A stretch of DNA of 64,000 bases from NCBI RefSeq assembly GCF_002198115.1, contig NZ_NGNR01000001.1:1-64000 (forward strand), in the 5' to 3' direction. Each line of letters starts with the position of its first letter. The stretch's first letter is position 1. Shown here piece by piece: positions 1 to 64,000 of the stretch. The notes under the pieces were generated by a model. That model did no database searches and was not told the origin of the DNA. It was given only the letters and a program-made list of their open reading frames with translations. Made by a program: the position numbers and the translations under genes. This DNA is from Robiginitalea sediminis. Lineage in GTDB: Bacteria > Bacteroidota > Bacteroidia > Flavobacteriales > Flavobacteriaceae.

Positions 1-193
1 ACAAAAAAGCCTTCCCAACTCGGTCCAGGTTTTTTTAATATTCCTTGACGGATGTTGTTTGTACTTACCAAGTCCCCTACCCCGCTAAAGGTAGAGGCTT
101 GCTGTCTGTCAATATGTCAATGACCTTCCGGTAACCCAGGACCTAAGCCCTCTCGTTACCCCACTCTCATATCCTCTCGGCCTGAAAGCGGCT
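1..193 (-). other. Probable 5' leader of an rRNA operon lying beyond the left edge
   Basis: No open reading frame of note lies here. Read leftward, the stretch follows a strong Bacteroidetes promoter and contains a boxA-like antitermination motif (106-125). It also has short hairpins: a GGTAAC/GTTACC pair and a CTACC/GGTAG pair. In Bacteroidetes a boxA of this kind sits between the promoter and the start of 16S rRNA, so I infer that an rRNA operon begins just left of position 1. No 16S sequence is visible inside the window. An alternative is a free-standing small RNA of about 190 nt. Confidence 0.5.
106..125 (-). promoter_or_regulatory. boxA-like antitermination signal
   Basis: On the minus strand this reads GGTCATTGACATATTGACAG. 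It matches the TTCATTGACATATTG type of boxA that I recall from rRNA leaders of Flavobacteria and Bacteroides. It lies about 75 nt downstream of the promoter at 194-226. In such leaders boxA recruits NusB/NusE to keep untranslated RNA from terminating early. The match is made from memory of the consensus. Confidence 0.6.
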
Positions 194-226
194 GCAAATA
201 TATGATGGTTTTTTTGGTTCCACAAA
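194..226 (-). promoter_or_regulatory. Bacteroidetes-type promoter of the leftward RNA
   Basis: On the minus strand the -33 element is TTTG (226-223) and the -7 element is TATATTTG (202-195), 20 nt apart. This is an exact match to TTTG-N19-21-TAnnTTTG. The transcript would start near 190 and run off the left edge. The interval 227-381, between this promoter and the porin stop codon, shows only AT-rich spacer. Confidence 0.75.
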
Positions 227-381
227 CCCCTCTGGAAAAAATTTTTTCTAAAACTTTCTTAAATCAACAATACGATGATAATCAGAGTTTTACATCAATA
301 TTCAAAAGTCAGAAACCTCCAATTGATTGGTAATCAGGAGAAAGAAATCTTCCGGGTATTATCCCAAAAAAGGCAGATAGG

Positions 382-2373
382 TCAGGAGAAGAAGTTCCAG
401 ACCAACCCAAAACGGATCACAAAATCCCGGTACGGGTAGCCGGGGGCGGCGTAAAACGTGTTCCCTGAAAAGGAGGAATTGAAGTGCTCCGCCTTGAGGT
501 AAATGCGCGTCTGGCGCACGCGGGCATTGATAAAGAAATCGAGCATGGGGAAGCCGCCCAGTTTCTCCCGTTGCTGCACATAGAAATCGCCCAGGAGCGG
601 GTTGTAGGCATCCATGTAATACTCGGTGAAATACTTCAGGGTAACCCCCGTCTGAATAAACATGGCCTTCTTAAAAACGTCGCTGGAGAAATACAGGGTA
701 TTGCGGGTTACCAGGGTAGGTACATTAAATACATCCTCCGCCTGGTCCACTTCCTGGTAAAGCAGGGTATTCATCAGCGCCCATTTACGCCAACGAAGCT
801 CCTTTTCGTAACGAAGCCTCAAATAGGTGATCCGCTCCCCGAACTGGAAGGGGCGGATCAGACTCCGCTCCTGCCCTTCCGCAATCTGTTCGGCGCTGGC
901 ATCAGAAGCGAAATAGGAGTACTTGTCCATGGAGCTCACCTGGGCCTTAAGCGTTCCCCAGAAATCGGAGCGCAGTTCTGCCATTAGGCTCTGTACCTGC
1001 TGGTTCTCGAACCCCTGGCTGTTATCCCAGTTGTAGTTCAGGTAGTCGGATTGGTAGAGCAGCATATTAAATTCCGGTTTGGCCGCCCTGTGGTGCAGCC
1101 CTGCCCGGAACTGGTAGCGACTCCCAAGTGGAATGGAAAGTCCGGCATCCAGGTAGGAGCCTGTGAGGTCCCCGGAGAGGCCCAGCCCGCCGCGGGCATC
1201 GAGCTGGAATAGCCCGAAGTCCTTTACCCAGGAGGCCATGCCAAGCCACTGCTGCCCGTCCAGGCGATCGGGAATCACCCCGGCTTCGGTTTGCAGGATA
1301 CTGGTGAAGTAGTAGTTGTAATCCAGGACCCCGAGGCTGGCTTCCAGCCGGCCCAGGACCTTGTTGTCCCATAAGAGGCCCAGCTGGTTGTAAGTGGTCT
1401 TGGAATAAGCCTGGTCCTTGACCGGGGTAAGGATCAGGTCCCCAAAATACCCCGTGGTATTGCTATTCTGGGAAAACTGGAACCATTTGGACTCATATTC
1501 GAACCGGTGGGTCAGATACATCCCCGCCGTAGCGGCAGTGGAGTCTGTGCCGTTGCCCAGCAGCCGGAATTGGTGGTCCAGGTAATACCGTTTCCCGTTG
1601 AGCTCATTCTGGACGTTGTTAAAAACCACATCTATACGGGAACGGTCGTCGAAGTCCGGGTTGCCGGATTCAAACTGCTCCTCTTTGTCCAGTAGCCCCC
1701 CATTCTCCTGTCCTTTGATGTCCTGTGCCGCAATATGCGCCCGGAAACGGTAGACGCCATTGGCCGTGACATAATTGGCGGTGGCCCTGAAGTTGCCGGA
1801 AGTGACCTCATCCTGGCGGTATTTGCCCCGGGAACGGAACCCCTTATAGGCTATGGACACATTGCTTCGTTTGCTGAAGTTGCTCGTAAGCATGGCATCC
1901 AATAGCTGTCCCTGCTCGAAGGTAGTCTTGAAGAACAGGTCCGTAAGAGGGGTGGCTACATTGTAGTATTGAATATCCTCGGTTTCCAGGTAGTTGAAAT
2001 GCCTGGCCCGGGCCCCCATCCCCGGATAGGGCTTTACCCGGTTGGGCTGCCTGCCCAATCGGTTATAAGGCTGACCCACATTGGAAAAGGGCATCAGCTC
2101 AAAATCGTCCCGGCGCAGGTAGTTATACCGGTATTCCTTGGCAATGGTGAGGGAGGTGTCCAGCACCGTGGTATCCCGCCCATGCGAGATGATCTTGTAA
2201 TCGGCAATGCTAATTTCCGATGCAGGCTGCTTCCCGCCCTGGGGTACACGTCCGGCCTCTTTGCCCAGGGGCAGGGCCTGTTTTTGTTTCAACGGTGGCG
2301 GGAGGGAATCCTGTGCCAGGGCCGGGTGAAGGAACAAGACCAGGAAGAGCAGTAATAAAAGGCGCATGGGCAT
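382..2373 (-). CDS. Putative outer-membrane porin (Bacteroidetes putative-porin family)
   Basis: The 663-residue product starts with a hydrophobic signal peptide ending near residue 20 (LHPALAQ). It then has a long stretch of alternating aromatic and polar strands typical of a beta-barrel, and it ends with an aromatic residue pattern (WNFF) close to the C-terminus, as outer-membrane barrels do. Length and style fit the family annotated in Flavobacteria as putative porin (PF14121-like). It should sit in the outer membrane as a channel; no substrate can be read from the sequence. It is transcribed away from the large secreted protein at 2536, from its own promoter just upstream. A second in-frame ATG two codons later is an equally possible start. 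Confidence 0.75.
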   Translation of the reverse strand: MPMRLLLLLFLVLFLHPALAQDSLPPPLKQKQALPLGKEAGRVPQGGKQPASEISIADYKIISHGRDTTVLDTSLTIAKEYRYNYLRRDDFELMPFSNVGQPYNRLGRQPNRVKPYPGMGARARHFNYLETEDIQYYNVATPLTDLFFKTTFEQGQLLDAMLTSNFSKRSNVSIAYKGFRSRGKYRQDEVTSGNFRATANYVTANGVYRFRAHIAAQDIKGQENGGLLDKEEQFESGNPDFDDRSRIDVVFNNVQNELNGKRYYLDHQFRLLGNGTDSTAATAGMYLTHRFEYESKWFQFSQNSNTTGYFGDLILTPVKDQAYSKTTYNQLGLLWDNKVLGRLEASLGVLDYNYYFTSILQTEAGVIPDRLDGQQWLGMASWVKDFGLFQLDARGGLGLSGDLTGSYLDAGLSIPLGSRYQFRAGLHHRAAKPEFNMLLYQSDYLNYNWDNSQGFENQQVQSLMAELRSDFWGTLKAQVSSMDKYSYFASDASAEQIAEGQERSLIRPFQFGERITYLRLRYEKELRWRKWALMNTLLYQEVDQAEDVFNVPTLVTRNTLYFSSDVFKKAMFIQTGVTLKYFTEYYMDAYNPLLGDFYVQQREKLGGFPMLDFFINARVRQTRIYLKAEHFNSSFSGNTFYAAPGYPYRDFVIRFGLVWNFFS

Positions 2374-2384
2374 TGTCTTCCGGA

Positions 2385-2392
2385 CAAAGGTA
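2385..2392 (-). promoter_or_regulatory. Probable -7 element for the porin gene
   Basis: On the minus strand the sequence TACCTTTG matches TAnnTTTG 12 nt before the porin ATG. No clear TTTG is seen at the expected -33 distance, so the call rests on the -7 box alone. Confidence 0.45.
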
Positions 2393-2490
2393 TCGTTTTT
2401 GTTGTGAAGTATATGTGAAAGTTTTAGATTGGGCTCGGCTAAAAACCAACAGTGCCTTCGCCGATAGAAATCAACCTTTTAACGGATGAA

Positions 2491-2520
2491 TTGGCCGATA
2501 GGTTAAAATTTTACATCTTT
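2491..2520 (+). promoter_or_regulatory. Possible promoter of the secreted beta-propeller gene
   Basis: TTG at 2491-2493 and TACATCTTT at 2512-2520 are 18 nt apart, an imperfect match to the Bacteroidetes consensus. The element lies 15 nt before the ATG at 2536, which supports that start over the ATG at 2452. Confidence 0.4.
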
Positions 2521-2535
2521 AAGCAAAAAATTGGT

Positions 2536-5500
2536 ATGAACCGCTATCTCATACTCTTCTGCCTGTTGGCAGCAGGGGTGCTGCGCGCCCAGTACAACCC
2601 AAGCGCGCCTTCCATGCAGCTCCTGGAAAAAGACACCAAAGGGCAGAACACAGCCAAACTGGCTTCCCCCGTTTATTCGATAGACCAATTATCGGCAGCT
2701 TTCCAGGAATACTGGACCGACCGGGACTGGCAGGCCCGCGGGAGCGGGTTTAAACCCTTTAAGCGTTGGGAGAATTATTGGCGTTTTTACCAGGACAAGC
2801 AGGGATATGTCCCCTCGGCAAAAGACCTTTGGGACAGCTGGGAACGCAAGGCATTCCGGTCTTCCTTTGCTGCCAACCCCATTAGCAACTGGAGTTCCGT
2901 GGGGCCTTTTGCACCCGGTATTTTTCCGGGGCAATTGCCCGGGGTAGGCAGGACCAACGCCATAGCCGTAGATCCGAATAACCCGGACATATGGTATGTA
3001 GGCGCCCCTGCAGGGGGTATCTGGAAAAGCACCGACGCCGGGGCCAGCTGGACCAACCTTTTCGACGATTTCCCACAGATCGGGGTTTCGGGTATTGCCA
3101 TTGACCCCAACGATTCCAATACCATCTATATCAGCACCGGGGACGACGACGCTGCAGACTCTTACAGCGTTGGGGTTTTCAAGTCTACAGACGGGGGTGC
3201 CTCCTGGGCCCCGACGGGACTCAACCCGGACAATACAGACATATCGTCCCTGATGAATGAAATCATCATAGACCCCACGAACTCCAACATCCTTTGGGTA
3301 GCCACCAACACGGGCCTATTCAAATCCATAGATGCCGGTGTTACCTGGGAACAGAAGCAAAGCGGCAACATAAAGGACCTCAAGCTGAAGCCCGGGGACC
3401 CCAATACGGTTTATGCCGTAACCAACAGCCTGTTTTACAAGAGCACCGACGGGGAAACCTTCACCCGCATCATTGACAACGACCTGCCCGCCAACTCAGG
3501 GCGGCTTGTGCTGGGGGTGAGTCCGGCCAACCCGGAAGTGGTCTACATCCTAAGCGCCGCAACCTTCCAAAACGACTTTGAGTTTCAGGGCCTCTTTAAA
3601 TCTACGGACTCCGGGGAGGACTTCACCCGCACCCTGAATAACGAGGACATTATGGAATCCAACCAGGCCTGGTTCGACCTGGCCCTGGAGGTTTCCCCGA
3701 CCAATGCCGATGAGCTCTACATGGGTTGCCTGAACATCTGGAAAAGCACGGACGGTGGCGACAGTTTCAGTAAACTGAACGAATGGTTTATCAACGACCC
3801 CGCGTATACCCACGCAGATATCCACACCCTGAAGTTCTTCAACAACAAACTATACGCCTGCACCGACGGGGGGTTGTATGTAACAGAAGACGGCGGGCAG
3901 ACCTTCCAGGACTACTCGGCTGGCATTGCCGTTGGCCAGTTTTACAGGCTATCGGTTTCCCCCCAGAACCCGCAAATCATGATCGGGGGGTTGCAGGATA
4001 ACGGAGGGCAAATCCTGGGCGGAACCCAATGGAACAACTACCATGGGGGCGATGGGATGGACAATGTCATCGACCCGGGCAATGCCTCAATTGTGTACGG
4101 CTTTATTCAATTTGGCGGGGTGCTGAATATTTCCACTGACTCCGGGCAAACCATCGGGCAGGTAGGCGCGCCCTTTAACGATAACGGAGACCGGATACAG
4201 GGGAACTGGATCACGCCACTCGCCATTGACGGGGACGGGCAGGTCTATGCCGGTTACAATGCCGTGTACCGCCTGAATGGCAATGACTGGGAACAGCTTT
4301 CCTCTGCCCTGGGCCAGGGCATCGAGGATCTTGAGGTTTCCCAAAACAACAACCAGATCCTTTATGCCGCGGAAGGGGATGACCTCTACCGGAGCACCAA
4401 CGGCGGGCAAACCTTTAGTTCCCTCACCTTTTTCGGGACTGTTATCGCCGATATCGCCATCCATTCGGATAATGACGACATCGTTTATGTGGTGACCTCC
4501 GACCGGGTAGGTACCCCGGAGTCGAACCAGCCGGGAGGTAGGGCCGTGTATAAGGTAACCGTTATAGGAGGGGATGCCCAGGTAGAGGATATTACCGGGA
4601 ACCTGCCCACCGACCAGGCCTTCTTTTCCGTGGTCCACCAGGGCAGGCACTCTGAGAACCCCGTCTATGTAGGAACCAGCCTTGGCGTATACCGCATTGA
4701 CGACACCCTCACCGAGTGGGAGGATTACTTCACCGGCCTTCCAAGCGTTGCGGTCAGCGACCTGGACATCAACCTGGACGATGGTATCATTACCGCTTCC
4801 ACCTATGGCCGCGGGGTCTGGCAATCGCCCATACCGGTGCAGGTACCACAGGCCGACGTGCGCCTGCTTACTGTTACCCCCAGAGCCGATTTTGTAAGCT
4901 GCGGGCCGGTAAGCCCCGAGGTAGAGGTCGAAAACCTGGGCCAGGATCCCATTTCGCAAGTCCTGGTGAGCTATACCATAAACGGGGGAACACCCCAGGA
5001 ATTTACACAGGACATCAACCTGGCAAGCGGGGCCAAAGGCACCTTCAGCTTGCCCTCCATCGATGCTTCCACAGGGGGGGAAATCCTCCTGCAACTCGAT
5101 GTGAGCGTTCAGGGCGATGCCTTTGCAGATAACAACTCCGGCCAGGTGCGCTTCTTTGTGAATGCTCTGGGGGAACCCAATGCGCAAAACGATTTTGAAG
5201 CCGGGTCCCCGGATCTGGTTACCTATAACGCCGTGGGGGAAGGTTCGGAATGGGAACGGGGTGTTCCCACAGGGACCCTCCTGAACCAGGCCGCCTCCGG
5301 TACCCAGGTCTATGCCACCAACCTGGACGGGGACCACAACAATGCCACCCGGTCGTTCCTGGTGACTCCCTGCTATGACTTCTCCAGCCTGCTGGCGCCG
5401 GTGCTGCGCTTTAATATGGCTTATGAGCTGGAAATCAATTTCGACGTCGTCTATGTGGAGTATTCCACAGACAGTGGCACCAACTGGCAGGTACTGGGCA

Positions 5501-6810
5501 GTGTGAACAGCCAGCCCAATTGGTATAACAGCGACAGGACCAACGCCAGTTCCGGGGCAGACAACGATTGCCAGAATTGCCCGGGCGCCCAATGGACCGG
5601 CACCAATGCCACCATGACGGAGTACGCCTATGACTTTGTTCAAAATGCCGCTTTGGGCGAAACAGACCTCACCTCGGAAACCAATATTATGTTCCGGATC
5701 GTTTTCCATTCCGACCCATTGGTGGTGGAGGAAGGCGCCGTGGTGGACGACCTTGGGGTAACCAGCCCGATTGACGACGATGACGATGACGATGACGGTA
5801 TCCTCGATGTGGACGACAACTGCCCGCTCATTGCCAATGCCGGCCAGGAAGACACCGACGGGGACGGCCTGGGCGATGCCTGCGACAACGACGACGACAA
5901 CGATGGCATAGTGGATTCCGAGGACAATTGTCCGCTCACCCCGAATCCGGGGCAGGAGGATACGGATGGCGATGGCCTGGGCGATAGTTGCGATCCGGAC
6001 ATAGACAATGATGGCGTGCCCAACGCCACTGATGCCTGTTCGGATACCCCGGCGGGAGCCACCGTAGACGTAAACGGATGTGAGGTATTTACTCTGCCCA
6101 TCTCGAATTTCCTGGTTCAGACCACAGGAGAATCCTGCATCGGAAACAATAACGGCTCCATCCGGATAGAGGCCGAGCAGGCCCTGAACTATACCGCCAC
6201 CCTTACCGGCGGGCAGCAAACCCTCCAACAGGCCTTCACCGATGCCGCAGCCTTTGAGGACTTGCGAGCCGGGGGCTACCAGCTATGCATCACAGTGGAA
6301 GGCCAAGCCGGGTACCAGCAGTGTTTCAACCTTTCGGTTACCGAACCTGAAGCTTTAGGAGTTAGTGCCAAAATCAGTTCGTTGTCCCAGGAAGTGGAAC
6401 TGCAGCTGGAAGGGGGCAAAGAGTACTTCATTACACTGAACGGAAGGGAATACCGCACCTCCCAGACCAGCATCCGGCTGCCGCTGGACAAACCGAGCAA
6501 CAGCCTTTCCGTGCGCACCGAACTCGGCTGCCAGGGCGCTTATACGGACACCATCGTCCTGCAGGCCAAACCCTTGATTTATCCAAATCCTGTAGGGAAC
6601 GAATGGCTCAGCGTGTATCTGGGCGAACAGACACCGCAGCAGGTAATGCTTTCCTTGTATACCCTTAACGGGACCCGGGTATTTGCCAAGGAAAGCCCTG
6701 TGGATGGAGGGGAAACCGGGCTCGACATGAGCGGCTTCCCGCAGGGGGTTTACATCCTTAATATCCGGACCGACAATACATTGCAGATTTATAAAATCGT
6801 GAAGAGATGA
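2536..6810 (+). CDS. Type IX-secreted beta-propeller / TSP3-repeat protein
   Basis: The 1424-residue product starts at the ATG that opens a clear signal peptide ([19 protein letters not shown]); an ATG 28 codons upstream would bury that signal. The N-terminal half has at least seven BNR/sortilin-like blades with the pattern KSTDGGxSW. A CARDB-like region (near nt 4900-5150) and a MAM-like jelly-roll region (near nt 5200-5750) follow. Next is a run of thrombospondin type-3 calcium-binding repeats ([12 protein letters not shown], nt 5770-6080). The last 75 residues (YPNPV to KIVKR) are a type IX secretion C-terminal sorting domain. It should be exported across the outer membrane and held on the cell surface or released. 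The ligand is unknown. It is translationally coupled to the lipoprotein downstream. Confidence 0.85.
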
Positions 6811-7520
6811 AAGTAGAAAAGGGAATCCTGATTTTGATGATGGCGCTCCTGGCTGCCTGCGGCGGGGGAGACAGCGGAGGGGAAGACCCGGATCCGGAAC
6901 CGCAACCCAGGCAACAGCCGCCTACGGCAGCCTCCCTGGTGTTCCCGGAAAACAACCTTCCCTGTACCGAAGGGGTGGTTATCAGCGCTACCCGGAGCCG
7001 CATCACATTCCAGTGGAACGCCTCCCAGAACACCGATTCGTACCAGGTGGTTTTGCGCGACCTCAATACGAACGAAGAAGTAACTGCTACTGCCAATACC
7101 AATGAAGCAGCGGTGACAGTCAACCGGGGGACACCCTATGAATGGTACGTGGTTTCCAGGGCCAACGGCATCAACCAAACGGCCCAAAGCCCTACCTGGC
7201 GCTTTTACAACGAAGGTCCCGGGTTTGAGAACTACGCTCCTTTCCCGGCCCGTGCCATCTTCCCCCAACGGGGTTCCCATATTAATGCCAGTGGCACGGT
7301 CCTGCTCCAGTGGGAAGGGGCGGACGCAGACGACGACATTTCAGCGTACGAGGTTTTCTTCGGTACCGATCCGGCAGACCTCCCAACGGCAGGGTCTACT
7401 GTGGAAACAGAACTGGAAGTCCCGATTTCCTCAGGCACACCATACTATTGGGTGGTACGCACAACAGACCTTCAGGGCAATGCCACGGATTCGGAGTTAT
7501 TCGAATTCCTGGTGCAATAG
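6807..7520 (+). CDS. Lipoprotein with two fibronectin type III-like domains
   Basis: The 237-residue product has a lipoprotein signal with lipobox LLAAC (Cys18), a Gly/Asp/Pro/Gln-rich linker, and two beta-sandwich modules. Each module carries the FN3-like pattern of W (FQWNAS, LQWEGAD) and YxWxVxxxD. Its ATG overlaps the stop of the upstream secreted protein (ATGA), so the two are probably made together. A plausible job is as a surface partner of that protein, but this is inferred from position only. No enzymatic motif is visible. Confidence 0.7.
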
Positions 7521-7558
7521 TTAGGATACTTTTTTCCTGAAGCAAGAACCGTCGGCCC

Positions 7559-8155
7559 ATGCTCGACCCATACTATCACGGCCTCCAGGAAGCAGGCACA
7601 GACGAAGCCGGCAGGGGATGCCTGGCCGGTCCGGTAACGGCAGCAGCGGTCATCCTTCCCGAAGGCTTTTTCCACCCGGTACTGAACGACTCCAAAAAAC
7701 TCAGTGCGGCCCAGCGGGAAGCCCTCGCCCCCATTATCCGAAAGGAGGCCCTGGCCTGGGCCGTAGCCCATGTGGAACCAGCCACCATAGACCGGATAAA
7801 TATCCTGAATGCCTCTATAGAGGCCATGCACCGCTGCCTGAAGCAACTGGATCCCGTTCCAAGGGCCATCGCGGTAGACGGGAACCGGTTTAAACCGCTT
7901 GGGGATATTCCCTTTCAGTGTCTGATAAAGGGGGATGGGCGTTTTCTGAATATCGCAGCGGCCTCCGTCCTGGCCAAAACGGATCGGGACCACTATATGG
8001 CCCGTCTCCACCAACAGTTCCCGGAATATGGCTGGGACCGCAATAAGGGCTACCCCACCAACGAGCACCGGGAAGCCCTGGTGCGCTATGGGCCAACCCC
8101 GCACCACCGCAAGAGTTTTCGGCTACTCCCGGAGCAGTTGAAAATCCGGTTTTAG
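7559..8155 (+). CDS. rnhB: Ribonuclease HII
   Basis: The 198-residue protein has the usual compact RNase HII size. The four metal-binding acidic residues are in place: Asp15 and Glu16 (TDEAGRG), Asp107 (AVDGN) and Asp126 (KGDG). The conserved stretch IAAASVLAK follows. The enzyme cuts the RNA strand of RNA-DNA hybrids and starts ribonucleotide excision repair in the cytoplasm. It lies 38 nt after the FN3 lipoprotein and 29 nt before the next gene on the same strand, so it may be co-transcribed with either. Confidence 0.95.
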   Translation: MLDPYYHGLQEAGTDEAGRGCLAGPVTAAAVILPEGFFHPVLNDSKKLSAAQREALAPIIRKEALAWAVAHVEPATIDRINILNASIEAMHRCLKQLDPVPRAIAVDGNRFKPLGDIPFQCLIKGDGRFLNIAAASVLAKTDRDHYMARLHQQFPEYGWDRNKGYPTNEHREALVRYGPTPHHRKSFRLLPEQLKIRF

Positions 8156-8184
8156 CCCGTACATTTGTCATAAAGCCCAAACAC

Positions 8185-10635
8185 ATGAGGCTCCCTGCCT
8201 TATTCCTGTTTCTTTTGGTATGGCTTACCGGCTGCCGGGAAGGAGTGCCGGAAGCCGCAGACCCTTCCGATTACCTCCCGGAATCGACCCTTTTGGTCTT
8301 GCGAATCCACCACAGTGACGCATTGCGGTCAGCCCTGCAGAACAATTCCCTGCTGGAACAGTTACGCACAGGCAATCCCGCCTCCCCAATAGAAATAGCC
8401 CACAAACAAGTCCTTCCACTAGACTTTGGGGAATCGGCTCTGGTGGCCTTCACCCGGGAAAGGGACACGGCCCTGGGGTGGGTCGCCATCTTCGAAGAGC
8501 CGGGAATGGTCCGTCCGGACAGCCTGGGGCAGGAGACCGGGCCTACTCCCCCGGCCTGGATGCTGCCAGACAGCACTACTCTCTTCACGCAGCGCGTGGG
8601 CAAATGGCGCATGGTCGGCACCTCCCAGGTCCTTTTGGAACAAGCTATATCCTCTGGAAAAACCGAAAGCGGGGGCTTGAAAAAAGCACTGCGCACCACC
8701 AACAACCAGGCGGCCGCCAGCCTGGTCTACCCCCGGACCGCCCTCCACCCCCTGGAGGTTTTGCTGGAGGGAAAAATACCTCCTTCCATAACAGATCGGA
8801 TGGAGCCGTGGACGGCATTTGACCTGAAAATGGAATCGGACGCCCTTTTGGTACAGGGGTTGGAGATACGCCCGGATAGCCTTTGGGACAACCGCAAACT
8901 CTTCAGGGGAGCGCCCGTATTACCCCTGGATGAACTACTGGAGGTAACCCCCTCAGGAGCTACCTCCCTGGTAGGGTACTCCCTCCTGGACCCAGGGCAG
9001 TTCCTGGAAAACCAGCGGGGGCTGCTGGGCCATGAAAACCCCCAAAACACCCTGGCCGAAGGGGTAGAGCAACTGGCGCGATATTCCTGGGAGGGCAAAC
9101 CCTACCTGGTTCTAAGGGCGCTAAACCCGGATAACCTCTCTGAAGTCTTCAGGTCCCAACAGGGGGAAGGCACTGAATTCCAGACGGCCGCCCTCTACAG
9201 CCTGCAATCGGACCAGGCCCTACAGGAGGCATTCCAACCCTTGTTGAATGAGGCACCCCAATGGACCTGGTATGCCCGGATGGGCAGCCATTTCATCTTT
9301 TCAACAGACCGGGAGGGCCTGGAAAACGCCATAAGTGCCCTGAACCGGAAAAACACCTACTTGGAGACCCCGGCCTACCAGTCCTTACGCGAGTACCTTC
9401 CGAGTAGTGCAACGGTAATGGCAATGGGCTCCCAGGCTGCCCCTTCCGACCCGCTCACCAATCCTGAAGCCGCCTTGTACCTGCCGGAAGCCATCGCCGC
9501 CCGCTTACCAGAAACCTATCTCTTTACCGCCCAGCTCAACAGCTCAGAGGCCTTCGACCTGCTGGAGTACCAGTTCCGTAAAAAAGACGACCCATCCGGT
9601 GGTGGCACAGGGGTCAGCCAGGTACTTAGCCTGCCCCTGGACGGACGTGTCCAGGCCGGGCCCTTTTTCCTGAAAAACCACCGGACCGGGGAAATGGATA
9701 TTGCCGTCCAGGACGACAACAACCAGTTCTATCTATTCTCCAATACCGGGTCCCTTTTCTGGAAAAAAGAGCTTCCGGGACCCATTCAGGGAACCATCCA
9801 CCAAGTGGACCTGTACAGGAACAACCGCCTGCAAATGGCATTCAACCTCCCGGACCGGCTCGTGGTGCTGGACCGCAACGGGGAAAGAGTTGCTCCTTTC
9901 CCCCTGGAATTTGAAGGCGGGAACCTGGGACCCCTTGCGGTTTTCGATTACGAGGGCACGCGAAACTATCGGCTGGTCTTCTCACAGGGGTCTAACATCC
10001 TGATGTACGACGGGCAGGGACGTGCGGTTAGAGGCTTCAAGTACCGGGATGCCGGCAGCCCTCTTCTGGGTCCCGCACGGCATTTTCGCATCGGCTCCCG
10101 GGATTATCTGGTTTTTGCCCTTGAAGACGGGCGTTTGGAAATCCGCAACCGGGTGGGAGACACCCGCGTACGGGTTAAGGAAACCTTTAATTTCTCCCAA
10201 AACGGGGTTTACCTCTACCGCAACACCTTCGCCTTCACAGACCGGGAGGGCCACCTGGTAACCATCGATCCGTCCGGGCGCGTTTCGCGTACCCCCATGA
10301 ACCTGAATGCCGACCACGGGATCTTCGCCACGGCCAGGACCCTGGCGGTTATGAACGACAATATCTTCCAGGTCAAAGGGAACCGGGCAGAACTGGACTT
10401 AGGGGTCTATACGGCCCCAGAGATTTTCTACCTGAACGATATTATTTATGTTTCGGTGACCGACATCCAAAGCCAGAAAGTCTTCCTCTTCCGCTCCAAT
10501 GCCGCAGCCTTGCCAGGTTTCCCGGTGGAAGGAAACGGACAGCCCGATATGGCCGATATGGATAACGATCGGAATCCGGAACTTGCGGTGCGTTTCCGCG
10601 ACAGTACCGTGGCAGTGTACCGCCTGCAACGGTAA
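8185..10635 (+). CDS. Large lipoprotein with C-terminal beta-propeller-like region, function unknown
   Basis: The 816-residue product has lipobox WLTGC (Cys17). The first 470 residues (LPESTLLVLRIHHSD onward) resemble the DUF3352-type periplasmic fold seen in some envelope proteins. From about residue 475 repeated strands of the form DxxxxFYLFxxxGSLFWKK suggest a PQQ- or WD-like propeller. The last 40 residues (GFPVEGNGQPDMADMDND) look like an FG-GAP/VCBS blade. I do not know a function. It should be anchored in the envelope, and the tight spacing after rnhB suggests a shared transcript. Confidence 0.65.
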   Translation: MRLPALFLFLLVWLTGCREGVPEAADPSDYLPESTLLVLRIHHSDALRSALQNNSLLEQLRTGNPASPIEIAHKQVLPLDFGESALVAFTRERDTALGWVAIFEEPGMVRPDSLGQETGPTPPAWMLPDSTTLFTQRVGKWRMVGTSQVLLEQAISSGKTESGGLKKALRTTNNQAAASLVYPRTALHPLEVLLEGKIPPSITDRMEPWTAFDLKMESDALLVQGLEIRPDSLWDNRKLFRGAPVLPLDELLEVTPSGATSLVGYSLLDPGQFLENQRGLLGHENPQNTLAEGVEQLARYSWEGKPYLVLRALNPDNLSEVFRSQQGEGTEFQTAALYSLQSDQALQEAFQPLLNEAPQWTWYARMGSHFIFSTDREGLENAISALNRKNTYLETPAYQSLREYLPSSATVMAMGSQAAPSDPLTNPEAALYLPEAIAARLPETYLFTAQLNSSEAFDLLEYQFRKKDDPSGGGTGVSQVLSLPLDGRVQAGPFFLKNHRTGEMDIAVQDDNNQFYLFSNTGSLFWKKELPGPIQGTIHQVDLYRNNRLQMAFNLPDRLVVLDRNGERVAPFPLEFEGGNLGPLAVFDYEGTRNYRLVFSQGSNILMYDGQGRAVRGFKYRDAGSPLLGPARHFRIGSRDYLVFALEDGRLEIRNRVGDTRVRVKETFNFSQNGVYLYRNTFAFTDREGHLVTIDPSGRVSRTPMNLNADHGIFATARTLAVMNDNIFQVKGNRAELDLGVYTAPEIFYLNDIIYVSVTDIQSQKVFLFRSNAAALPGFPVEGNGQPDMADMDNDRNPELAVRFRDSTVAVYRLQR

Positions 10636-10685
10636 GCCTATCAGTACCAGATGTACAATTCCCGGATCAGGGCACACAATTGGTA

Positions 10686-10715
10686 TTTGCCATTTACCGG
10701 AGATCGCTATCTTTA
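10686..10715 (+). promoter_or_regulatory. Promoter of the OmpA-family gene
   Basis: TTTG at 10686-10689 and TATCTTTA at 10708-10715, 18 nt apart, are close to the Bacteroidetes consensus, and the ATG follows 25 nt later. Confidence 0.55.
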
Positions 10716-10740
10716 AGGGAGTCAAATCATTAGAAACAAG

Positions 10741-12099
10741 ATGAAAATGAACAAATACGTGCTCCGGACCGTTCTGGTGGCGGGGCTGTGCCTGTTGGCT
10801 ACCTCCGGTGCCGAAGCGCAATTCCTGAAAAAACTGGGCAAGAAAGCACAAGAAGCCGCCGAGCGCACCGTGGAAAGGCGTGTGGAACAAGAGTCCAGCA
10901 AAAAAACAGACCAGGCCCTGGACAGTATCCTGGAGCCCGGCTCCAAGTCCCCGGAAAACCCGGTCCCCCGGGACACCCCTAATGGCAATGGCGGAGGCAA
11001 TGGAGCGGGCACAGGGCAATCCCCCGAGTCCTCAGGCGGGAATACCAATGGAACCATTGGCAGCCCTGCTACCGGCCCGAAATCCCTGGAAATCTACAGT
11101 AAGTTCGACTTTGTACCTGGCGATGAACTCTTGTTTTATGACGATTTCGGGGACGATTTTATCGGGGATTTCCCGGCAAAGTGGAATACCAATGGGAGCG
11201 GCGAAGTGGTGACCTTGGGGAATAGCCCCCAGCGTTGGCTTAAAACCGTACATGGCTATAGTATTTATTACATCCCTGATGTCCCGGATTTACCCGAGGA
11301 TTACACCATTGAATTCGATATCGCGGTAAACGGGGTAGACCGTCAAACCTCCTCCACCGCCAGTATCACCGTACACCTGAGTGAAACCAAGACTTTCGAC
11401 ATGGACGGGCATTGGGCACGCGTTAGCATCCCGGTGGGGCAATACACCGTATTTTCCATGGCCCTCCGCAATTTCACCCCAAGGGACGGGTCCAGCATTA
11501 ACAGCGATGTCAAAGCAGATATTCGGCAAGCCATCCTGGACGGAGCCCATATCTCCATAGCCGTAAATGGCTCGCGCTACCGGTTGTGGGTGAATGAAAC
11601 CAAATTTGTGGACGTTCCCCGCTTTATCCCGGAAAACTCCGATTTTAAAGCGGTCAAAATCAACACCAATGGGCTGCGGGAAGGTGTCGAGAATATCCTG
11701 ATCTCGAACTTCAAAGTAGCCAAGGGCGGTGTAGACCTTCGCCGCAAGCTCCTGTCGGAGGGTAAGATCTCCACCAATGCCATCCTTTTCGATTCGGGTT
11801 CTGCTAACCTCCAGCCGGCCTCCATGGGGGTTATCCGGCAAATAAGCCAGGTATTACAGCAGGATTCCGGGATACGGTTACAGATTGTAGGACATACTGA
11901 TTCGGATGGAGAAGCAGCGGCCAACCAAGCGCTCTCCGAAGCCCGGGCAGCCGCGGTAAGGGACGCTCTGGTTTCCATTTACAATGTCTCCGGGGACCGC
12001 CTGGAAGTAGCCGGAAAGGGCGAGTCCGAGCCCGTTGCCGAAAACGCCGGCCCTAATGGAAAAGCCCAGAACCGTCGTGTAGAATTCATCAAATTATAA
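10741..12099 (+). CDS. OmpA-family outer-membrane/peptidoglycan-binding protein
   Basis: The 452-residue product begins with a signal peptide (to about residue 23, EAQF). A short charged helical region of about 50 residues follows, rich in K/E (KKLGKKAQEAAERTVERR), then a Gly/Asn/Pro linker. The middle domain (residues 115-325) is beta-rich and resembles a concanavalin-like jelly roll. The C-terminal 105 residues are an OmpA/MotB domain with ILFDSGSANL, the peptidoglycan-binding signature GHTDSDG and the final NRRVEF. It probably ties the outer membrane to the cell wall. It is followed after 5 nt by another secreted protein, so the two likely form an operon. Confidence 0.85.
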   Translation: MKMNKYVLRTVLVAGLCLLATSGAEAQFLKKLGKKAQEAAERTVERRVEQESSKKTDQALDSILEPGSKSPENPVPRDTPNGNGGGNGAGTGQSPESSGGNTNGTIGSPATGPKSLEIYSKFDFVPGDELLFYDDFGDDFIGDFPAKWNTNGSGEVVTLGNSPQRWLKTVHGYSIYYIPDVPDLPEDYTIEFDIAVNGVDRQTSSTASITVHLSETKTFDMDGHWARVSIPVGQYTVFSMALRNFTPRDGSSINSDVKADIRQAILDGAHISIAVNGSRYRLWVNETKFVDVPRFIPENSDFKAVKINTNGLREGVENILISNFKVAKGGVDLRRKLLSEGKISTNAILFDSGSANLQPASMGVIRQISQVLQQDSGIRLQIVGHTDSDGEAAANQALSEARAAAVRDALVSIYNVSGDRLEVAGKGESEPVAENAGPNGKAQNRRVEFIKL

Positions 12100-12104
12100 G
12101 TACC

Positions 12105-12812
12105 ATGAAAACCAACTTCTTCTTCACCCCATCTGCCCTTTTGATTATACTGGCGGCCTTGACCTCCGGCAAGGGCATGGCCCAGGCCTGCAGTACCTAT
12201 TATCCCATGAAGGAAGGTGTACGCCTGGAATATACCCTCTATGACAAAAAGGACAAGGTGGAGGGCACCCAATGGCAGGAATTCCGCAATGTTCAGGAGA
12301 CCTCTGAAGGCCTTGAGGCGGAGGTCCATATGGGCTTCAGCGACGCCAAGGGCAAAGAAGTCTACGAGACCTCTTATGGCATGACCTGCAATGGGAGTGT
12401 GATCCGCATAGACTACCAGTCGTTGCTTTCCGGGCCCATGCTGGACCAATACGGCGAGATGGAAGCCGAGATAACCGGAACGGACATGGAGTTGCCCAAC
12501 AACCTGGAGGTAGGCATGGAACTGCCCGACTCCCAGGTGACTATGACCATCGACATGGGAGCCATGAATATGAAAATGGAGGTAGAGGTCACGGGCAGGA
12601 AAGTGGAAAAAAAGGAGACGGTTACCACCGCCGCCGGCAGCTTTGAGTGTTTTGTGATCTACAGCGACACCCGTTCGAAAATGATGATGGCCAACCAGAA
12701 CTTTCCCACCCGGACCTGGATTGCCCCGGATGTTGGGATGGTCAAAAGCGAGAGCTACAACAAGAGCGGTAAACTAACCAGCCGGATGGAGCTCAGCGGC
12801 ATTTCCGGATAA
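12105..12812 (+). CDS. Secreted protein, DUF3108/TapB-like, function unknown
   Basis: The 235-residue product has a signal peptide ending near MAQA (residue 27). A single beta-rich domain follows that begins YYPMKEGVRLEYTLYDKK and ends with the typical TWIAPDVGMVKSES phrase. That layout is seen in periplasmic DUF3108- or TapB-type proteins of Bacteroidetes. There is no catalytic motif. It starts 5 nt after the OmpA-family gene and is probably co-transcribed with it, so it may act in the same envelope compartment. Confidence 0.65.
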   Translation: MKTNFFFTPSALLIILAALTSGKGMAQACSTYYPMKEGVRLEYTLYDKKDKVEGTQWQEFRNVQETSEGLEAEVHMGFSDAKGKEVYETSYGMTCNGSVIRIDYQSLLSGPMLDQYGEMEAEITGTDMELPNNLEVGMELPDSQVTMTIDMGAMNMKMEVEVTGRKVEKKETVTTAAGSFECFVIYSDTRSKMMMANQNFPTRTWIAPDVGMVKSESYNKSGKLTSRMELSGISG

Positions 12813-12823
12813 GCCTATTGGGA

Positions 12824-13519
12824 TCAGGCGGGTCGGGCCTCGAAAAGGGTCATAAAATGGTGTAAAAGCCTCGTTTTAACTTCCTGCAGCGGGGTATGCC
12901 TCCCAAGCTCGGCACTCAGGGAAGTCACCCCTTTATCCCGTATCCCGCAAGGTACCATAAGGTCAAAATAGCTTAGGTCCGTATTCACATTCAGGGCAAA
13001 CCCGTGCATGGTGACCCACCTACTGGCCCTGACCCCCATGGCGCAGATCTTCCGGGCTTGGGGGGTGCCCACATCGAGCCATACCCCGGTCTCCCCGGGG
13101 GAACGCTCCCCCTTCAGGCCAAAATCCGCCAGGGTGAGGATAACCATTTCCTCAAGGAACCGCAGGTATTTATGAATGTCGGTGAAAAAATTCTCCAGGT
13201 CCAGGATGGGGTACCCCACAATCTGGCCCGGCCCGTGGTAGGTAATGTCGCCCCCCCGGTTTATGTGGTAGAAGGTGGCGCCCCTTTCAGCCAATACAGT
13301 TTCGGGAACCAGCAGGTTGTTCCTATCCCCGCTTTTTCCGAGGGTGTACACATGGGGATGTTCTACAAATAGCAGGTAATTGGGGGTAGGCTGGGGCTGA
13401 TCTGCCTTGCGGTTCGAAGACTTCAACTGAAGCAGGTCGGAGAATAGGCGCTCCTGATACTCCCAGGTCTCCTTGTAGTCCCGGAACCCCAGTTCCCGGA
13501 TGTCCACCGTTTTATTCAT
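12824..13519 (-). CDS. lipB: Octanoyl-[acyl-carrier-protein] transferase LipB
   Basis: The 231-residue protein has the full LipB signature RGGDITYHGPGQ (88-99). The catalytic lysine is in ARKICAMGV (Lys157), followed by HGFALNVN, and the catalytic cysteine is in PCGI (Cys191). It moves octanoate from ACP to the lipoyl domains of 2-oxoacid dehydrogenases and the glycine cleavage H protein. It ends 11 nt from the convergent secreted-protein gene. A consensus -7 box sits only 4 nt before its ATG, which suggests a leaderless message, though it could also be read through from the yqaE-lipoprotein pair upstream. Confidence 0.97.
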   Translation of the reverse strand: MNKTVDIRELGFRDYKETWEYQERLFSDLLQLKSSNRKADQPQPTPNYLLFVEHPHVYTLGKSGDRNNLLVPETVLAERGATFYHINRGGDITYHGPGQIVGYPILDLENFFTDIHKYLRFLEEMVILTLADFGLKGERSPGETGVWLDVGTPQARKICAMGVRASRWVTMHGFALNVNTDLSYFDLMVPCGIRDKGVTSLSAELGRHTPLQEVKTRLLHHFMTLFEARPA

Positions 13520-13523
13520 GCGG

Positions 13524-13531
13524 CAAAGATA
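13524..13531 (-). promoter_or_regulatory. Probable -7 element for lipB, implying a leaderless mRNA
   Basis: On the minus strand TATCTTTG matches TAnnTTTG exactly and ends 4 nt before the lipB ATG. A start site at the usual distance would fall on or next to the initiation codon. The -33 region lacks a clear TTTG. Confidence 0.45.
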
Positions 13532-13552
13532 CGTAACCGCGGGGCGGCTAAC

Positions 13553-14299
13553 CTAATCTTCCAATTCCACCTCCATATCCAGCAGGGAGGGGTTCTTCAG
13601 GTACTCCATGAAGCTCACTTCCCGAATCAGGGTTTTGCCGTCCATACTTAGGGTAGCCTCCTGGATGTTGGCGGATTTGACCTTCCTCGGAAAATGGATT
13701 TTAAGGGTATAGGTGGAGCCGGATAAAAACGCTTCGGTACCGGCCAGGCTGTCTATGCGCTGCTGGTGGAGCACGGAGTCGGTTATGAAGGCGCGGCGGG
13801 AAAACCGGCCCTTTCCATAGCTGAAAGCGACGTCGGTACTTTGGTAAAACTCGGTGGAGGCGGTCATAGGGGATTCCTTGTCGTCCGGATCCAGGGCACT
13901 GGCATCCTGGAAGGCATTAAAGGAGTCCTGAATTTCCCCGATATCCGTAAAGTCGCGTTCCAGGGAGAAGAATAAAGACTTGGCCTCCGGATCTGCCTTC
14001 ATATGCATCCGATAGGGCTCTAGTTTGGCCAGGCGCTGTTGCTCTGCCTCCGGGAGGGAGGCGATACTATCCTTCTTCTCGGCCAGGATATCGGAGAAAT
14101 AAATGACCGAATCCATGGCTTGCTGCCCGGGGGTCTCCCCTTCTTCTCCGGTTATGGACATCAGTTCCGACCCATCGAAGCTCAGGGCTACGGATCCGGA
14201 ACCATCTTCACTCAGGTAGATCTCTTCTGTAAAGTTACAGGAGGCAAATACTATCGCCACCAGCGACAGTATTCCCATTCGAATGGATTTCACGGGCAT
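13553..14299 (-). CDS. Lipoprotein of unknown function
   Basis: The 248-residue product carries lipobox VFASC (Cys21) after a short hydrophobic segment. The mature part begins NFTEEIYLSEDGSGSVALSFDGSEL, a pattern found in Bacteroidetes lipoproteins without assigned function. The rest is mixed alpha/beta with no recognisable motif. I start it at the ATG that overlaps the yqaE stop (TGATG) rather than at the TTG one codon earlier. This overlap argues for translational coupling with yqaE, and lipB follows 33 nt later. Confidence 0.65.
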   Translation of the reverse strand: MPVKSIRMGILSLVAIVFASCNFTEEIYLSEDGSGSVALSFDGSELMSITGEEGETPGQQAMDSVIYFSDILAEKKDSIASLPEAEQQRLAKLEPYRMHMKADPEAKSLFFSLERDFTDIGEIQDSFNAFQDASALDPDDKESPMTASTEFYQSTDVAFSYGKGRFSRRAFITDSVLHQQRIDSLAGTEAFLSGSTYTLKIHFPRKVKSANIQEATLSMDGKTLIREVSFMEYLKNPSLLDMEVELED

Positions 14300-14454
14300 C
14301 AATTAGGGTTGTTCAGAATGATCAGGGCCGCAATAACTCCCGGCACCCAACCGCAAAGGGTTAAAAGTAAGACAATAAGGACGGAACCGCAACCCTTGTC
14401 CAGCACAGATAAGGGCGGAAAGAAAACAGCCAGTAACACCCGGAAACATCCCAT
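14299..14454 (-). CDS. YqaE/Pmp3-family small membrane protein
   Basis: The 51-residue product starts at the ATG giving MGCFRVLLAVFFPPLSVL. It has two transmembrane segments separated by a short DKGCGS turn and ends with LTLCGWVPGVIAALIIL. These are the hallmarks of the UPF0057/Pmp3 family. Family members are inner-membrane proteins linked to salt and membrane-potential stress. A longer frame to an upstream ATG would add 22 unlike residues and is not needed. It is the first gene of a coupled pair with the lipoprotein. Confidence 0.85.
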   Translation of the reverse strand: MGCFRVLLAVFFPPLSVLDKGCGSVLIVLLLTLCGWVPGVIAALIILNNPN

Positions 14455-14542
14455 TATATCCAATTTCCATTCATACCCATAGGTCGCAGCCAAAGGCGTT
14501 TCGTTACAAATTTGATACATTTATTCACCAGAGCGGTAGCGC

Positions 14543-15592
14543 ATGAAAAAAGGACTCATAATTCTATTGGGGATAGCGGGGTTCCCGTGTTTCGGACAAT
14601 TCCATTTTTCCGGTGAACTCGGCCAGGAGCACGGGGGTAAAGCGGTCTACCTGTCCTTGGTAGAGGACTATCGAAAGATGGGACGGCCCTATGCGGACCA
14701 GATCATCGGCCAGCAATGGGCAGACCCCGAAGGCCGGTTTGCTTTTGCGGGCGATCAGCTGAGCGGGGACAACCGGATTTACCGCATCCACCTGGATGAT
14801 TGCGAAGTATCCGGTTCCAAACCCGGGCACATCCTGCAGCATTGTCCGGGCTATAAATCCCTGCTTTTTATCGCTCATAACCAGGACACCCTGGTGCTGC
14901 CCCCTTCCTTCGATCTGGAGATCTTTTGCGAAATACAATCCACCAATTCCTCCAGCGGGGACCTGCTGGAGGTCGAACGCCTCAAGGAGGAAATGGCCTT
15001 CGATTTAATGGAGGTACCCACCCGGGCCGGTACCCGCCTGAATATGGATCGCTGGTTCAGGCGCTTGCAGGAATTCGGGGAGAACAGCCAGGAACCGCTC
15101 ACCGAACTCAGTATTTACTCCTTCCTTTCAGACCGGGCTAATGAGACCCGGGCCTTTTTCCTGGAAGACCTCGCCTACAATCCGTATTACGACAAGCTCG
15201 CGGCAAGGTTGGAGGAGCGCTATCCCGAAGCCCCCTTTACCCGCCTCTATGGCCTTGAATTGCAAGCCGACCGAAATACGGGAGTTTCGCCATCCCAGGA
15301 TAGCCCGCAGACGCTCTGGCTCCTTGGGGGGCTCCTTTTCGCTTCCATGGGCGCCAATATATACCTGGTTGCCCGGCGCAGGAGGCCTTCGGCAGGTACT
15401 ACCGCGCCCCTGGAGCAGCTCACAGCCCAGGAAAAACGCATTGCCCGCGGCATTCTCCAGGAGGCCTCAAATAAGGAAATCGCTTCGGAACTCTTCATTA
15501 GTGTAAGCACGGTTAAAACCCACATCAACAATCTGTACAAGAAACTGGGGGTCCGTAACCGGGACGAGCTTAAAAAACGGTTGCAGGAATAA
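14543..15592 (+). CDS. Membrane-tethered LuxR-type regulator with periplasmic sensor domain
   Basis: The 349-residue product has a signal peptide (MKKGLIILLGIAGFPCFGQ) and a periplasmic domain of about 235 residues that opens with FHFSGELGQEHGGKAVYLSL, reminiscent of DUF4369-like modules. A single transmembrane helix follows (residues 257-277, then RRRR). The C-terminal LuxR helix-turn-helix (residues 293-343) has LTAQEKRIA, SNKEIASELFISVSTVKTHINN and LYKKLGVRNRDEL. It therefore reads a periplasmic signal and binds DNA from the membrane, without a kinase. It is divergent from yqaE. Its target is unknown. Such one-component regulators are found elsewhere in Bacteroidetes, usually with TPR sensor parts; this sensor shows none. 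Confidence 0.8.
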   Translation: MKKGLIILLGIAGFPCFGQFHFSGELGQEHGGKAVYLSLVEDYRKMGRPYADQIIGQQWADPEGRFAFAGDQLSGDNRIYRIHLDDCEVSGSKPGHILQHCPGYKSLLFIAHNQDTLVLPPSFDLEIFCEIQSTNSSSGDLLEVERLKEEMAFDLMEVPTRAGTRLNMDRWFRRLQEFGENSQEPLTELSIYSFLSDRANETRAFFLEDLAYNPYYDKLAARLEERYPEAPFTRLYGLELQADRNTGVSPSQDSPQTLWLLGGLLFASMGANIYLVARRRRPSAGTTAPLEQLTAQEKRIARGILQEASNKEIASELFISVSTVKTHINNLYKKLGVRNRDELKKRLQE

Positions 15593-15685
15593 TTCCACCG
15601 GGGTTCTAGTACCAATCCCATACCCCCGGAATGGGGAAGGTATCTCCATACCGGGGCATCTTCATGGCATCAAAAATGCAAACCC

Positions 15686-16231
15686 ATGAAGATTATTATC
15701 AGCCATTTCCTTTTGGTAATCCTTTCACTCAGCCCGCTGCTCGGCCAGGTCGCACCCGATGAAGTGCAGATGGCAGACGGGTCCCGTTTCCTGTTGGGGG
15801 CTATTGGCCGCCATAGGCTACAGGACCCACCGTATGGGTCCTGGTTTCATTCGGGATACCGCGCCTACACGCCGGATCCCGCCCTTGTCCAAAGCCTGGC
15901 ACCCTTGTTGCACGATGTGGAGATCCTAGTGTTCCTGGGTACCTGGTGCGGAGACAGTAGGCGCGAGGTCCCCCGGTTTTTAAAAATTCTGGACGAAGCC
16001 GGATTTCCCCCGTCCCGTCTGAAGCTCGTAGCGGTGGACCGGCGCAGGCCCACCTATAAGACTAGTCCGGGAGGGGAAGAACGCGGAAAGAACATCCTTA
16101 GGGTACCAACCTTCATCCTTCAGCGAACTGGCAGGGAAGTTGGCCGGATCGTGGAGCGCCCCAGAATGGGACTGGAACTGGATCTTTGCGACATCCTCTC
16201 ATGCAGCCCTTCAGTCCCCTGGAGGGACTGA
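15686..16231 (+). CDS. Secreted thioredoxin-like protein with a CxxS active site
   Basis: The 181-residue product has a signal peptide (to about residue 21) and a thioredoxin fold with TWCGDSRREVP. The usual second cysteine is serine (Cys88-Gly-Asp-Ser91), and the cis-proline comes later in RVPTF. Single-cysteine CxxS sites generally act as isomerases or trap mixed disulfides instead of oxidising substrates. The last codons and the stop are part of a perfect 15-bp hairpin that probably ends transcription. It stands alone between the LuxR regulator and a convergent gene. Confidence 0.75.
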   Translation: MKIIISHFLLVILSLSPLLGQVAPDEVQMADGSRFLLGAIGRHRLQDPPYGSWFHSGYRAYTPDPALVQSLAPLLHDVEILVFLGTWCGDSRREVPRFLKILDEAGFPPSRLKLVAVDRRRPTYKTSPGGEERGKNILRVPTFILQRTGREVGRIVERPRMGLELDLCDILSCSPSVPWRD

Positions 16232-16238
16232 AGGGCTG
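16204..16238 (+). terminator. Perfect 15-bp hairpin overlapping the 3' end of the thioredoxin-like gene
   Basis: CAGCCCTTCAGTCCC (16204-16218) pairs exactly with GGGACTGAAGGGCTG (16224-16238) around a 5-nt loop. The stop codon at 16229-16231 lies inside the 3' arm. There is no long T-run after it on either strand. Being symmetric, it may serve both converging genes. Confidence 0.6.
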
Positions 16239-16277
16239 TATCTGATTCCTTCCCCGTAGCGGGTTGGGGTTGAGGCC

Positions 16278-17183
16278 TTAGAGGCTGGTGTTCCCCGGGG
16301 CGCAAAGGCCTTCCAGGGTGTCTTCGATGTCTCCGGGGGTACTCATGATCTTCATAAAGGTCCCCATGGTCAAATCCGGCCAGTGCAGGGCTATACGGTA
16401 CTTGCCGTGCAACATGGTGGCTTCGGTCCCCTGGAGGATAATCTCATAGGGCAGGGCAGCCGCGTGCGCCTCCCCGATTTTGGACAGGAAGTGGGCTTCC
16501 CCGTCTTCGGGGCTCATAAGACCCACCCCGAAGACCGCCACTTCGCGGCCGGGGAAGACCAGTTTGTATACCTCCACGGTATGGCCTTTACGCGCTTTCA
16601 GGTTGGCTTCAATCACGCTAAGGCCCTGCTCGAAGGAGCTAAATGTGCCCAGGGTAACCGGGTCGGTAAAGTAAGGCATCATGATCTTGTAATGGTAGTT
16701 CCCGAGCTTATCGGCATCGATGGCTCCCCCAAACGGGGTGGCGTCCGGGCCCACCCGGCCCATGGCCACCTTAAGGTCCCGGGCAAATTTCACGAGGGAT
16801 GCCTCGTGGGCTGCATAGGCTTCGCGCAGGTAGGCCCGATGCAGGTACTCCGGGTTCGTGTAGGAGACGGTAACCCGGCCGTTGTTTGAAACCAACCCGA
16901 CTTTCAGTACTGCCCCCAGGGCACCCCGGTCTGCCACGCGGATGGTTGTGTTCTTTAAATCGTTCCGGGTAAACGCAATGACTTTCAAGGCCTGTCTCCC
17001 CGCTGGTTGGTAGGTTCCAAGCACCTCAAAACCCGCATCATTGAGGGCGTCATTCACCTGCTGGGAGACCCCGGCTACCGAACCCTGGATGTCGGCCACC
17101 TGGATATAAGGGGCCAGGTCCTGCCCGGTTAGGGTAGTTTGAAATGTAATAAATAAGGAGAAAACAAGAACCAAATGTTTCAT
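16278..17183 (-). CDS. Secreted protein of unknown function (possibly DUF302-related)
   Basis: The 301-residue product has a signal peptide (MKHLVLVFSLFITFQTTLTGQ). Its mature region includes GSVAGVSQQVNDALNDAGFEVLGTYQP, an alpha/beta arrangement like that of DUF302-type domains, followed by GRQALKVIAFTRNDLK. A second part carries YHYKIMMPYFTDP and MHGKYRIALHWPDLTMGTFMKIMSTP. I cannot assign a function. It is probably periplasmic. The 214-nt gap before lysS contains a GGAACCCGG/CCGGGTCC stem (17241-17269) that would lie in its 5' leader. Confidence 0.6.
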   Translation of the reverse strand: MKHLVLVFSLFITFQTTLTGQDLAPYIQVADIQGSVAGVSQQVNDALNDAGFEVLGTYQPAGRQALKVIAFTRNDLKNTTIRVADRGALGAVLKVGLVSNNGRVTVSYTNPEYLHRAYLREAYAAHEASLVKFARDLKVAMGRVGPDATPFGGAIDADKLGNYHYKIMMPYFTDPVTLGTFSSFEQGLSVIEANLKARKGHTVEVYKLVFPGREVAVFGVGLMSPEDGEAHFLSKIGEAHAAALPYEIILQGTEATMLHGKYRIALHWPDLTMGTFMKIMSTPGDIEDTLEGLCAPGNTSL

Positions 17184-17370
17184 CAGAAATCGTTTTATCG
17201 GACCGGGTATAAGCTACCCCGTCCTTGTAGTTAGTCAAAAGGAACCCGGACCTTAGCCGGGCCGGGTCCTGCATATATCCCACAAAGGGAAACCAATGGG
17301 TGCAAATCACCTATGATTTTTATCATGGCCTCCCCCTTCCCACCCCGCCCCATCTTTCTCTTAAATAGCT

Positions 17371-17378
17371 TAATTTTG
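17371..17378 (+). promoter_or_regulatory. Probable -7 element for lysS
   Basis: TAATTTTG matches TAnnTTTG 19 nt before the lysS ATG. The -33 region has only a weak TTT, so confidence is moderate. Confidence 0.4.
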
Positions 17379-17397
17379 CGGCTGAAATCTATTTCTC

Positions 17398-19089
17398 ATG
17401 CAACTCAGCGAACAAGAAATCGTACGGCGCCAGAAACTTGCCCAATTGCGGGAATTGGGGATTGATCCCTACCCTGCCGCCCAGTACCATGTGGATACCT
17501 ATTCCCGGGAAATCCAGGAAACCTATGCCGAAGGGCAGAAGGTTACGGTGGCCGGAAGGCTGATGTCCCGACGCATTCAGGGGAAGGCGTCGTTTGCCGA
17601 GTTACAGGACAGCACGGGACGCGTACAACTCTATTTCAACCGGGATGAAATATGCCCGGGGGAAGACAAAACCCTCTACAACGAGGTCTACAAAAAATTG
17701 CTCGACATCGGGGATTTTATTGGGATTGAGGGGGAACTATTCACCACCCAGGTGGGGGAACGGACCATCATGGTACGCCACTTTACACTGCTGAGCAAAT
17801 CCCTGAGACCCCTGCCCCTGCCCAAAACAGATGCAGACGGCAAGGTGTACGACCAGTTCAATGACCCCGAACTCCGCTACCGGATGCGCTATGTGGACCT
17901 GGTGGTAAATCCTCAGGTAAAGGAAACCTTCGAGAAACGGACCCGGATTACCAATACCATCCGTACCTTTTTCAATGAGATGGGGTACCTGGAGGTGGAG
18001 ACCCCTATCCTGCAGCCCATTCCTGGGGGTGCCACAGCCCGCCCTTTCGTGACCCACCACAATGCCCTGAACATACCGCTCTACCTGAGAATAGCGAATG
18101 AACTCTATCTCAAGAGGCTTATCGTGGGGGGGTTCGAAGGCGTATATGAGTTTGCCAAGGACTTCCGCAACGAGGGGATGGACCGCACCCACAACCCCGA
18201 GTTCACTGTCATGGAACTCTATGTGGCCTACAAGGACTACCACTGGATGATGGAAACCACCGAACGGCTGCTGGAGCAGGTAGCCCTGGAGGCCAATGGC
18301 AGTACCCGGGTAAACGCCTGGGGACAATCCATCGAATTTAAGGCTCCCTATCCCCGTGTCCCCATCCTGGAGGCCATTAAGGAACATACCGGATACGATG
18401 TGGCCGGGATGAACGAGGCCCAACTGCGGGAAATAGCCCGGAAGCTCGACCTGGAAGTGGACGATTCCATGGGTGTAGGCAAACTCATCGACCAGATCTT
18501 CGGAGAGTGCTGCGAACACCATTATGTGCAACCCACTTTCATTATAGACTACCCCGTGGAAATGAGCCCCCTTACCAAGGCGCACCGCTCCAAACCCGGG
18601 CTTACCGAACGTTTCGAATTGCTGGTGAACGGCAAGGAAATCGCCAACGCCTATTCGGAGCTGAATGACCCCATAGACCAGCGGGAACGCTTCGAGGACC
18701 AGCTCCGGCTTTCCGAAAAAGGGGACGACGAAGCCATGTTTATAGACCAGGATTTCCTGAGGGCCCTCGAGTTCGGGATGCCCCCAACTTCCGGGATCGG
18801 AATCGGGATTGACCGCCTGGTGATGCTGCTGACCGATAACGCTTCCATCCAGGAAGTCCTCTTTTTCCCGCAGATGAAACCCGAGGCCAAACCCGTGGAA
18901 CTCAGCGAGGAGGAAAAGGCGGTCATGGCCCTGCTGAAACCCGTGGGCGAAATGGACCTTTCCGAACTCAAGGAGAAAACAGGCCTGAGCAATAAAAAAT
19001 GGGATAAGGCTACCAAAGCGCTGAGCAAGAAAGGTCTGTTCCAGGTCGAAAATACCGAAGCTGGCCTAATAGCAAAACTCAAAGGCTGA
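17398..19089 (+). CDS. lysS: Lysyl-tRNA synthetase, class II
   Basis: The 563-residue product has the class II architecture: an N-terminal OB-fold anticodon-binding domain ([23 protein letters not shown]) and then the catalytic core. Motif 2 is visible at [15 protein letters not shown] and motif 3 at [13 protein letters not shown]. It charges tRNA-Lys with lysine. Residues from about 496 to the end form a tail of nearly 70 residues, with [15 protein letters not shown] and a winged-helix-like [21 protein letters not shown]. This exceeds the usual length of about 500 residues; I recall similar tails in flavobacterial LysRS. It overlaps the convergent TPR-like gene by 11 nt. Confidence 0.97.
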
Positions 19090-19927
19090 GGTACCGCCCG
19101 AACACAGGATGGTTTTTCAGCAGCGTCGGGAGTTTTCCTTTCCAGCTAAGCCCCTCTACTTCTTCTTCCAACGGGTTATGCCAATCGTAGAAGGCGTATT
19201 CGTATACCGGGATTTTAACCCCTAACAGTTTGAGGGTCCCTGAGGCCTTGCCCTGGGGCCTGAAATCGGATATGGCCTGTTCCAGGGCTGCGACCATTTC
19301 GTCCCGGCTGTACGTCTGCGGCAGATATATTTCAAGGAGTTCAAGCACCTGGGCATTTCCCGCCAGCCCGTTGTAGAACACATGGGGAAGCAATTTTTCG
19401 ATAGCCTTCCTGGGTTTTCCCTGCCCGTAGTACACACGGGCATAAAGGGTGGCGGTAAAAATCTCATTGGCCGAAAGCTCATTTCCGCAAAAGTGCTGAT
19501 AGGGGTATACCTTGTCGTACTGGTACACGTAAGCAGCCGCCTGGTCATAATCTTCGAGTTCCAGATAGAGTTCCGCCAGGTGACCCGCGCTGCGGTTCTT
19601 ATACAGTGCGTATTGCTCCATTATCCCCCCATAAGGCTCGTATTCGTCAAAATCGGAGCGCATAATGGCTTTGAAGGCGGCGATTGCCTGGTCCGGTTTG
19701 CCCAGCTCCCGGAGCAGGCAGGCCCTGTTGAATTCGGCCCGGGGACGAAATTCGGAACCCGGGTAGGTTTCCATAAACCGTTCAAAACCCATAAGAGCAG
19801 TCCAATACTCCCCGTCGTAATAGGCGGTTACCAGGTCGTCGAACCATGTTTCCTCGGTGCGGGTACCCTCTTGGGCCCAGGTGTATGCACCTGTAAACCC
19901 CATCAGTAGAATCCAAAAATATTTCAT
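19079..19927 (-). CDS. Secreted TPR-like protein
   Basis: The 282-residue product starts at the ATG preceding a signal peptide ([19 protein letters not shown]); the open frame extends 25 codons further upstream without a plausible start. Helical repeats such as [33 protein letters not shown] and [15 protein letters not shown] are typical tetratricopeptide units, similar to those in BamD/YbgF-type periplasmic scaffolds. It should be periplasmic and bind other proteins; the partners are unknown. Its 3' end overlaps the lysS 3' end by 11 nt, tail to tail. Confidence 0.65.
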
Positions 19928-20026
19928 AGTACCAGGGTGTTGGTTTACCCCAATATGCCAGTAAAAACAGGACACCACCACCAGAAATGAGGGAAAGCCC
20001 ACCCCGGGTTAGGGAACCCCACCGGG

Positions 20027-20058
20027 TTGCTGCCAATCCAAAAAAAAGAGTAGCTTAG
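20027..20058 (+). promoter_or_regulatory. Possible promoter of the DASS transporter gene
   Basis: TTG at 20027-20029 and TAGCTTAG at 20051-20058 are 21 nt apart, one mismatch from the -7 consensus. The ATG follows at 20077. Confidence 0.4.
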
Positions 20059-20076
20059 AGGGCCTAAAACCGATCC

Positions 20077-21507
20077 ATGGAGCGACCCAAAATGATCGGG
20101 CTCCTGGCAGGGCCCCTCCTTTTCCTGATTTTAATGGTATTGCCGGGCGACCTGGTGTCGGCCGATGGAGACAGGGTCCTTGCTGTGGCTGCATGGATGG
20201 TCCTCTGGTGGATTACCGAGGCCGTATCCATTTCGGTGACCGCCCTGCTGCCCCTGCTGCTCTTCCCCTTGCTGGGGGTCATGGACCTGCCCGATGTGGG
20301 CGCCAATTACGGAAGCCCCATCATCTTCCTGTTCTTCGGGGGTTTTGTCCTGGCCCTGGCCCTTGAAAAGGTCAACCTGCACAAACGCATTGCCCTGACC
20401 ATTATTAACCGCACCGGAACGGGCCCGCAGCGGGTGATCCTGGGGTTTATGATTGCAACGGCTTCCCTGTCTATGTGGATCAGTAACACGGCCAGTACGG
20501 TGGTGATGCTGCCCATAGCCCTCTCAGTAATCGGGCTGCTGGTGGACGACGCCGATGGTTTTACCAAAAAGGACCGGAATTTTGCCCTGAGTGTTATGCT
20601 GGGGATTGCCTTCTCGGCCAATGCCGGGGGAATCGCCACCGTCATTGGCACCCCACCCAATTCGGTACTGATCGGGTTGCTGGAAAACGAATACCAGATT
20701 GAAATCTCCTTCCTGCGCTGGATGACTATTGGCCTTCCTATTTCGGTGATCCTGATCGGGGTCTCCTACCTGGTGCTGGTCAAGTGGATGTTTCCCTGCA
20801 AAGGGCTCCAATTTGCTGCCTCCCGGGACGTTATCAAAAACGAATTGAAAAAACTGGGGCCCCCGGACGGCAAGGAAAAACGGGTGATGCTCATTTTCGG
20901 CATTACCATCTTCCTCTGGATCTTCCGCACCCTGATCAACCACCTGATCCCGGGGCTGGGACTGACCGATACGGCCATTAGTATGTTTGGCGCCCTTCTG
21001 CTCTTTACCTGGCCCTACCGTTGGGGCAGGGGGGAATTTATCCTGGAGTGGACAGATACCACCCGCCTGGCCTGGGGTATCCTGATGCTCTTTGGGGGTG
21101 GGTTGGCGCTGGCGCGCGGCATGTCGGCCAGCGGGCTGGTAGACCTGGTATCTGCGGCCATCGCCAGCAGCGAAATTAGCGTGTTGCTCACCGCCGTATT
21201 GCTAATTGCCCTCATGCTCTTTATGACCGAACTGATGAGCAACGTGGCCCTTGTGGCTGTATTGGCCCCAGTGGTAGCCGGAATAGCCATGGGCCTGGAG
21301 ATCCCTATCCTTTACCTGCTTATTCCGGTAACTATCGCCAGTAGTTGTGCCTTTATGCTCCCTATGGCGACCCCGCCAAACGCAATTGTCTTTGCCAGCG
21401 GGTATATCCGGGTACACCAGATGGCCCGGGTGGGGTTTGTCCTGAACCTTATTTCCATCCTCCTGCTGGTCCTGGTATTCCAGTTTGTGGTGCCGCTCCT
21501 ATTCTAA
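20077..21507 (+). CDS. DASS-family (SLC13) sodium-coupled anion symporter
   Basis: The 476-residue product has about a dozen hydrophobic segments. It carries the paired divalent-anion/sodium symporter signatures: an SNT motif in the first half (SMWISNTASTVVMLPIAL), SNV in the second (ELMSNVALVAVLAPV), and the hairpin motifs GTPPN and ATPPNAIVFASGY. Family members import C4-dicarboxylates, citrate or sulfate with sodium across the inner membrane. The exact substrate cannot be read; the lack of a TrkA-C insert argues against the sulfate-type subgroup. It stands alone with a promoter and terminator of its own. Confidence 0.88.
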   Translation: MERPKMIGLLAGPLLFLILMVLPGDLVSADGDRVLAVAAWMVLWWITEAVSISVTALLPLLLFPLLGVMDLPDVGANYGSPIIFLFFGGFVLALALEKVNLHKRIALTIINRTGTGPQRVILGFMIATASLSMWISNTASTVVMLPIALSVIGLLVDDADGFTKKDRNFALSVMLGIAFSANAGGIATVIGTPPNSVLIGLLENEYQIEISFLRWMTIGLPISVILIGVSYLVLVKWMFPCKGLQFAASRDVIKNELKKLGPPDGKEKRVMLIFGITIFLWIFRTLINHLIPGLGLTDTAISMFGALLLFTWPYRWGRGEFILEWTDTTRLAWGILMLFGGGLALARGMSASGLVDLVSAAIASSEISVLLTAVLLIALMLFMTELMSNVALVAVLAPVVAGIAMGLEIPILYLLIPVTIASSCAFMLPMATPPNAIVFASGYIRVHQMARVGFVLNLISILLLVLVFQFVVPLLF

Positions 21508-21510
21508 ACA

Positions 21511-21537
21511 CAAAACCCTTGCGGAACAAGGGTTTTG
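21511..21537 (+). terminator. Hairpin terminator after the DASS transporter
   Basis: CAAAACCCTTG (21511-21521) pairs with CAAGGGTTTTG (21527-21537), a perfect 11-bp stem with a 5-nt loop, starting 4 nt after the stop codon. The U-rich segment is within the 3' arm. Confidence 0.75.
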
Positions 21538-21896
21538 CAGCTGACTAATTCAAATAACTGACAGAAATGAGAAAATGCTGTCACTCGGAAAGTTCAATGC
21601 CCTAACTGGCATCGCTTCAATACTATAGACGGCAGTTCCCCGGCATTGTTACAGGATTCCCTATGAATTAACGTTTATTTATCGTTTCCGGAACCCGGGC
21701 ATAAAAACCCCGTATAGGACCATAGGTGCCCTTTTTCGGATAAACGGTAAAAAGACCCGAAAATAGGGCCTTGCACGATCCCGATTTTACCACAGGCATC
21801 CTCCTTTTAACCACACGGAACCCGTTTTTGACAACATTTCGCCACACCTCACCTCTTGTGCTGCTATCTTTATTCCTATCAAAACCCCCGAATATC
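21538..21896. other. Gene-free interval with two small hairpins
   Basis: No convincing gene lies here. Two short stem-loops stand close together: TGACAG/CTGTCA (21559-21564 with 21578-21583) and ATGCC/GGCAT (21597-21601 with 21608-21612). The rest is mixed-composition spacer leading to the small membrane-protein gene. A leftward frame of 78 codons (21668-21904) crosses the next gene and lacks family features. Confidence 0.4.
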
Positions 21897-22061
21897 ATGA
21901 ACACCTACAAAATCAAAAGCCTGCTGTATCTGGTCCTTTTTGCGATCAGTGCCGTTATCTATTACCACGTCATCCCGGATAGCGCTAAGGAACACCAGAG
22001 TAAAAACACTCCTGTCCTGGCCGAGGCAGATTCCCCGGTTAAAGCGGAGCAGGCCCTCTGA
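21897..22061 (+). CDS. Small single-pass membrane protein
   Basis: This 54-residue product, MNTYKIKSLLYLVLFAISAVIY and onward, has one transmembrane segment near the N-terminus and a hydrophilic, acidic tail. The ATG at 21897 is preferred over one 42 codons earlier because the extension is unlike any membrane protein. A clear terminator follows at 22085. There is no recognised family. Its reality rests on the hydrophobic design and the terminator placement. Confidence 0.5.
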   Translation: MNTYKIKSLLYLVLFAISAVIYYHVIPDSAKEHQSKNTPVLAEADSPVKAEQAL

Positions 22062-22084
22062 CCCCTCCGTGTTAATTCTATGCC

Positions 22085-22121
22085 AAAACCCCTGTATCGG
22101 ATTAAACGATCAGGGGTTTTT
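22085..22121 (+). terminator. Intrinsic terminator
   Basis: AAAACCCCTG (22085-22094) pairs with CAGGGGTTTT (22111-22120), and an inner ATCG/CGAT extends the stem. It ends in TTTTT. Confidence 0.8.
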
Positions 22122-22155
22122 CGATTCTTAAGGGTATAATCTTAAAATCGTAAAC

Positions 22156-22599
22156 ATGATGAAAAAAGCATTAATGGCCGTAATGGTTCTGGCCGGATTG
22201 GGCCTGAACGCCCAAAGGGGCCCGGGTCCGGGCCACGGAAACCACCCCGGAAAGGAAATGAGTGCCGAACAGGCTGCCACCCTCCACAGCAAGCGGATGA
22301 CCCTGGCCCTGGGCCTGGATGATCGTCAGCAAAAAGAAGTCAAGGCCCTGCTGGAAACCGAGTTTCAATGGCGGAAAGAAACCCATGAAGCCCGCAAGGC
22401 AAACCGGGACTCTACGGCGAAGGCCGATCCCGAAGCACGGTATGCCCATATGAACGCCCGGCTGGACCACAGGATTGCCTTTGAGCGCGACCTGAAGGAA
22501 ATCCTGTCGGAGGCCCAATTCGACCAATGGAAGAAACACCAGCACCGGAAAAAAGGCCGTAAAGAACACCGGCGCCAAAAGGGGCATCACGGTAAATAA
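22156..22599 (+). CDS. Spy/CpxP-like periplasmic protein, His/Lys-rich
   Basis: The 147-residue product has a signal peptide (to NAQRG, about residue 20). It is mostly helical and very basic, and ends in a His/Lys/Arg-rich tail (KKHQHRKKGRKEHRRQKGHHGK). The helical centre (LHSKRMTLALGLDDRQQKEVKALLETEFQ, then FERDLKEILSEAQFDQWKKH) follows the pattern of Spy/CpxP-like chaperones with LTxxQ-type repeats. A periplasmic chaperone or metal-buffering role is possible; the histidines suggest metal binding. A terminator starts 3 nt after the stop. Confidence 0.65.
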   Translation: MMKKALMAVMVLAGLGLNAQRGPGPGHGNHPGKEMSAEQAATLHSKRMTLALGLDDRQQKEVKALLETEFQWRKETHEARKANRDSTAKADPEARYAHMNARLDHRIAFERDLKEILSEAQFDQWKKHQHRKKGRKEHRRQKGHHGK

Positions 22600-22601
22600 G
22601 A

Positions 22602-22623
22602 CAGGGCATTGCCCTGTTTTTTT
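22602..22623 (+). terminator. Intrinsic terminator
   Basis: CAGGGC (22602-22607), loop ATT, GCCCTG (22611-22616), then seven Ts. This is the clearest rho-independent signal in the region. Confidence 0.88.
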
Positions 22624-22666
22624 ATACGATTTCCCATGCCTATGCGTTTAACCCAAAAGGCTACCT

Positions 22667-23242
22667 ATGAAATCGTTAACCGCTTTTTTGTTTTTTATCC
22701 TGCTTGTTTTCAGCACCCATGACCTGTGGGCCCAGCAACAGGGACGTGGTAAGGGTACCCCAACTGCCACGGAGAACCGGGTAAAGGGAAAGGAAACCCA
22801 GAAAGAGTCCCGCCGCAGCTCCGAAGGGGATAAAAAGGGAAAGAAAGACAAGGACAAAGACCGGGACAAGGACAAGGACCGCGATAAAGACAAAGACCGG
22901 GACAAAGACAAAGACCGGGACAAGGACAAGGACCGGGACAAAGACAAAGACCGGGACAAGGATAACGATAAGGACGATTTGGAGGATGTTTTCTCCGAAG
23001 CACCCTCAGACCCCTCCGAGTTGCGTGCAGTCGAAGAAAGCCAGCGTTTGGCCCGGCAATACGGCATTGAAACCGACAAAGACAAGCGCGAATTACTAAA
23101 GGCCTGCAAGAAATACTACAAAGCCCGGGCACTGCTCACCCGCCAATACCCGGACAAGAAAGCAAGGGCCCAGAAGGACCGTGCTGAAATCCTCGAAAAA
23201 GAATACAGTAGGGAATTGCGCAAAATACTCCCGCAATCCTGA
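22667..23242 (+). CDS. Secreted low-complexity protein with DKDKDR repeats
   Basis: The 191-residue product has a signal peptide (to WAQQQ, about residue 23). A basic linker leads to six exact DKDKDR repeats (residues 61-96) ending in DKDNDKDD, and a helical C-terminal domain of about 85 residues follows (RAVEESQRLARQYGIETDKDKRELLKACKKYYKARALL). Alternating acidic and basic residues should form an extended charged single helix or polyampholyte. The function is unknown; the repeat might act as a spacer or bind divalent ions. It is convergent with hemL, with 7 nt between the stops. Confidence 0.65.
   Translation: MKSLTAFLFFILLVFSTHDLWAQQQGRGKGTPTATENRVKGKETQKESRRSSEGDKKGKKDKDKDRDKDKDRDKDKDRDKDKDRDKDKDRDKDKDRDKDNDKDDLEDVFSEAPSDPSELRAVEESQRLARQYGIETDKDKRELLKACKKYYKARALLTRQYPDKKARAQKDRAEILEKEYSRELRKILPQS
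22847..22954 (+). repeat. Six tandem 18-bp units encoding DKDKDR
   Basis: The 18-bp unit of form GACAARGACAARGACCGG is repeated six times in frame. Synonymous third-position changes between copies (AAG/AAA, CGG/CGC, GAC/GAT) show that the protein sequence, not only the DNA, is being kept. Confidence 0.85.
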
Positions 23243-23249
23243 TCTTAGC

Positions 23250-24533
23250 TCAGACCGCGAGGACCTCGGCCGCTGCCGCTATGGTAAAGTCCAGATCCTC
23301 ATAGCTGAGGGCATCGTTCAGGAAGTAACTCTCGAAAGCACTTGGAGGCAGGTAAACACCGCGGTCCAGCAACCCGTGGAAATAGGCCTTGAAAGAAGGG
23401 TTGTTACCGCTCGCTGCCGTTTCAAAATCCGTTACGGGAACCTCCGTGAAGTGCACCGAAATCATGGAACCAAACCGGTTGATCTGGTACGGGCGCCCGG
23501 TTGCAGAAAGCACCTGGTCCAGGCCTTGGTGCAGGTAGGCCGTTTTCTCTCCAAGGCGGGTGAAGACTTCCGGGTCGGCCTCTATGCTGCGGAGCATGGC
23601 CAGGCCGGCACTCATGGCCAGCGGGTTGCCACTCAGGGTCCCCGCCTGGTAAACCGGCCCTTCAGGGGCCAGGCAGGACATGATTTCCGCAGAAGCCGCG
23701 AAGGCGCCTACAGGCAAACCTCCCCCAATGACCTTTCCGAAGGTGACCAGGTCGGCACGGACACCAGTGACTTCCTGTGCCCCGCCCCGGCCCAGGCGGA
23801 AACCGGTCATTACCTCATCGAAAATAAGGAGGATCCCCTGGTCGGAACACCGCTCGCGCAGGCCTTCCAGAAATCCCGCCTCGGGCGGGATACAACCCAT
23901 ATTCCCCGCTACAGGTTCGAGGATTATGGCTGCAATGGTGCCTTTATTGGCGTCCAGGAGGGCATCCACGCTCTCCAGGTCGTTGTACCGGGCCAAGAGG
24001 GTATCTTTTGCGGTACCCGCGGTTACCCCGGGGCTGTTGGGGCTCCCGAAGGTTACGGCCCCGCTGCCGGCCTGGATCAGGAAGGCGTCGGCATGGCCGT
24101 GATAGCACCCGGCAAACTTGATGATCTTATCGCGCCCCGTATACCCGCGGGCCAAACGGATGGCACTCATACAGGCCTCCGTTCCGCTGTTTACAAACCG
24201 GATCTTGTCGATGTTGGGCACCATGGAAACGGCCAATTGGGCCAGCTCGGTTTCCAGGGCGGTGGGAATCCCGAAGGAGGTCCCCTTTCTGGCCCGCACT
24301 ACAACCGCTTCCAGGACCGCCTCATGGGCATGACCGAAAAGCAGTGGCCCCCAGGATGCGATATAATCGACATACCGGTTGCCATCCTCATCCCAGAAAT
24401 AAGCCCCTTTGGCTTCCTTTACAAAAACCGGGGTCCCCCCTACCGCCTTAAATGCCCGCACCGGGGAGTTAACCCCTCCGGGCAATACCTGGTTGGCCTC
24501 CTGAAACAAGGCACTGCTTCGCTGGTAGCGCAT
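23250..24533 (-). CDS. hemL: Glutamate-1-semialdehyde 2,1-aminomutase
   Basis: The 427-residue protein matches the normal length of HemL. It has the N-terminal [11 protein letters not shown], the class III aminotransferase segment [36 protein letters not shown], the cofactor-binding FDEVMTGFR and the PLP lysine in [13 protein letters not shown] (Lys267). It converts glutamate-1-semialdehyde to 5-aminolevulinate in the C5 haem pathway. It begins 1 nt after the glucosaminidase lipoprotein stop and is the last gene of a leftward operon. The operon partners have no obvious link to haem synthesis. Confidence 0.97.
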
Positions 24534-24534
24534 A

Positions 24535-25356
24535 TTATCTTCTGGTGTTTTCGGGTTTTACCTTCAACAGCTGGCCTACGGATATAAGGTTGCTGTCCAA
24601 TTCATTGAGCCGCATGAGTTCGTCCACCGTCATACGGTACCGGCGCGAAATCCCGTAGAGGGTATCGCCGGCCTGCACCCGGTGCATCTCGTATTCCCCG
24701 GCGGCACTGGCAATAAGCGACCCGCGGCCTGGCCGGCCGAGTACCTCCTCGTCGTAGCGGTAGAGTTGGTACCGTTCAATAATCTGGATGAGTTTTTGGG
24801 GGTATTTCCGGTCTGTGGCATAGCCCGCAGCTTTGAGACCCCTGGCCCAGGCCTTGTAATCGTCCTGGTCCAGGTCAAAAAGCGCAGCATAGCGGGAACG
24901 GGTGGTCAGGAACAGGCTATGGTCCCGGAAGGAGTACATCGGGTGGTTGTATTTGCGGAAACATTCCCCCCGTTCATCATCGTCGTGGCGTTCGTAATCC
25001 CCTTCCCACCCGGTATGGCACTTGATGCCGAAGTGGTTGTTCGTCTTGCGCGTGAGCTCACCTTTTCCAAAGCCGCTTTCCAGCAAGCCCTGGGCCAGGG
25101 TTATACTCGCAGGGATGCCGTAGGTGCGCATCTCGGATTTGGCCACATCGGAAAACATCCGGATGTAGTGCTCCGGGGAATTGGCAGAGACAAAAACAAA
25201 GCGTCCGGGGTCCTCCGGCATGGGATATGCGCCCTGGGAAGCCTCCTTTGTTGCAGGGGATTCGGTTTTGACATTTTGGGCCAAACTCCGCTTCTTGCTT
25301 CCGCAACCGGCAAGCAACCCTCCCAGGAGCAACCCGCAAATCAGCATCCTTTTCAT
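24535..25356 (-). CDS. Lipoprotein with glucosaminidase and LysM domains
   Basis: The 273-residue product starts at the ATG with lipobox LLAGC (Cys18); the open frame upstream is out-of-frame coding of the neighbouring gene. Residues about 60-190 form a glucosaminidase (FlgJ/LytG-like) domain with [30 protein letters not shown], carrying the catalytic Glu in LLESGFG. One LysM ([16 protein letters not shown]) lies near the C-terminus. It should cut the glycan strand of peptidoglycan in the periplasm. Its ATG overlaps the stop of the PLP-enzyme gene (ATGA), so it is translationally coupled. Confidence 0.9.
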
Positions 25357-26255
25357 AGTAGCAACAAAGGTAAGTTCTTTTTCTGCAATTTCTGGTTCAT
25401 CCCGCGGAGGCCCTGCATCCCCCCGGTGTGGATGAGCAGTACCCGGCTCCCTTCCCGAATACGCCCTGACCGTATATCCTCCAGCACGCCGAAAACCATT
25501 TTCCCTGTATAAACCGGGTCCAGGGGGATTCCAGTGCGCTCCCTGAATGCGTTGATGAATTCGACCAGCTGCGTATCTATCCGGGCATACCCGCCGAACC
25601 GATCGTCCTGGATAAGGATCCAGTTTTCCGGGGTTCCCCAGAGGCGAAGTTCCGTCTCCAGTCCGGGGGCTTTCAGGGCACTGTACCCCAGGATGCGCTG
25701 GCCCGGGCCAGCGGCACGGGACAAGCCGGCAAGAGTACCCCCCGTCCCCACCGGGCAGCCAATCAGGTCGTAATCGGAATCCCCGGGCTGCAGGATTTCC
25801 TCGCACCCTTTGAGGGCCAGGGCATTGGTCCCCCCCTCCGGAAGCAGGTACGCCGGGCCAAAACGCTCCAAACAGGATTCCCGGAACCCAGGGTCGTTTC
25901 TCCGGGCGTATTGGCCGCGGGAAAGGAAATGAAGCTGCATCCCCCATGCGCTGGCGTCGGAAAGGGTGGGGTTTAAAGGGGCCCGGGCCAGTTCTTCCCC
26001 CCGGATAAGCCCGATGGTTTCCATTCCCGCTGCTGCGCCTGCAGCTGCAACGGCGTGGATATGGTTGGAGAAGGCGCCCCCGAAGGTAAGCAGACGGTTA
26101 AAGCCCCTGGCCTTGGCCTCCAGGAGGTTGTATTTGAGTTTTCGGTATTTATTGCCGGAAACCTCAGGGAAAAGCAAGTCTTCCCTTCGGATAGAAAGGG
26201 TAACCCCGCGGGCTGTGGCTTCGTCCAGTTGTACCGGGTCAGTCCTGGCTTTCAA
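25353..26255 (-). CDS. ACC deaminase / D-cysteine desulfhydrase-like PLP enzyme
   Basis: The 300-residue product belongs to the tryptophan-synthase-beta fold group. The PLP lysine is in SGNKYRKLKYN (Lys36), followed by LTFGGAFSNHIHAVAAAG, the nucleophilic-serine region of ACC deaminases and D-cysteine desulfhydrases, and a glycine-rich phosphate loop GTGGTLAGL. It is shorter than classical ACC deaminase (about 340 residues), as is usual in Bacteroidetes, where activity as a D-amino-acid or cysteine desulfhydrase is as likely. It begins with TTG overlapping the TGA of the HExxH gene. No in-frame ATG is near, so the TTG start is credible. Confidence 0.85.
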   Translation of the reverse strand: MKARTDPVQLDEATARGVTLSIRREDLLFPEVSGNKYRKLKYNLLEAKARGFNRLLTFGGAFSNHIHAVAAAGAAAGMETIGLIRGEELARAPLNPTLSDASAWGMQLHFLSRGQYARRNDPGFRESCLERFGPAYLLPEGGTNALALKGCEEILQPGDSDYDLIGCPVGTGGTLAGLSRAAGPGQRILGYSALKAPGLETELRLWGTPENWILIQDDRFGGYARIDTQLVEFINAFRERTGIPLDPVYTGKMVFGVLEDIRSGRIREGSRVLLIHTGGMQGLRGMNQKLQKKNLPLLLL

Positions 26256-26596
26256 CAGGGTAGATGTGCCTTAGTCAGATACGAAAGGAATTGGTAGGGC
26301 CTGCGGCTACCCAGGTAATCCCTGTCCCGTTCCCGGGCATAGGCCTCCCTTTCGAAGGATATATTCCGGTATGCCTTGTAGAAACTAAAGTATACCAGGC
26401 TTCGCAACAACCACTCCACCAGGTACCAGAGGTAGAAAAACACCACCAGCAATTCGGCTTGCTGCCGGAGGTGGATCCGCTCGTGATTGATCAGCACGGC
26501 ATCCTGACGCAAGGCCGGCGACCTTAGAAATATAAAGGGCCATAGGGTAAGGCCTACATAATTCCGATAAAAGAAGTGCTTGAAAACTAATATCAT
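26252..26596 (-). CDS. Small membrane protein with an HExxH metalloprotease-like motif
   Basis: The 114-residue product starts at the ATG after a consensus -7 box, 19 codons inside a longer frame. It has a hydrophobic N-terminus, then INHERIHLRQQAELL with HERIH at 38-42. A membrane helix follows (LVVFFYLWYLVEWLLRSLVYF), then FEREAYARERD, whose glutamates could supply a third zinc ligand. The arrangement is like a minimal M56/M48-type gluzincin. I recall similar small uncharacterised proteins in Bacteroidetes. No activity is known. It heads the operon with the PLP enzyme, the glucosaminidase and hemL, overlapping the first by 4 nt. Confidence 0.65.
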   Translation of the reverse strand: MILVFKHFFYRNYVGLTLWPFIFLRSPALRQDAVLINHERIHLRQQAELLVVFFYLWYLVEWLLRSLVYFSFYKAYRNISFEREAYARERDRDYLGSRRPYQFLSYLTKAHLPC

Positions 26597-26620
26597 AGCT
26601 GTCAGTGGGGAACACCTAAA

Positions 26621-26628
26621 CAAATATA
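26621..26628 (-). promoter_or_regulatory. Probable -7 element of the HExxH-hemL operon
   Basis: On the minus strand TATATTTG matches TAnnTTTG exactly, 24 nt before the ATG at 26596. A TTG lies 22 nt further upstream (26653-26651), slightly longer spacing than normal. Confidence 0.55.
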
Positions 26629-26671
26629 GCAGTTTTCCGGTAGGCCGGGGCAACGGGGTCGCCGGGGCGTA

Positions 26672-26700
26672 TTGAAATTAAGCCTTGATGCCTATTTTTG
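26672..26700 (+). promoter_or_regulatory. Promoter of the DUF5522 gene
   Basis: TTG at 26672-26674 and TATTTTTG at 26693-26700 are 18 nt apart. The -7 box lies downstream of the ATG at 26685, so translation must begin at the ATG at 26715. Confidence 0.6.
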
Positions 26701-26714
26701 CAGAAAAAGGGACT

Positions 26715-26876
26715 ATGAAGCGCAACCCGCCCCTGGAAGAAGGGGATTTTTACTGGAGCGAGTCCGGTTACCGGGTATTTACCGAGCAATACCTGCTCAA
26801 AAGGGGCTATTGTTGCGAGAGTGGTTGCCGGCATTGCCCCTATGGCTTTAATGTTAAAACCGGGCAAAAAATGTAG
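26715..26876 (+). CDS. Small cysteine-rich DUF5522-like protein
   Basis: The 53-residue product, starting MKRNPPLEEGDFYW, contains FTEQYLLKRGYCCESGCRHCPYGF with Cys33, Cys34, Cys38 and Cys41. This CC-x3-C-x2-C pattern matches the DUF5522 family of small bacterial proteins. It probably binds a metal such as zinc or an iron-sulfur cluster; the function is unknown. The start is set by the promoter position. It is separate from the leftward operon that diverges from the same interval. Confidence 0.75.
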   Translation: MKRNPPLEEGDFYWSESGYRVFTEQYLLKRGYCCESGCRHCPYGFNVKTGQKM

Positions 26877-26933
26877 GGTATTCGGCATGATTTTTGTTAT
26901 CTTTTAAAATGGATTCTCAAAAACCGTATTGCT

Positions 26934-27506
26934 ATGAAACCCCTCCACAAACCCTTACTTTTTATCGCCTTTATAGCCCTGCTGGGCAGTAGTTGCACCT
27001 CTGTGCGCGTCCTCTCGGATTACGACCGTACGGCAAACTTCGACCAGTACCGCAGCTACGCCTTTTACAAAACCGGCATAGACAAGGCCCAGATATCCGA
27101 CCTGGACAAAAAACGCATCCTCAGGGCCATAGAAACCGAAATGGGTACCCGGGGGTTTGTGAAATCCGAACAACCGGATTTGCTGGTGAGTATTTTCACT
27201 ACCGAAAAAGAGCGCGTGGACATCTACAACAACAACCTGGCCTGGGGATGGGGCTGGGGCTGGGGTTGGGGTTGGGGACCCTACTGGGGCGGCGCAGGCT
27301 GGTGGGGGCCGAATGTCAGCACCCGTACCGAAGGCGCCCTCTACATAGACCTCATCGATGCCCAAACGCGGGAGCTCATCTGGCAGGGCCGGGGAACCGG
27401 CTCCCTGAACTACGGGACCAACGTAGACAAGAAAGAGGAGCGGATCCGGGAATTTGTGAGTCGTATCCTCTCCCAATACCCGCCGGATGCCCTGGTATCC
27501 AACTAA
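26934..27506 (+). CDS. DUF4136 lipoprotein with a Gly-Trp repeat
   Basis: The 190-residue product has lipobox LGSSC (Cys21) and the DUF4136 beginning VRVLSDYDRTANFDQYRSYAFY. A middle run of alternating Gly and Trp follows (GWGWGW and onward, then GPYWGGAGWWGP). It ends with LIDAQTRELIWQGRGTGSL, where DUF4136 proteins close with a conserved R/L-W-x-G pattern. These are envelope lipoproteins of unknown function in Gram-negative bacteria. A terminator lies 7 nt downstream. Confidence 0.82.
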   Translation: MKPLHKPLLFIAFIALLGSSCTSVRVLSDYDRTANFDQYRSYAFYKTGIDKAQISDLDKKRILRAIETEMGTRGFVKSEQPDLLVSIFTTEKERVDIYNNNLAWGWGWGWGWGWGPYWGGAGWWGPNVSTRTEGALYIDLIDAQTRELIWQGRGTGSLNYGTNVDKKEERIREFVSRILSQYPPDALVSN

Positions 27507-27512
27507 TGTATC

Positions 27513-27537
27513 CAAACCCTGCCCCGAGCAGGGTTTG
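27513..27537 (+). terminator. Hairpin terminator after the DUF4136 gene
   Basis: CAAACCCTG (27513-27521) pairs with CAGGGTTTG (27529-27537), a perfect 9-bp stem with a 7-nt loop. Only a short TTT follows. Confidence 0.7.
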
Positions 27538-27562
27538 CGCTTTAATACGGCCTTATAATTCG

Positions 27563-27570
27563 TATCTTTA
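27563..27570 (+). promoter_or_regulatory. Probable -7 element for the aromatic amino acid hydroxylase gene
   Basis: TATCTTTA is one base from TAnnTTTG and lies 20 nt before the ATG. No strong -33 is seen. Confidence 0.4.
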
Positions 27571-27590
27571 AGGGACGCAAAACACCTGGT

Positions 27591-29345
27591 ATGTCTTACG
27601 AAAGCAACCCCATCCTGGACCGGCTCCCAAAACATCTGAGGCAGTATATCAAACCGCAGGACTACGAAGACTACAGCCCGGTAGACCAGGCCGTCTGGCG
27701 GTATGTGATGCGCAAGAACACCGATTACCTCAGCCGTGTAGCCCACCCTTCCTACCTGCCCGGGCTGGCCAAAACAGGTATTACCGTAGACCGGATCCCC
27801 AACATGTATGGCATGAACCGGATCCTGAAAGAAATCGGGTGGGCGGCTGTGGCGGTAGATGGGTTTATCCCACCCGCCGCCTTTATGGAATTCCAGGCAT
27901 ACAATGTACTGGTCATTGCTTCGGATATCCGGCAACTGGACCACATCGAATACACCCCGGCCCCGGACATCATCCATGAAGGCGCCGGGCACGCCCCCAT
28001 CATAGCCAACCCGGAATACGCAGAATACCTCCGGCGCTTCGGGGAGATTGGGTGCAAGGCCATTTCCAGTGCCAAGGACTACGAGCTTTATGAGGCGGTC
28101 CGCCACCTCTCCATTATCAAGGAGGCACCGGGGACCCTTCCGGAAGCCATCCGCCAGGCAGAAGAAAAAATTGAATACCTCCAGGAAAATATGGGCCCGC
28201 CCAGCGAGATGGCACTGATCCGGAACCTGCACTGGTGGACGGTGGAATACGGGCTAATCGGCACCCTGGATTCCCCGCGGATTTACGGGGCAGGGCTGTT
28301 GTCTTCCATTGGCGAAAGCAGCTGGTGCATGACCGGCCAGGTTCGGAAAATCCCATACTCCATAGAAGCCGCCCACACGCCCTTCGACATCACCAAACCG
28401 CAGCCGCAATTGTTTGTAACACCTGATTTTGCGTACCTCAGCCAGGTGCTGGAAGAATTCGCCAATACGATGGGGCTTCGCAAAGGAGGGCTGAAAGGCC
28501 TTGAGAAGCTGATAGAATCCCGGGCCCTGGGTACGGTGGAACTCAGCACGGGCCTGCAGGTATCGGGGGTGTTTTCCCGCGCGATCTCCCACGAGGGGAA
28601 GCCGGTATACCTGCAAACCTCCGGGCCTACCGCCCTGGCCTATCGGGAAAAAGAACTCATCGGCCATGGCACCGCTTCCCACCCGGATGGTTTCGGTTCC
28701 CCTGTAGGCAAATTAAAAGGGATCAACCTGGCCATAGAAGACATGAGCCCGAGGGACCTGAAGGCCTACAATATTTACGAGGGGGAGAAGGTAACGTTGG
28801 AGTTTGTGGGGGGAATTACCATAGAGGGACGGATCGTGACCGGTACCCGGAACCTGCGGGGTGAAATTATCCTGATCACCTTCGAGGATTGCCGGGTAAG
28901 GCATGGGGATGAGGTCCTCTTCGAACCCCAATGGGGCCTCTACAATATGGCGGTGGGCCAGCATATCCGCTCTGCCTTCAACGGCCCGGCGGACCTGGGG
29001 AGCTTCGACCTGGTCAGCCACGTCCCGGAGGAAAAGACCATCAAGGTAGGAAAAGACCCTGCCAGACAGACGCTCGAACAACTCTACGGGCAGGTGCGCG
29101 ACTTCCGGGAAGGCACCAACACCACCATCTCCCGAAACAAAGTACTCAAGGTGCTTCGGGAGGAATTTCCGAGGGATTGGCTGTTGGCGGTGGAACTCTA
29201 TGAACTGGCCAAAGGGGAGAAGGACCGCGACTTTGCGGCAGAGATCCTGGAGCACCTGGAACAGGTGAAGCAAAACCGGCCCGAGGTGGGCCACCTGATA
29301 GACGACGGTATTGCCCTTGCACGGGGCGAGACGGTTACTTACTAA
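27591..29345 (+). CDS. Aromatic amino acid hydroxylase (phenylalanine 4-monooxygenase-like) with long C-terminal extension
   Basis: The 584-residue product carries the biopterin-dependent hydroxylase core in residues 30-330. The 2-His-1-Glu iron site is intact: His129 and His134 in IIHEGAGH, and Glu219 in WWTVEYGL. Such enzymes hydroxylate phenylalanine, tyrosine or tryptophan using oxygen and tetrahydropterin. Typical bacterial enzymes are about 260-300 residues. Here residues from about 330 to 584 form an extra domain with strands (YLQTSGPTALAYREKELIGHG, VTLEFVGGITIEGRIVTGT) and a helical C-terminus. I recall similar long forms in other Bacteroidetes. It has no ACT-type N-terminal domain. 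It overlaps the convergent M61 gene by 11 nt. Confidence 0.88.
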   Translation: MSYESNPILDRLPKHLRQYIKPQDYEDYSPVDQAVWRYVMRKNTDYLSRVAHPSYLPGLAKTGITVDRIPNMYGMNRILKEIGWAAVAVDGFIPPAAFMEFQAYNVLVIASDIRQLDHIEYTPAPDIIHEGAGHAPIIANPEYAEYLRRFGEIGCKAISSAKDYELYEAVRHLSIIKEAPGTLPEAIRQAEEKIEYLQENMGPPSEMALIRNLHWWTVEYGLIGTLDSPRIYGAGLLSSIGESSWCMTGQVRKIPYSIEAAHTPFDITKPQPQLFVTPDFAYLSQVLEEFANTMGLRKGGLKGLEKLIESRALGTVELSTGLQVSGVFSRAISHEGKPVYLQTSGPTALAYREKELIGHGTASHPDGFGSPVGKLKGINLAIEDMSPRDLKAYNIYEGEKVTLEFVGGITIEGRIVTGTRNLRGEIILITFEDCRVRHGDEVLFEPQWGLYNMAVGQHIRSAFNGPADLGSFDLVSHVPEEKTIKVGKDPARQTLEQLYGQVRDFREGTNTTISRNKVLKVLREEFPRDWLLAVELYELAKGEKDRDFAAEILEHLEQVKQNRPEVGHLIDDGIALARGETVTY

Positions 29346-31041
29346 ACCAGCGATGTGTATCCGGGGTATCGGATAACTGAATAATAGGGGCGCGCCGGAC
29401 GGGAAGATACTGGATAGGGACCCGTTTCCCATCCCGCAGCACCACTAATTCCACTTCCTTGGTCGTGCTGCCCATATAGATGCTTCTGGAAACCACCCGG
29501 TCGCCCTCGCGCAGCCCGGTGGCGTAGGCCACAGAGGCGGTATCCACGGACTGGACCCGCGCCCGGTCCGGGTCAAACTCAAACCCAAGGTCAAACACCT
29601 CAGCTCCTATGGTATATTCCAGGCCCAGGGATGTAAACAGGTCTTCCAGGGGCAGGGGGACGCCCTGTTCGATATGCGCCTCCAAAAACGGGGCCAGGTC
29701 CTCTACCAGGTAAGGCCGGGCCTTTTCCAGGAACAATCCGGCATTTAGGCGGGCCCCGGAGCGGCGGACTTCCTCCAGCAGGTCCCGCATCAGGTTATCC
29801 AGGCTTTTCTTTATATCGCTAACGGCCCGGATCTGCTGGTCCAGGTAAAAGGCAAAGAGCATCCCACGCCGGTACGGCAGTTTCTCATAATCCCGGCTAC
29901 CCCAGAAAGTTTCGTAGGTGATGGCGCTGTTGGGCTCCCCCCGTACCGGGGAAGTTTCCAGCAGGCGGATGGTTTCGTTCAGGTATTCGATAAAGTACCC
30001 CCAGTCCTTTCCCCCTATGCCATTGCTGGCGATGTTCTTTACGGTGTAGTATTCGGTGAACCCCTCACTGAACCAGTACTGGGCCTCCTCCGATTCGTTT
30101 TCTATGGTATGCCCGATCCAGTTGTGCATCAGTTCATGGTTAAACAAGTAGAGCAGCTGGTCCAGTTCGGTTTCCATGTTATTGGAAACGGAAGTGGCAA
30201 AGGAGTTTGTAAGCCCGGTACCCTGGAAACTGGAACCGCGCTCCTGGGGGTAGGGCCGCATGGTAACCGTGAAATACTCCTGGCTGTGGTCGTCCCAGAA
30301 CCTGCGCTGTGCGCGAACCGTCTGGCTGAGGACATTCATAACCTCCTGGTCTGTAAAGGGCACCCATTGGCCCCGCGTCGCTAAATGGAGGGCATTCCCT
30401 TCTATGGTATCGGTGTAGATGCGGAAATCCCCACCGGTGAAGATGGCGCTGTGAAAGCGCGCAACAGTGAGGACCCCGAGATTCTGCTCCTTCTGGTTGC
30501 TTCCAAAACTGTTATGCACCACTTCCGGGTGCTCCCAACCACGCCAACGCAGCCGGAAATGTACAGGAGTCTCCGGCTCGGCATCGAGGTGGGCGGGCAT
30601 CATAAACAGGTTGTGGGAGAATACATGGAAATAGTCAGGGGTCACATGCGGGCGGTAACTCTTGTCCGGGTCGCCACTGGCCGTGGCGCTGTCCTGGACT
30701 ACCTTGTAGCTTAGATAGACCTGCTCCCCCGGGCGGGTCCGTTTCACTTCCACGCGGTTACTATCTGCCAGGACCACTACCTCCCCATTCCCTTCCAGCA
30801 GTCGTACATCCCGGATATGCCGGAACATATCGGTCTCCCCCCAGGCATTGTTCTGGTAGGCAACAGGGCTTACCTCCCCTTCAGGGGCCTCAAAAGCCAT
30901 TCGAACCTCCAGGGCCGGACGGCCCTCGTGGGTCGATTTTACAATTTCATAGACCACCTCCGGGGTGGTTTCGCGCTGGCAGGATAGGGCAAGGACCAGG
31001 AATAGCCCGGCAATGCCCCAGTTCAATCGGGTAAGAATCAT
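29335..31041 (-). CDS. M61-like metallopeptidase lipoprotein
   Basis: The 568-residue product has lipobox LALSC (Cys21) and a gluzincin active site: HELMH at 302-306 with Glu326 in WFSEGFTEYY about 20 residues on. This is the HExxH-E layout of M61 glycyl aminopeptidase-like proteins. A C-terminal PDZ-like region follows (near 505-545, VDTASVAYATGLREGDRVVS). The N-terminal 200 residues are beta-rich, as in that family. It should be an envelope-anchored peptidase. The partner gene on the other strand overlaps it tail to tail by 11 nt. Confidence 0.85.
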   Translation of the reverse strand: MILTRLNWGIAGLFLVLALSCQRETTPEVVYEIVKSTHEGRPALEVRMAFEAPEGEVSPVAYQNNAWGETDMFRHIRDVRLLEGNGEVVVLADSNRVEVKRTRPGEQVYLSYKVVQDSATASGDPDKSYRPHVTPDYFHVFSHNLFMMPAHLDAEPETPVHFRLRWRGWEHPEVVHNSFGSNQKEQNLGVLTVARFHSAIFTGGDFRIYTDTIEGNALHLATRGQWVPFTDQEVMNVLSQTVRAQRRFWDDHSQEYFTVTMRPYPQERGSSFQGTGLTNSFATSVSNNMETELDQLLYLFNHELMHNWIGHTIENESEEAQYWFSEGFTEYYTVKNIASNGIGGKDWGYFIEYLNETIRLLETSPVRGEPNSAITYETFWGSRDYEKLPYRRGMLFAFYLDQQIRAVSDIKKSLDNLMRDLLEEVRRSGARLNAGLFLEKARPYLVEDLAPFLEAHIEQGVPLPLEDLFTSLGLEYTIGAEVFDLGFEFDPDRARVQSVDTASVAYATGLREGDRVVSRSIYMGSTTKEVELVVLRDGKRVPIQYLPVRRAPIIQLSDTPDTHRWFSK

Positions 31042-31093
31042 GCGTTGGTTTTAAACACCTAAGAGACGGCAGAATGGGTCGAATGTTTCAACC

Positions 31094-32044
31094 CTAAGAA
31101 GAAAAATCCATGTGCGGGAACTCGGCCTGCAGGGTTTCCCGCTGCCCTTCCAGCTTCTGCAGGAAAGCCCGATGCCCTTCCGATTGGGGATTAAGGGGGC
31201 GGTGTGCGAGGCCTTTGCGAAGCGCCTCCACCCGATCCATTACAGGTTGGGCTGCCGGGCTTACCCAGGCCTCCCTGAAGCGGTCCCAAATGTGTTGAAC
31301 CGCCACGGCACTGGGGTGTGCCAGGTCTTCTGCGTAAAAGCGGTAATCCCGCAATTCATCCACCAGGAGCTCATAGGCCGGAAAATAATGGGCCCCATGG
31401 GCTTCCAGCACCTGATGGATGGCTGTGACCAGGTGGGCCTTGGAGCGCTGGTTTTCCACAATCCCATCGCGCAGGTGGCGCACGGGGGACACCGTCAGAA
31501 TGGGTGTGACCTGTGGATTTGCTTCCTTAAGGGTGCCCAGGAGGGTGTCCAGGATCCCGGCGATGGCCGACACCCCGGCAAGTTCCTTGCTGAAATACCC
31601 CGAGGGTTGCTTATGACAATTGGCCACCAGGATACCCGATTCCCGGTGCCGGTAGCCCCAGGCCGTACCCAGGGTAACCACCACATGGGTGGCGGAACGG
31701 AGTGCGGTTGCCAGGGTCTGAAGGGAGCCGTTTAGCCGTTCCAGGGCATTGCCTGCATCCGGATGTGCCAGGCTCCCGTGGGCCGCATAGCAGCGCCACA
31801 GGCCCTGATGCTCAAAAAGATCATCTCCGGTAAAAGGGCGGTGTTCCAGAGCACGGGTGACCAGGCCTGCCAGGGGCTGCGGATGGAAAATAACCCCGAA
31901 AGGGTTGGTCCACTGCCGGAACTGAAAATACCTGAGGTGCTCTCCCATATGGGCTGCAAAACAAGAGCCCATCAGCAACACCCCACTGTGGTAGTCGATG
32001 GGAGCCGGTACTTTGGAAATCGGTATTTCGGTAGACCATTTCAT
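31094..32044 (-). CDS. GSCFA-domain protein
   Basis: The 316-residue product has the defining GSCFA motif at 26-30 (LLMGSCFAAHMG), followed by NPFGVIFHPQPLA and VTLGTAWGY. This is the PF08885 family, related to SGNH/GDSL-type hydrolases, with the catalytic Ser in GSCFA and a possible Asp/His pair near YAEDLAHPS. The substrate is unknown. It starts 14 nt after the alaS stop on the same strand. I recall the alaS-GSCFA pair from other Flavobacteria, which suggests co-transcription. Confidence 0.88.
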   Translation of the reverse strand: MKWSTEIPISKVPAPIDYHSGVLLMGSCFAAHMGEHLRYFQFRQWTNPFGVIFHPQPLAGLVTRALEHRPFTGDDLFEHQGLWRCYAAHGSLAHPDAGNALERLNGSLQTLATALRSATHVVVTLGTAWGYRHRESGILVANCHKQPSGYFSKELAGVSAIAGILDTLLGTLKEANPQVTPILTVSPVRHLRDGIVENQRSKAHLVTAIHQVLEAHGAHYFPAYELLVDELRDYRFYAEDLAHPSAVAVQHIWDRFREAWVSPAAQPVMDRVEALRKGLAHRPLNPQSEGHRAFLQKLEGQRETLQAEFPHMDFSS

Positions 32045-32058
32045 GGGCGCGTCAGGTA

Positions 32059-34680
32059 TCAGCCTTGTGGGAGGAAACCGGAAGCCGCATCAAGGGCAGC
32101 AGGGATCCCCTGGGGGTCCTTTCCTCCGGCCGTGGCAAAGAAGGGCTGCCCGCCCCCGCCACCTCGGATGTGTTTACCCAGGTCCCGGACAATGGCACCG
32201 GCGTTAAGCCCGGATGCAGCGGCCAGGTCCTTGGAAATATAGCAGGTTAACAGTGCCTTCCCGTCCTGTTCCGACGCCAGCAGCAAAAAGAGGTCCTGGT
32301 ACTGTTGGCCCAGTTCAAAGGCCAGGTCCTTCATGCCCCCGGCATCCAGATCTACTTGGCGCGCTAGGAAATGCACGCCGTTGCGCTTGGAGATTTCCCG
32401 CAGGAGCTCAGTTTTCAAATTGCCTGCTTTCTCCCTTTTGAGCGCTTCCACCTCTTTTTTCAGGCGGTTATTTTCCTGTTGCAGTCCTTCCACGGCCTCC
32501 ACCGGGTCCTTGGGGTTTTTCAGAAGGTGGCGGATTTCCTCCAGGGCCTTATCCCGGTCGTCGAAATAGGCCTTTACTGCATCCGAAGTAATGGCTTCGA
32601 TACGACGTATACCTGCAGCGATGGCACTTTCGGAAACAATCTTGAAGTGCCAGATATCCCCGGTACGCGCCACATGGGTCCCCCCGCATAGCTCTATGGA
32701 CTCCCCAAACCGGATGGTGCGGACCGAGTCCCCGTACTTTTCCCCGAACAGGGCCATGGCTCCCTCGGCCATAGCCTCGGCAATGGGCACCCCGCGGTGC
32801 TCTACCAGGGGGAGGTCTTCATCGATCCGGGCATTGACAAAATCCTCAACCTGCCGCAGCTCCTCCTCCGTGAGTTTCGCGAAATGGGAAAAATCGAAGC
32901 GCAGGTACTTGGAGTGTACCGCAGACCCTTTCTGTTCCACATGCTCCCCTAAAACCGTGCGCAGGGCCTGGTGGAGCAGGTGGGTGGCGGTATGGTTGCG
33001 GGCCGTCCGCTGCCGCTGTTGGCGGTCCACCACAGCATTAAAGGAGGCAGATGGATCCTTGGGCAGGGCCTTTACCATATGCAGGATTTCGTTGTTTTCC
33101 CTGAGGGTATCCAACACATAGGTGACGTCCCCGTTGGGGGCTTCCAAATACCCCTTGTCCCCTACCTGCCCACCGCCTTCCGGATAAAAGGGCGTGCGGT
33201 TGAGCACCACCTGGAAGCGGACTCCTTCTTTCTTGGTTTCCACCTTGCGGTACTTCACCAACCGTACAGATTCCTGCAACTGGTCGTACCCCAGGAATTC
33301 GGTGCCCTCGCCCGGGTGTACGGCCACCCAGTCGTCCCGGGAAATTTCCGAGGCCGCCTTAGAACGATTTTTCTGTGCCTGCATGGCGCGGTCAAAACCG
33401 GCTTCATCCAATTCATAACCCCGCTCCCTGAGGATAAGGGAGGTGAGATCTATAGGGAAACCAAAGGTGTCGTAGAGCTCAAAGGCGCGTGCGCCATCTA
33501 CCAGTTTGCCCTGGGTTTCGCCCAGGATATGGTCCAGGCGGACCAGCCCCTGCTCGAGGGTTTTCAAAAAGGAAAGTTCCTCCTCCCGGACTACGTTTTC
33601 AATGAGTTGGCGCTGATGCCCCAGCTCCGGAAAAGCCTCCCCCATAACACGGCCCAATACCTGTACCAGGCGGAACATAAAGGGTTCACTGGCCCCGAGG
33701 AAGGTAAACCCGTACCGGATGGCCCGGCGCAGGATACGCCGGATCACATAGCCGGCCCCGGTATTCCCGGGCAGTTGGCCGTCTGCGATGGCAAAGGAAA
33801 CGGCGCGGATGTGGTCGGCAATGACCCTCAGGGCAATGTCGGTATCTTCCGATTGCCCGTATTTGGACCCCGTAATGGTTTCAATTTCGCGGATGAGGGG
33901 CACAAAAAGGTCTGTGTCGTAGTTGGATCGTACCCCCTGCAGGACCATACAGAGGCGTTCGAAGCCCATGCCCGTATCGATATGCTTCTCCGGCAGGGCC
34001 TCCAAGCGGCCGTCTGCCTTGCGGTTGTACTGGATAAATACCAGGTTCCAGATTTCCACCACCTCCGGGTGGTCCTGGTTGACCAGCGATGCGCCTGGTA
34101 CTTTGGCCCGCTCTTCATCCGGGCGGATATCCACGTGGATTTCCGAGCACGGCCCGCAGGGACCCTGGTCCCCCATTTCCCAGAAATTGTCCTTTTTGGA
34201 GCCCGGCAGGATACGCGCCTCGGGAATCACATCTTTCCAGAGGGCATATGCTTCTTCGTCCCGGTCAAGGGCATCGGCATCGGAGCTCCCCTCAAATATG
34301 GTCACATAGAGCCGCTCCGGGTCTATCCCGCAGGTTTTGGTAAGGAATTCCCAGGACCAGGCGATGGTTTCCTTTTTGAAATAATCCCCGAAACTCCAGT
34401 TCCCGAGCATCTCGAAAAACGTATGGTGGTAGGTGTCGCGACCCACCTCTTCCAGGTCGTTGTGCTTCCCGCTCACCCGGAGGCACTTCTGGGTGTCTGC
34501 CACCCGCCGGTCGGCCGGAGTGGAAATCCCCAGGAAATACTCTTTGAAAGGGTTCATCCCGGCATTGGTAAACAGCAGGGTGGGGTCGTCCTTGTTCACC
34601 AGGGGTGCGGAAGGGACAATCCGGTGGCCCCTGGCCTGGAAAAAGTCCAAAAACTGCGTTCTTATCTCTCTGGAAGTCAT
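32059..34680 (-). CDS. alaS: Alanyl-tRNA synthetase
   Basis: The 873-residue product has the full AlaRS layout. The class II core includes [18 protein letters not shown], the editing domain has zinc ligands HTATH (563-567) and CGGTH (Cys665, His669), and a C-terminal DHHA1-type domain ends with [17 protein letters not shown]. It charges tRNA-Ala and hydrolyses mischarged Ser- and Gly-tRNA. The length fits the family (about 870). It starts 100 nt from the divergent M23 peptidase gene. Confidence 0.98.
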
Positions 34681-34705
34681 ACCAAAAGCTGGGGTTATAT
34701 TACGC

Positions 34706-34734
34706 TTTGATTATCCAAACAATTTTTATCTTTG
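34706..34734 (+). promoter_or_regulatory. Promoter of the M23 peptidase operon
   Basis: TTTG at 34706-34709 and TATCTTTG at 34727-34734 are 17 nt apart. The -7 box is perfect and the spacing is slightly short. The ATG at 34781 lies downstream, which excludes the much longer frame starting at 34433 inside alaS. Confidence 0.65.
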
Positions 34735-34780
34735 TTGGATACCGCTTGTAAACGGTGCAAAAATAGGACAAAATCCCGTC

Positions 34781-35758
34781 ATGACTAAGGTTAAGTACTA
34801 CTACGACCCGGATACGCTCTCCTATCGGAAGATCGAACCGAAAAAATCGCGAAAGTACCGGAATATTACCCTATTCCTCCTGGGTTCTGCCCTTTTCGGC
34901 TTTATGGGGCTTATGCTGCTGCTCAACACCAACCTGCTGAACACCCCCAAGGAACTCGCCCTTCAACGGGAAGTCAACAACTTCGAACTGCGTTTTGAAC
35001 TGCTCAACCGGAAAATGGACCAGATGGAGCAGGTCCTGGCCAATATCGAGGACCGGGACAACAACATTTACCGGCTTTATTTTGAGGCCAACCCCATCCC
35101 GGAGGAACAGCGGCGGGCAGGTTTCGGGGGCGTCAACCGCTACAAGGACCTGGAAGGGTTCAACAACAGCGAGATGATTAAGGCCACCACCCGCCGGATG
35201 GAAATCATACAAAAACAAATGGTCATCCAATCCAAATCCCTGGATGAGATTACCAAACTGGCTGCGGAGAAAGAAAGCCTCCTGGCCGCTATCCCCGCCA
35301 TACAACCTGTCAACAATGAGGACCTTACCCGGATGGCCTCCGGTTACGGATGGCGTTCAGACCCCTTTACCAAAGCGCGGAAAATGCATTGGGGCATGGA
35401 CTTTACCGCCCCCAGGGGCACCCCCATTTACGCCTCCGGCGACGGGCAGGTGGTCCGGGCAGACAACTATGCATCCGGCTATGGCAAGCACATCCGCATA
35501 GACCACGGCTACGGCTACCTGACCGTTTACGCCCACCTGAGCAAATACAATGTGAAGAAGGGGCAACGGGTGAAGCGGGGCGACCTCATTGGCTTTGTAG
35601 GGAGTACCGGCCGTTCCGAGGCCCCCCACCTGCACTACGAGGTCTGGAAGGACGGCAACAAGATTAACCCTATCAACTTCTACTACGGCAGCCTTACCGC
35701 CGAGGAGTTCGAGAATATGCTGAAGATAGCCACCCAGGAAAACCAATCGCTTGACTAA
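34781..35758 (+). CDS. M23-family peptidoglycan endopeptidase, membrane-anchored
   Basis: The 325-residue product has a short cytoplasmic N-terminus, one membrane helix (about 30-50, ITLFLLGSALFGFMGLMLLL) and a coiled-coil stretch to about 170. The M23/LytM domain has zinc ligands His203 and Asp207 (HWGMDF) and the HLH motif at 283-285. It should cut peptide cross-links in the wall from the periplasmic face of the inner membrane. With all M23 residues present it looks active, unlike EnvC-type activators. Its stop overlaps the MerR start by 1 nt. Confidence 0.9.
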   Translation: MTKVKYYYDPDTLSYRKIEPKKSRKYRNITLFLLGSALFGFMGLMLLLNTNLLNTPKELALQREVNNFELRFELLNRKMDQMEQVLANIEDRDNNIYRLYFEANPIPEEQRRAGFGGVNRYKDLEGFNNSEMIKATTRRMEIIQKQMVIQSKSLDEITKLAAEKESLLAAIPAIQPVNNEDLTRMASGYGWRSDPFTKARKMHWGMDFTAPRGTPIYASGDGQVVRADNYASGYGKHIRIDHGYGYLTVYAHLSKYNVKKGQRVKRGDLIGFVGSTGRSEAPHLHYEVWKDGNKINPINFYYGSLTAEEFENMLKIATQENQSLD

Positions 35759-36087
35759 TGATCGTAGAGCTGCCCGAGAAACGGTATTACGGAATTGGCG
35801 AAGTGGCGCGTGCCTTTAACGTGAACACCTCCCTGATCCGTTTCTGGGAAAAGGAATTCGATGTTTTGCAGCCCAAGAAGAACGCCAAGGGGAACCGGAA
35901 ATTTACCCCGGCAGACATCAAGAACCTGGAGCTGATCTACCACCTGGTCAAGGAACGGGGCTTTACCCTGGACGGGGCCAAACTCCACCTGAAGGAAAAC
36001 CGCCAGAAAACCCTCGACACCTTCGAAATTATCCGCAAACTGGAGCGGGTAAAGGCAGAGCTTATCAAGATCAAGGACCAGCTCTGA
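35758..36087 (+). CDS. MerR-family transcriptional regulator
   Basis: The 109-residue product has an N-terminal winged helix-turn-helix of MerR type (YYGIGEVARAFNVNTSLIRFWEKEFDVLQPKKNAKGNRKFTPADI in outline) and a short coiled-coil helix. It lacks the effector-binding domain and the metal-binding cysteines of classical MerR proteins. Its target is unknown. It is translationally coupled to the M23 peptidase (TAATG overlap) and LemA follows after 71 nt. Confidence 0.88.
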   Translation: MIVELPEKRYYGIGEVARAFNVNTSLIRFWEKEFDVLQPKKNAKGNRKFTPADIKNLELIYHLVKERGFTLDGAKLHLKENRQKTLDTFEIIRKLERVKAELIKIKDQL

Positions 36088-36158
36088 GCAGCAGGGTTCT
36101 TGTAACATTTTGGCGCGCTTCGCGACCTATTACCGCTAACCATTAATCCTTAATAACC

Positions 36159-36767
36159 ATGAAAAAAGGACTTGTCGCTTTAGTAATCCTCGGGATAATT
36201 GTCTTTTTGGGCGTAATCCTGGGTGGGTGGTACATCCGTACCAACAACGTATTGGTGGACATGAAAGGCCAGGCCACCAAGCAATGGGCCAACGTAGAGA
36301 GCTCCTACCAAAGACGAAGCGACCTGATTGGCAACCTGGTCAAAACCGTCCAGGGGGCGGCAGATTTTGAACGGGAGACCCTAACGGAAGTCATCGAGGC
36401 CCGGGCCAAGGCCACTTCCACCACCATAGATGCCAATAACCTGGACGCCGGGAGCCTGGCGGCCTTCCAGGAAGCCCAGGCAGGACTCTCCTCTGCCCTT
36501 TCCAGACTTCTGGTCACCGTAGAGCGCTACCCGGAACTGAAGGCAAACCAGAACTTCCTTGAGCTGCAAACTCAGCTGGAGAGTACGGAGAACCGCATCA
36601 ATGTGGAGCGCAACCGCTTTAACGACCTGGCCGGGGAATACAATATCAAGATCCAGAAAATCCCGACAAACATCATCGCCTCCATTGCCAATTTCGAACC
36701 CATGGCCCTGTTTGCCTCCAACCCCGGTGCGGAAAATGCGCCAGAGGTGAACTTTGAATTCGACTAA
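36159..36767 (+). CDS. LemA-family protein
   Basis: The 202-residue product begins with one membrane helix (LVALVILGIIVFLGVILGG). The LemA helical bundle follows, with YQRRSDLIGNLVKTVQGAADFERETLTEVIEARA and ENRINVERNRFNDLAGEYN. LemA proteins are inner-membrane proteins whose role is poorly known. They commonly sit beside TPM-domain genes, as here, where two follow at 6 nt and then by overlap. The three are likely one functional unit at the membrane. Confidence 0.93.
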   Translation: MKKGLVALVILGIIVFLGVILGGWYIRTNNVLVDMKGQATKQWANVESSYQRRSDLIGNLVKTVQGAADFERETLTEVIEARAKATSTTIDANNLDAGSLAAFQEAQAGLSSALSRLLVTVERYPELKANQNFLELQTQLESTENRINVERNRFNDLAGEYNIKIQKIPTNIIASIANFEPMALFASNPGAENAPEVNFEFD

Positions 36768-36772
36768 GGCCG

Positions 36773-37210
36773 ATGTCCAGGGTTGAAGCCTTCCTGACGG
36801 CAGAAGAAGAGGCCGAGGTTGTCCGGGCCATCCAGGAGGCGGAGCGGGACACCTCCGGCGAGATCCGCGTGCACCTGGAGCACACCGACCGGGGCAACCC
36901 CCAGAAGCGGGCCGAGGCCCTCTTCCACCTCCTTAAAATGGACAACACCCGGGAGCGGAACGGGGTACTGCTCTACATCGCTGTGAAGGACCACCATTTT
37001 GTGATCCTGGGAGACAAGGGAATAGACCGTGTAGTCCCCGAGGGCTTCTGGGATGGCACCCGGGATGTGATCCAGGACCATTTCCGGCGCGGTGCTTTCA
37101 AGGATGGCATTATTGCGGGTATCCGCTCGGCAGGCCAGGAGCTCAAGGCGCATTTCCCCTGGCACCCGGAAGACGTAAACGAACTAGACGATGGGATTTC
37201 CAGGAGTTAG
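36773..37210 (+). CDS. TPM-domain protein, soluble (first copy)
   Basis: The 145-residue product has no signal peptide and consists of one TPM (TLP18.3/Psb32/MOLO-1) domain. It begins with FLTAEEEAEVVRAIQEAERDTSGEIRVHLE and contains NGVLLYIAVKDHHFVILGDKGIDRVV. TPM domains fold like a phosphatase but often lack proven activity; some bind divalent ions. It begins 6 nt after LemA and overlaps the next TPM gene by 20 nt, so it forms part of one operon. Confidence 0.88.
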   Translation: MSRVEAFLTAEEEAEVVRAIQEAERDTSGEIRVHLEHTDRGNPQKRAEALFHLLKMDNTRERNGVLLYIAVKDHHFVILGDKGIDRVVPEGFWDGTRDVIQDHFRRGAFKDGIIAGIRSAGQELKAHFPWHPEDVNELDDGISRS

Positions 37211-37982
37211 AAAAGCATTGGTGACTGCAGCGGTGTTGCTGTTTTGCAGCACAGGGCTCCTGGCGCAGTTCCGGATTCCTGAAAAACCCACCGGTTCCGG
37301 CCAAACCAGCCTTTACGACTATATTGGGTTGCTATCCCAGACCCAGCAACGGCAACTCGAACAGAAACTTATCCGGTATTCCGATTCCACCTCCACCCAG
37401 ATCGTGATTGCCATAATCGGTAGCACCGAAGGGGAGAATATCCAATATCTGGGGGCCCAATGGGGACATGCCTGGGGCATCGGGCAGGAAGATGAAGACA
37501 ACGGCATCCTGGTCCTGTTGGCCAGGGAAGACCGCCGGTTGGCGATCAATACAGGCTATGGGGTGGAAGAATTCCTGACGGACGCCCAGTCCAGGCGCAT
37601 CATTGAACGGGTCATTATCCCGGAATTCAAGAAAGGGGATTATTACGCCGGGCTCGACAAGGGTACCGATGCCATTTTCCAGACCCTCACCGGACAGTTC
37701 CAGGCCGGGGAAAAACCAGCCGAGTTTCCGTTCCGGGCCTTGCTGCCCCTGATCTTCTTTATCGTCATCGTCATTATCCTGGCCTCCCGCAACAAACGGG
37801 GCGGCGGCAGGGGTGGCCGCAAACGCGGCCTCGACCTGTGGGATGTCATCATCCTCAGTAATATGGGGCGGTCCGGGTCTTCCGGAGGGGGCTTCGGCAG
37901 TGGCGGGTTCGGAGGAGGAGGCTTCTCGGGCGGCTTTGGCGGCGGCGGTTTCGGCGGCGGTGGTGCCTCCGGGGGGTGGTAA
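37191..37982 (+). CDS. TPM-domain protein, secreted/membrane-bound, Gly-rich tail (second copy)
   Basis: The 263-residue product has a signal peptide (to about LLAQF), a periplasmic TPM domain (YDYIGLLSQTQQRQLEQKL, RLAINTGYGVEEFLTDAQSRRII), and a C-terminal membrane helix (LLPLIFFIVIVIILAS). It closes with a basic segment and a long glycine-rich tail, the layout of YgcG-type proteins. It overlaps the preceding TPM gene by 20 nt in another frame. It ends 3 nt before the convergent der stop codon with no terminator visible. Confidence 0.88.
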   Translation: MGFPGVRKALVTAAVLLFCSTGLLAQFRIPEKPTGSGQTSLYDYIGLLSQTQQRQLEQKLIRYSDSTSTQIVIAIIGSTEGENIQYLGAQWGHAWGIGQEDEDNGILVLLAREDRRLAINTGYGVEEFLTDAQSRRIIERVIIPEFKKGDYYAGLDKGTDAIFQTLTGQFQAGEKPAEFPFRALLPLIFFIVIVIILASRNKRGGGRGGRKRGLDLWDVIILSNMGRSGSSGGGFGSGGFGGGGFSGGFGGGGFGGGGASGGW

Positions 37983-37985
37983 CCC

Positions 37986-39287
37986 TTATTTCTTCCGCAT
38001 AAAAATATCCATGGGGACCCCGGTAAAGTCGAAATGTTTCCGGAGTTGGTTCTCCAGGAATCGCTTATACGGGTCCTTCACATACTGGGGCAGGTTGCAG
38101 AAAAAGGCAAACTGCGGGTATGGGGTTGGAAGTTGGGTGATATACTTGATCTTGACGTACTTCCCCTTGGCGGAAGGCGGAGGCTGCCGCTCGATGATAG
38201 GCAGCAGCACATCGTTAAGTTTGCGGGTTGGGATTCGCCTTTTCCGGTTTTCATAGACCGTAACCGCGGTTTCGATAGCCTTAAAGATGCGCTGTTTGTT
38301 CAGTACGGAAATAAACAGAATCGGCACGTCGGTAAAGGGGGCAATGGCTTCATGGATTTTCCGCGTGTACGTTTTCACGGAAGCCGTATCCTTATCTACC
38401 AGGTCCCATTTATTCACCAGAATCACAATCCCTTTGTGGTTGCGCTGCGCCAGCCAGAAAATATTCTGGACCTGCCCGTCGAAGCCTCGGGTGGCATCGA
38501 CCAGCAAGAGGCAAACATCCGAATGCTCAATGGTGCGGACCGACCGCATTACCGAGTAGAATTCCAGGTCTTCTTTTACCTTCGACTTGCGGCGGATCCC
38601 CGCCGTATCGACCAGGTTGAATTCAAACCCGAAACGGTTGTACCGCGTATCGATGCTGTCTCGCGTGGTACCGGCAATGTCGGTAACGATATACCGCTCC
38701 TCCCCGATGAGGGCATTGATAAAGGAGGATTTTCCCGCATTGGGGCGCCCCACCACTGCAAAGCGCGGCAGGTTTTCTTCCCGCTTCGGTTTTTCGGGCA
38801 GCACCTCTACCAGGGCATCGAGCAGGTCCCCGGTTCCGCTGCCATTGATACTGGATACGGGGTAGTATTCCCCCAGCCCCAGCGCATAGAATTCCACAGC
38901 ATCCTCCAACCGGGAGTTATTGTCGACCTTGTTGACCACGAGGAATACCGGTTTCTCTACCTTCCGCAGCAGGGTCGCCACTTCTTCGTCCATACCCGTT
39001 ACCCCGGCCTCGGCATCAACCATAAAAATGATAGCATCTGCCTCGGCGATGGCTAGTTCCACCTGCTTATCGATCTCCTTTTCGAAGATATCGTCGCTGC
39101 CCACCACGTAGCCGCCGGTATCGATCAGCGAAAATTCCCGGCCATTCCAGTCGGACTTACCGTAGTGACGGTCCCGGGTTACCCCGCTGACGGCATCCAC
39201 AATGGCTTCACGCCTCTGGATCATCCGGTTAAAAAAGGTGGACTTGCCCACGTTGGGCCGTCCTACTATGGCAACAATGGCAGACAT
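37986..39287 (-). CDS. der: Ribosome-associated GTPase Der (EngA)
   Basis: The 433-residue product has two consecutive G domains, the Der signature: P-loops [13 protein letters not shown] near the start and [13 protein letters not shown] near residue 185. Each has DTxG (DTGGY, DTAGI) and NKxD (NKVDN, NKWDL) motifs, and a C-terminal KH-like domain follows. It is required for maturation of the 50S ribosomal subunit. Length fits the family. It lies 62 nt from the NeuD-like gene on the same strand. Confidence 0.98.
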
Positions 39288-39349
39288 AGGCTTGCTTCAG
39301 GCTGCAAAGGTAGTCTATTGGCGGGAACTCCAACCCATCCAGGTTGGCA

Positions 39350-40069
39350 TCAGGGTTTGGAACCGGACGTTACCCCGTAGGCATGCATGGCTTTGCGGTT
39401 CAGCCCGGAGAGGTACGCCTCCCCGGCTTCCCGGCCGCGGATGACCCTTGCCGGGGATCCAAAGGCGACAGAAAGCGCAGGAACCGGGTCTATCACCAGG
39501 GATGCTGCCCCCACCACACTGTGCTGGTCAATGCTAATGTTTTCGATGATGTTGGCGCCCAGGCCAATGGCAGAGCAGTACCCAAGGCGGAAGTTACCCC
39601 CGGCGCACACCATGGGGGCCAGGCTGGAATAATCGGCCATCTGCCCGTCGTGGCCCAGGGAACAGCGCGTATTGAGGATGCAATGCCTGCCGATCCTGGA
39701 ATTGGCATTCACAATGACCCCGGGCATCACCACAGTGCCCTCGCCTATCTCCACATCCCGGCCCAAAACGGCATTCGGGTGGATGGCGCGGACAAACCGG
39801 AAATCCGGCATGATGCGAAGAATTTCATGAACAATGCGCCGGCGCACCCAGTTATCCCCAATAGCCACAATTCCACCTACGACATCGAAGCGGGTGACGA
39901 TTTCCACAAGGTCATTTTCGGTACCGAGAACCGGGTAGCCATTGACCAGGCTACCGGTTTCCTTAAAAGAATCCAGGAAACCCACCGGGGTATAAAGGCC
40001 TTCATTCTCAACGATATCCAGGACCACGCTCCCATGACCAGAGGCGCCAAAAATGAGGATGTTTTTCAT
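39350..40069 (-). CDS. NeuD/PglD-type left-handed beta-helix acyltransferase
   Basis: The 239-residue product has an N-terminal Rossmann-like domain (ILIFGASGHGSVVLDIVE). A hexapeptide-repeat left-handed beta-helix follows (AVLGRDVEIGEGTVVMPGVIVNANSRIGRHCILN in outline), then VVGAASLVIDPVPALSVAFGSPARVI. The conserved SLGHD histidine is the expected catalytic base. The family acetylates sugars such as sialic acid or UDP-bacillosamine. No sugar-biosynthesis genes lie nearby, so the substrate is unclear. It is 62 nt upstream of der on the same strand. Confidence 0.85.
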   Translation of the reverse strand: MKNILIFGASGHGSVVLDIVENEGLYTPVGFLDSFKETGSLVNGYPVLGTENDLVEIVTRFDVVGGIVAIGDNWVRRRIVHEILRIMPDFRFVRAIHPNAVLGRDVEIGEGTVVMPGVIVNANSRIGRHCILNTRCSLGHDGQMADYSSLAPMVCAGGNFRLGYCSAIGLGANIIENISIDQHSVVGAASLVIDPVPALSVAFGSPARVIRGREAGEAYLSGLNRKAMHAYGVTSGSKP

Positions 40070-40235
40070 GAAATTCGGGGGAATTTATGCATTTCATCGA
40101 TGAAATTGACCGTTCGTCGATAATAACCAAAGATAGGCAAACTTCTCCTATCCGAAAAACAAGGCGAAAATATTTCATCCGGATCGGGAGTTTAGCCGCA
40201 ATTGGCTATCTTTCCCATTACCCTAACCCACCGCC

Positions 40236-40727
40236 ATGTCGCTGCCCAATGAAATCGTACTGCGACCCCGTTTCCAGGAAACCCTGGATACCCAAGCCGC
40301 ATCCCTCCTGGACCAATTGGAGCATGCCTCCACCCCTCCTTTCCTCGTTAAGCGCCTGGACGACCACGTCTTTATAAAAATCGCGGATGCAGAGCGGCAT
40401 TTCTGGTCCCCCCAGCTACAGCTGGAAATCCTGGAGGAAGAAGGCCAAGAAGGCTGCCGTATATACGGGCTTTTTGGTCCCAACCCCTCCTTGTGGACTT
40501 TCTTCATGTTCCTGCATTTCGGGGTAGCCACCCTTTTTGTGATCCTGGGGATATGGGCCTACAGCAGCGCCTCCCTGGGACGGCCCTACGGAATCTTGCT
40601 GGGGGCTATGGGCGGAATGGTCGTGCTGTGGTTTGTCCTGTACGCCTTCGGGCGGGCCGGTAGGGCCAAAGGGAAACCCCAGATGCACCAGCTATACACG
40701 TTTTACAAAGAAGTAACCGGCACCTGA
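40236..40727 (+). CDS. Membrane protein of unknown function, two TM helices
   Basis: The 163-residue product has a soluble N-terminal region of about 85 residues (VLRPRFQETLDTQAASLLDQL and onward). Two transmembrane helices follow (about 87-109 and 117-139) with a basic tail (GRAGRAKGKPQ). It has no signal peptide and no known family that I recognise. It ends directly against the stop of the convergent era gene, with no intervening base. Confidence 0.65.
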   Translation: MSLPNEIVLRPRFQETLDTQAASLLDQLEHASTPPFLVKRLDDHVFIKIADAERHFWSPQLQLEILEEEGQEGCRIYGLFGPNPSLWTFFMFLHFGVATLFVILGIWAYSSASLGRPYGILLGAMGGMVVLWFVLYAFGRAGRAKGKPQMHQLYTFYKEVTGT

Positions 40728-41615
40728 TTACTTGTTGGAATAGCCGAATCGACGCAGCTGGCGCTCATTGCTGCGCCAGTTTTTGCTCACCTTAACAAAA
40801 AGCTCCAAAAATACCTGCTTGCCAAAAAAGGCTTCCATGTCCTTGCGGGCCTCGGTGCCCACGCGCTTCAGGGCACTCCCCTTGTGGCCGATAAGGATCC
40901 CCTTCTGGGTTTCCCGCTCCACATTGATAACAGCCCCAATGCGGATCAGGTCTTCCTCCTCTATAAAACTCTCGGTAACCACCTCAACGGCATAGGGTAC
41001 TTCCTTCTTGTACTGCTGCAGGATTTTCTCCCGGATGATCTCCCCCACAAAGAAGCGCTCGGGCTTATCGGTAAGCTGGTCTTTGGGGAAGTACGCCGGG
41101 CCTTCGGGCAAGAGCTCCAGCAAACGGCCCATGACCGCCTCCACCCCAAAGCCCTCCAGGGCAGAGATGGGAAAAATCTCCGCCTGCGGCAGGGTTTCCT
41201 GCCAGTACGCGACCTGGGCTTCCAGGAATTCCTGGTCTGAGGTATCGATCTTGTTGATGAGCAGCAGGACGGGGACCTTGGCATTACGGATACGGGCCAT
41301 CAGGCTTTCATCCTTCAGTTCCTTTTCCCCGATTTCGACCATGTAGATGAGGATGTCTGCGTCCTCCAGGGCCAGGCGGACAAAATCCATCATGGAGTCC
41401 TGCAACTGGTAAGCCGGTTTGATAACCCCGGGGGTATCGGAGAACACCACCTGGAAATCGTCCCCGCTCACAATGCCGAGGATCCGGTGGCGGGTGGTCT
41501 GTGCCTTTGAGGTGATAATAGAGAGCCGCTCCCCAACCAGGGCGTTCATCAGGGTAGATTTCCCCACATTGGGGTTCCCCACGATATTGACAAAACCGGA
41601 TTTATGCCCGTTCAT
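40728..41615 (-). CDS. era: GTPase Era
   Basis: The 295-residue product has P-loop GNPNVGKSTLMNAL, switch region TTRHRILGI, DTPG (SDTPGVIK), NKID (LLINKIDT) and a C-terminal KH domain (IGAVINVERETQKGILIGHKGSALKRVG in outline). It binds 16S rRNA and helps finish the 30S subunit. Length fits the family. Its start overlaps the end of the AGCS symporter by 14 nt, an unusual pairing of a ribosome factor with a transporter. Confidence 0.97.
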   Translation of the reverse strand: MNGHKSGFVNIVGNPNVGKSTLMNALVGERLSIITSKAQTTRHRILGIVSGDDFQVVFSDTPGVIKPAYQLQDSMMDFVRLALEDADILIYMVEIGEKELKDESLMARIRNAKVPVLLLINKIDTSDQEFLEAQVAYWQETLPQAEIFPISALEGFGVEAVMGRLLELLPEGPAYFPKDQLTDKPERFFVGEIIREKILQQYKKEVPYAVEVVTESFIEEEDLIRIGAVINVERETQKGILIGHKGSALKRVGTEARKDMEAFFGKQVFLELFVKVSKNWRSNERQLRRFGYSNK

Positions 41616-42966
41616 GTTTCATTTTTTTCAAATACTCCCGCGCTGCGGCATTCACACGCGGTGCCAGCAAAAGTACCGCAATCATGTTCGGGATCACCAT
41701 AAGGGCATAGGACAGGTCGATCAGGTTCTTCACCAGTTCCAGAGAGGCCACGGCCGCAAAGACGATCATCAGTACAAAATACACATTATACCACTGCCCG
41801 ATGCGGGCATTGGTCAGGAAGGAAAGACTCTTGACCCCGTAATAGGAATAGGTGAAAAGCGTAGAAAGGGCAAAGGCGGTTACAATGAGCATAAGCAACT
41901 CATCCCCCCACCCGAAAAGGGTTTTCTGGAAGGCGTTCAGGGTCATGACAATACCACTGCCGTCCTCCAGGTAGGCACCGCTGAGAATGATGACCACCGC
42001 GGTAAAGGTACAGACCATAATGGTGTCTATAAAGGGGCCCAGCATGGCCACCAGCCCTTCCCGTATGGGCTCGTTGTTGCGGGATTGGCCATGGTACATG
42101 GGCGCACTTCCTAAACCGGCCTCATTGGAGAACATGGCCCTTTTGACTCCAATTATCACCAACCCCCAGAAGCCGCCGGTCACCACCGACTTGAAGTTCC
42201 AGGCCTCGGTGAGGATCATTTTCAGGGCGGGCCATACCTGCCCGGCATTCATCCCCATGACCACCAATACAGCTGCCAAATACAAGAGCACCATAAAAGG
42301 GACTATGGCAGAGGCCACCCGTGCGATCTTTTTCAACCCCCCGAATATGACAAAGGAGGTGATGACTGCCAGCAGTATCCCGATACTGAGTTGCCAGTTG
42401 AAGTCGCTGGTCGCATAGAGGGTCTCACTTGGGCGGACCACACTCATAAAGGTTTCGGTAAACTGGTTGGCGGTGAATACTCCAAGAAAGCCAAAGAGCC
42501 CGCAGATACTGAAGAAAATGGCAAGAGGCCTGGCTTTTGGCCCGAGGCCCCGGGTAATGTAAAACATGGGGCCGCCCTGGGGTTTCCCATCGGAATCCAC
42601 CCCCCTGTACATAATGGCCAGGCTGCAGGAATAGTACTTGATACACATCCCGATCAGGGCCGTCATCCAGATCCAGAAGACCACCCCGGGCCCGCCGTCG
42701 TGGATGGCAATGGCCACCCCCGAGATGTTTCCAAGGCCCACCGTGGCAGCTACTGCAGCCGATAAGGCCTGGAAGGAGCTCACCTCCCCCTCGGCTTTTT
42801 TATCGTCGTATTTGCCCGCGGTAATCGCCAGGGCATGGCGGAAAAACCGATAGGGTAAAAAGCGGGAATAGACCACCAGGAAAAGCCCTCCCCCTATGAG
42901 CAACACAAACATGGGCCACTCCGCATAGCTGTTGGCCCCTACCAAAAAGTCGTTGATTGCTTCCAT
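41602..42966 (-). CDS. Alanine/glycine:cation symporter family protein
   Basis: The 454-residue product has about eleven hydrophobic segments and the AGCS family signature LSAAVAATVGLGNISGVAIAIHDGGPGVVFWIW. Other family marks are GGPMFYITRGLG and FSNEAGLGSAPMYHG. Such carriers take up alanine or glycine with sodium across the inner membrane. It overlaps the start of era by 14 nt and is likely the first gene of that unit. The 5' flank has a TACCTTCG box just before the ATG, which is not compelling as a promoter. Confidence 0.92.
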   Translation of the reverse strand: MEAINDFLVGANSYAEWPMFVLLIGGGLFLVVYSRFLPYRFFRHALAITAGKYDDKKAEGEVSSFQALSAAVAATVGLGNISGVAIAIHDGGPGVVFWIWMTALIGMCIKYYSCSLAIMYRGVDSDGKPQGGPMFYITRGLGPKARPLAIFFSICGLFGFLGVFTANQFTETFMSVVRPSETLYATSDFNWQLSIGILLAVITSFVIFGGLKKIARVASAIVPFMVLLYLAAVLVVMGMNAGQVWPALKMILTEAWNFKSVVTGGFWGLVIIGVKRAMFSNEAGLGSAPMYHGQSRNNEPIREGLVAMLGPFIDTIMVCTFTAVVIILSGAYLEDGSGIVMTLNAFQKTLFGWGDELLMLIVTAFALSTLFTYSYYGVKSLSFLTNARIGQWYNVYFVLMIVFAAVASLELVKNLIDLSYALMVIPNMIAVLLLAPRVNAAAREYLKKMKHERA

Positions 42967-43041
42967 GAGATGTGCCGAAGGTAGGGAATTTGGTCAAATG
43001 GACCACTGCCGTAAAATCCACCCCGAATTCCGATGCCAAAG

Positions 43042-43072
43042 TTTGCAGAACCAAGAAACCTTCGTATATTTG
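43042..43072 (+). promoter_or_regulatory. Promoter of tRNA-fMet
   Basis: TTTG at 43042-43045 and TATATTTG at 43065-43072, 19 nt apart, match the Bacteroidetes consensus exactly. The tRNA begins 11 nt after the -7 box. Confidence 0.88.
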
Positions 43073-43082
43073 CCGTCCACAT

Positions 43083-43155
<73 letters not shown>

Positions 43156-43160
43156 CAAGG

Positions 43161-43192
43161 AAAACCGGTCGCCAGAGGCGATCGGTTTTTTT
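43161..43192 (+). terminator. Intrinsic terminator of tRNA-fMet
   Basis: AAAACCGGTCGCC (43161-43173), loop AGA, GGCGATCGGTTTT (43177-43189), then more Ts. The 13-bp stem has one G-T wobble. Confidence 0.88.
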
Positions 43193-43270
43193 GTTCATGG
43201 AAAAGCCAAATTTATTTGAGCTTTGGAATGGACAAAAAACCGAAGCGGATGCACAGCATCTGCCGGTTTT

Positions 43271-43335
43271 CCTTGTGAAGCTCTCCCATTCTGGCCCTTT
43301 TCCGACTGAAGGGAGGAAAAGAATCCAGTCCCACC
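43271..43335 (+). repeat. Structured element, copy A
   Basis: This is the first of three diverged direct copies of the outline CCTTGTGAAGC-CTCCC-GGCCC-hairpin-AATCCAGTCC-ACC. Its hairpin has outer stem CTTTTCC/GGAAAAG (43297-43303 with 43315-43321), then GA on both sides, and a short inner CT/GG closing a GAA loop. Confidence 0.75.
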
Positions 43336-43340
43336 AGAGA

Positions 43341-43368
43341 AAATTCCAAATTCCAAATTCCAAATTCC
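43341..43368 (+). repeat. Four tandem AAATTCC heptamers
   Basis: AAATTCC is repeated four times exactly, directly after copy A, followed by AAACC. It is a simple-sequence tract of unclear role. Confidence 0.85.
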
Positions 43369-43387
43369 AAACCTGCCTGCTGTTACT

Positions 43388-43449
43388 CCTTGTGAAGCCC
43401 TCCCTTTGGCCCATTTCGAGGCAAAGCCGAGAAATGAATCCAGTCCACC
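43388..43449 (+). repeat. Structured element, copy B
   Basis: This is the second copy. The hairpin has outer stem CATTTC/GAAATG (43412-43417 with 43431-43436), flanking GA/GA, inner GGC/GCC and an AAA loop. The outer stem differs from copy A on both arms in a compensating way. Confidence 0.75.
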
Positions 43450-43473
43450 ATGTAAAACAGGGCGGATGGCTTT

Positions 43474-43533
43474 CCTTGTTAAGCCTCCCCCAAGGCCCCT
43501 TCCGAGCAAAGCGAGGAAGCAATCCAGTCCACC
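43474..43533 (+). repeat. Structured element, copy C
   Basis: This is the third copy. The hairpin has outer stem CTTCC/GGAAG (43499-43503 with 43515-43519), flanking GA/GA, inner GC/GC and an AAA loop. The tail AATCCAGTCCACC is identical to copy B. Confidence 0.75.
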
Positions 43534-43555
43534 AAACTACTGCACAACCGGTTTT

Positions 43556-43575
43556 CCTTGAGAAACTCCCCAAGG
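43556..43575 (+). repeat. Truncated fourth copy of the structured element
   Basis: CCTTGAGAAACTCCCCAAGG repeats the first 20 nt of the element, then similarity stops. The hairpin and tail are absent. Confidence 0.5.
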
Positions 43576-43666
43576 ATTGTTAGATATGCCTTGAAAACGT
43601 AAACTTGAGATTTGTCATACTTTGATTTATGGGGTAATCCTAATTTTATCCTATAAAACTACTGGT

Positions 43667-43804
43667 ATGTTCTTGAAAGCACTCCCCCTGGTGGGATGGG
43701 AAAACGGAATTTGGATGATCGGGCTGTTTGCCCTTGTGGTGGTTCTGCTGATTGTTGCCGTGGTTTCCATGATGAATAGTGGCAAGGGTTCTGAACCAAA
43801 ATAA
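43667..43804 (+). CDS. Small single-pass membrane protein
   Basis: The 45-residue product, MFLKALPLVGWENGIWMIGL and onward, is one transmembrane helix with a short hydrophilic tail (MMNSGKGSEPK). I prefer this ATG to one 15 codons earlier because the extension lacks support. A strong terminator follows. No family is recognised; many Bacteroidetes carry unnamed proteins of this design. Confidence 0.55.
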   Translation: MFLKALPLVGWENGIWMIGLFALVVVLLIVAVVSMMNSGKGSEPK

Positions 43805-43822
43805 GGGGTCATGCCTGAAGCA

Positions 43823-43862
43823 AAGGAGAAGCGCCCGGACCAAAGTCCGGGCGCCCCTCCTT
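43823..43862. terminator. Strong bidirectional hairpin between convergent genes
   Basis: GCGCCCGGAC (43831-43840), loop CAAA, GTCCGGGCGC (43845-43854) is a perfect 10-bp GC-rich stem. An outer AAGGAG/CTCCTT pair (43823-43828 with 43857-43862) extends it. It lies between the small membrane gene and the leftward spondin gene and can serve both. Confidence 0.8.
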
Positions 43863-43923
43863 CAACATAGGCATCCGTTTTCCCTGCTACGGCACATAGC
43901 AGACAGATGCAGAAACCTAACAA

Positions 43924-45507
43924 CTAATTCTCTACAGACAGGGTAACCCGCAACATCTCTGAGACCTGGGGGACATTGTCGGGGATAGCGCCCTCCAGCA
44001 TCACCATCCCGTTCTCGTCCACCCCGGTATCGGGTCCTGCTTGCCTGGGTGCCTGGTTAGGGCCTGCGCCGGGATATTCATCCACTTCTGTACCGGAGTC
44101 ATAGATGGCGAGTTGTGCGGTGATGTCGCCGGATACGGGCATGCCGTTCTCGAACAGGGCAATCCCGTTCCCGCCAATTACCCAGTCATTGGACTGGATC
44201 AGCATGGTGGCAAGGGAGAGGACATCGCCATCCACTGCCTCGCAGGTGAAACTGTAGGACTGCCCGGGGAAAATCGGACCCGGGGCAGATGCCCCAACCG
44301 GGGTATTGAAAATATGGGCGTACCCTGAAGGATCCCCATCTTCGGCCAGGTCTTCGAAGGCTGCCGTGGACGGGGCCCCTGTCTGAAAAACCATTTCGTT
44401 TACGGCAAAAGCACCTGGGGCAAACGGCGTTACAAAGCCACTATTCTCGGACAATTCCATATCAGAAATACTGTTGTCTCCATCCTCGGCGATATCTTCA
44501 AGGCCCGGGGAGGCGGGCATCCCCTCCATAAACACCGGGGTTTGGTTTCCGCTATGTACCACCCAAACCCCCGGAGCCAACGGAGATGCGATCCCACTCA
44601 TGTCCGAGATATTGTTCAGGGTAAGGGTAAATTCCGTGTCCCCGTCGTGCTCCAGGATAACCTGCAACTGATCGGCAACTGCCGGGTAGGTGAAACCGTC
44701 GTTTACATTGGATAGGCGCTGTACGGTCCCGCCTTCATCCACCCCGGTATCGGGACCGGCCTGCCTGGGCGCCTGATTGGGGCCCACTCCGGGTTCTTCA
44801 TTGACCTCCGTGCCCGCATCCCAAATGAGGATGGAGCTAGTCACATCGCCGGTTACGGCGTTCCCCATGGCATCGTAAAGGGCCAGCCCTGCTTCCTCCG
44901 GGGCAAAAAACAAGTCATTGCTTTGGACAAACATGGTGGCCAGGCTTACATAATGTCCCGGTCCTGCATGGAAGGTATAACTGGCCGACTGCCCTGGCAT
45001 GATAAAGCCGATGGTCCCCGAGTCGAAATACATCCTGGGGGTGCCTACATTCTCAATGGTCACGGTAAATCGGGTGCTTTCCAGGGTATTCCGGTTCACC
45101 GTGATCGCATTGGAAAGGTCGTACTCGCCTGCAAGCTCACTCACATTGTTACCCACTTGCAAACCCGTAAGGCCCGTGCGATAGGTCATATGCCAGATCA
45201 GACAGACCCCGGGCCCGGCTTCATCGAAATCCACACCCTCTACAGCCTCAAGGGTAGGCGGAAGCCCGAGGATGTTGTTCTGATCGTCGGTTATGACATA
45301 GGTCTGCGCGTCCCCGGACCCATTAAAGTCGGTAAGGGCAATGCCGCTGACCCTATCCGGGGTCCCGTCTACCGTGAAGGCAAAGGGGCCACCGCTCAGG
45401 GTGCCGGCATTCAGGGTTTGGGGCATATCCTCTGCGTCGTCCGATTCGCAGGATACCAGAAAGGCCCCTGCACTAAAGAGTAGAAAAAGTGTTTTAACGT
45501 ATCTCAT
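43924..45507 (-). CDS. Lipoprotein with two spondin-type domains
   Basis: The 527-residue product starts at the ATG before lipobox FLVSC (Cys20). Two spondin_N-like domains can be lined up by their repeated phrases LATMFVQSNDLFFAPEE / LATMLIQSNDWVIGG and APRQAGPDTGVDE. A region between them carries pairs of SxxxxEDGD phrases. Acidic residues fit a surface-exposed, possibly calcium-binding protein. The function in bacteria is unknown. It is divergent from the two-component pair at 45734, with 226 nt between them. Confidence 0.82.
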   Translation of the reverse strand: MRYVKTLFLLFSAGAFLVSCESDDAEDMPQTLNAGTLSGGPFAFTVDGTPDRVSGIALTDFNGSGDAQTYVITDDQNNILGLPPTLEAVEGVDFDEAGPGVCLIWHMTYRTGLTGLQVGNNVSELAGEYDLSNAITVNRNTLESTRFTVTIENVGTPRMYFDSGTIGFIMPGQSASYTFHAGPGHYVSLATMFVQSNDLFFAPEEAGLALYDAMGNAVTGDVTSSILIWDAGTEVNEEPGVGPNQAPRQAGPDTGVDEGGTVQRLSNVNDGFTYPAVADQLQVILEHDGDTEFTLTLNNISDMSGIASPLAPGVWVVHSGNQTPVFMEGMPASPGLEDIAEDGDNSISDMELSENSGFVTPFAPGAFAVNEMVFQTGAPSTAAFEDLAEDGDPSGYAHIFNTPVGASAPGPIFPGQSYSFTCEAVDGDVLSLATMLIQSNDWVIGGNGIALFENGMPVSGDITAQLAIYDSGTEVDEYPGAGPNQAPRQAGPDTGVDENGMVMLEGAIPDNVPQVSEMLRVTLSVEN

Positions 45508-45733
45508 GATTTTTGGTTTTAAGGATGCTACAAAGGACCCGATGAGATGTTGCAGAAGGATCACGGAAAAATCAAATTTTTTAATAGGCTTATTTTCAAT
45601 ATTTTACATTAATTATTGTCTAGGGATTGCAAGCAATGGGCCCATTTCCCGACCCAAAGCGTATTGGACTTAGGGGGAATCGTTACGGCTCCGTGAAGAT
45701 TCCGTGATACTTTGCCCCTTTATTTGCCCGTAG

Positions 45734-46438
45734 ATGAAGCATGTATTGATCATAGAAGACGATCCCGAAATTATCGGGCTATTGGAGATTCACCTTTCGG
45801 ATCTCGGATGCCACGTAAGCTCGGAGAAGCAGGGCGATTCCGGCTTGAGAACTGCCGTAAACGAGGTCCCCGACCTTATCATTCTCGACGTCATGCTCCC
45901 GGGTATGGATGGGATTGAGGTTTGCCAGAAAATCAGGGCCAGCAATGTGCACTCGCCTATCCTGATGTTAACCGCAAAGTCCGAGGAAATAGACAAGGTC
46001 CTGGGGTTGGAGGTCGGGGCAGACGACTACCTGACCAAGCCATTTAGTGTTCGGGAATTCATCGCCAGGGTCAAAGCGATCTTCCGCCGGCAGAAAATGG
46101 ACCACCCCCTGGAAAACCCCATGGAAACTGCGCGGGTGATGACTTTCGGGGATTTGCAAATCGATGTGGATATGCGCAAGGTTACCCTGGGTGGCCAGCG
46201 GGTAGAACTTTCCCCCAAGGAATTTGAACTACTGGTCCTGCTGTCTTCCAACCCCGGTAAAAGCTATGATCGGAGCAAGCTGCTCAACCTGATCTGGGGG
46301 TACGATTTCAAAGGATATGAACATACGGTGAACTCCCATATAAACCGGCTCAGATCGAAAATTGAACCCGATATGGGGCATCCGAAATTTATCCTCACCA
46401 CCTGGGGTGTGGGATACAAATTCAATGAAGAAGCATGA
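45734..46438 (+). CDS. OmpR/PhoB-family response regulator
   Basis: The 234-residue product has a receiver domain with the acidic pocket IIEDD, phospho-acceptor Asp52 (IILDVMLPGMDG), Thr80 in LMLTA and Lys102 in LTKPFS. A C-terminal winged helix follows (LSPKEFELLVLLSSNPGKSYDRSKLLNLIWG and HINRLRSKIEPD). It binds DNA when phosphorylated by the kinase encoded next, which it overlaps by 4 nt (ATGA). The divergent spondin lipoprotein is a natural candidate target, by position only. Confidence 0.95.
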   Translation: MKHVLIIEDDPEIIGLLEIHLSDLGCHVSSEKQGDSGLRTAVNEVPDLIILDVMLPGMDGIEVCQKIRASNVHSPILMLTAKSEEIDKVLGLEVGADDYLTKPFSVREFIARVKAIFRRQKMDHPLENPMETARVMTFGDLQIDVDMRKVTLGGQRVELSPKEFELLVLLSSNPGKSYDRSKLLNLIWGYDFKGYEHTVNSHINRLRSKIEPDMGHPKFILTTWGVGYKFNEEA

Positions 46439-47937
46439 AGGCCCCTCTCCTCTCCAACCGGCTGATTAAAAAACTGGTACTCGCCTTCCTGGGCATCCTG
46501 GTCCTGGCCAGTTTGGGCTACGCCCTTGCGACGATTTACTTTACCAACCAGCACTACAACGAAACCACCCAGCGGGTCCATGCCAGCCTGGCCCAGGACC
46601 TGATCGATGAAAAATTCCTGAATGAAAGCCCCATAGACAGCCTGGGCAATGTGAACCAGGCCTTGTTTGGGGATATCATGCACGACATGATGGCGGTGAA
46701 TAAGGCCATAGAGGTCTACCTCCTGGATATGGAAGGGCAGGTCCAGTATTCGGTAGTCCTGGACCACGATTCAAGCGATACGCCTCCGCAGCAGGTATCC
46801 CTTTCACCCATTAAGGAATTCATTAAAACCGGTGGGGAAAGATACGTTCTGGGCGACGACCCGAGAAACCCGGGAGCGCAGAAGATTTTTTCCGCCGCCC
46901 GGTTTAACAGGGGTGGCAAGGAAGGGTATATCTATATTATCCTGGCCGGGGAGGACTACCTCGCTACCAAGAACATGCTTCTGAAGGGGTATGGGATGAA
47001 ACTCGGCCTGGGTATCTCCCTGCTTACCCTGCTTTTTGCTGCGGTTTTAACTATAGGCGCCGTCATGTATCTGACCCAGAGCCTCCGTAAGATTACCTAC
47101 GCCAGCCGGCGGTTTCAGGAAGGCGACCTGCACTACAGGATTGAAAATGCAGAGCGAACAGATCTGGCCGGGGTGGCATGTACCTATAATGAAATGGCCG
47201 AAACCATCCTTAAGGATATTGAACAGATCAAATCCCTGGAAGGCCTTCGCAGGGAACTGATCGCCAATATTTCGCACGACCTGCGTACGCCCCTTGCAGT
47301 TATCCAGGGGTATATAGAAACCCTCCAGATGAAGTATGACACCCTGAGTCCGAAGGAGCGGGAGCACTACCTGAATACCATCAACCAGGGGTGTGCAAGA
47401 CTGTCCAAACTCATTGCCCAGCTCTTTGAGTATTCCAAACTGGAGGCCAACCAGGTCGTCCCCCAGAAGGAGCCGTTTCTGATTGGGGATCTCGCCAATG
47501 ACCTGTACCTGAACTACAAGCTGCTGGCCGAAAAAAAAGGCATCCGTTTGCACCTGGAAATGGACGATGCACCTCCCCTGGTGTTTGCAGATATTTCGAT
47601 GGTGGAGCGGGCCATCCAGAACCTTATGGACAATGCGCTTAAATTCACGCCTGCGGGGGGTGTGGTAACCCTCAAAATCCTGGGCAGCGAGCAGACTGTT
47701 GAAATCAGCATCAGGGACACGGGGCCGGGAATTAGGAAAGAGGAGCAGGCGTTGATTTTTGAACGCTACCGGCAGATCAAAAGCGGCAGTTCCAAGGAAG
47801 GCGCTGGGCTGGGCCTGGCCATTGTCCGCAAGATCATCGAGCTGCACAACGCGAGTATCCGCGTATTGAGCCAGCCCAACGAGGGTACGGTCTTCTCTTT
47901 CGAACTTCCGGTGTATCCGGTATCCCAGCTATCCTGA
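46435..47937 (+). CDS. Sensor histidine kinase
   Basis: The 500-residue product has two membrane helices (about 12-35 and 188-212) enclosing a periplasmic sensor of about 150 residues. A HAMP-like region, a HisKA domain with phospho-acceptor His281 (ANISHDLRTPLAVIQGY) and an HATPase domain follow, with N box DNALKFTP and G boxes DTGPGI and GAGLGLAI. It is the cognate kinase of the response regulator that it overlaps. The signal cannot be inferred. Confidence 0.95.
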   Translation: MKAPLLSNRLIKKLVLAFLGILVLASLGYALATIYFTNQHYNETTQRVHASLAQDLIDEKFLNESPIDSLGNVNQALFGDIMHDMMAVNKAIEVYLLDMEGQVQYSVVLDHDSSDTPPQQVSLSPIKEFIKTGGERYVLGDDPRNPGAQKIFSAARFNRGGKEGYIYIILAGEDYLATKNMLLKGYGMKLGLGISLLTLLFAAVLTIGAVMYLTQSLRKITYASRRFQEGDLHYRIENAERTDLAGVACTYNEMAETILKDIEQIKSLEGLRRELIANISHDLRTPLAVIQGYIETLQMKYDTLSPKEREHYLNTINQGCARLSKLIAQLFEYSKLEANQVVPQKEPFLIGDLANDLYLNYKLLAEKKGIRLHLEMDDAPPLVFADISMVERAIQNLMDNALKFTPAGGVVTLKILGSEQTVEISIRDTGPGIRKEEQALIFERYRQIKSGSSKEGAGLGLAIVRKIIELHNASIRVLSQPNEGTVFSFELPVYPVSQLS

Positions 47938-48049
47938 ACGAATACCCCCCCTTTACGTAGTTCTTTGTCCCGTAGGATTCCAACCGCACGTTTCCTATCT
48001 TACCTCCAATCCCGGCTAAAAGCGGCTGGATACCGGACCTTTACGTTCC

Positions 48050-48463
48050 ATGAAAACACATAAAGACCTAACAGACAACGAACTGGTACACGCCTTTAAA
48101 GCCTGTAGCCTTGCCCCTGCCATTTTCACGCACGAAGCCCACCTTCGGATGGCCTGGCTCTACCTGAAACAATACGGGTTGGAAGAGACCCTTGTACAAT
48201 TCCCCCGGGACCTGAAGGCGTATGTAGATCATCTGGGGGTCTCCGGGAAATACCATGAAACCCTTACCCAGGCGGCCATCAGGGCGGTTTCCCATTTCAT
48301 GCAGCGCTCAGAAGCCTCCGACTTCCCGGGGTTCATCTCCGAATTTCCCCGCCTGAAAACCCATTTCAGGGAGTTGATGGCAGCCCATTACGGGAATGAT
48401 ATTTTCAACTCCTCGAGAGCCAGAAGCGAGTACATTGAACCTGACCTGCTTCCTTTTACCTGA
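48050..48463 (+). CDS. Conserved protein with FTHxxHLR motif, function unknown
   Basis: The 137-residue cytoplasmic protein carries FTHEAHLRMAWLYLKQYG and GVSGKYHETLTQAAIRAV. I recall both as conserved blocks of a widespread bacterial family without assigned function; the conserved histidines could bind a metal. It is followed after 15 nt by a DUF1801 protein on the same strand, so the two likely share a transcript. Confidence 0.6.
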   Translation: MKTHKDLTDNELVHAFKACSLAPAIFTHEAHLRMAWLYLKQYGLEETLVQFPRDLKAYVDHLGVSGKYHETLTQAAIRAVSHFMQRSEASDFPGFISEFPRLKTHFRELMAAHYGNDIFNSSRARSEYIEPDLLPFT

Positions 48464-48478
48464 TCCCTGCCACGCCTT

Positions 48479-48841
48479 ATGAAACCCAAATCCGACCCGG
48501 TTTCCGATTACATAGAACGCGCTCCGGAAGCTGTCCGGGAAGTCCTGTTCCGCATAAGGTCGCTGATCCTGGAATTGGCGCCAGGGGCCGAGGAGGGAAT
48601 GGCCTATGGCATGCCGGCCTACAAGACCCATGGGCGGCCATTGGTTTATTTTGCAGCCTTCAAACGGCATCTGGGCCTGTACGCCACCCCCAGCGGGCAT
48701 GCGGCCTTTGCCGAGAAGCTGGCAGGTTACAAACAAGGTAAAGGATCCGTACAATTTCCATGGGACCACCCCATCCCTTATGACCTCATCAGAGAGATTA
48801 TACAGTTCCGGGTTTCGGAGAATGAGCACCTGTACGGATAA
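48479..48841 (+). CDS. DUF1801 / YdhG-like protein
   Basis: The 120-residue product has the DUF1801 pattern: VSDYIERAPEAVREVLFRIRSLI, then EEGMAYGMPAYKTHGRPLVYFAAFKRHLGLYATP and SVQFPWDHPIPYDLI. The fold resembles YdhG and frataxin-like iron-handling proteins, but activity in most members is unproven. It is coupled by short spacing to the preceding FTHxxHLR gene. Confidence 0.85.
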   Translation: MKPKSDPVSDYIERAPEAVREVLFRIRSLILELAPGAEEGMAYGMPAYKTHGRPLVYFAAFKRHLGLYATPSGHAAFAEKLAGYKQGKGSVQFPWDHPIPYDLIREIIQFRVSENEHLYG

Positions 48842-48913
48842 GACTTGTCGCGGCAGGTGAGAATGCCTACATTTAAAACACCCGCACCACGGGCCACCTA
48901 AAAACACCTCCCT

Positions 48914-50578
48914 ATGAAGCCTGCCCTTTACCTCCTGGTCTGCATCAGCCTGTTCTCCTGCCAGGAACAGCCCCCTACAGGGGCCGACCTCATCGTCATC
49001 AATGCCGATGTCTGGACGGGGGTACCGGATGCCCCGTCTGCCACTGCCTTTGCGGTACAGGGAGACACCCTGGTCGCGGTTGGCAACGACGCGTATGCCA
49101 TGGAGTGGAAAGGAACGGCTACCCAGGTGGTAGATGCCGGAGGGCACTTTGTAACCCCTGGGATCATCGATTGTCACACGCACTTTATAACCGGGGGCAT
49201 GAACCTGGCTTCAGTACAACTCCGGGACGCGGCAACACCCGAGGAATTCATACGCCGGATGGGGGCCTTTGCAAGCACCCTGGAACCGGGGCAATGGATC
49301 AGCGGAGGAGAATGGGACCACGAGCGCTGGGGAGGCGAGTTGCCCACCCGCCAGTGGATCGACTCTGTTACGCCACAGAATCCGGTTTTTGTACGCCGCC
49401 TGGACGGGCATATGGCCCTGGCCAATTCGCTGGCCCTGGAGCAGGCCGGGGCTACACATTTCCCACAGGTGGTAGAAGGAGGCGAAATCATCCGGGATGG
49501 CTCCGGGAACCCTACCGGTGTGCTTAAAGACAATGCCATGACACTGGTCCTTAAGCATCTGCCTCCCCCATCTGCCGACACCTACCGGAAAGCCCTGGAT
49601 GCCGCTATGGAATACGTGGCCAGCCATGGGGTAACCTCGGTTCACCATGTGGCGGGCACCAACCAGGAAGGCTACCTTGAGGCGTATGAAGAAGCACATG
49701 CCGGGGGCCGTCTCAAAACCCGGGTTTATGTCCTTACCCCTCTTTCCGAGTGGCAATGGCTGCAAGCGCGTATGCAGGAAAAAGGGCCGGGAGATGACTG
49801 GCTGAAATTCGGGGGCCTGAAGGGGTTTGTGGACGGCTCGCTGGGCGCCCACACGGCAGCCTTTCTGGAACCCTATACGGATGCCCCCAAGGACCGGGGG
49901 TTCTTCCTGAACCACCGGGATAGCCTCAGGCAGTGGATAGGGCATGCAGACCAGGCCGGTCTGCAGGTGGCTGTCCATGCCATAGGCGATGCCGCCATCC
50001 GGTTCCTGCTGGACACCTACGACTCCGTTGCCCGGGCCAACGGGCCGCGCGACCGGCGCTTCCGCATAGAACACGCCCAACATATTTCCGAAGCCGATAT
50101 CCCGCGTTTCGGGGCTTTGCGGGTAATCCCCAGCATGCAGCCCTACCATGTGGCAGACGACGGACGATGGGCCACGGCTGTAATCGGGCCGGATCGCAGC
50201 CGCACCAGCTACGCCTTCCGCTCCCTTATCGAAAACCGTTCCCGCCTGGCCTTTGGCAGCGACTGGTTTGTGGCGCCACCAATCCCAATGGCCGGAATCC
50301 ATGCCGCAGTGACCCGCCAGACCCTCGATGGCAAACACCAGGAGGGCTGGGTTCCGGACCAGAAAATCACGGTACAGCAGGCCCTGGCCGCCTACACCGT
50401 GAACGCCGCCTACGCTTCCTTCGACGAAACCCGGAAGGGTACCCTGGAACCGGGTAAACTGGCCGATTTCGTCCTCTGGGATGCCAACCCCATGGAGGTA
50501 CCGGCAGACCAGATCCAACAGATCCGCGCCTTGCAAACCTATGTGGGGGGAAAACGGGTATTTACACAGGAGGACTAA
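48914..50578 (+). CDS. Amidohydrolase-family lipoprotein (YtcJ-like)
   Basis: The 554-residue product has lipobox LFSC (Cys16), which places it in the envelope. The metal-binding HxH is DCHTH (His88, His90). Further ligands follow in VAVHAIGDAA, RIEHAQHI and LAFGSDWFV, in the order typical of amidohydrolase family 3 (YtcJ, exoenzyme-regulatory AepA). Such enzymes cut amide or related bonds in small molecules; the substrate is unknown. An extracytoplasmic location is less usual for the family. Confidence 0.88.
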   Translation: MKPALYLLVCISLFSCQEQPPTGADLIVINADVWTGVPDAPSATAFAVQGDTLVAVGNDAYAMEWKGTATQVVDAGGHFVTPGIIDCHTHFITGGMNLASVQLRDAATPEEFIRRMGAFASTLEPGQWISGGEWDHERWGGELPTRQWIDSVTPQNPVFVRRLDGHMALANSLALEQAGATHFPQVVEGGEIIRDGSGNPTGVLKDNAMTLVLKHLPPPSADTYRKALDAAMEYVASHGVTSVHHVAGTNQEGYLEAYEEAHAGGRLKTRVYVLTPLSEWQWLQARMQEKGPGDDWLKFGGLKGFVDGSLGAHTAAFLEPYTDAPKDRGFFLNHRDSLRQWIGHADQAGLQVAVHAIGDAAIRFLLDTYDSVARANGPRDRRFRIEHAQHISEADIPRFGALRVIPSMQPYHVADDGRWATAVIGPDRSRTSYAFRSLIENRSRLAFGSDWFVAPPIPMAGIHAAVTRQTLDGKHQEGWVPDQKITVQQALAAYTVNAAYASFDETRKGTLEPGKLADFVLWDANPMEVPADQIQQIRALQTYVGGKRVFTQED

Positions 50579-50584
50579 ACAAAA

Positions 50585-50604
50585 CGGCGCCCCGAAGGAC
50601 GCCG
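50585..50604. terminator. Possible hairpin between convergent genes
   Basis: CGGCGCC (50585-50591) can pair with GG and CGCCG (50597-50604) with one bulged A. It lies between the amidohydrolase and the GH3 gene stops. The stem is short and lacks a T-run. Confidence 0.4.
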
Positions 50605-50630
50605 CCTCAACATTCAAAACAACATCAACA

Positions 50631-53072
50631 TTAAAGTTCTGAAAGTGCGGTTTGCCGGATGTCCCGGGAGGAAGCCCCGACGCGTATTTCATACATCCCG
50701 GGGTCCAGGATCCAGGCCGCAGCTTCCTCATTCCAGTAACGCAGGTCTGCGACCGGAAGGGTAAACCACATTTCCTGTGACTCCCCCGGGGCGAGCAGGC
50801 GGGTCTTGCCAAATACTTTTAGCTCCTGCACCGGCCGGTCTATGTGGGAATCCGGTTTTGATACATATACCTGCACCACTTCCTTCCCAGGGGTTTCCCC
50901 CCTGTTGCGGACCTGTAGGTGCACCTCCAGAATATCTCCCCTCGCAGCCACCTGCAGGGAGTCCATTTCGAATGTGGTATAGGACAGGCCAAAACCGAAA
51001 GGATAAGAGACAGGGATATTTTCTTTGTCGAAATGCCGGTATCCCACATAAATGCCTTCCTCATATACCGTATAGTCTACATTGGGCTCCCACTCGGCTT
51101 CCGGTTTGCGTTTGGAAGACAGCATGTCGGTCATACTCATGGGCCTGCCGTCCAGGGGAAAGTTGGCATGGGAGGCATGGTCGGCCACGTTGACGGGAAA
51201 AGTCATGGGCAGCTTCCCGCTGGGTACTACCTTGCCGCTGAGGATATCGGCCACGGAGTTCCCCCCTTCCTGACCGCCCTGCCAGGCCAACAGGATGGCA
51301 TCCGGCTTGTCCTTCCAGGACGCCGTTTCAATCACGCCCCCCACATTGAGGACCACAACGACTTTTTTGCCGGCCTCGTGGAATAGGCGACAGGTGAGGT
51401 CTATCATGTCCTGCTCGGCCGAACTCAGCAGGAAATTATCCCGCTCTACCCGGTCTCCCCCTTCGCCGCTGTTGCGGCCTATGGTGATAATCGCGACATC
51501 GCTGCCCGCTTCGATCTCCCGCATTTGCGCTTCAGAGTACACCAGCTCCGGCGGGGTGTAGGGGACAAACATGGCATTGATCCCTTCCGGCTTTTCAAAA
51601 GCTTCGGGATTGGCAGCCCTGTGGGACTCATAGGCCGATTTAGCTACCGCGTTTACCACAAACGGGGTGCTTCCCATCCCCTCCTGGGGAGAAAGCCCCG
51701 TGGAGCGGAGGCCTTCCTCCAGGCTCACGGAATAGGCTTCGTTGACATCTCCGGAACCCGTGCCCCCTGCAATAAAATCGTAGGAGGTAACTCCGATAAG
51801 GGCTACATTCTCCATGTCTTGGAGGGGCAGCACCCCTTCGTTTTTAAGGAGCACCATGCCTTCTGCAGCCGATTGACGGGTAATTGCGGCATGCGCATCC
51901 AGGTCTGGGTTATTGCCGTAGGATGGATTCTCAAATTTGCCGGACTTGAACATGAGTTCGAGGATCCGCATGGCCGAGGTATCGATGGAGGCTTCGGAAA
52001 GGGTCCCGTTTTCATGGGCATCAGTCAGGGCATCCCATTGTTTTTTGGTTCCCGGTTCCAATAGGTCATTCCCTGCCCGTACCATGGCTGCGGCATCCTT
52101 CCCGCCGAACCAGTCGGACATGACCAGGCCCTCGAAGCCCCATTCGTCCCGCAGGATGCCCGAGAGCAGCTCGGGGCTTTCCGCCACATGGGTGCCATTT
52201 ACCAGGTTATAGGAAGACATGATGGTCCAGGGCTGGGATTCCCTCACGATTATTTCAAAACCCTTCAGGTAGATCTCCCGCATGGCCCGGCCCGATACGA
52301 TCACGTCATTGTTGTTGCGGTTGGTTTCCTGGTTGTTGGCCACAAAGTGCTTTACCGAGGTCCCTACCCCCTGGGATTCGATCCCGTTTACCATGGCGGC
52401 GCCGATATACCCTGTAAGGACCGGGTCCTCCGAGTAATATTCAAAATTCCTGCCGCAGAATGGGTGCCGGTGGATGTTAGCCCCGGGGCCAAGGATCACA
52501 TCAATGCCGTATTCCAGGGCCTCGTTCCCCATAGCGGTGCCTACCTGCTGCACCAGCTCGGTGTTCCAGGTGGATGCCAGCAACGTGCCGATGGGAAAAG
52601 CCGTACAGTAATAACTGCGCTCCTCCCCTTCGCGGAAGGGCTCTATCCGGAGACCTGCCGGCCCGTCCGAAAGGTATATGGTAGGGATTCCCAGGCGCGG
52701 GGTAGGTACAATGGTCCCCACGGCCCCTGGGATACCCTCTCCGGGCTCGGTACGACCCATAGCAGAGGAAAGCCCGGAACCCTTCAGGAGGTGAATCTTC
52801 TCTTCAATGGTCATTTGCGAGAGCAAGTCCGCTGCCCGTTCTTTGACCGGGAGCCGGCTGTCCTCGTATGTATCGAGTCTTCCATTCCCATTTCGGTCAT
52901 AATAGGTATGGCCGTTTTCCGTCAATTCCACCAGCTCCGTTTTGTCGGCATAGTCGCCCTCGAAATCCAGAAATCTGGATTTGAGGTACCACCAACCACC
53001 AACCCCCGTCAGTATGAGGAGTAACACGATTATCCCGATTATTTTCAGTGCGATTTTAAGGCCTCTTTTCAT
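50631..53072 (-). CDS. GH3 beta-glucosidase, membrane-anchored
   Basis: The 813-residue product starts with a membrane anchor (KIIGIIVLLLILTGVGGWWYL). The GH3 catalytic domain follows, with KHFVANNQETNRNNN and the nucleophile Asp320 in GLVMSDWFGG. The second alpha/beta domain has the probable acid/base region GRNSGEGGDRVERDN, and a C-terminal fibronectin-like domain closes it. An EF-hand-like DRNGNGRLDTYED sits near residue 59. It should remove beta-linked glucose or related sugars outside the cytoplasm. It is divergent from a Nudix-type regulator, with a palindrome over the shared promoter region. Confidence 0.92.
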   Translation of the reverse strand: MKRGLKIALKIIGIIVLLLILTGVGGWWYLKSRFLDFEGDYADKTELVELTENGHTYYDRNGNGRLDTYEDSRLPVKERAADLLSQMTIEEKIHLLKGSGLSSAMGRTEPGEGIPGAVGTIVPTPRLGIPTIYLSDGPAGLRIEPFREGEERSYYCTAFPIGTLLASTWNTELVQQVGTAMGNEALEYGIDVILGPGANIHRHPFCGRNFEYYSEDPVLTGYIGAAMVNGIESQGVGTSVKHFVANNQETNRNNNDVIVSGRAMREIYLKGFEIIVRESQPWTIMSSYNLVNGTHVAESPELLSGILRDEWGFEGLVMSDWFGGKDAAAMVRAGNDLLEPGTKKQWDALTDAHENGTLSEASIDTSAMRILELMFKSGKFENPSYGNNPDLDAHAAITRQSAAEGMVLLKNEGVLPLQDMENVALIGVTSYDFIAGGTGSGDVNEAYSVSLEEGLRSTGLSPQEGMGSTPFVVNAVAKSAYESHRAANPEAFEKPEGINAMFVPYTPPELVYSEAQMREIEAGSDVAIITIGRNSGEGGDRVERDNFLLSSAEQDMIDLTCRLFHEAGKKVVVVLNVGGVIETASWKDKPDAILLAWQGGQEGGNSVADILSGKVVPSGKLPMTFPVNVADHASHANFPLDGRPMSMTDMLSSKRKPEAEWEPNVDYTVYEEGIYVGYRHFDKENIPVSYPFGFGLSYTTFEMDSLQVAARGDILEVHLQVRNRGETPGKEVVQVYVSKPDSHIDRPVQELKVFGKTRLLAPGESQEMWFTLPVADLRYWNEEAAAWILDPGMYEIRVGASSRDIRQTALSEL

Positions 53073-53100
53073 GACAAAACCATTAATTGTGTCTTATTGT

Positions 53101-53128
53101 CACAAATATAGATTTAATTTTATTTGTG
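53101..53128. promoter_or_regulatory. Palindromic operator over the divergent GH3/regulator promoters
   Basis: CACAAATA (53101-53108) and TATTTGTG (53121-53128) are exact inverted repeats with a 12-nt spacer. The palindrome covers the -7 box of the GH3 promoter and the -33 box of the regulator promoter. A protein bound here would control both. Confidence 0.65.
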
Positions 53129-53134
53129 GCCAAA
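53103..53134 (-). promoter_or_regulatory. GH3 gene promoter
   Basis: On the minus strand TTTG (53134-53131) and TATATTTG (53110-53103) are 20 nt apart, a perfect consensus match, 30 nt before the ATG. Confidence 0.75.
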
Positions 53135-53155
53135 CGCCTCAAATGTTTACTTTTG
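53123..53155 (+). promoter_or_regulatory. Promoter of the Nudix-type regulator, implying a leaderless mRNA
   Basis: TTTG at 53123-53126 and TACTTTTG at 53148-53155 are 21 nt apart. Only 3 nt separate the -7 box from the ATG at 53159, so the message should have almost no leader. Confidence 0.6.
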
Positions 53156-53158
53156 GGT

Positions 53159-53875
53159 ATGGCCCTTGAAAAATTCCTTACAGAAGGTGGGAAGGAATTT
53201 CTCCCCAACCTCAGCGTGGATATTGTCATTATCGGGTATCAGCAGCAAACCCTGAAATGCCTGCTGGCGCGTATCGGCAGCAAGTGGATGCTGCCCGGGG
53301 GGTTTGTGGGTTATAATGAATCCGTGGATACTGCCGTAGCCCGGGTCATGAAACAGCGTACCGGGCTGGAAGACCCTCATCTGCGGTTCCTGGCCGTATT
53401 CGGGGAGGGCAACCGCAATTTCGCCATGCAGTGGAAGGCCTATATCGAAAAAGAAGGGGTTCCCTGGCAGGAAGATTCCTGGATCAATTCGCGATTTGTA
53501 ACCCTGGCGTATTATTCCCTGGTGGATATGGCCCATGCACAACCGGAAAAAGGCGCCATAGACGAGGCCATCGGATGGTTTCCCCTGGATAACCTGCCCA
53601 GTATGTGGATGGACCACGCCGCCATTGCCACGCGTGCCCGGGAACAACTCAAGACAGATATCCGGAGGGAACACGTGACCCACAACCTCCTGCCGGAACC
53701 CTTCACCATGCCGGAACTGCACCAATTACACCAGACTATCCTCGAAGAAAAACTGGACCGGAGCCGGTTTCAGAAGAAAATGCTTGCCACTGGCCTGCTG
53801 GAGCGCCTTCCCAAAAGGCAAAAGGACAGCCCGGGCCGCAACCCATACCAGTACCAGCTGAAGGAAGGGGGCTAA
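53159..53875 (+). CDS. NrtR-like transcriptional regulator with a degenerate Nudix domain
   Basis: The 238-residue product joins an N-terminal Nudix-fold domain to a C-terminal winged helix (LPEPFTMPELHQLHQTILEEKLDRSRFQKKM). The Nudix box starts normally (Gly48, Glu54), but the catalytic REUxEE reads RVMKQR (62-67), so all three glutamates are lost and hydrolysis is unlikely. In Bacteroidetes, Nudix regulators of this form sense sugars or sugar phosphates and repress nearby glycan genes. The divergent GH3 gene and the palindrome between them support such a role. The ATG is chosen because the promoter lies directly before it. Confidence 0.85.
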   Translation: MALEKFLTEGGKEFLPNLSVDIVIIGYQQQTLKCLLARIGSKWMLPGGFVGYNESVDTAVARVMKQRTGLEDPHLRFLAVFGEGNRNFAMQWKAYIEKEGVPWQEDSWINSRFVTLAYYSLVDMAHAQPEKGAIDEAIGWFPLDNLPSMWMDHAAIATRAREQLKTDIRREHVTHNLLPEPFTMPELHQLHQTILEEKLDRSRFQKKMLATGLLERLPKRQKDSPGRNPYQYQLKEGG

Positions 53876-53910
53876 CCGGGTGTCAGCCCCTCCTAAAATC
53901 CGGTTCTCTT

Positions 53911-55131
53911 TTATTGGAACAACATCGGGGCGAATTCCGACAGGTAAATCCGCCAGTTGGTCCAGGTATGCCCGCCGGGACTCTCGCGGTATACATAGGG
54001 GAAGTCGTGCTTATCCAGTTCGGCCCGCATGGTCACCACACTTTCAATGAGGAAATCCTCCTTGCCACAGGCAATCCAATACACCTTAGGGGCAGCCGCC
54101 TTCAGGGCCAGGATCTGTTGTTCGCGTTTGGAGTGGTCTATGTTAATCCCAAACCGGCTCAGGTCTGCAAAGCCCATACTCATCACCCCGATATAATCGA
54201 ACAGCTCCGGGTTTTCGAAGGTGGTGTTCATAGTCTGCAGGCCACCCATGCTCAGGCCGGTCAGGGCCCGGTTTTCCTTTCCGGTTTTCACCGGGAAATG
54301 TTTTTCCACGTAGGGGATTACGTCCTGTACCAGGCTCTTTTCAAATTGCATGCTGGCCATCCCGCCAATCCCGGCACTGGCCACTTCCACAGGCGGGCTT
54401 ACCGTAAAGGCCGCAGCCTGGTCCGGATTGCCGTTGGTCATCACCACAAGCATGGGCTTAGCCTTGCCTGCATTAATCAGGTTGTCCAGGATATTGGCAG
54501 CCGTCCCCAGGGTAGGCCAGGCCTCCTCATCGCCCCCGCCTCCATGGAGCAGGTACAATACCGGGTAGTTTTCATTGCTGTCCTCATAACCCGGAGGGGT
54601 ATAGACAAACATCCGTCGGGTCAGCCCCAGGGTGGGCGACTCGTACCAAACGGCGCGAACAGACCCTTTAGGCCCGGTTTTGGCCCAGTAGAGGTCCGAG
54701 GCAGGGCCGGGCACGTAGAGTACACTGGCCGTACTGAAGCGTCCGTCGCGGACAATATTCTTGTTGGCCGGGTCCAGGGTGCGCACCCCATCCACCATAA
54801 AGGCATAGGCGTATAGTTCCGGCTCCATGGCGGGGATGGCCACGGACCACACATCGTCTTCCCCTTTCTCCAAAGAGGTCATTTGCTGGGCAAAGCCCCC
54901 ATTGCCATCGGGCCCGAAAGGCATCCAGTTCCCGGAGAGCTGCACCAGGGTAGCTTCCGGCGCTTTAATCCGAAAGGTGACCGTCCCGTCCTCTCCCATT
55001 TCCGGGGATACTACTGGGATATTTTGTGCCAGTTCCTGGGCGCCGGCAAAGAGCGGAAGCGCAGCTATTACTAGGGCGAATACTGCATTTTTGAAGGCCG
55101 GTTTCCGACCTGTGGAGAAGGGTGTTTTCAT
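53911..55131 (-). CDS. Secreted esterase, CE1/feruloyl-esterase-like
   Basis: The 406-residue product has a signal peptide (to about FAGAQ). An N-terminal immunoglobulin-like or CBM48-like domain follows (FRIKAPEATLVQLSGNWMPFG). The alpha/beta hydrolase domain has VLYLLHGGGGDEEAW, nucleophile Ser294 in TGLSMGG and a catalytic His in GGHTWTNWR. This matches CE1 enzymes (XynZ or Fes-like) that remove feruloyl or acetyl groups from plant xylan. It converges with the regulator gene and its promoter carries a separate dyad, so it may be part of the same carbohydrate response. Confidence 0.88.
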   Translation of the reverse strand: MKTPFSTGRKPAFKNAVFALVIAALPLFAGAQELAQNIPVVSPEMGEDGTVTFRIKAPEATLVQLSGNWMPFGPDGNGGFAQQMTSLEKGEDDVWSVAIPAMEPELYAYAFMVDGVRTLDPANKNIVRDGRFSTASVLYVPGPASDLYWAKTGPKGSVRAVWYESPTLGLTRRMFVYTPPGYEDSNENYPVLYLLHGGGGDEEAWPTLGTAANILDNLINAGKAKPMLVVMTNGNPDQAAAFTVSPPVEVASAGIGGMASMQFEKSLVQDVIPYVEKHFPVKTGKENRALTGLSMGGLQTMNTTFENPELFDYIGVMSMGFADLSRFGINIDHSKREQQILALKAAAPKVYWIACGKEDFLIESVVTMRAELDKHDFPYVYRESPGGHTWTNWRIYLSEFAPMLFQ

Positions 55132-55143
55132 GGTTAAAGAAGT

Positions 55144-55166
55144 TTATGTGTGAAAGATACACATAA
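55144..55166. promoter_or_regulatory. Dyad operator at the esterase promoter
   Basis: TTATGTGT (55144-55151), 7 nt, ACACATAA (55159-55166) is an exact 8-7-8 inverted repeat. It contains the -7 box of the esterase promoter. The half-site is not the same as that of the GH3/regulator palindrome. Confidence 0.6.
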
Positions 55167-55182
55167 GGCGTTCCGCGGGCAA
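55152..55182 (-). promoter_or_regulatory. Esterase promoter
   Basis: On the minus strand TTG (55182-55180) and TATCTTTC (55159-55152) are 20 nt apart, one base from consensus in the -7 box, 20 nt before the ATG. Confidence 0.6.
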
Positions 55183-55287
55183 TTTTCCCGTCAAAAAAAA
55201 CATCGCGCTACATTTTTGTAATTCCCTGAAGCGCAAGGTATTCTTCCTTTTGATTATCTTAATCCCTGACCAACCTAAGCAACCGAC

Positions 55288-55998
55288 ATGCTGCGCTTCC
55301 TTCGCGCTTTTCGCCAACGCCTGCTCGCCGAAAACCGGCTGAGCAAGTACCTGCTGTATGCGGTTGGTGAAATTGTGTTGGTGGTGATCGGGATCCTGAT
55401 TGCTTTGCAGATCAATACCTGGAACAATGACCAGATGGAAAAGCAGGCCGCGGTCATTTTTTACCAGAACATCATACAGCAATTGCGCGATGACCGGGGA
55501 AATTTAATGGGGCAAATCGAGTACAATAACCGGTATTATGCACCATTTGAATTTGCCATCCGTACCATCGACTCCAAAAATCTAAGCCAAAAGGACAGCC
55601 TGAGTTCCATTGCAGTTCACCTTTCCGATTACTCGGACTTTGACCGGGAGGGCAACATCTATGAGACCATTGTGGCAAGCGGGGACGTCCAGCTCATCCA
55701 CAACGACCAAATAAAGGGACGCTTACGCAACCTGGAGGAAACCTATCTGTATATTAACCGCATAGAGTCCATCCAACTGCAGTTTATCATGCAACTCATG
55801 CCGGAGCTGCTTCAAATGGTGCAACTTACCACAGGAAAGCCTGTGGATATCGAAAAACTGTTTGGGGTGGAATTGCAAAATTCCTTCGCTATTGCGCTGC
55901 GGCTCATGGGCGAGAAAGGTGCCATCTATGACCGGGCCGTCCGGGAAATAGACACCGCGATAATGGAAATAGAAGCAGAACTCGGCCGGCTTCAATAA
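55288..55998 (+). CDS. DUF6090-family membrane protein
   Basis: The 236-residue product has the DUF6090 opening: a basic amphipathic N-terminus (MLRFLRAFRQRLLAENRLSKYLLYA), a membrane helix (VGEIVLVVIGILIALQINTWN), and a long helical cytoplasmic or periplasmic part. The GEIxLVVxGILIALxINxWN phrase is the family mark and is very frequent in Flavobacteria. The function is unknown. It precedes the class V aminotransferase by 11 nt and is probably co-transcribed with it. Confidence 0.88.
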   Translation: MLRFLRAFRQRLLAENRLSKYLLYAVGEIVLVVIGILIALQINTWNNDQMEKQAAVIFYQNIIQQLRDDRGNLMGQIEYNNRYYAPFEFAIRTIDSKNLSQKDSLSSIAVHLSDYSDFDREGNIYETIVASGDVQLIHNDQIKGRLRNLEETYLYINRIESIQLQFIMQLMPELLQMVQLTTGKPVDIEKLFGVELQNSFAIALRLMGEKGAIYDRAVREIDTAIMEIEAELGRLQ

Positions 55999-56009
55999 AT
56001 AAGTACCCT

Positions 56010-57236
56010 ATGACCCTCGACCTTACTTTCACCCGCTCCCAATTCCCCGCCTTCTCCCAACCCGATTTACAGGGGTGGGCCTTTTTTGAAAATGCGGGGG
56101 GCTCCTATCCATGTAAGCAAGTCGTGCAGCGGCTCACGGATTTTTACACCCAAAACAAGGTACAGCCTTATTACCCCTACCCGGCTTCGGAACGAGCCGG
56201 GGACCTTATGGACAGCGCTTATGCCCGAATGGCCACCTACCTGAATGCGGAACCGGAGGAGGTTCACTTCGGGCCTTCCACCACCCAGAATGTCTATGTG
56301 CTGGCCCATGCGCTGCGGCCCATGTGGCAGGAAGGCGACCGGATTATCGTCTCCTGCCAGGACCACGAGGCCAATGCCGGGGCCTGGCGCCGCCTGGCAA
56401 AGCGGGGTATTGAGGTAGTGGAATGGCATGTGGACCCCCAAACCGGAGTCCTGGACCCCGCTGCACTGGAAGGGTTATTCAACGACCGTACCCGCCTGCT
56501 GGCCTTCCCGCATTGCTCCAATATTATTGGCCATGTAAACCCGGTGGCCGAACTCACCCGGATGGCCCATGCGCATGGAGCCCTTTCAGTAGTGGATGGG
56601 GTGGGATGGGCCCCGCATGAAATCCCCGACATGAAAGCCCTTGGGGTGGATATTTATATGTTTTCCTCCTACAAGACTTACGGCCCCCACCTGGGGGTGA
56701 TGTACGTAACAAAAGACCTGATGGGCCGTGTGGAAAACCAGGCGCATTTCTTTAAGGAAGGAGTGGCCCGAAGCATGCTCACCCCGGCCGGGCCGGACCA
56801 TGCCCAGGTGGCTGCAGTGAATGGTATCCTGGACTATTTCGATGCCCAGTACGCCCACCACGTTGGAGGGGATGCCCCCGCACCGGAGCGCGCCCGTGCC
56901 CTGAACGGACTCTTCCGGGCCCAGGAACAGGGCTTGCTGGAGCCGTTGATGGGCTTCTTAGAAGCGCGGGAAGATGTACAGCTTGTAGGACCGGGCATGG
57001 GTGCCCAGCGGGCCCCCATTGTAGCCATCCTGCCGAAAAACAAACCACTGGAGGAGGTATACGCGGCGTTAACCGCTCATAAACTGATGCTGGGCTTCGG
57101 TGACTTTTACGCCGTAAGGCCCCTGATGGACATGGGCATCCCGACCAAACCCGGAGTCATCCGTATGTCCTTTGTGCACTATACCTCCCCGGAAGAAATC
57201 GGGCAATTGATCCGCGGGCTGGAAGCCGCCCTATAA
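56010..57236 (+). CDS. Class V aminotransferase (cysteine desulfurase-like PLP enzyme)
   Basis: The 408-residue product is a fold-type I PLP enzyme with FFENAGGSYPCKQVVQRL at the N-terminus, FGPSTTQNVYVLAHAL, CQDHEANAGAWRRLA, cofactor Asp in VVDGVGWAPHE and the PLP lysine Lys222 (MFSSYKTYGPHLG). It resembles the NifS/CsdA-like group most closely, but the usual catalytic-cysteine loop near the C-terminus is not evident. It may therefore be an isopenicillin-epimerase-like aminotransferase or lyase. The substrate is unknown. It follows the DUF6090 gene closely. Confidence 0.82.
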   Translation: MTLDLTFTRSQFPAFSQPDLQGWAFFENAGGSYPCKQVVQRLTDFYTQNKVQPYYPYPASERAGDLMDSAYARMATYLNAEPEEVHFGPSTTQNVYVLAHALRPMWQEGDRIIVSCQDHEANAGAWRRLAKRGIEVVEWHVDPQTGVLDPAALEGLFNDRTRLLAFPHCSNIIGHVNPVAELTRMAHAHGALSVVDGVGWAPHEIPDMKALGVDIYMFSSYKTYGPHLGVMYVTKDLMGRVENQAHFFKEGVARSMLTPAGPDHAQVAAVNGILDYFDAQYAHHVGGDAPAPERARALNGLFRAQEQGLLEPLMGFLEAREDVQLVGPGMGAQRAPIVAILPKNKPLEEVYAALTAHKLMLGFGDFYAVRPLMDMGIPTKPGVIRMSFVHYTSPEEIGQLIRGLEAAL

Positions 57237-57253
57237 CGGACATGAAATAGCAT

Positions 57254-57277
57254 AAAAAAAGGGGGCCTATACCCCCC
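57254..57277 (-). terminator. Intrinsic terminator, U-tract on the minus strand
   Basis: Read leftward, GGGGGG (57277-57272), a short loop, CCCCC (57265-57261), then seven Ts (57260-57254). It ends the YegP-like gene and can also stop transcription arriving from the aminotransferase. Confidence 0.8.
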
Positions 57278-57301
57278 TTTGAATACGTTTAAGAAGTCGC
57301 C

Positions 57302-57634
57302 TTAGGCCGTAGTGTCGTTAACACCGGCATCCGGAGCATTCTTTTTAACCGAGGCAATTCCATTTTCCATGGCGCTGGTCCCGGAATACATTTCGCTGGA
57401 GCCGATTACCTGGCCATTGGATGCCTTCAGGTTGAAGTAGGGACTGCCGTTGCTGGAAGTCTTGCGCTCGAACATGGCGTCGTTCTGAGAATTCTTGCGA
57501 ACGGATTCGATGCCGTTTTCGCATGCAGCTTTGGTGGAATACCCCTGGCTGCTAAGGATGACTTGTCCGTTTCCGGCCTTGAGGTTAAACCTGAACTTGC
57601 CAGCATTATCGGTTTTTATTTCAAATTTTCCCAT
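57302..57634 (-). CDS. YegP-like protein with two DUF1508 repeats
   Basis: The 110-residue product is two tandem DUF1508 modules. Each has the pattern (F)xFNLKAxNGQVIxSSxxYS, then a xGIxSVKKN phrase: GKFRFNLKAGNGQVILSS and SPYFNLKASNGQVIGSS. YegP-type proteins are small, soluble, and of unknown function. It has its own terminator and no close co-directional neighbour. Confidence 0.92.
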   Translation of the reverse strand: MGKFEIKTDNAGKFRFNLKAGNGQVILSSQGYSTKAACENGIESVRKNSQNDAMFERKTSSNGSPYFNLKASNGQVIGSSEMYSGTSAMENGIASVKKNAPDAGVNDTTA

Positions 57635-57730
57635 GTCAAAAGAGATTTGTTAATGGATTTGCCGTGAAGTTAACTAAAATGGGCGGAATCTTATAATAAA
57701 ACGCTTAAAACGTTGCCCATAATAGGGGCA

Positions 57731-57761
57731 TAATCCCGTTTGTTCATTGGAGGCGGGATTA
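57731..57761. other. Hairpin in the gap before the NIPSNAP gene stop
   Basis: TAATCCCG (57731-57738) pairs with CGGGATTA (57754-57761) around a 15-nt loop. It is between the YegP-like gene and the stop of the leftward NIPSNAP gene and might slow transcription; no T-run is present. Confidence 0.4.
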
Positions 57762-57855
57762 GCCTATGCTGGGGAGTTGCAGGGTAAAAGTGTAGGTTGC
57801 TGGGTGGGCGGGAGTGGGGGACCCCCTGGCCTGAAAATGCGATTTGTGGCATCCG

Positions 57856-58653
57856 CTATTTCAATGGCGAAAAGGCAACAGGCACCAGCAATTCCGCAGT
57901 TATGGAATCCACCAAGGGGCCATCCGCAATAGATTCGGCATACGCCTTTTTCCAGGCAGGGTCCTCCCCGAAGCGCTTCCAGCTTTCAGACCGCGCCGCA
58001 GTATCAGGGAAACTCACCAGGTATTTCAGGGTATTTCCTGCTCCCGGAGTCTGCGGGTCCAGGTTGAAATACACCACATTTGTAATTCCATTGTCCTCAA
58101 AGATTTTCATAGTATGGTCCCGGAACCGCGCGTGGAGGGCTTCCAGCTTACCCGGGTGGGTATAGTAGGTACGAAGGGAAAAAATCCGGGGGGCTTTATC
58201 TTCTGGCAAAAGGCGGGGGGAATAGTCCGTATAAGACAAAAAGACATTGGCCACGGAATCCACAATCGGGCCGTTCTGGTGGGAGGCCTCATAGGCCGAC
58301 TTCCACTCCGGATCGTTTGAGAAAGCTTGCCAGGATTGGTCTCGGGCTTCACGCGACGGATACCCCATCAGGTAAACCAGAACATCCTCCTCTCCTTCCA
58401 GGGGGGTCCAGTATCCGAGATTGACCATGTCATGCTTTTCGAAAAGGGCCAGGGTATGGTCCTGAAAACGTCTTAACAAGGCTTCCCGTTTGCCGGGATA
58501 GCAGTAATAGGTCCTCAGCTCGAAGTATTCCGGAGTTACCGCTTCCGCAGCTTCAGGGACCGGTTCTGCAGGGGCTTCCTCCTTATTGGCGGGCCCTCCG
58601 CAGGAGAGGGTGATCAAAGCGGCAATCAGATAAATAAGTTGGGTTGGTTTCAT
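57856..58653 (-). CDS. Lipoprotein with two NIPSNAP-type domains
   Basis: The 265-residue product starts at the ATG preceding lipobox ITLSC (Cys18); the longer frame upstream is an off-frame reading of the neighbouring gene. Two NIPSNAP/dimeric alpha-beta barrel domains follow: FELRTYYCYPGKREALLRRFQDHTLALFEKHDM and FSLRTYYTHPGKLEALHARFRDHTMKIFEDNGI. Their function is unknown in bacteria; related folds include monooxygenases. It lies 13 nt after the PhyH gene and is probably co-transcribed. Confidence 0.85.
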   Translation of the reverse strand: MKPTQLIYLIAALITLSCGGPANKEEAPAEPVPEAAEAVTPEYFELRTYYCYPGKREALLRRFQDHTLALFEKHDMVNLGYWTPLEGEEDVLVYLMGYPSREARDQSWQAFSNDPEWKSAYEASHQNGPIVDSVANVFLSYTDYSPRLLPEDKAPRIFSLRTYYTHPGKLEALHARFRDHTMKIFEDNGITNVVYFNLDPQTPGAGNTLKYLVSFPDTAARSESWKRFGEDPAWKKAYAESIADGPLVDSITAELLVPVAFSPLK

Positions 58654-58666
58654 AAGGTGTTTCTTT

Positions 58667-59590
58667 TCAGTAAACAGGTTCTTTGGTATTCGGAGGGGTG
58701 TAAAGCAATGGGAAAAAGCGGCCTTCCATTTTTTTGCCCTTGGCAATGGAGGGGACCCCTTCCAGCAGTACCTCATCGGAATTCGACAGGGTGCCATCGG
58801 CAAAAACGTTGATAACAAAGGCCCTTCGAGGGCGCTCCGACCGGTTCTCGTAGGACCCGTGTACCATTTTGGGATGGTGGAAGGTGCCATAACCTGCAGG
58901 CATTTCCACTGCGACCCGATTCTCGTAGGCCTTTCGCTGGGCATCCGAAAGCAAGGCGCTTAGCCCGTCCATATCCCCTGCCAGCTCAATTTTATCCAAA
59001 AGCTCCCATTTATGGCTTCCGGGGATATAATGAATACACCCGTTATCGGCACTGGCATCGTCCAGGCCCACCCAACAGGTGAGGTGTTGCAGAGGAGTCG
59101 TTCGGGTCCAGTAGCTGTAATCCTGATGCCAGGCCACTACACCCCCATGGCGCGCCGGCTTGCAAAAAAGCTGGTCGTGCCAGAAGCGGACTGCACGGGT
59201 ACCCAGCAACTGGGATGCCGGAACCACAAACCTCGGGTTAAAGAGGACGTCATGAAACCCCTCGGCAATACGCCAATGGCCCAGGGAATGAAAAAGCACC
59301 TTGTCTGCATCCCCTGATTCGTTCGAATGGAATTCATAGAAGAGGTCATGACCGGGATGACCGGGATCCATAAGCCGCTCCAACTCGGTGCGCAGGGCAT
59401 TTATCTGATCCTCCTCCAGGATTTTTACATGGCTGAGGTACCCGTTTTCTTCATAGAACGCTACCTGCTCCTCCCCTAGCCGGTACCGTTCCCAGGCATC
59501 CTCCGGGGACATTCCGGGGAACAGGTCACTTACAAGGCCATGTATTTCGGCCAGATCCCTTACACCGTGTTTGTTCATGTCACCATCCAT
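58667..59590 (-). CDS. Phytanoyl-CoA dioxygenase-family protein (PhyH)
   Basis: The 307-residue product is an Fe(II)/2-oxoglutarate oxygenase. It has the HxD pair His155 and Asp157 in WHQDYSYW, the distal His244 in [11 protein letters not shown], and an Arg for 2-oxoglutarate binding in RPRRAF. The substrate is unknown. I start it at the ATG (MDGDMNKHG) rather than the TTG two codons earlier. It sits in a leftward run with a Tat-type Gfo/Idh/MocA oxidoreductase upstream and the NIPSNAP lipoprotein downstream, so it likely takes part in one catabolic pathway. Confidence 0.87.
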
Positions 59591-59617
59591 TTTCAAATCG
59601 ACACAGCTTCAAATCAA

Positions 59618-61093
59618 CTACATCTCCCATCCTTCCCTGTAGGTGCGACCCACAAACTGGTTGGCTTCTTCGAGGTTGGTGACGCGCATAGCATCCCCAT
59701 CCCAAAGCAACTTCTTCCTGCCGTAGAATTCATGGCGGCCTTCCTCAGTTTCCCTGCGCAGCATATAACTGCGTATGGCCAGGTTGCCCATCAGCACCGT
59801 TTCGGTCATGGGCCCGGCGTAGTCGAAAGAGGAGGTCAGCGAACGGTGCTCCTCGCTGTCAAAACCGGCCTTGCAGGCATCCACCCATTTGCGTTGGTGC
59901 CCGTATTCCGGTTCTTCCATTTCTTCCACCTCCGGGCCGAATTCCCGGGTTCCATCATTGAGGAACAGCTTGGGCATAAGGGGGGAACTATCGTTGATAT
60001 TGGTCGAGATGATCCCGTTTTCCCCGATAATCAGGACCCCATTGGCACTGTCTCGACCTCCGATATCCATATCTGCGGGAATCCCTTCCGGGTGGGCCGG
60101 GCGGATGCCGCCGTCGCTCCAGGTCATTTCCACAGGTGCCCCGGTCTTAGCCGTAGCCTCGTAGTGGAGGGTAATAAACGAAGAGGCCGGACAGCCTTCC
60201 GGGTGGTAGTCCGGAGTCCACATCTGTGTATATACAGAGCCCACACTGCATTCGGCATCAGTGGGAAAGGTAAGCCCCAGGGTGCGATAGGGGATGTCGA
60301 TCAGGTGGCAACCCACATCTCCAAGGGCGCCTGTTCCGTATTCCCACCAGCCCCTCCAGTTAAACGGATGCATGTTGGGAATATAGGGTGTTTCCGATGC
60401 AGGCCCCAGCCAGAGGTCCCAATCCAGGGCATCGGGTTTCCGGGCTGGGTCCGGTTGCGGCATGGCAAACCCCTGCGGCCACACCGGGCGGTTGGTCCAC
60501 ACCTGTACTTTTGAGATGGTCCCCAGCACCCCGGAATCTACCCACTTTTGCACCATCCCCAGAAGCGGGTTGGATGCCCCCTGGTTACCCATCTGGGTAA
60601 CGACCTGTTTTTCCCGGGCCATCTGGGTAAGCAATCGCGCCTCCCGGATATTGTGGGTTAAGGGTTTCTGGACGTAGACGTGCTTTCCGCGTTGCATGGC
60701 AAATGCAGCTGCCGGACCGTGCACATGGTCCGGGGTGGAAATGGTAACGGCATCGATGCCTTTCTCCTTATCCAGCATCTCGCGGTAGTCTGCGTAGCGT
60801 TTGGCTTTGGGGAAATGCTCAGCCGTCCTGGAGGCAGAACCGGAAAAGTCCACATCGCAAAGGGCAACCACCCGTTCCCTGCCACCTACAGAGGCATTGA
60901 TAATATCGCTATGGCCCTTGCCCCCGGCCCCAATGGCGGCCAGGTGGAGCCGGTCGCTGGGCGGGATGAACCCCGGGCCACCCAACACATATCGCGGCAC
61001 GATGAAAATGGAAGAAGCCAGAGCGCCCTTCTTGAGAAATTCCCTGCGACTATCGGCCTGGGAACGGTTGGGATTTTCAGGGGTTTGTTTCAT
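59618..61093 (-). CDS. Gfo/Idh/MocA-family oxidoreductase with Tat signal
   Basis: The 491-residue product starts at the ATG (MKQTPENPNRSQADSRREFL) and has a twin-arginine signal with the SRREFLKKG motif. The NAD-binding domain has LAAIGAGGKGHSDIIN and ALCDVDF. The conserved lysine sits in the EKP position, here VQKPL, and a C-terminal alpha/beta domain follows. Export of a NAD(P)-linked enzyme folded in the cytoplasm is a feature of a group common in Bacteroidetes and Planctomycetes. The substrate is probably a sugar or polyol. It precedes the PhyH gene by 27 nt. Confidence 0.88.
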   Translation of the reverse strand: MKQTPENPNRSQADSRREFLKKGALASSIFIVPRYVLGGPGFIPPSDRLHLAAIGAGGKGHSDIINASVGGRERVVALCDVDFSGSASRTAEHFPKAKRYADYREMLDKEKGIDAVTISTPDHVHGPAAAFAMQRGKHVYVQKPLTHNIREARLLTQMAREKQVVTQMGNQGASNPLLGMVQKWVDSGVLGTISKVQVWTNRPVWPQGFAMPQPDPARKPDALDWDLWLGPASETPYIPNMHPFNWRGWWEYGTGALGDVGCHLIDIPYRTLGLTFPTDAECSVGSVYTQMWTPDYHPEGCPASSFITLHYEATAKTGAPVEMTWSDGGIRPAHPEGIPADMDIGGRDSANGVLIIGENGIISTNINDSSPLMPKLFLNDGTREFGPEVEEMEEPEYGHQRKWVDACKAGFDSEEHRSLTSSFDYAGPMTETVLMGNLAIRSYMLRRETEEGRHEFYGRKKLLWDGDAMRVTNLEEANQFVGRTYREGWEM

Positions 61094-61151
61094 GGATTGT
61101 CGGTATTTGAAGTAGGGTAGAAAGTACAAATTATTTCGATAGGGTTCCCGG

Positions 61152-61595
61152 TCAACCCAGCATGGGGTGCTTTAGGGCCAACCGGATTTGCCCGGCATGG
61201 TAGGCATTGTGGTTGAGGATATGGCCCAGTAGCTTCACCCTTGGGATAACCCCGAAAAAAGGGGTCTCAACTTCCCCTTCCCACCAGCTGCCGTCTTGGG
61301 ATTCCGCCAGCCGGTTCAAGAGGCTATTCCCCGAGGCAACCAGCTCCCGGGAGGCTTGTATATCTGCCCCCTGGCCCGTATCTGTGAACCCCATAGTGGT
61401 ATTCTCCACATGGGTCTCAACTCCCAGGAAGGTACAGAGCAGGTGCATGATTTCGCCCACATGCCTGTAGTAGAACCCCACCCGAGCCGTGGAAGGGTTA
61501 AGTTTATTGTCCTGGTTGTCCTGGTCTATCTTATGGAAAACATAATGGCAGGTGAGTTCGTTCTGCGCAATGAGTTGGAGGAGGTGTGCTTGCAT
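61152..61595 (-). CDS. DinB-family protein
   Basis: The 147-residue product is a four-helix bundle of the DinB/YfiT type, with the metal-binding histidines at GFYYRHVGEIMHLL and, near the end, LGHILNHNAYHAGQIRLAL. DinB proteins bind zinc, nickel or iron; many act with low-molecular-weight thiols or have unknown roles. It lies 58 nt upstream of the Gfo/Idh/MocA gene on the same strand, so it may be the first gene of the run. Confidence 0.85.
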   Translation of the reverse strand: MQAHLLQLIAQNELTCHYVFHKIDQDNQDNKLNPSTARVGFYYRHVGEIMHLLCTFLGVETHVENTTMGFTDTGQGADIQASRELVASGNSLLNRLAESQDGSWWEGEVETPFFGVIPRVKLLGHILNHNAYHAGQIRLALKHPMLG

Positions 61596-61698
61596 AGGTC
61601 CGTTTTGAATGTATTCCTCAATATCGGCAAAATCCTCAAGCCGGCCACCTTGTTGTTTCAGGGTGCTGCCGAGCGCTTCAAAACCCAGGAAAAATCTT

Positions 61699-61729
61699 TT
61701 TGCCTAAATTTAGGACCGAGGTACCTTCA
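61699..61729 (+). promoter_or_regulatory. Promoter of the malonate operon
   Basis: TTTG at 61699-61702 and TACCTTCA at 61722-61729, 19 nt apart, approximate the consensus (two mismatches in the -7 box). The ATG follows 11 nt later. Confidence 0.5.
61703..61714. promoter_or_regulatory. 12-nt palindrome inside the malonate promoter
   Basis: CCTAAATTTAGG is a perfect palindrome placed directly behind the -33 box. It may bind a repressor or activator. Confidence 0.45.
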
Positions 61730-61740
61730 ACACGATACGC

Positions 61741-63237
61741 ATGTCCATTCCCCTGGTAGACCGCGCTGCGGCATTTGCTTCCCGAACCGCCATCCGGGAG
61801 GATGATCAAAAGTATTCCTATTCACAACTACTGGAGCGTTCCGAAGCAATCGCCCGGCATCTGCTCGGTTCCCGGACCGACCTTCAGGAGGCGCGAATAG
61901 CCTTCCTGGTCCCCGCAGGGTTCGATTATGCCTGCGTGCAGTGGGGTATTTGGCGGGCAGGAGGCATTGCAGTCCCCTTATGTGAAAAACACCCCCTGCC
62001 CTCTATGGAGTACGTTTTGGACGATACAGATGCAGAACTCCTGCTCTGTACGGAGGCCTTTGCCGGAAAACTGGCTCCTCTGCAAGGCCGAAACGGGTTG
62101 GATGTCCTACGTCTCGAAAATTTAGGGGAGGCCTCCGGCCCCCTTCCGGAAATCGGACCGGACCGAAGGGCAATGATCCTGTATACGAGCGGCACCACCG
62201 GACCGCCTAAAGGGGTGGTTACCACCCACGCCAATATCACCACGCAGATAACCACGCTGGTATCTTCCTGGGAATGGGAGCAGGAAGACGAAGTCCTGAA
62301 TGTCCTGCCCCTCCACCATGTACACGGTATCGTGAACATGCTCTGCTGTGCCTTGTGGAGCGGTGCCTGTTGCCGGTTCCTGCCCAGGTTTGAGCCCGAT
62401 GCGGTCTTTGAAATTTTCACCGAGGGCGAAGTGAATGTCTTTATGGCTGTCCCCACCATCTACTATAAACTCATTGCCCATTACGACTCCCTTCCGACAT
62501 CACGGCAAAAACAGATTTCGGAACAGCTGCGGGGCTTCCGCCTGATGGTTTCAGGATCGGCTGCCCTGCCGGTGAGTGTCCTGGAACAGTGGAGGGACAT
62601 CAGCAGCCATACCCTTCTGGAACGGTATGGGATGACAGAAATGGGGATGGCCATCAGCAACCCGTACCGGGGCGAAAGGCGACCCGGCCATATCGGGCAG
62701 GCCCTGCCCGGGGTCCGGATCCGCCTGGCGGACGAAAACGACCTCCCGGTCCCTCCTGGGGAGCAGGGCGAAATCCAGGTAAAAGGAGACAACGTCTTCT
62801 CCGAATATTGGGGAAAACCGGAGGCGACGCAAAAGGCATTTACCTCGGACGGATGGTTCCGAACGGGCGACATGGCCCTCCTGGACCAGGGGAGTTACCG
62901 GATCCTGGGGCGGAATTCTGTGGATATCATCAAATCCGGCGGGTATAAGATCTCGGCCCTTGAAATCGAGGAAGTCCTCAGGACGCACCCGGCCGTTAAA
63001 GATTGCGGGGTGGTGGGCCTGCCCAACGTGGAGTGGGGGGAAATTATAGGGGCCGCAATTATCCCGGACGGGGCCGCTACTTCCTCCGAAACCCTGGTGG
63101 AATGGCTGGGTGAGCGCCTGCCTTCCTATAAAGTGCCGCGTGTGTACATCACCGTAGAAGACCTTCCCCGAAACGTCCTGGGAAAGGTCACCAAAAATGA
63201 ACTGAAATCCCTGTTTCCTATAACCGGAGCCGCATGA
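61741..63237 (+). CDS. Malonyl-CoA synthetase-like acyl-CoA ligase (MatB/ACSF3 type)
   Basis: The 498-residue product is an AMP-forming ligase: P-loop YTSGTTGPPKGV, LPLHHVHGIVNMLCCALWSGA, GMTEMGMAISNPYRGERRPG and the C-terminal catalytic lysine in LGKVTKNEL. The LPLHHVHG and NPYRGERRPG phrases are close to malonyl-CoA synthetases of the ACSF3/MatB group. It joins malonate to CoA with ATP. Direct overlap (ATGA) with madL, and then madM, the two subunits of a malonate carrier, fits this reading. The product, malonyl-CoA, would feed lipid synthesis or decarboxylation to acetyl-CoA. Confidence 0.88.
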   Translation: MSIPLVDRAAAFASRTAIREDDQKYSYSQLLERSEAIARHLLGSRTDLQEARIAFLVPAGFDYACVQWGIWRAGGIAVPLCEKHPLPSMEYVLDDTDAELLLCTEAFAGKLAPLQGRNGLDVLRLENLGEASGPLPEIGPDRRAMILYTSGTTGPPKGVVTTHANITTQITTLVSSWEWEQEDEVLNVLPLHHVHGIVNMLCCALWSGACCRFLPRFEPDAVFEIFTEGEVNVFMAVPTIYYKLIAHYDSLPTSRQKQISEQLRGFRLMVSGSAALPVSVLEQWRDISSHTLLERYGMTEMGMAISNPYRGERRPGHIGQALPGVRIRLADENDLPVPPGEQGEIQVKGDNVFSEYWGKPEATQKAFTSDGWFRTGDMALLDQGSYRILGRNSVDIIKSGGYKISALEIEEVLRTHPAVKDCGVVGLPNVEWGEIIGAAIIPDGAATSSETLVEWLGERLPSYKVPRVYITVEDLPRNVLGKVTKNELKSLFPITGAA

Positions 63238-63617
63238 AAATTTATGGTGTAGCACTTCTTTGTGCCTGTTTCCTGGCGGGCAAGAGTATCGGGCACCTTT
63301 TGGGGGAACTACTCGGGATTCCCGGAGATATCGGGGGCGTTGGCTTTGCCATGCTGCTGCTGATGGGGATAAGTGCCTATTTGCGCAAGCGCGGGCGTTT
63401 TTCGGCAGAATCCGAGACCGGGATTACCTTCTGGAGTGCCATGTATATCCCCATTATCGTAGCCATGGCCGCAACCCTCAATGTGAAGGCAGCCTTCTCC
63501 GGAGGCTGGACAGCCCTTCTGGCCGGGGCGGCGGCTACCCTGGCCGGGTTCCTGCTGGTGCCCGTCCTGACCCGGCTGGGCGCGAAGGGAGACTCTCACG
63601 ATAATCCGGAGCACTGA
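63234..63617 (+). CDS. madL: Malonate transporter subunit MadL
   Basis: The 127-residue product has four hydrophobic segments and the family's characteristic opening (MKIYGVALLCACFLAGKSIGHLLGELLGI) and FWSAMYIPIIVAMAATLNV. MadL pairs with MadM as a two-subunit sodium-linked malonate carrier in the inner membrane. It overlaps the ligase by 4 nt and madM by 1 nt. In classical systems these genes accompany a biotin-dependent malonate decarboxylase; here they follow a ligase. Confidence 0.92.
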   Translation: MKIYGVALLCACFLAGKSIGHLLGELLGIPGDIGGVGFAMLLLMGISAYLRKRGRFSAESETGITFWSAMYIPIIVAMAATLNVKAAFSGGWTALLAGAAATLAGFLLVPVLTRLGAKGDSHDNPEH

Positions 63618-64000
63618 TGGACTGGTTAGATCCTGTAATCGGCAAAAACGGACTCATCCTGGCCTTCCTAGTGGTGGGCCTTATCCTGCTGTTCTCCTAT
63701 GCCGTATCCCATTTCCTGGGACGGGGACGGATCCCCGGCGCCGCCCTGGCGATCATCATGGGGCTGGCCCTGGCCTTTACCGGATCCGAAAAGGGCATTG
63801 CCGACCATCCCCTGTTTGCAGGCATGGCTGTTCTGGGAGGTTCGATGTTCCGGGATTTCTCTGTAGTGGCTACTGCCATGGGCGCCAACCTGGAAACCAT
63901 TCGTAAAACGGGGCGTGCTGGGTTTCTTTCCCTCCTTATAGGGGTTTGTATCTCCTTTATAGTCGGGGTTCTGGTGGCATGGGCCCTGGGATATACCGAT
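63617..64000 (+). CDS. madM: Malonate transporter subunit MadM, cut by the window edge
   Basis: The first 128 codons are present, with no stop before 64000. The product begins MDWLDPVIGKNGLILAFLVVG and has several hydrophobic segments. The family phrase RIPGAALAIIMGLALAF and a FRDFSVVATAMGANLE loop are seen, both as in MadM. It would form the larger half of the malonate carrier with MadL. Its ATG shares one base with the madL stop (TGATG). The rest lies beyond the window. Confidence 0.9.
   Translation, partial: MDWLDPVIGKNGLILAFLVVGLILLFSYAVSHFLGRGRIPGAALAIIMGLALAFTGSEKGIADHPLFAGMAVLGGSMFRDFSVVATAMGANLETIRKTGRAGFLSLLIGVCISFIVGVLVAWALGYTD

Follow-up and report, generated by a model that had tools for sequence, protein, structure and literature searches.

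Tandem arrays of a gene-free, hairpin-rich unit beginning inside tRNA genes of Flavobacteriaceae may be built by insertion between nucleotides 59 and 60

Introduction

The closest described counterpart of the arrays reported here is the repeat of the tyrT locus of E. coli. RF00391 (RtT RNA) matches four times, at 132.9-137.5 bits, in the tyrT-tyrV-rttR locus (L373), where the units are also in tandem and begin with a tRNA 3' end. Their tails start with AATCC (AATCCTTCCCCCACCACCA) and repeat the 3' end of tRNA-Tyr, and the unit contains a complement of the tRNA 3' end. RttR is annotated as a non-coding RNA, and a role in the stringent response has been reported for RtT. To our knowledge, the tyrT repeat long stood as a single oddity.

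Other known systems share some of these properties. Integrative and conjugative elements, prophages and satellites that integrate into tRNA genes are flanked on either side by direct repeats of the tRNA 3' end, and the tRNA is left intact. The 3' external transcribed spacers of tRNAs, such as 3'ETS-leuZ, have non-coding RNA potential directly behind a tRNA, and we know of no tRNA-tail repeat in spacers of this type. Integron attC sites and REP/IS200-type hairpins are strand-specific hairpins and occur in arrays, as in the element described here.

The window analysed is a stretch of 64,000 nt from Robiginitalea sediminis (contig NZ_NGNR01000001.1). It was originally predicted to contain, behind a tRNA-fMet gene, three copies and a truncated fourth copy of a structured element of 60-65 nt with no named relative. 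Our preferred reading, to which we would give a probability of roughly 0.4, is that this is an array of units anchored in the tRNA gene, and that gene-free insertion between nucleotides 59 and 60 of the tRNA builds such tandem arrays. No description of the element was found in the open literature collection searched with our chosen terms.

Results

Copies A, B and C and the truncated copy D lie behind the tRNA-Met(CAT) of the window as predicted (Table 1); the tRNA is presumably of the initiator type, judged by its GGG/CCC anticodon stem. The common blocks of copies A, B and C (CCTTGTxAAGC, a C-rich block, GGCC, a hairpin and the tail AATCCAGTCC) were found as described, and so were the hairpin arms, which vary in sequence but stay paired (CTTTTCC/GGAAAAG, CATTTC/GAAATG and CTTCC/GGAAG). 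The GA on both sides of the stem is kept in these three copies; among all loci this GA/GA motif beside hp4 is common but not universal, with paired bases there in G156 and G008. The size of 60-65 nt had to be revised, as the real unit measures ~178 nt, reaching back into the tRNA and including three further hairpins before copy A (43161-43263).

Table 1. Features of the array in the window. Copies A, B and C were themselves among the sequences used to build R1, so their own R1 scores are not independent.
Feature	Position	Strand	Evidence
tRNA-Met(CAT)	43083..43156	+	ARAGORN; Rfam tRNA 64.9 bits
Start of repeating unit: tRNA 3' end TCCAGTCCCCGCTAC	within 43083..43156	+	
Trailer ACAAGGAAAACCGG	43155..43168	+	Perfect complement of copy A front; inverted repeat I6, 14/14
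hp1, terminator-like hairpin with T-run	43161..43193	+	Inverted repeat I13; sequence
Hairpin M, loop TTTA	43187..43239	+	Inverted repeat I3; folds
hp3, GCGGATGC-ACA-GCATCTGC	43245..43263	+	Sequence; fold
Copy A front, reverse complement of trailer	43263..43276	+	I6
Copy A: front, C-rich block, hp4, tail	43265..43334	+	R1 75.5 bits; R3 74.4 bits
Copy A, T-stem-like CTGG	43291..43294	+	
Copy A, hp4	43297..43321	+	
Copy A, tail AATCCAGTCCCAC	43322..43334	+	
Copy B	43382..43449	+	R1 67.2 bits; R3 66.7 bits
Copy B, hp4	43412..43436	+	
Copy B, tail	43437..43449	+	
Copy C	43468..43533	+	R1 72.9 bits; R3 68.9 bits
Copy C, hp4	43499..43519	+	
Copy C, tail	43521..43533	+	
Copy D, truncated: front and C-rich block, no hp4 or tail	43548..43575	+	Repeat family D1; front complements trailer 14/14 (inverted repeat I7)

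In these marine flavobacteria, a gene-free, hairpin-rich stretch of ~160 nt follows some tRNAs, with a second copy of the tail of the same tRNA at its end. In a full unit, the tRNA 3' end from nucleotide 60 (the border of T-loop and T-stem) is followed by the trailer, the terminator-like hp1, hairpin M, hp3, the reverse complement of the trailer, a C-rich block and hp4, after which AA and the tRNA 3' end come again. Two identities escaped the original prediction: the tail corresponds to the 3' end of the adjacent tRNA, and the front complements the trailer of that tRNA. In the window, the tails of copies A, B and C repeat the tRNA 3' end AGTCCAGTCCCCGC from nucleotide 60, with A instead of G at nucleotide 59, and none of them is a complete tRNA 3' end. 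This identity with the tRNA places the unit beside RtT of E. coli tyrT, so the form is not without a named counterpart.

Both strands have open frames that run across the array, as a protein-coding repeat would. Neither long frame matches a Pfam family at E<=1, copy length varies freely and the stem arms covary, and such a repeat can practically be dismissed, in agreement with the original view that this is not a conserved protein.

A blastn search with 43255-43580 gave matches in 17/60 relatives, the window genome included. Many of these first matches were an AAATTCC heptamer rather than the element and were set aside; the true homologues were behind tRNA-fMet and behind tRNA-Asp. The heptamer repeat adjoins copy A in the window (43341-43370) and is also present at many places in Robiginitalea and other genera, including beside the arrays L072, L015 and L019.

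The exact motif CCTTGTNAAGCNNNCCC was found in 6 genomes of 149 genera, its own included, which is about equal to the reversed control, and covariance models were therefore used. With R1, built from 13 copies, the element was detected in 18/119 genomes at E<=0.01. The R1 copies in 10/10 Robiginitalea genomes, and a further array in the window genome with four copies at a tRNA-Asp, show that the element is not a chance match. A pattern scan indicated it in records of Eudoraea, Arenibacter, Muriicola and Maribacter, and R3, built from 45 copies, confirmed all eight stretches. The covariance-model search of relatives that had been proposed thus returned many further copies, with covarying stem arms. 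At E<=0.001, R3 matched 58/397 genomes and 47/237 genera of the family, 8/395 genomes of a class-wide draw and 3/395 of a phylum-wide draw; the window genome is counted each time, and the stricter filters make these counts lower bounds. Presence across the family is scattered.

When R3 was run on 98 loci, 96 had matches, with 170 copies in all. The nearest upstream tRNA was Met(CAT) in 50, Asp in 19, Ser in 2, Cys in 1 and Leu in 1, and no upstream tRNA was found in 23/96 (contig ends, insertion-broken tRNAs or too great a distance); most of these loci were found by the models, so these counts are not a random sample of tRNAs. In Eudoraea adriatica (G359), locus L337 has a copy 21 kb from the tRNA, whose flank is common with copy 1, and element copies can therefore also stand apart from a tRNA.

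A model-independent survey located tRNA-fMet and tRNA-Asp in 80 genera, giving 159 distinct loci after exclusion of a few that lay at contig ends or matched only partially. The tRNA's own 12-nt tail (<=2 mismatches) was present 50-700 nt downstream in 13/74 fMet and 6/85 Asp loci. By eye, 7 fMet and 2 Asp matches were the element, and the others were whole tandem tRNAs or chance. The element is also present in L126 (G008, Asp), where the tail has too many mismatches for the survey test, and in G052 (L059), whose locus was outside the fetched set, and a unit that lacks a tail is present in G077 (L172). R1, run on the survey loci that remained, gave one weak match (L172, E 0.081) in 91 sources and none in 51, which is a lower bound as R1 is blind to the short-hairpin copies L086 and L091. 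Most surveyed tRNA-fMet and tRNA-Asp loci are without the element.

Among the matches listed for phage records (15 of 810), only the tRNA end of the query matched, and 0/18 stretches from two pattern scans of viral contigs passed R3 at E<=0.05. Two further arrangements were seen at tRNA-fMet genes: L142 (G069) has tandem, 5'-only partial copies of the tRNA, ~100 nt apart, before the intact gene, and L175 (G033) has three complete genes in tandem, with no element seen.

The first copy begins 99-123 nt past the tRNA in 67/73 loci. Measured between A58 of the tRNA and the A that opens the tail, the period has a median of 178 nt for Met (n=46, range 150-204) and 189 nt for Asp (n=18, range 173-199). 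Helical phasing of this 178/189 spacing was rejected (Rayleigh R 0.035 at 10.5 bp).

The tail was compared with the tRNA in 68 first copies, after 5 of 73 loci were dropped. Identity to the own tRNA at T-stem positions 61-65 was 1.00, 0.97, 0.96, 0.90 and 0.78, compared with permuted values of 0.36 at position 63 and 0.53 at position 65, and it faded beyond the T-stem (0.76, 0.65, 0.50). At nucleotide 59, A stands in almost every tail against G in the tRNA (identity 0.07 in the 68 loci and 0.04 in the 45 Met loci). Positions 63-65 were exact in 36/45 Met loci, with a maximum of 25 in 20,000 permutations, and mismatched in 9/45; positions 61-65 were exact in 12/18 Asp loci and in none of the two Ser, one Cys and one Leu loci. 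Outside the class, the tRNA-Ser(GGA) locus L368 has the complete plan with a perfect 17-nt Ser tail.

The front, in turn, complements the own trailer better than those of other loci of the same tRNA, with 12.1 vs 7.5 for Met (n=46) and 7.7 vs 5.05 for Asp (n=18), each reached in 0/5,000 permutations. These permutations, like those of the tail, leave shared ancestry in, and related species are not independent. Element-free survey loci gave no trailer complementarity signal (5.6 vs 5.6). A CTGG/CAGG T-stem complement tracking the tail was too weak to claim.

Tails were readable in 165 of the 170 copies. Complete tRNA 3' ends make up 35/165, and a terminator-like site follows 25/35 of these, vs 17/130 truncated tails. 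Twenty-five complete tails are in single-copy loci, where they are trivially last, and of the 10 in multi-copy arrays 8 sit in the last copy. A complete tail is present in only 9/44 multi-copy arrays, in one of which (L304) it belongs to a copy other than the last. Only loci with complete tails are bounded at each end by direct repeats of the tRNA 3' end, and the tails in the window are truncated. We infer that the complete second 3' ends are displaced original tRNA ends.

The arrays could also have arisen by tandem duplication of the tRNA 3' region through slippage or unequal exchange, with gene conversion keeping the copies similar to the tRNA and the hairpins merely provoking slippage. A period near 178 nt would be expected from this, and so would the mostly incomplete inner tails, the near-identical neighbouring copies in G308 and the whole tRNA-fMet genes repeated in G033 at a spacing of about 170 nt. 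By eye, the repeat extends into or through the trailer in ~6 loci (L238, L236, L156, L256, L260 and L233); it passes through in L256 and, by eye, in a few others. However, duplication would have to explain a spacer of the same structure behind different tRNA kinds and outside the class, and an A59 in nearly all tails where the tRNA has G59, and we consider it unlikely.

Covariation of the hairpins was determined over 149 distinct copies in an alignment that was fitted to the structure and so leans toward pairing, and in which related species are not independent: 89.2% of cells were paired vs 70.2% when shuffled and 39-54% when slid, two-sided changes were found in 375 cells vs 135, and the covariation score was 0.537 vs 0.234. 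The number of pairs with any two-sided change, 14/14, by itself barely exceeds what shuffling gives on average (12.4). The folding energy of hp4 is modest (mean z -1.59; n=143, with 36% below -2) and gives no strand preference (71/145), and a G-U strand test of hp4 was undiscriminating (63 sense vs 70 other strand).

The spacer folds better on the rightward, tRNA-sense strand in 66/68 loci and forms three hairpins in 61/68, with a T5 run 15-48 nt past the tRNA in 64/68. The region of M and hp3 has a mean z of -2.71 (n=66) vs -1.09 in element-free loci (n=144). In the 61 folded loci, the loop of hp1 is GNRA in at least 25, that of hairpin M is CUUG or CUCG in 36 (CUUG alone in 29) and that of hp3 is GNA in 28. 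The better folding of the tRNA-sense strand, with such stable loops, fits either RNA or a folded single DNA strand.

The main rival explanation is a structured non-coding RNA whose transcription would run rightward through the tRNA terminator or begin at a start of its own. It would be processed in the manner of RtT RNA or of a tRNA 3' external transcribed spacer and would act on tRNA processing or as a sponge, its tail mimicking the T-stem and the acceptor 3' strand of the same tRNA. The folding of the spacer, its loops and the energy of M and hp3 agree with this, together with the covariation, the many G-U pairs in the front hairpin and the annotation of the E. coli counterpart as the small RNA RttR. 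However, hp1 looks like an intrinsic terminator between the tRNA and the element, and few transcripts started at the tRNA promoter would be expected to read through it. The pairing of trailer and front is without a G-U preference (24 G-T vs 36 A-C mismatches) and behaves like copied sequence rather than an RNA helix. For these two reasons an RNA was kept as a real but less probable option rather than the first choice, and the scattered presence and the truncation of copies within arrays also speak against it. The originally predicted RNA read rightward stands as far as the folding of the spacer is concerned; hp1, the missing G-U preference and an hp4 without a strand preferred by energy leave its status as RNA putative.

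Discussion

Insertion between nucleotides 59 and 60 is preferred because the tail tracks the tRNA and the front its trailer, because complete second 3' ends exist, because spacing is constant and presence scattered, and because parts of tRNAs are flanked by integrase genes in Robiginitalea G151, G149 and G153. A small gene-free DNA would enter the tRNA at this position and supply a new tRNA 3' end with its own terminator, so that the tRNA stays working, and the earlier 3' end would shift downstream, accompanied in many loci by its terminator. Repeated events at the same spot, either re-insertion or unequal exchange, could then produce tandem arrays, in which the inner tails would decay to ~8-10 nt. 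Site-specific recombination would underlie the process, and a tyrosine recombinase supplied in trans would probably carry it out, as there is no such gene within the unit; hp4 may mark the junction.

In G151 (L073), a tyrosine-recombinase gene with Phage_integrase domains adjoins a 3' part of tRNA-Asp that starts at nucleotide 60, the same start as that of the unit. In G149 (tRNA-fMet; L076) and G153 (tRNA-Asp; L077), such genes lie beside 3' parts cut near the anticodon. In all three loci, the array remains behind the 3' part of the broken tRNA. These integrase genes beside the same, broken tRNAs, in 3/10 Robiginitalea genomes, were found in passing. Like the genes between copies described below, they fit recombination at the tRNA and are no proof regarding the unit itself. 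In 18/80 family genomes, a 3' portion of tRNA-fMet that starts at the anticodon (query 27-33 to 74) is matched without the 5' portion, and in G002 and G079 no other match is listed; these are probably scars of integrated elements.

No clean empty site was found in the seven same-genus pairs compared. The downstream sequence was unaligned in six, with the upstream sequence of G402/G228 unaligned too, and in G253/G420 both genomes carry the unit. In the best pair, G395 (with the unit) and G216 (without), the upstream sequence is 79% identical up to the tRNA and the downstream sequence is unrelated. Both genomes have the trailer start TAAGAAAACC, and the trailer therefore need not arrive with the insertion.

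Several observations weigh against insertion at nucleotides 59/60. Complete tails are few in multi-copy arrays, and that of L304 is not in the last copy; the repeats running into or through the trailer are equally explained by tandem duplication; no recombinase was tied to the unit, integrase genes having been noted in passing, and none of the viral stretches passed the model. Furthermore, many tails have mismatches, shared ancestry is kept in the permutations, and 23/96 loci have no intact tRNA in view.

The comparison with E. coli is one of plan rather than sequence. The flavobacterial units follow the same general plan as the tyrT/RtT repeat, and the sequence models do not match each other: R3 gave no match to the tyrT repeats at E<=10, and RF00391 gave none in the window (42900-43900) at E<=1 and none at gathering in L012, L072, L368, L086, L156 and L203. 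In these six loci and the window stretch, only tRNA was found at gathering among the other Rfam families. The E. coli spacing, 175 nt behind tyrT and 178 nt three times behind tyrV, is near the flavobacterial medians. In the predicted fold, a stem-loop ends ~5 nt before the tail in the three later RtT units and is weak in the first, and stretches like GAGCGNNAGCGAG can be recognised by eye. The units differ in that the one of E. coli is closed by 10 bp complementary to the tRNA tail, encodes the CCA, includes the annotated small gene tpr and is without a T-run terminator right after the tRNA, whereas the flavobacterial unit has trailer and anti-trailer arms, the hp1-M-hp3 series, a C-rich block and hp4. 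Unlike tRNA-integrated elements, the unit is ~160 nt and has neither genes nor a recombinase.

The RtT-like plan is now seen on different tRNAs, in 47/237 sampled genera of one family and on a tRNA-Ser outside the class, so its origin and use can be tested by comparison. If the insertion reading is true, it is an example of how an insertion that has no genes can rebuild a tRNA gene and leave its function intact. A broader and rather improbable proposal is that these units and the E. coli tyrT repeats form one unrecognised class of minimal gene-free integrative elements, which would enter at 59/60 through hp4 folded as a single strand, with a recombinase in trans; each lineage would be fitted to one tRNA by its copied tail and anti-trailer, and RtT RNA would be a fossil insertion.

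Genes were seen between copies in a few loci. In G308 (L289, 1389-1808, complement), a SnoaL-like gene, just below the Pfam cut-offs, lies between copies behind tRNA-fMet, which is a likeness to attC arrays; the attC core boxes RYYYAAC/GTTRRRY were not recognised by eye in the copies inspected. Another small gene lies between element copies in G253, and open frames do so in G206. Finally, L027 (G177) and L059 (G052) belong to two families of the order, and by eye their units resemble each other closely, down to the terminator that follows the tail, which could be explained by either old inheritance or transfer.
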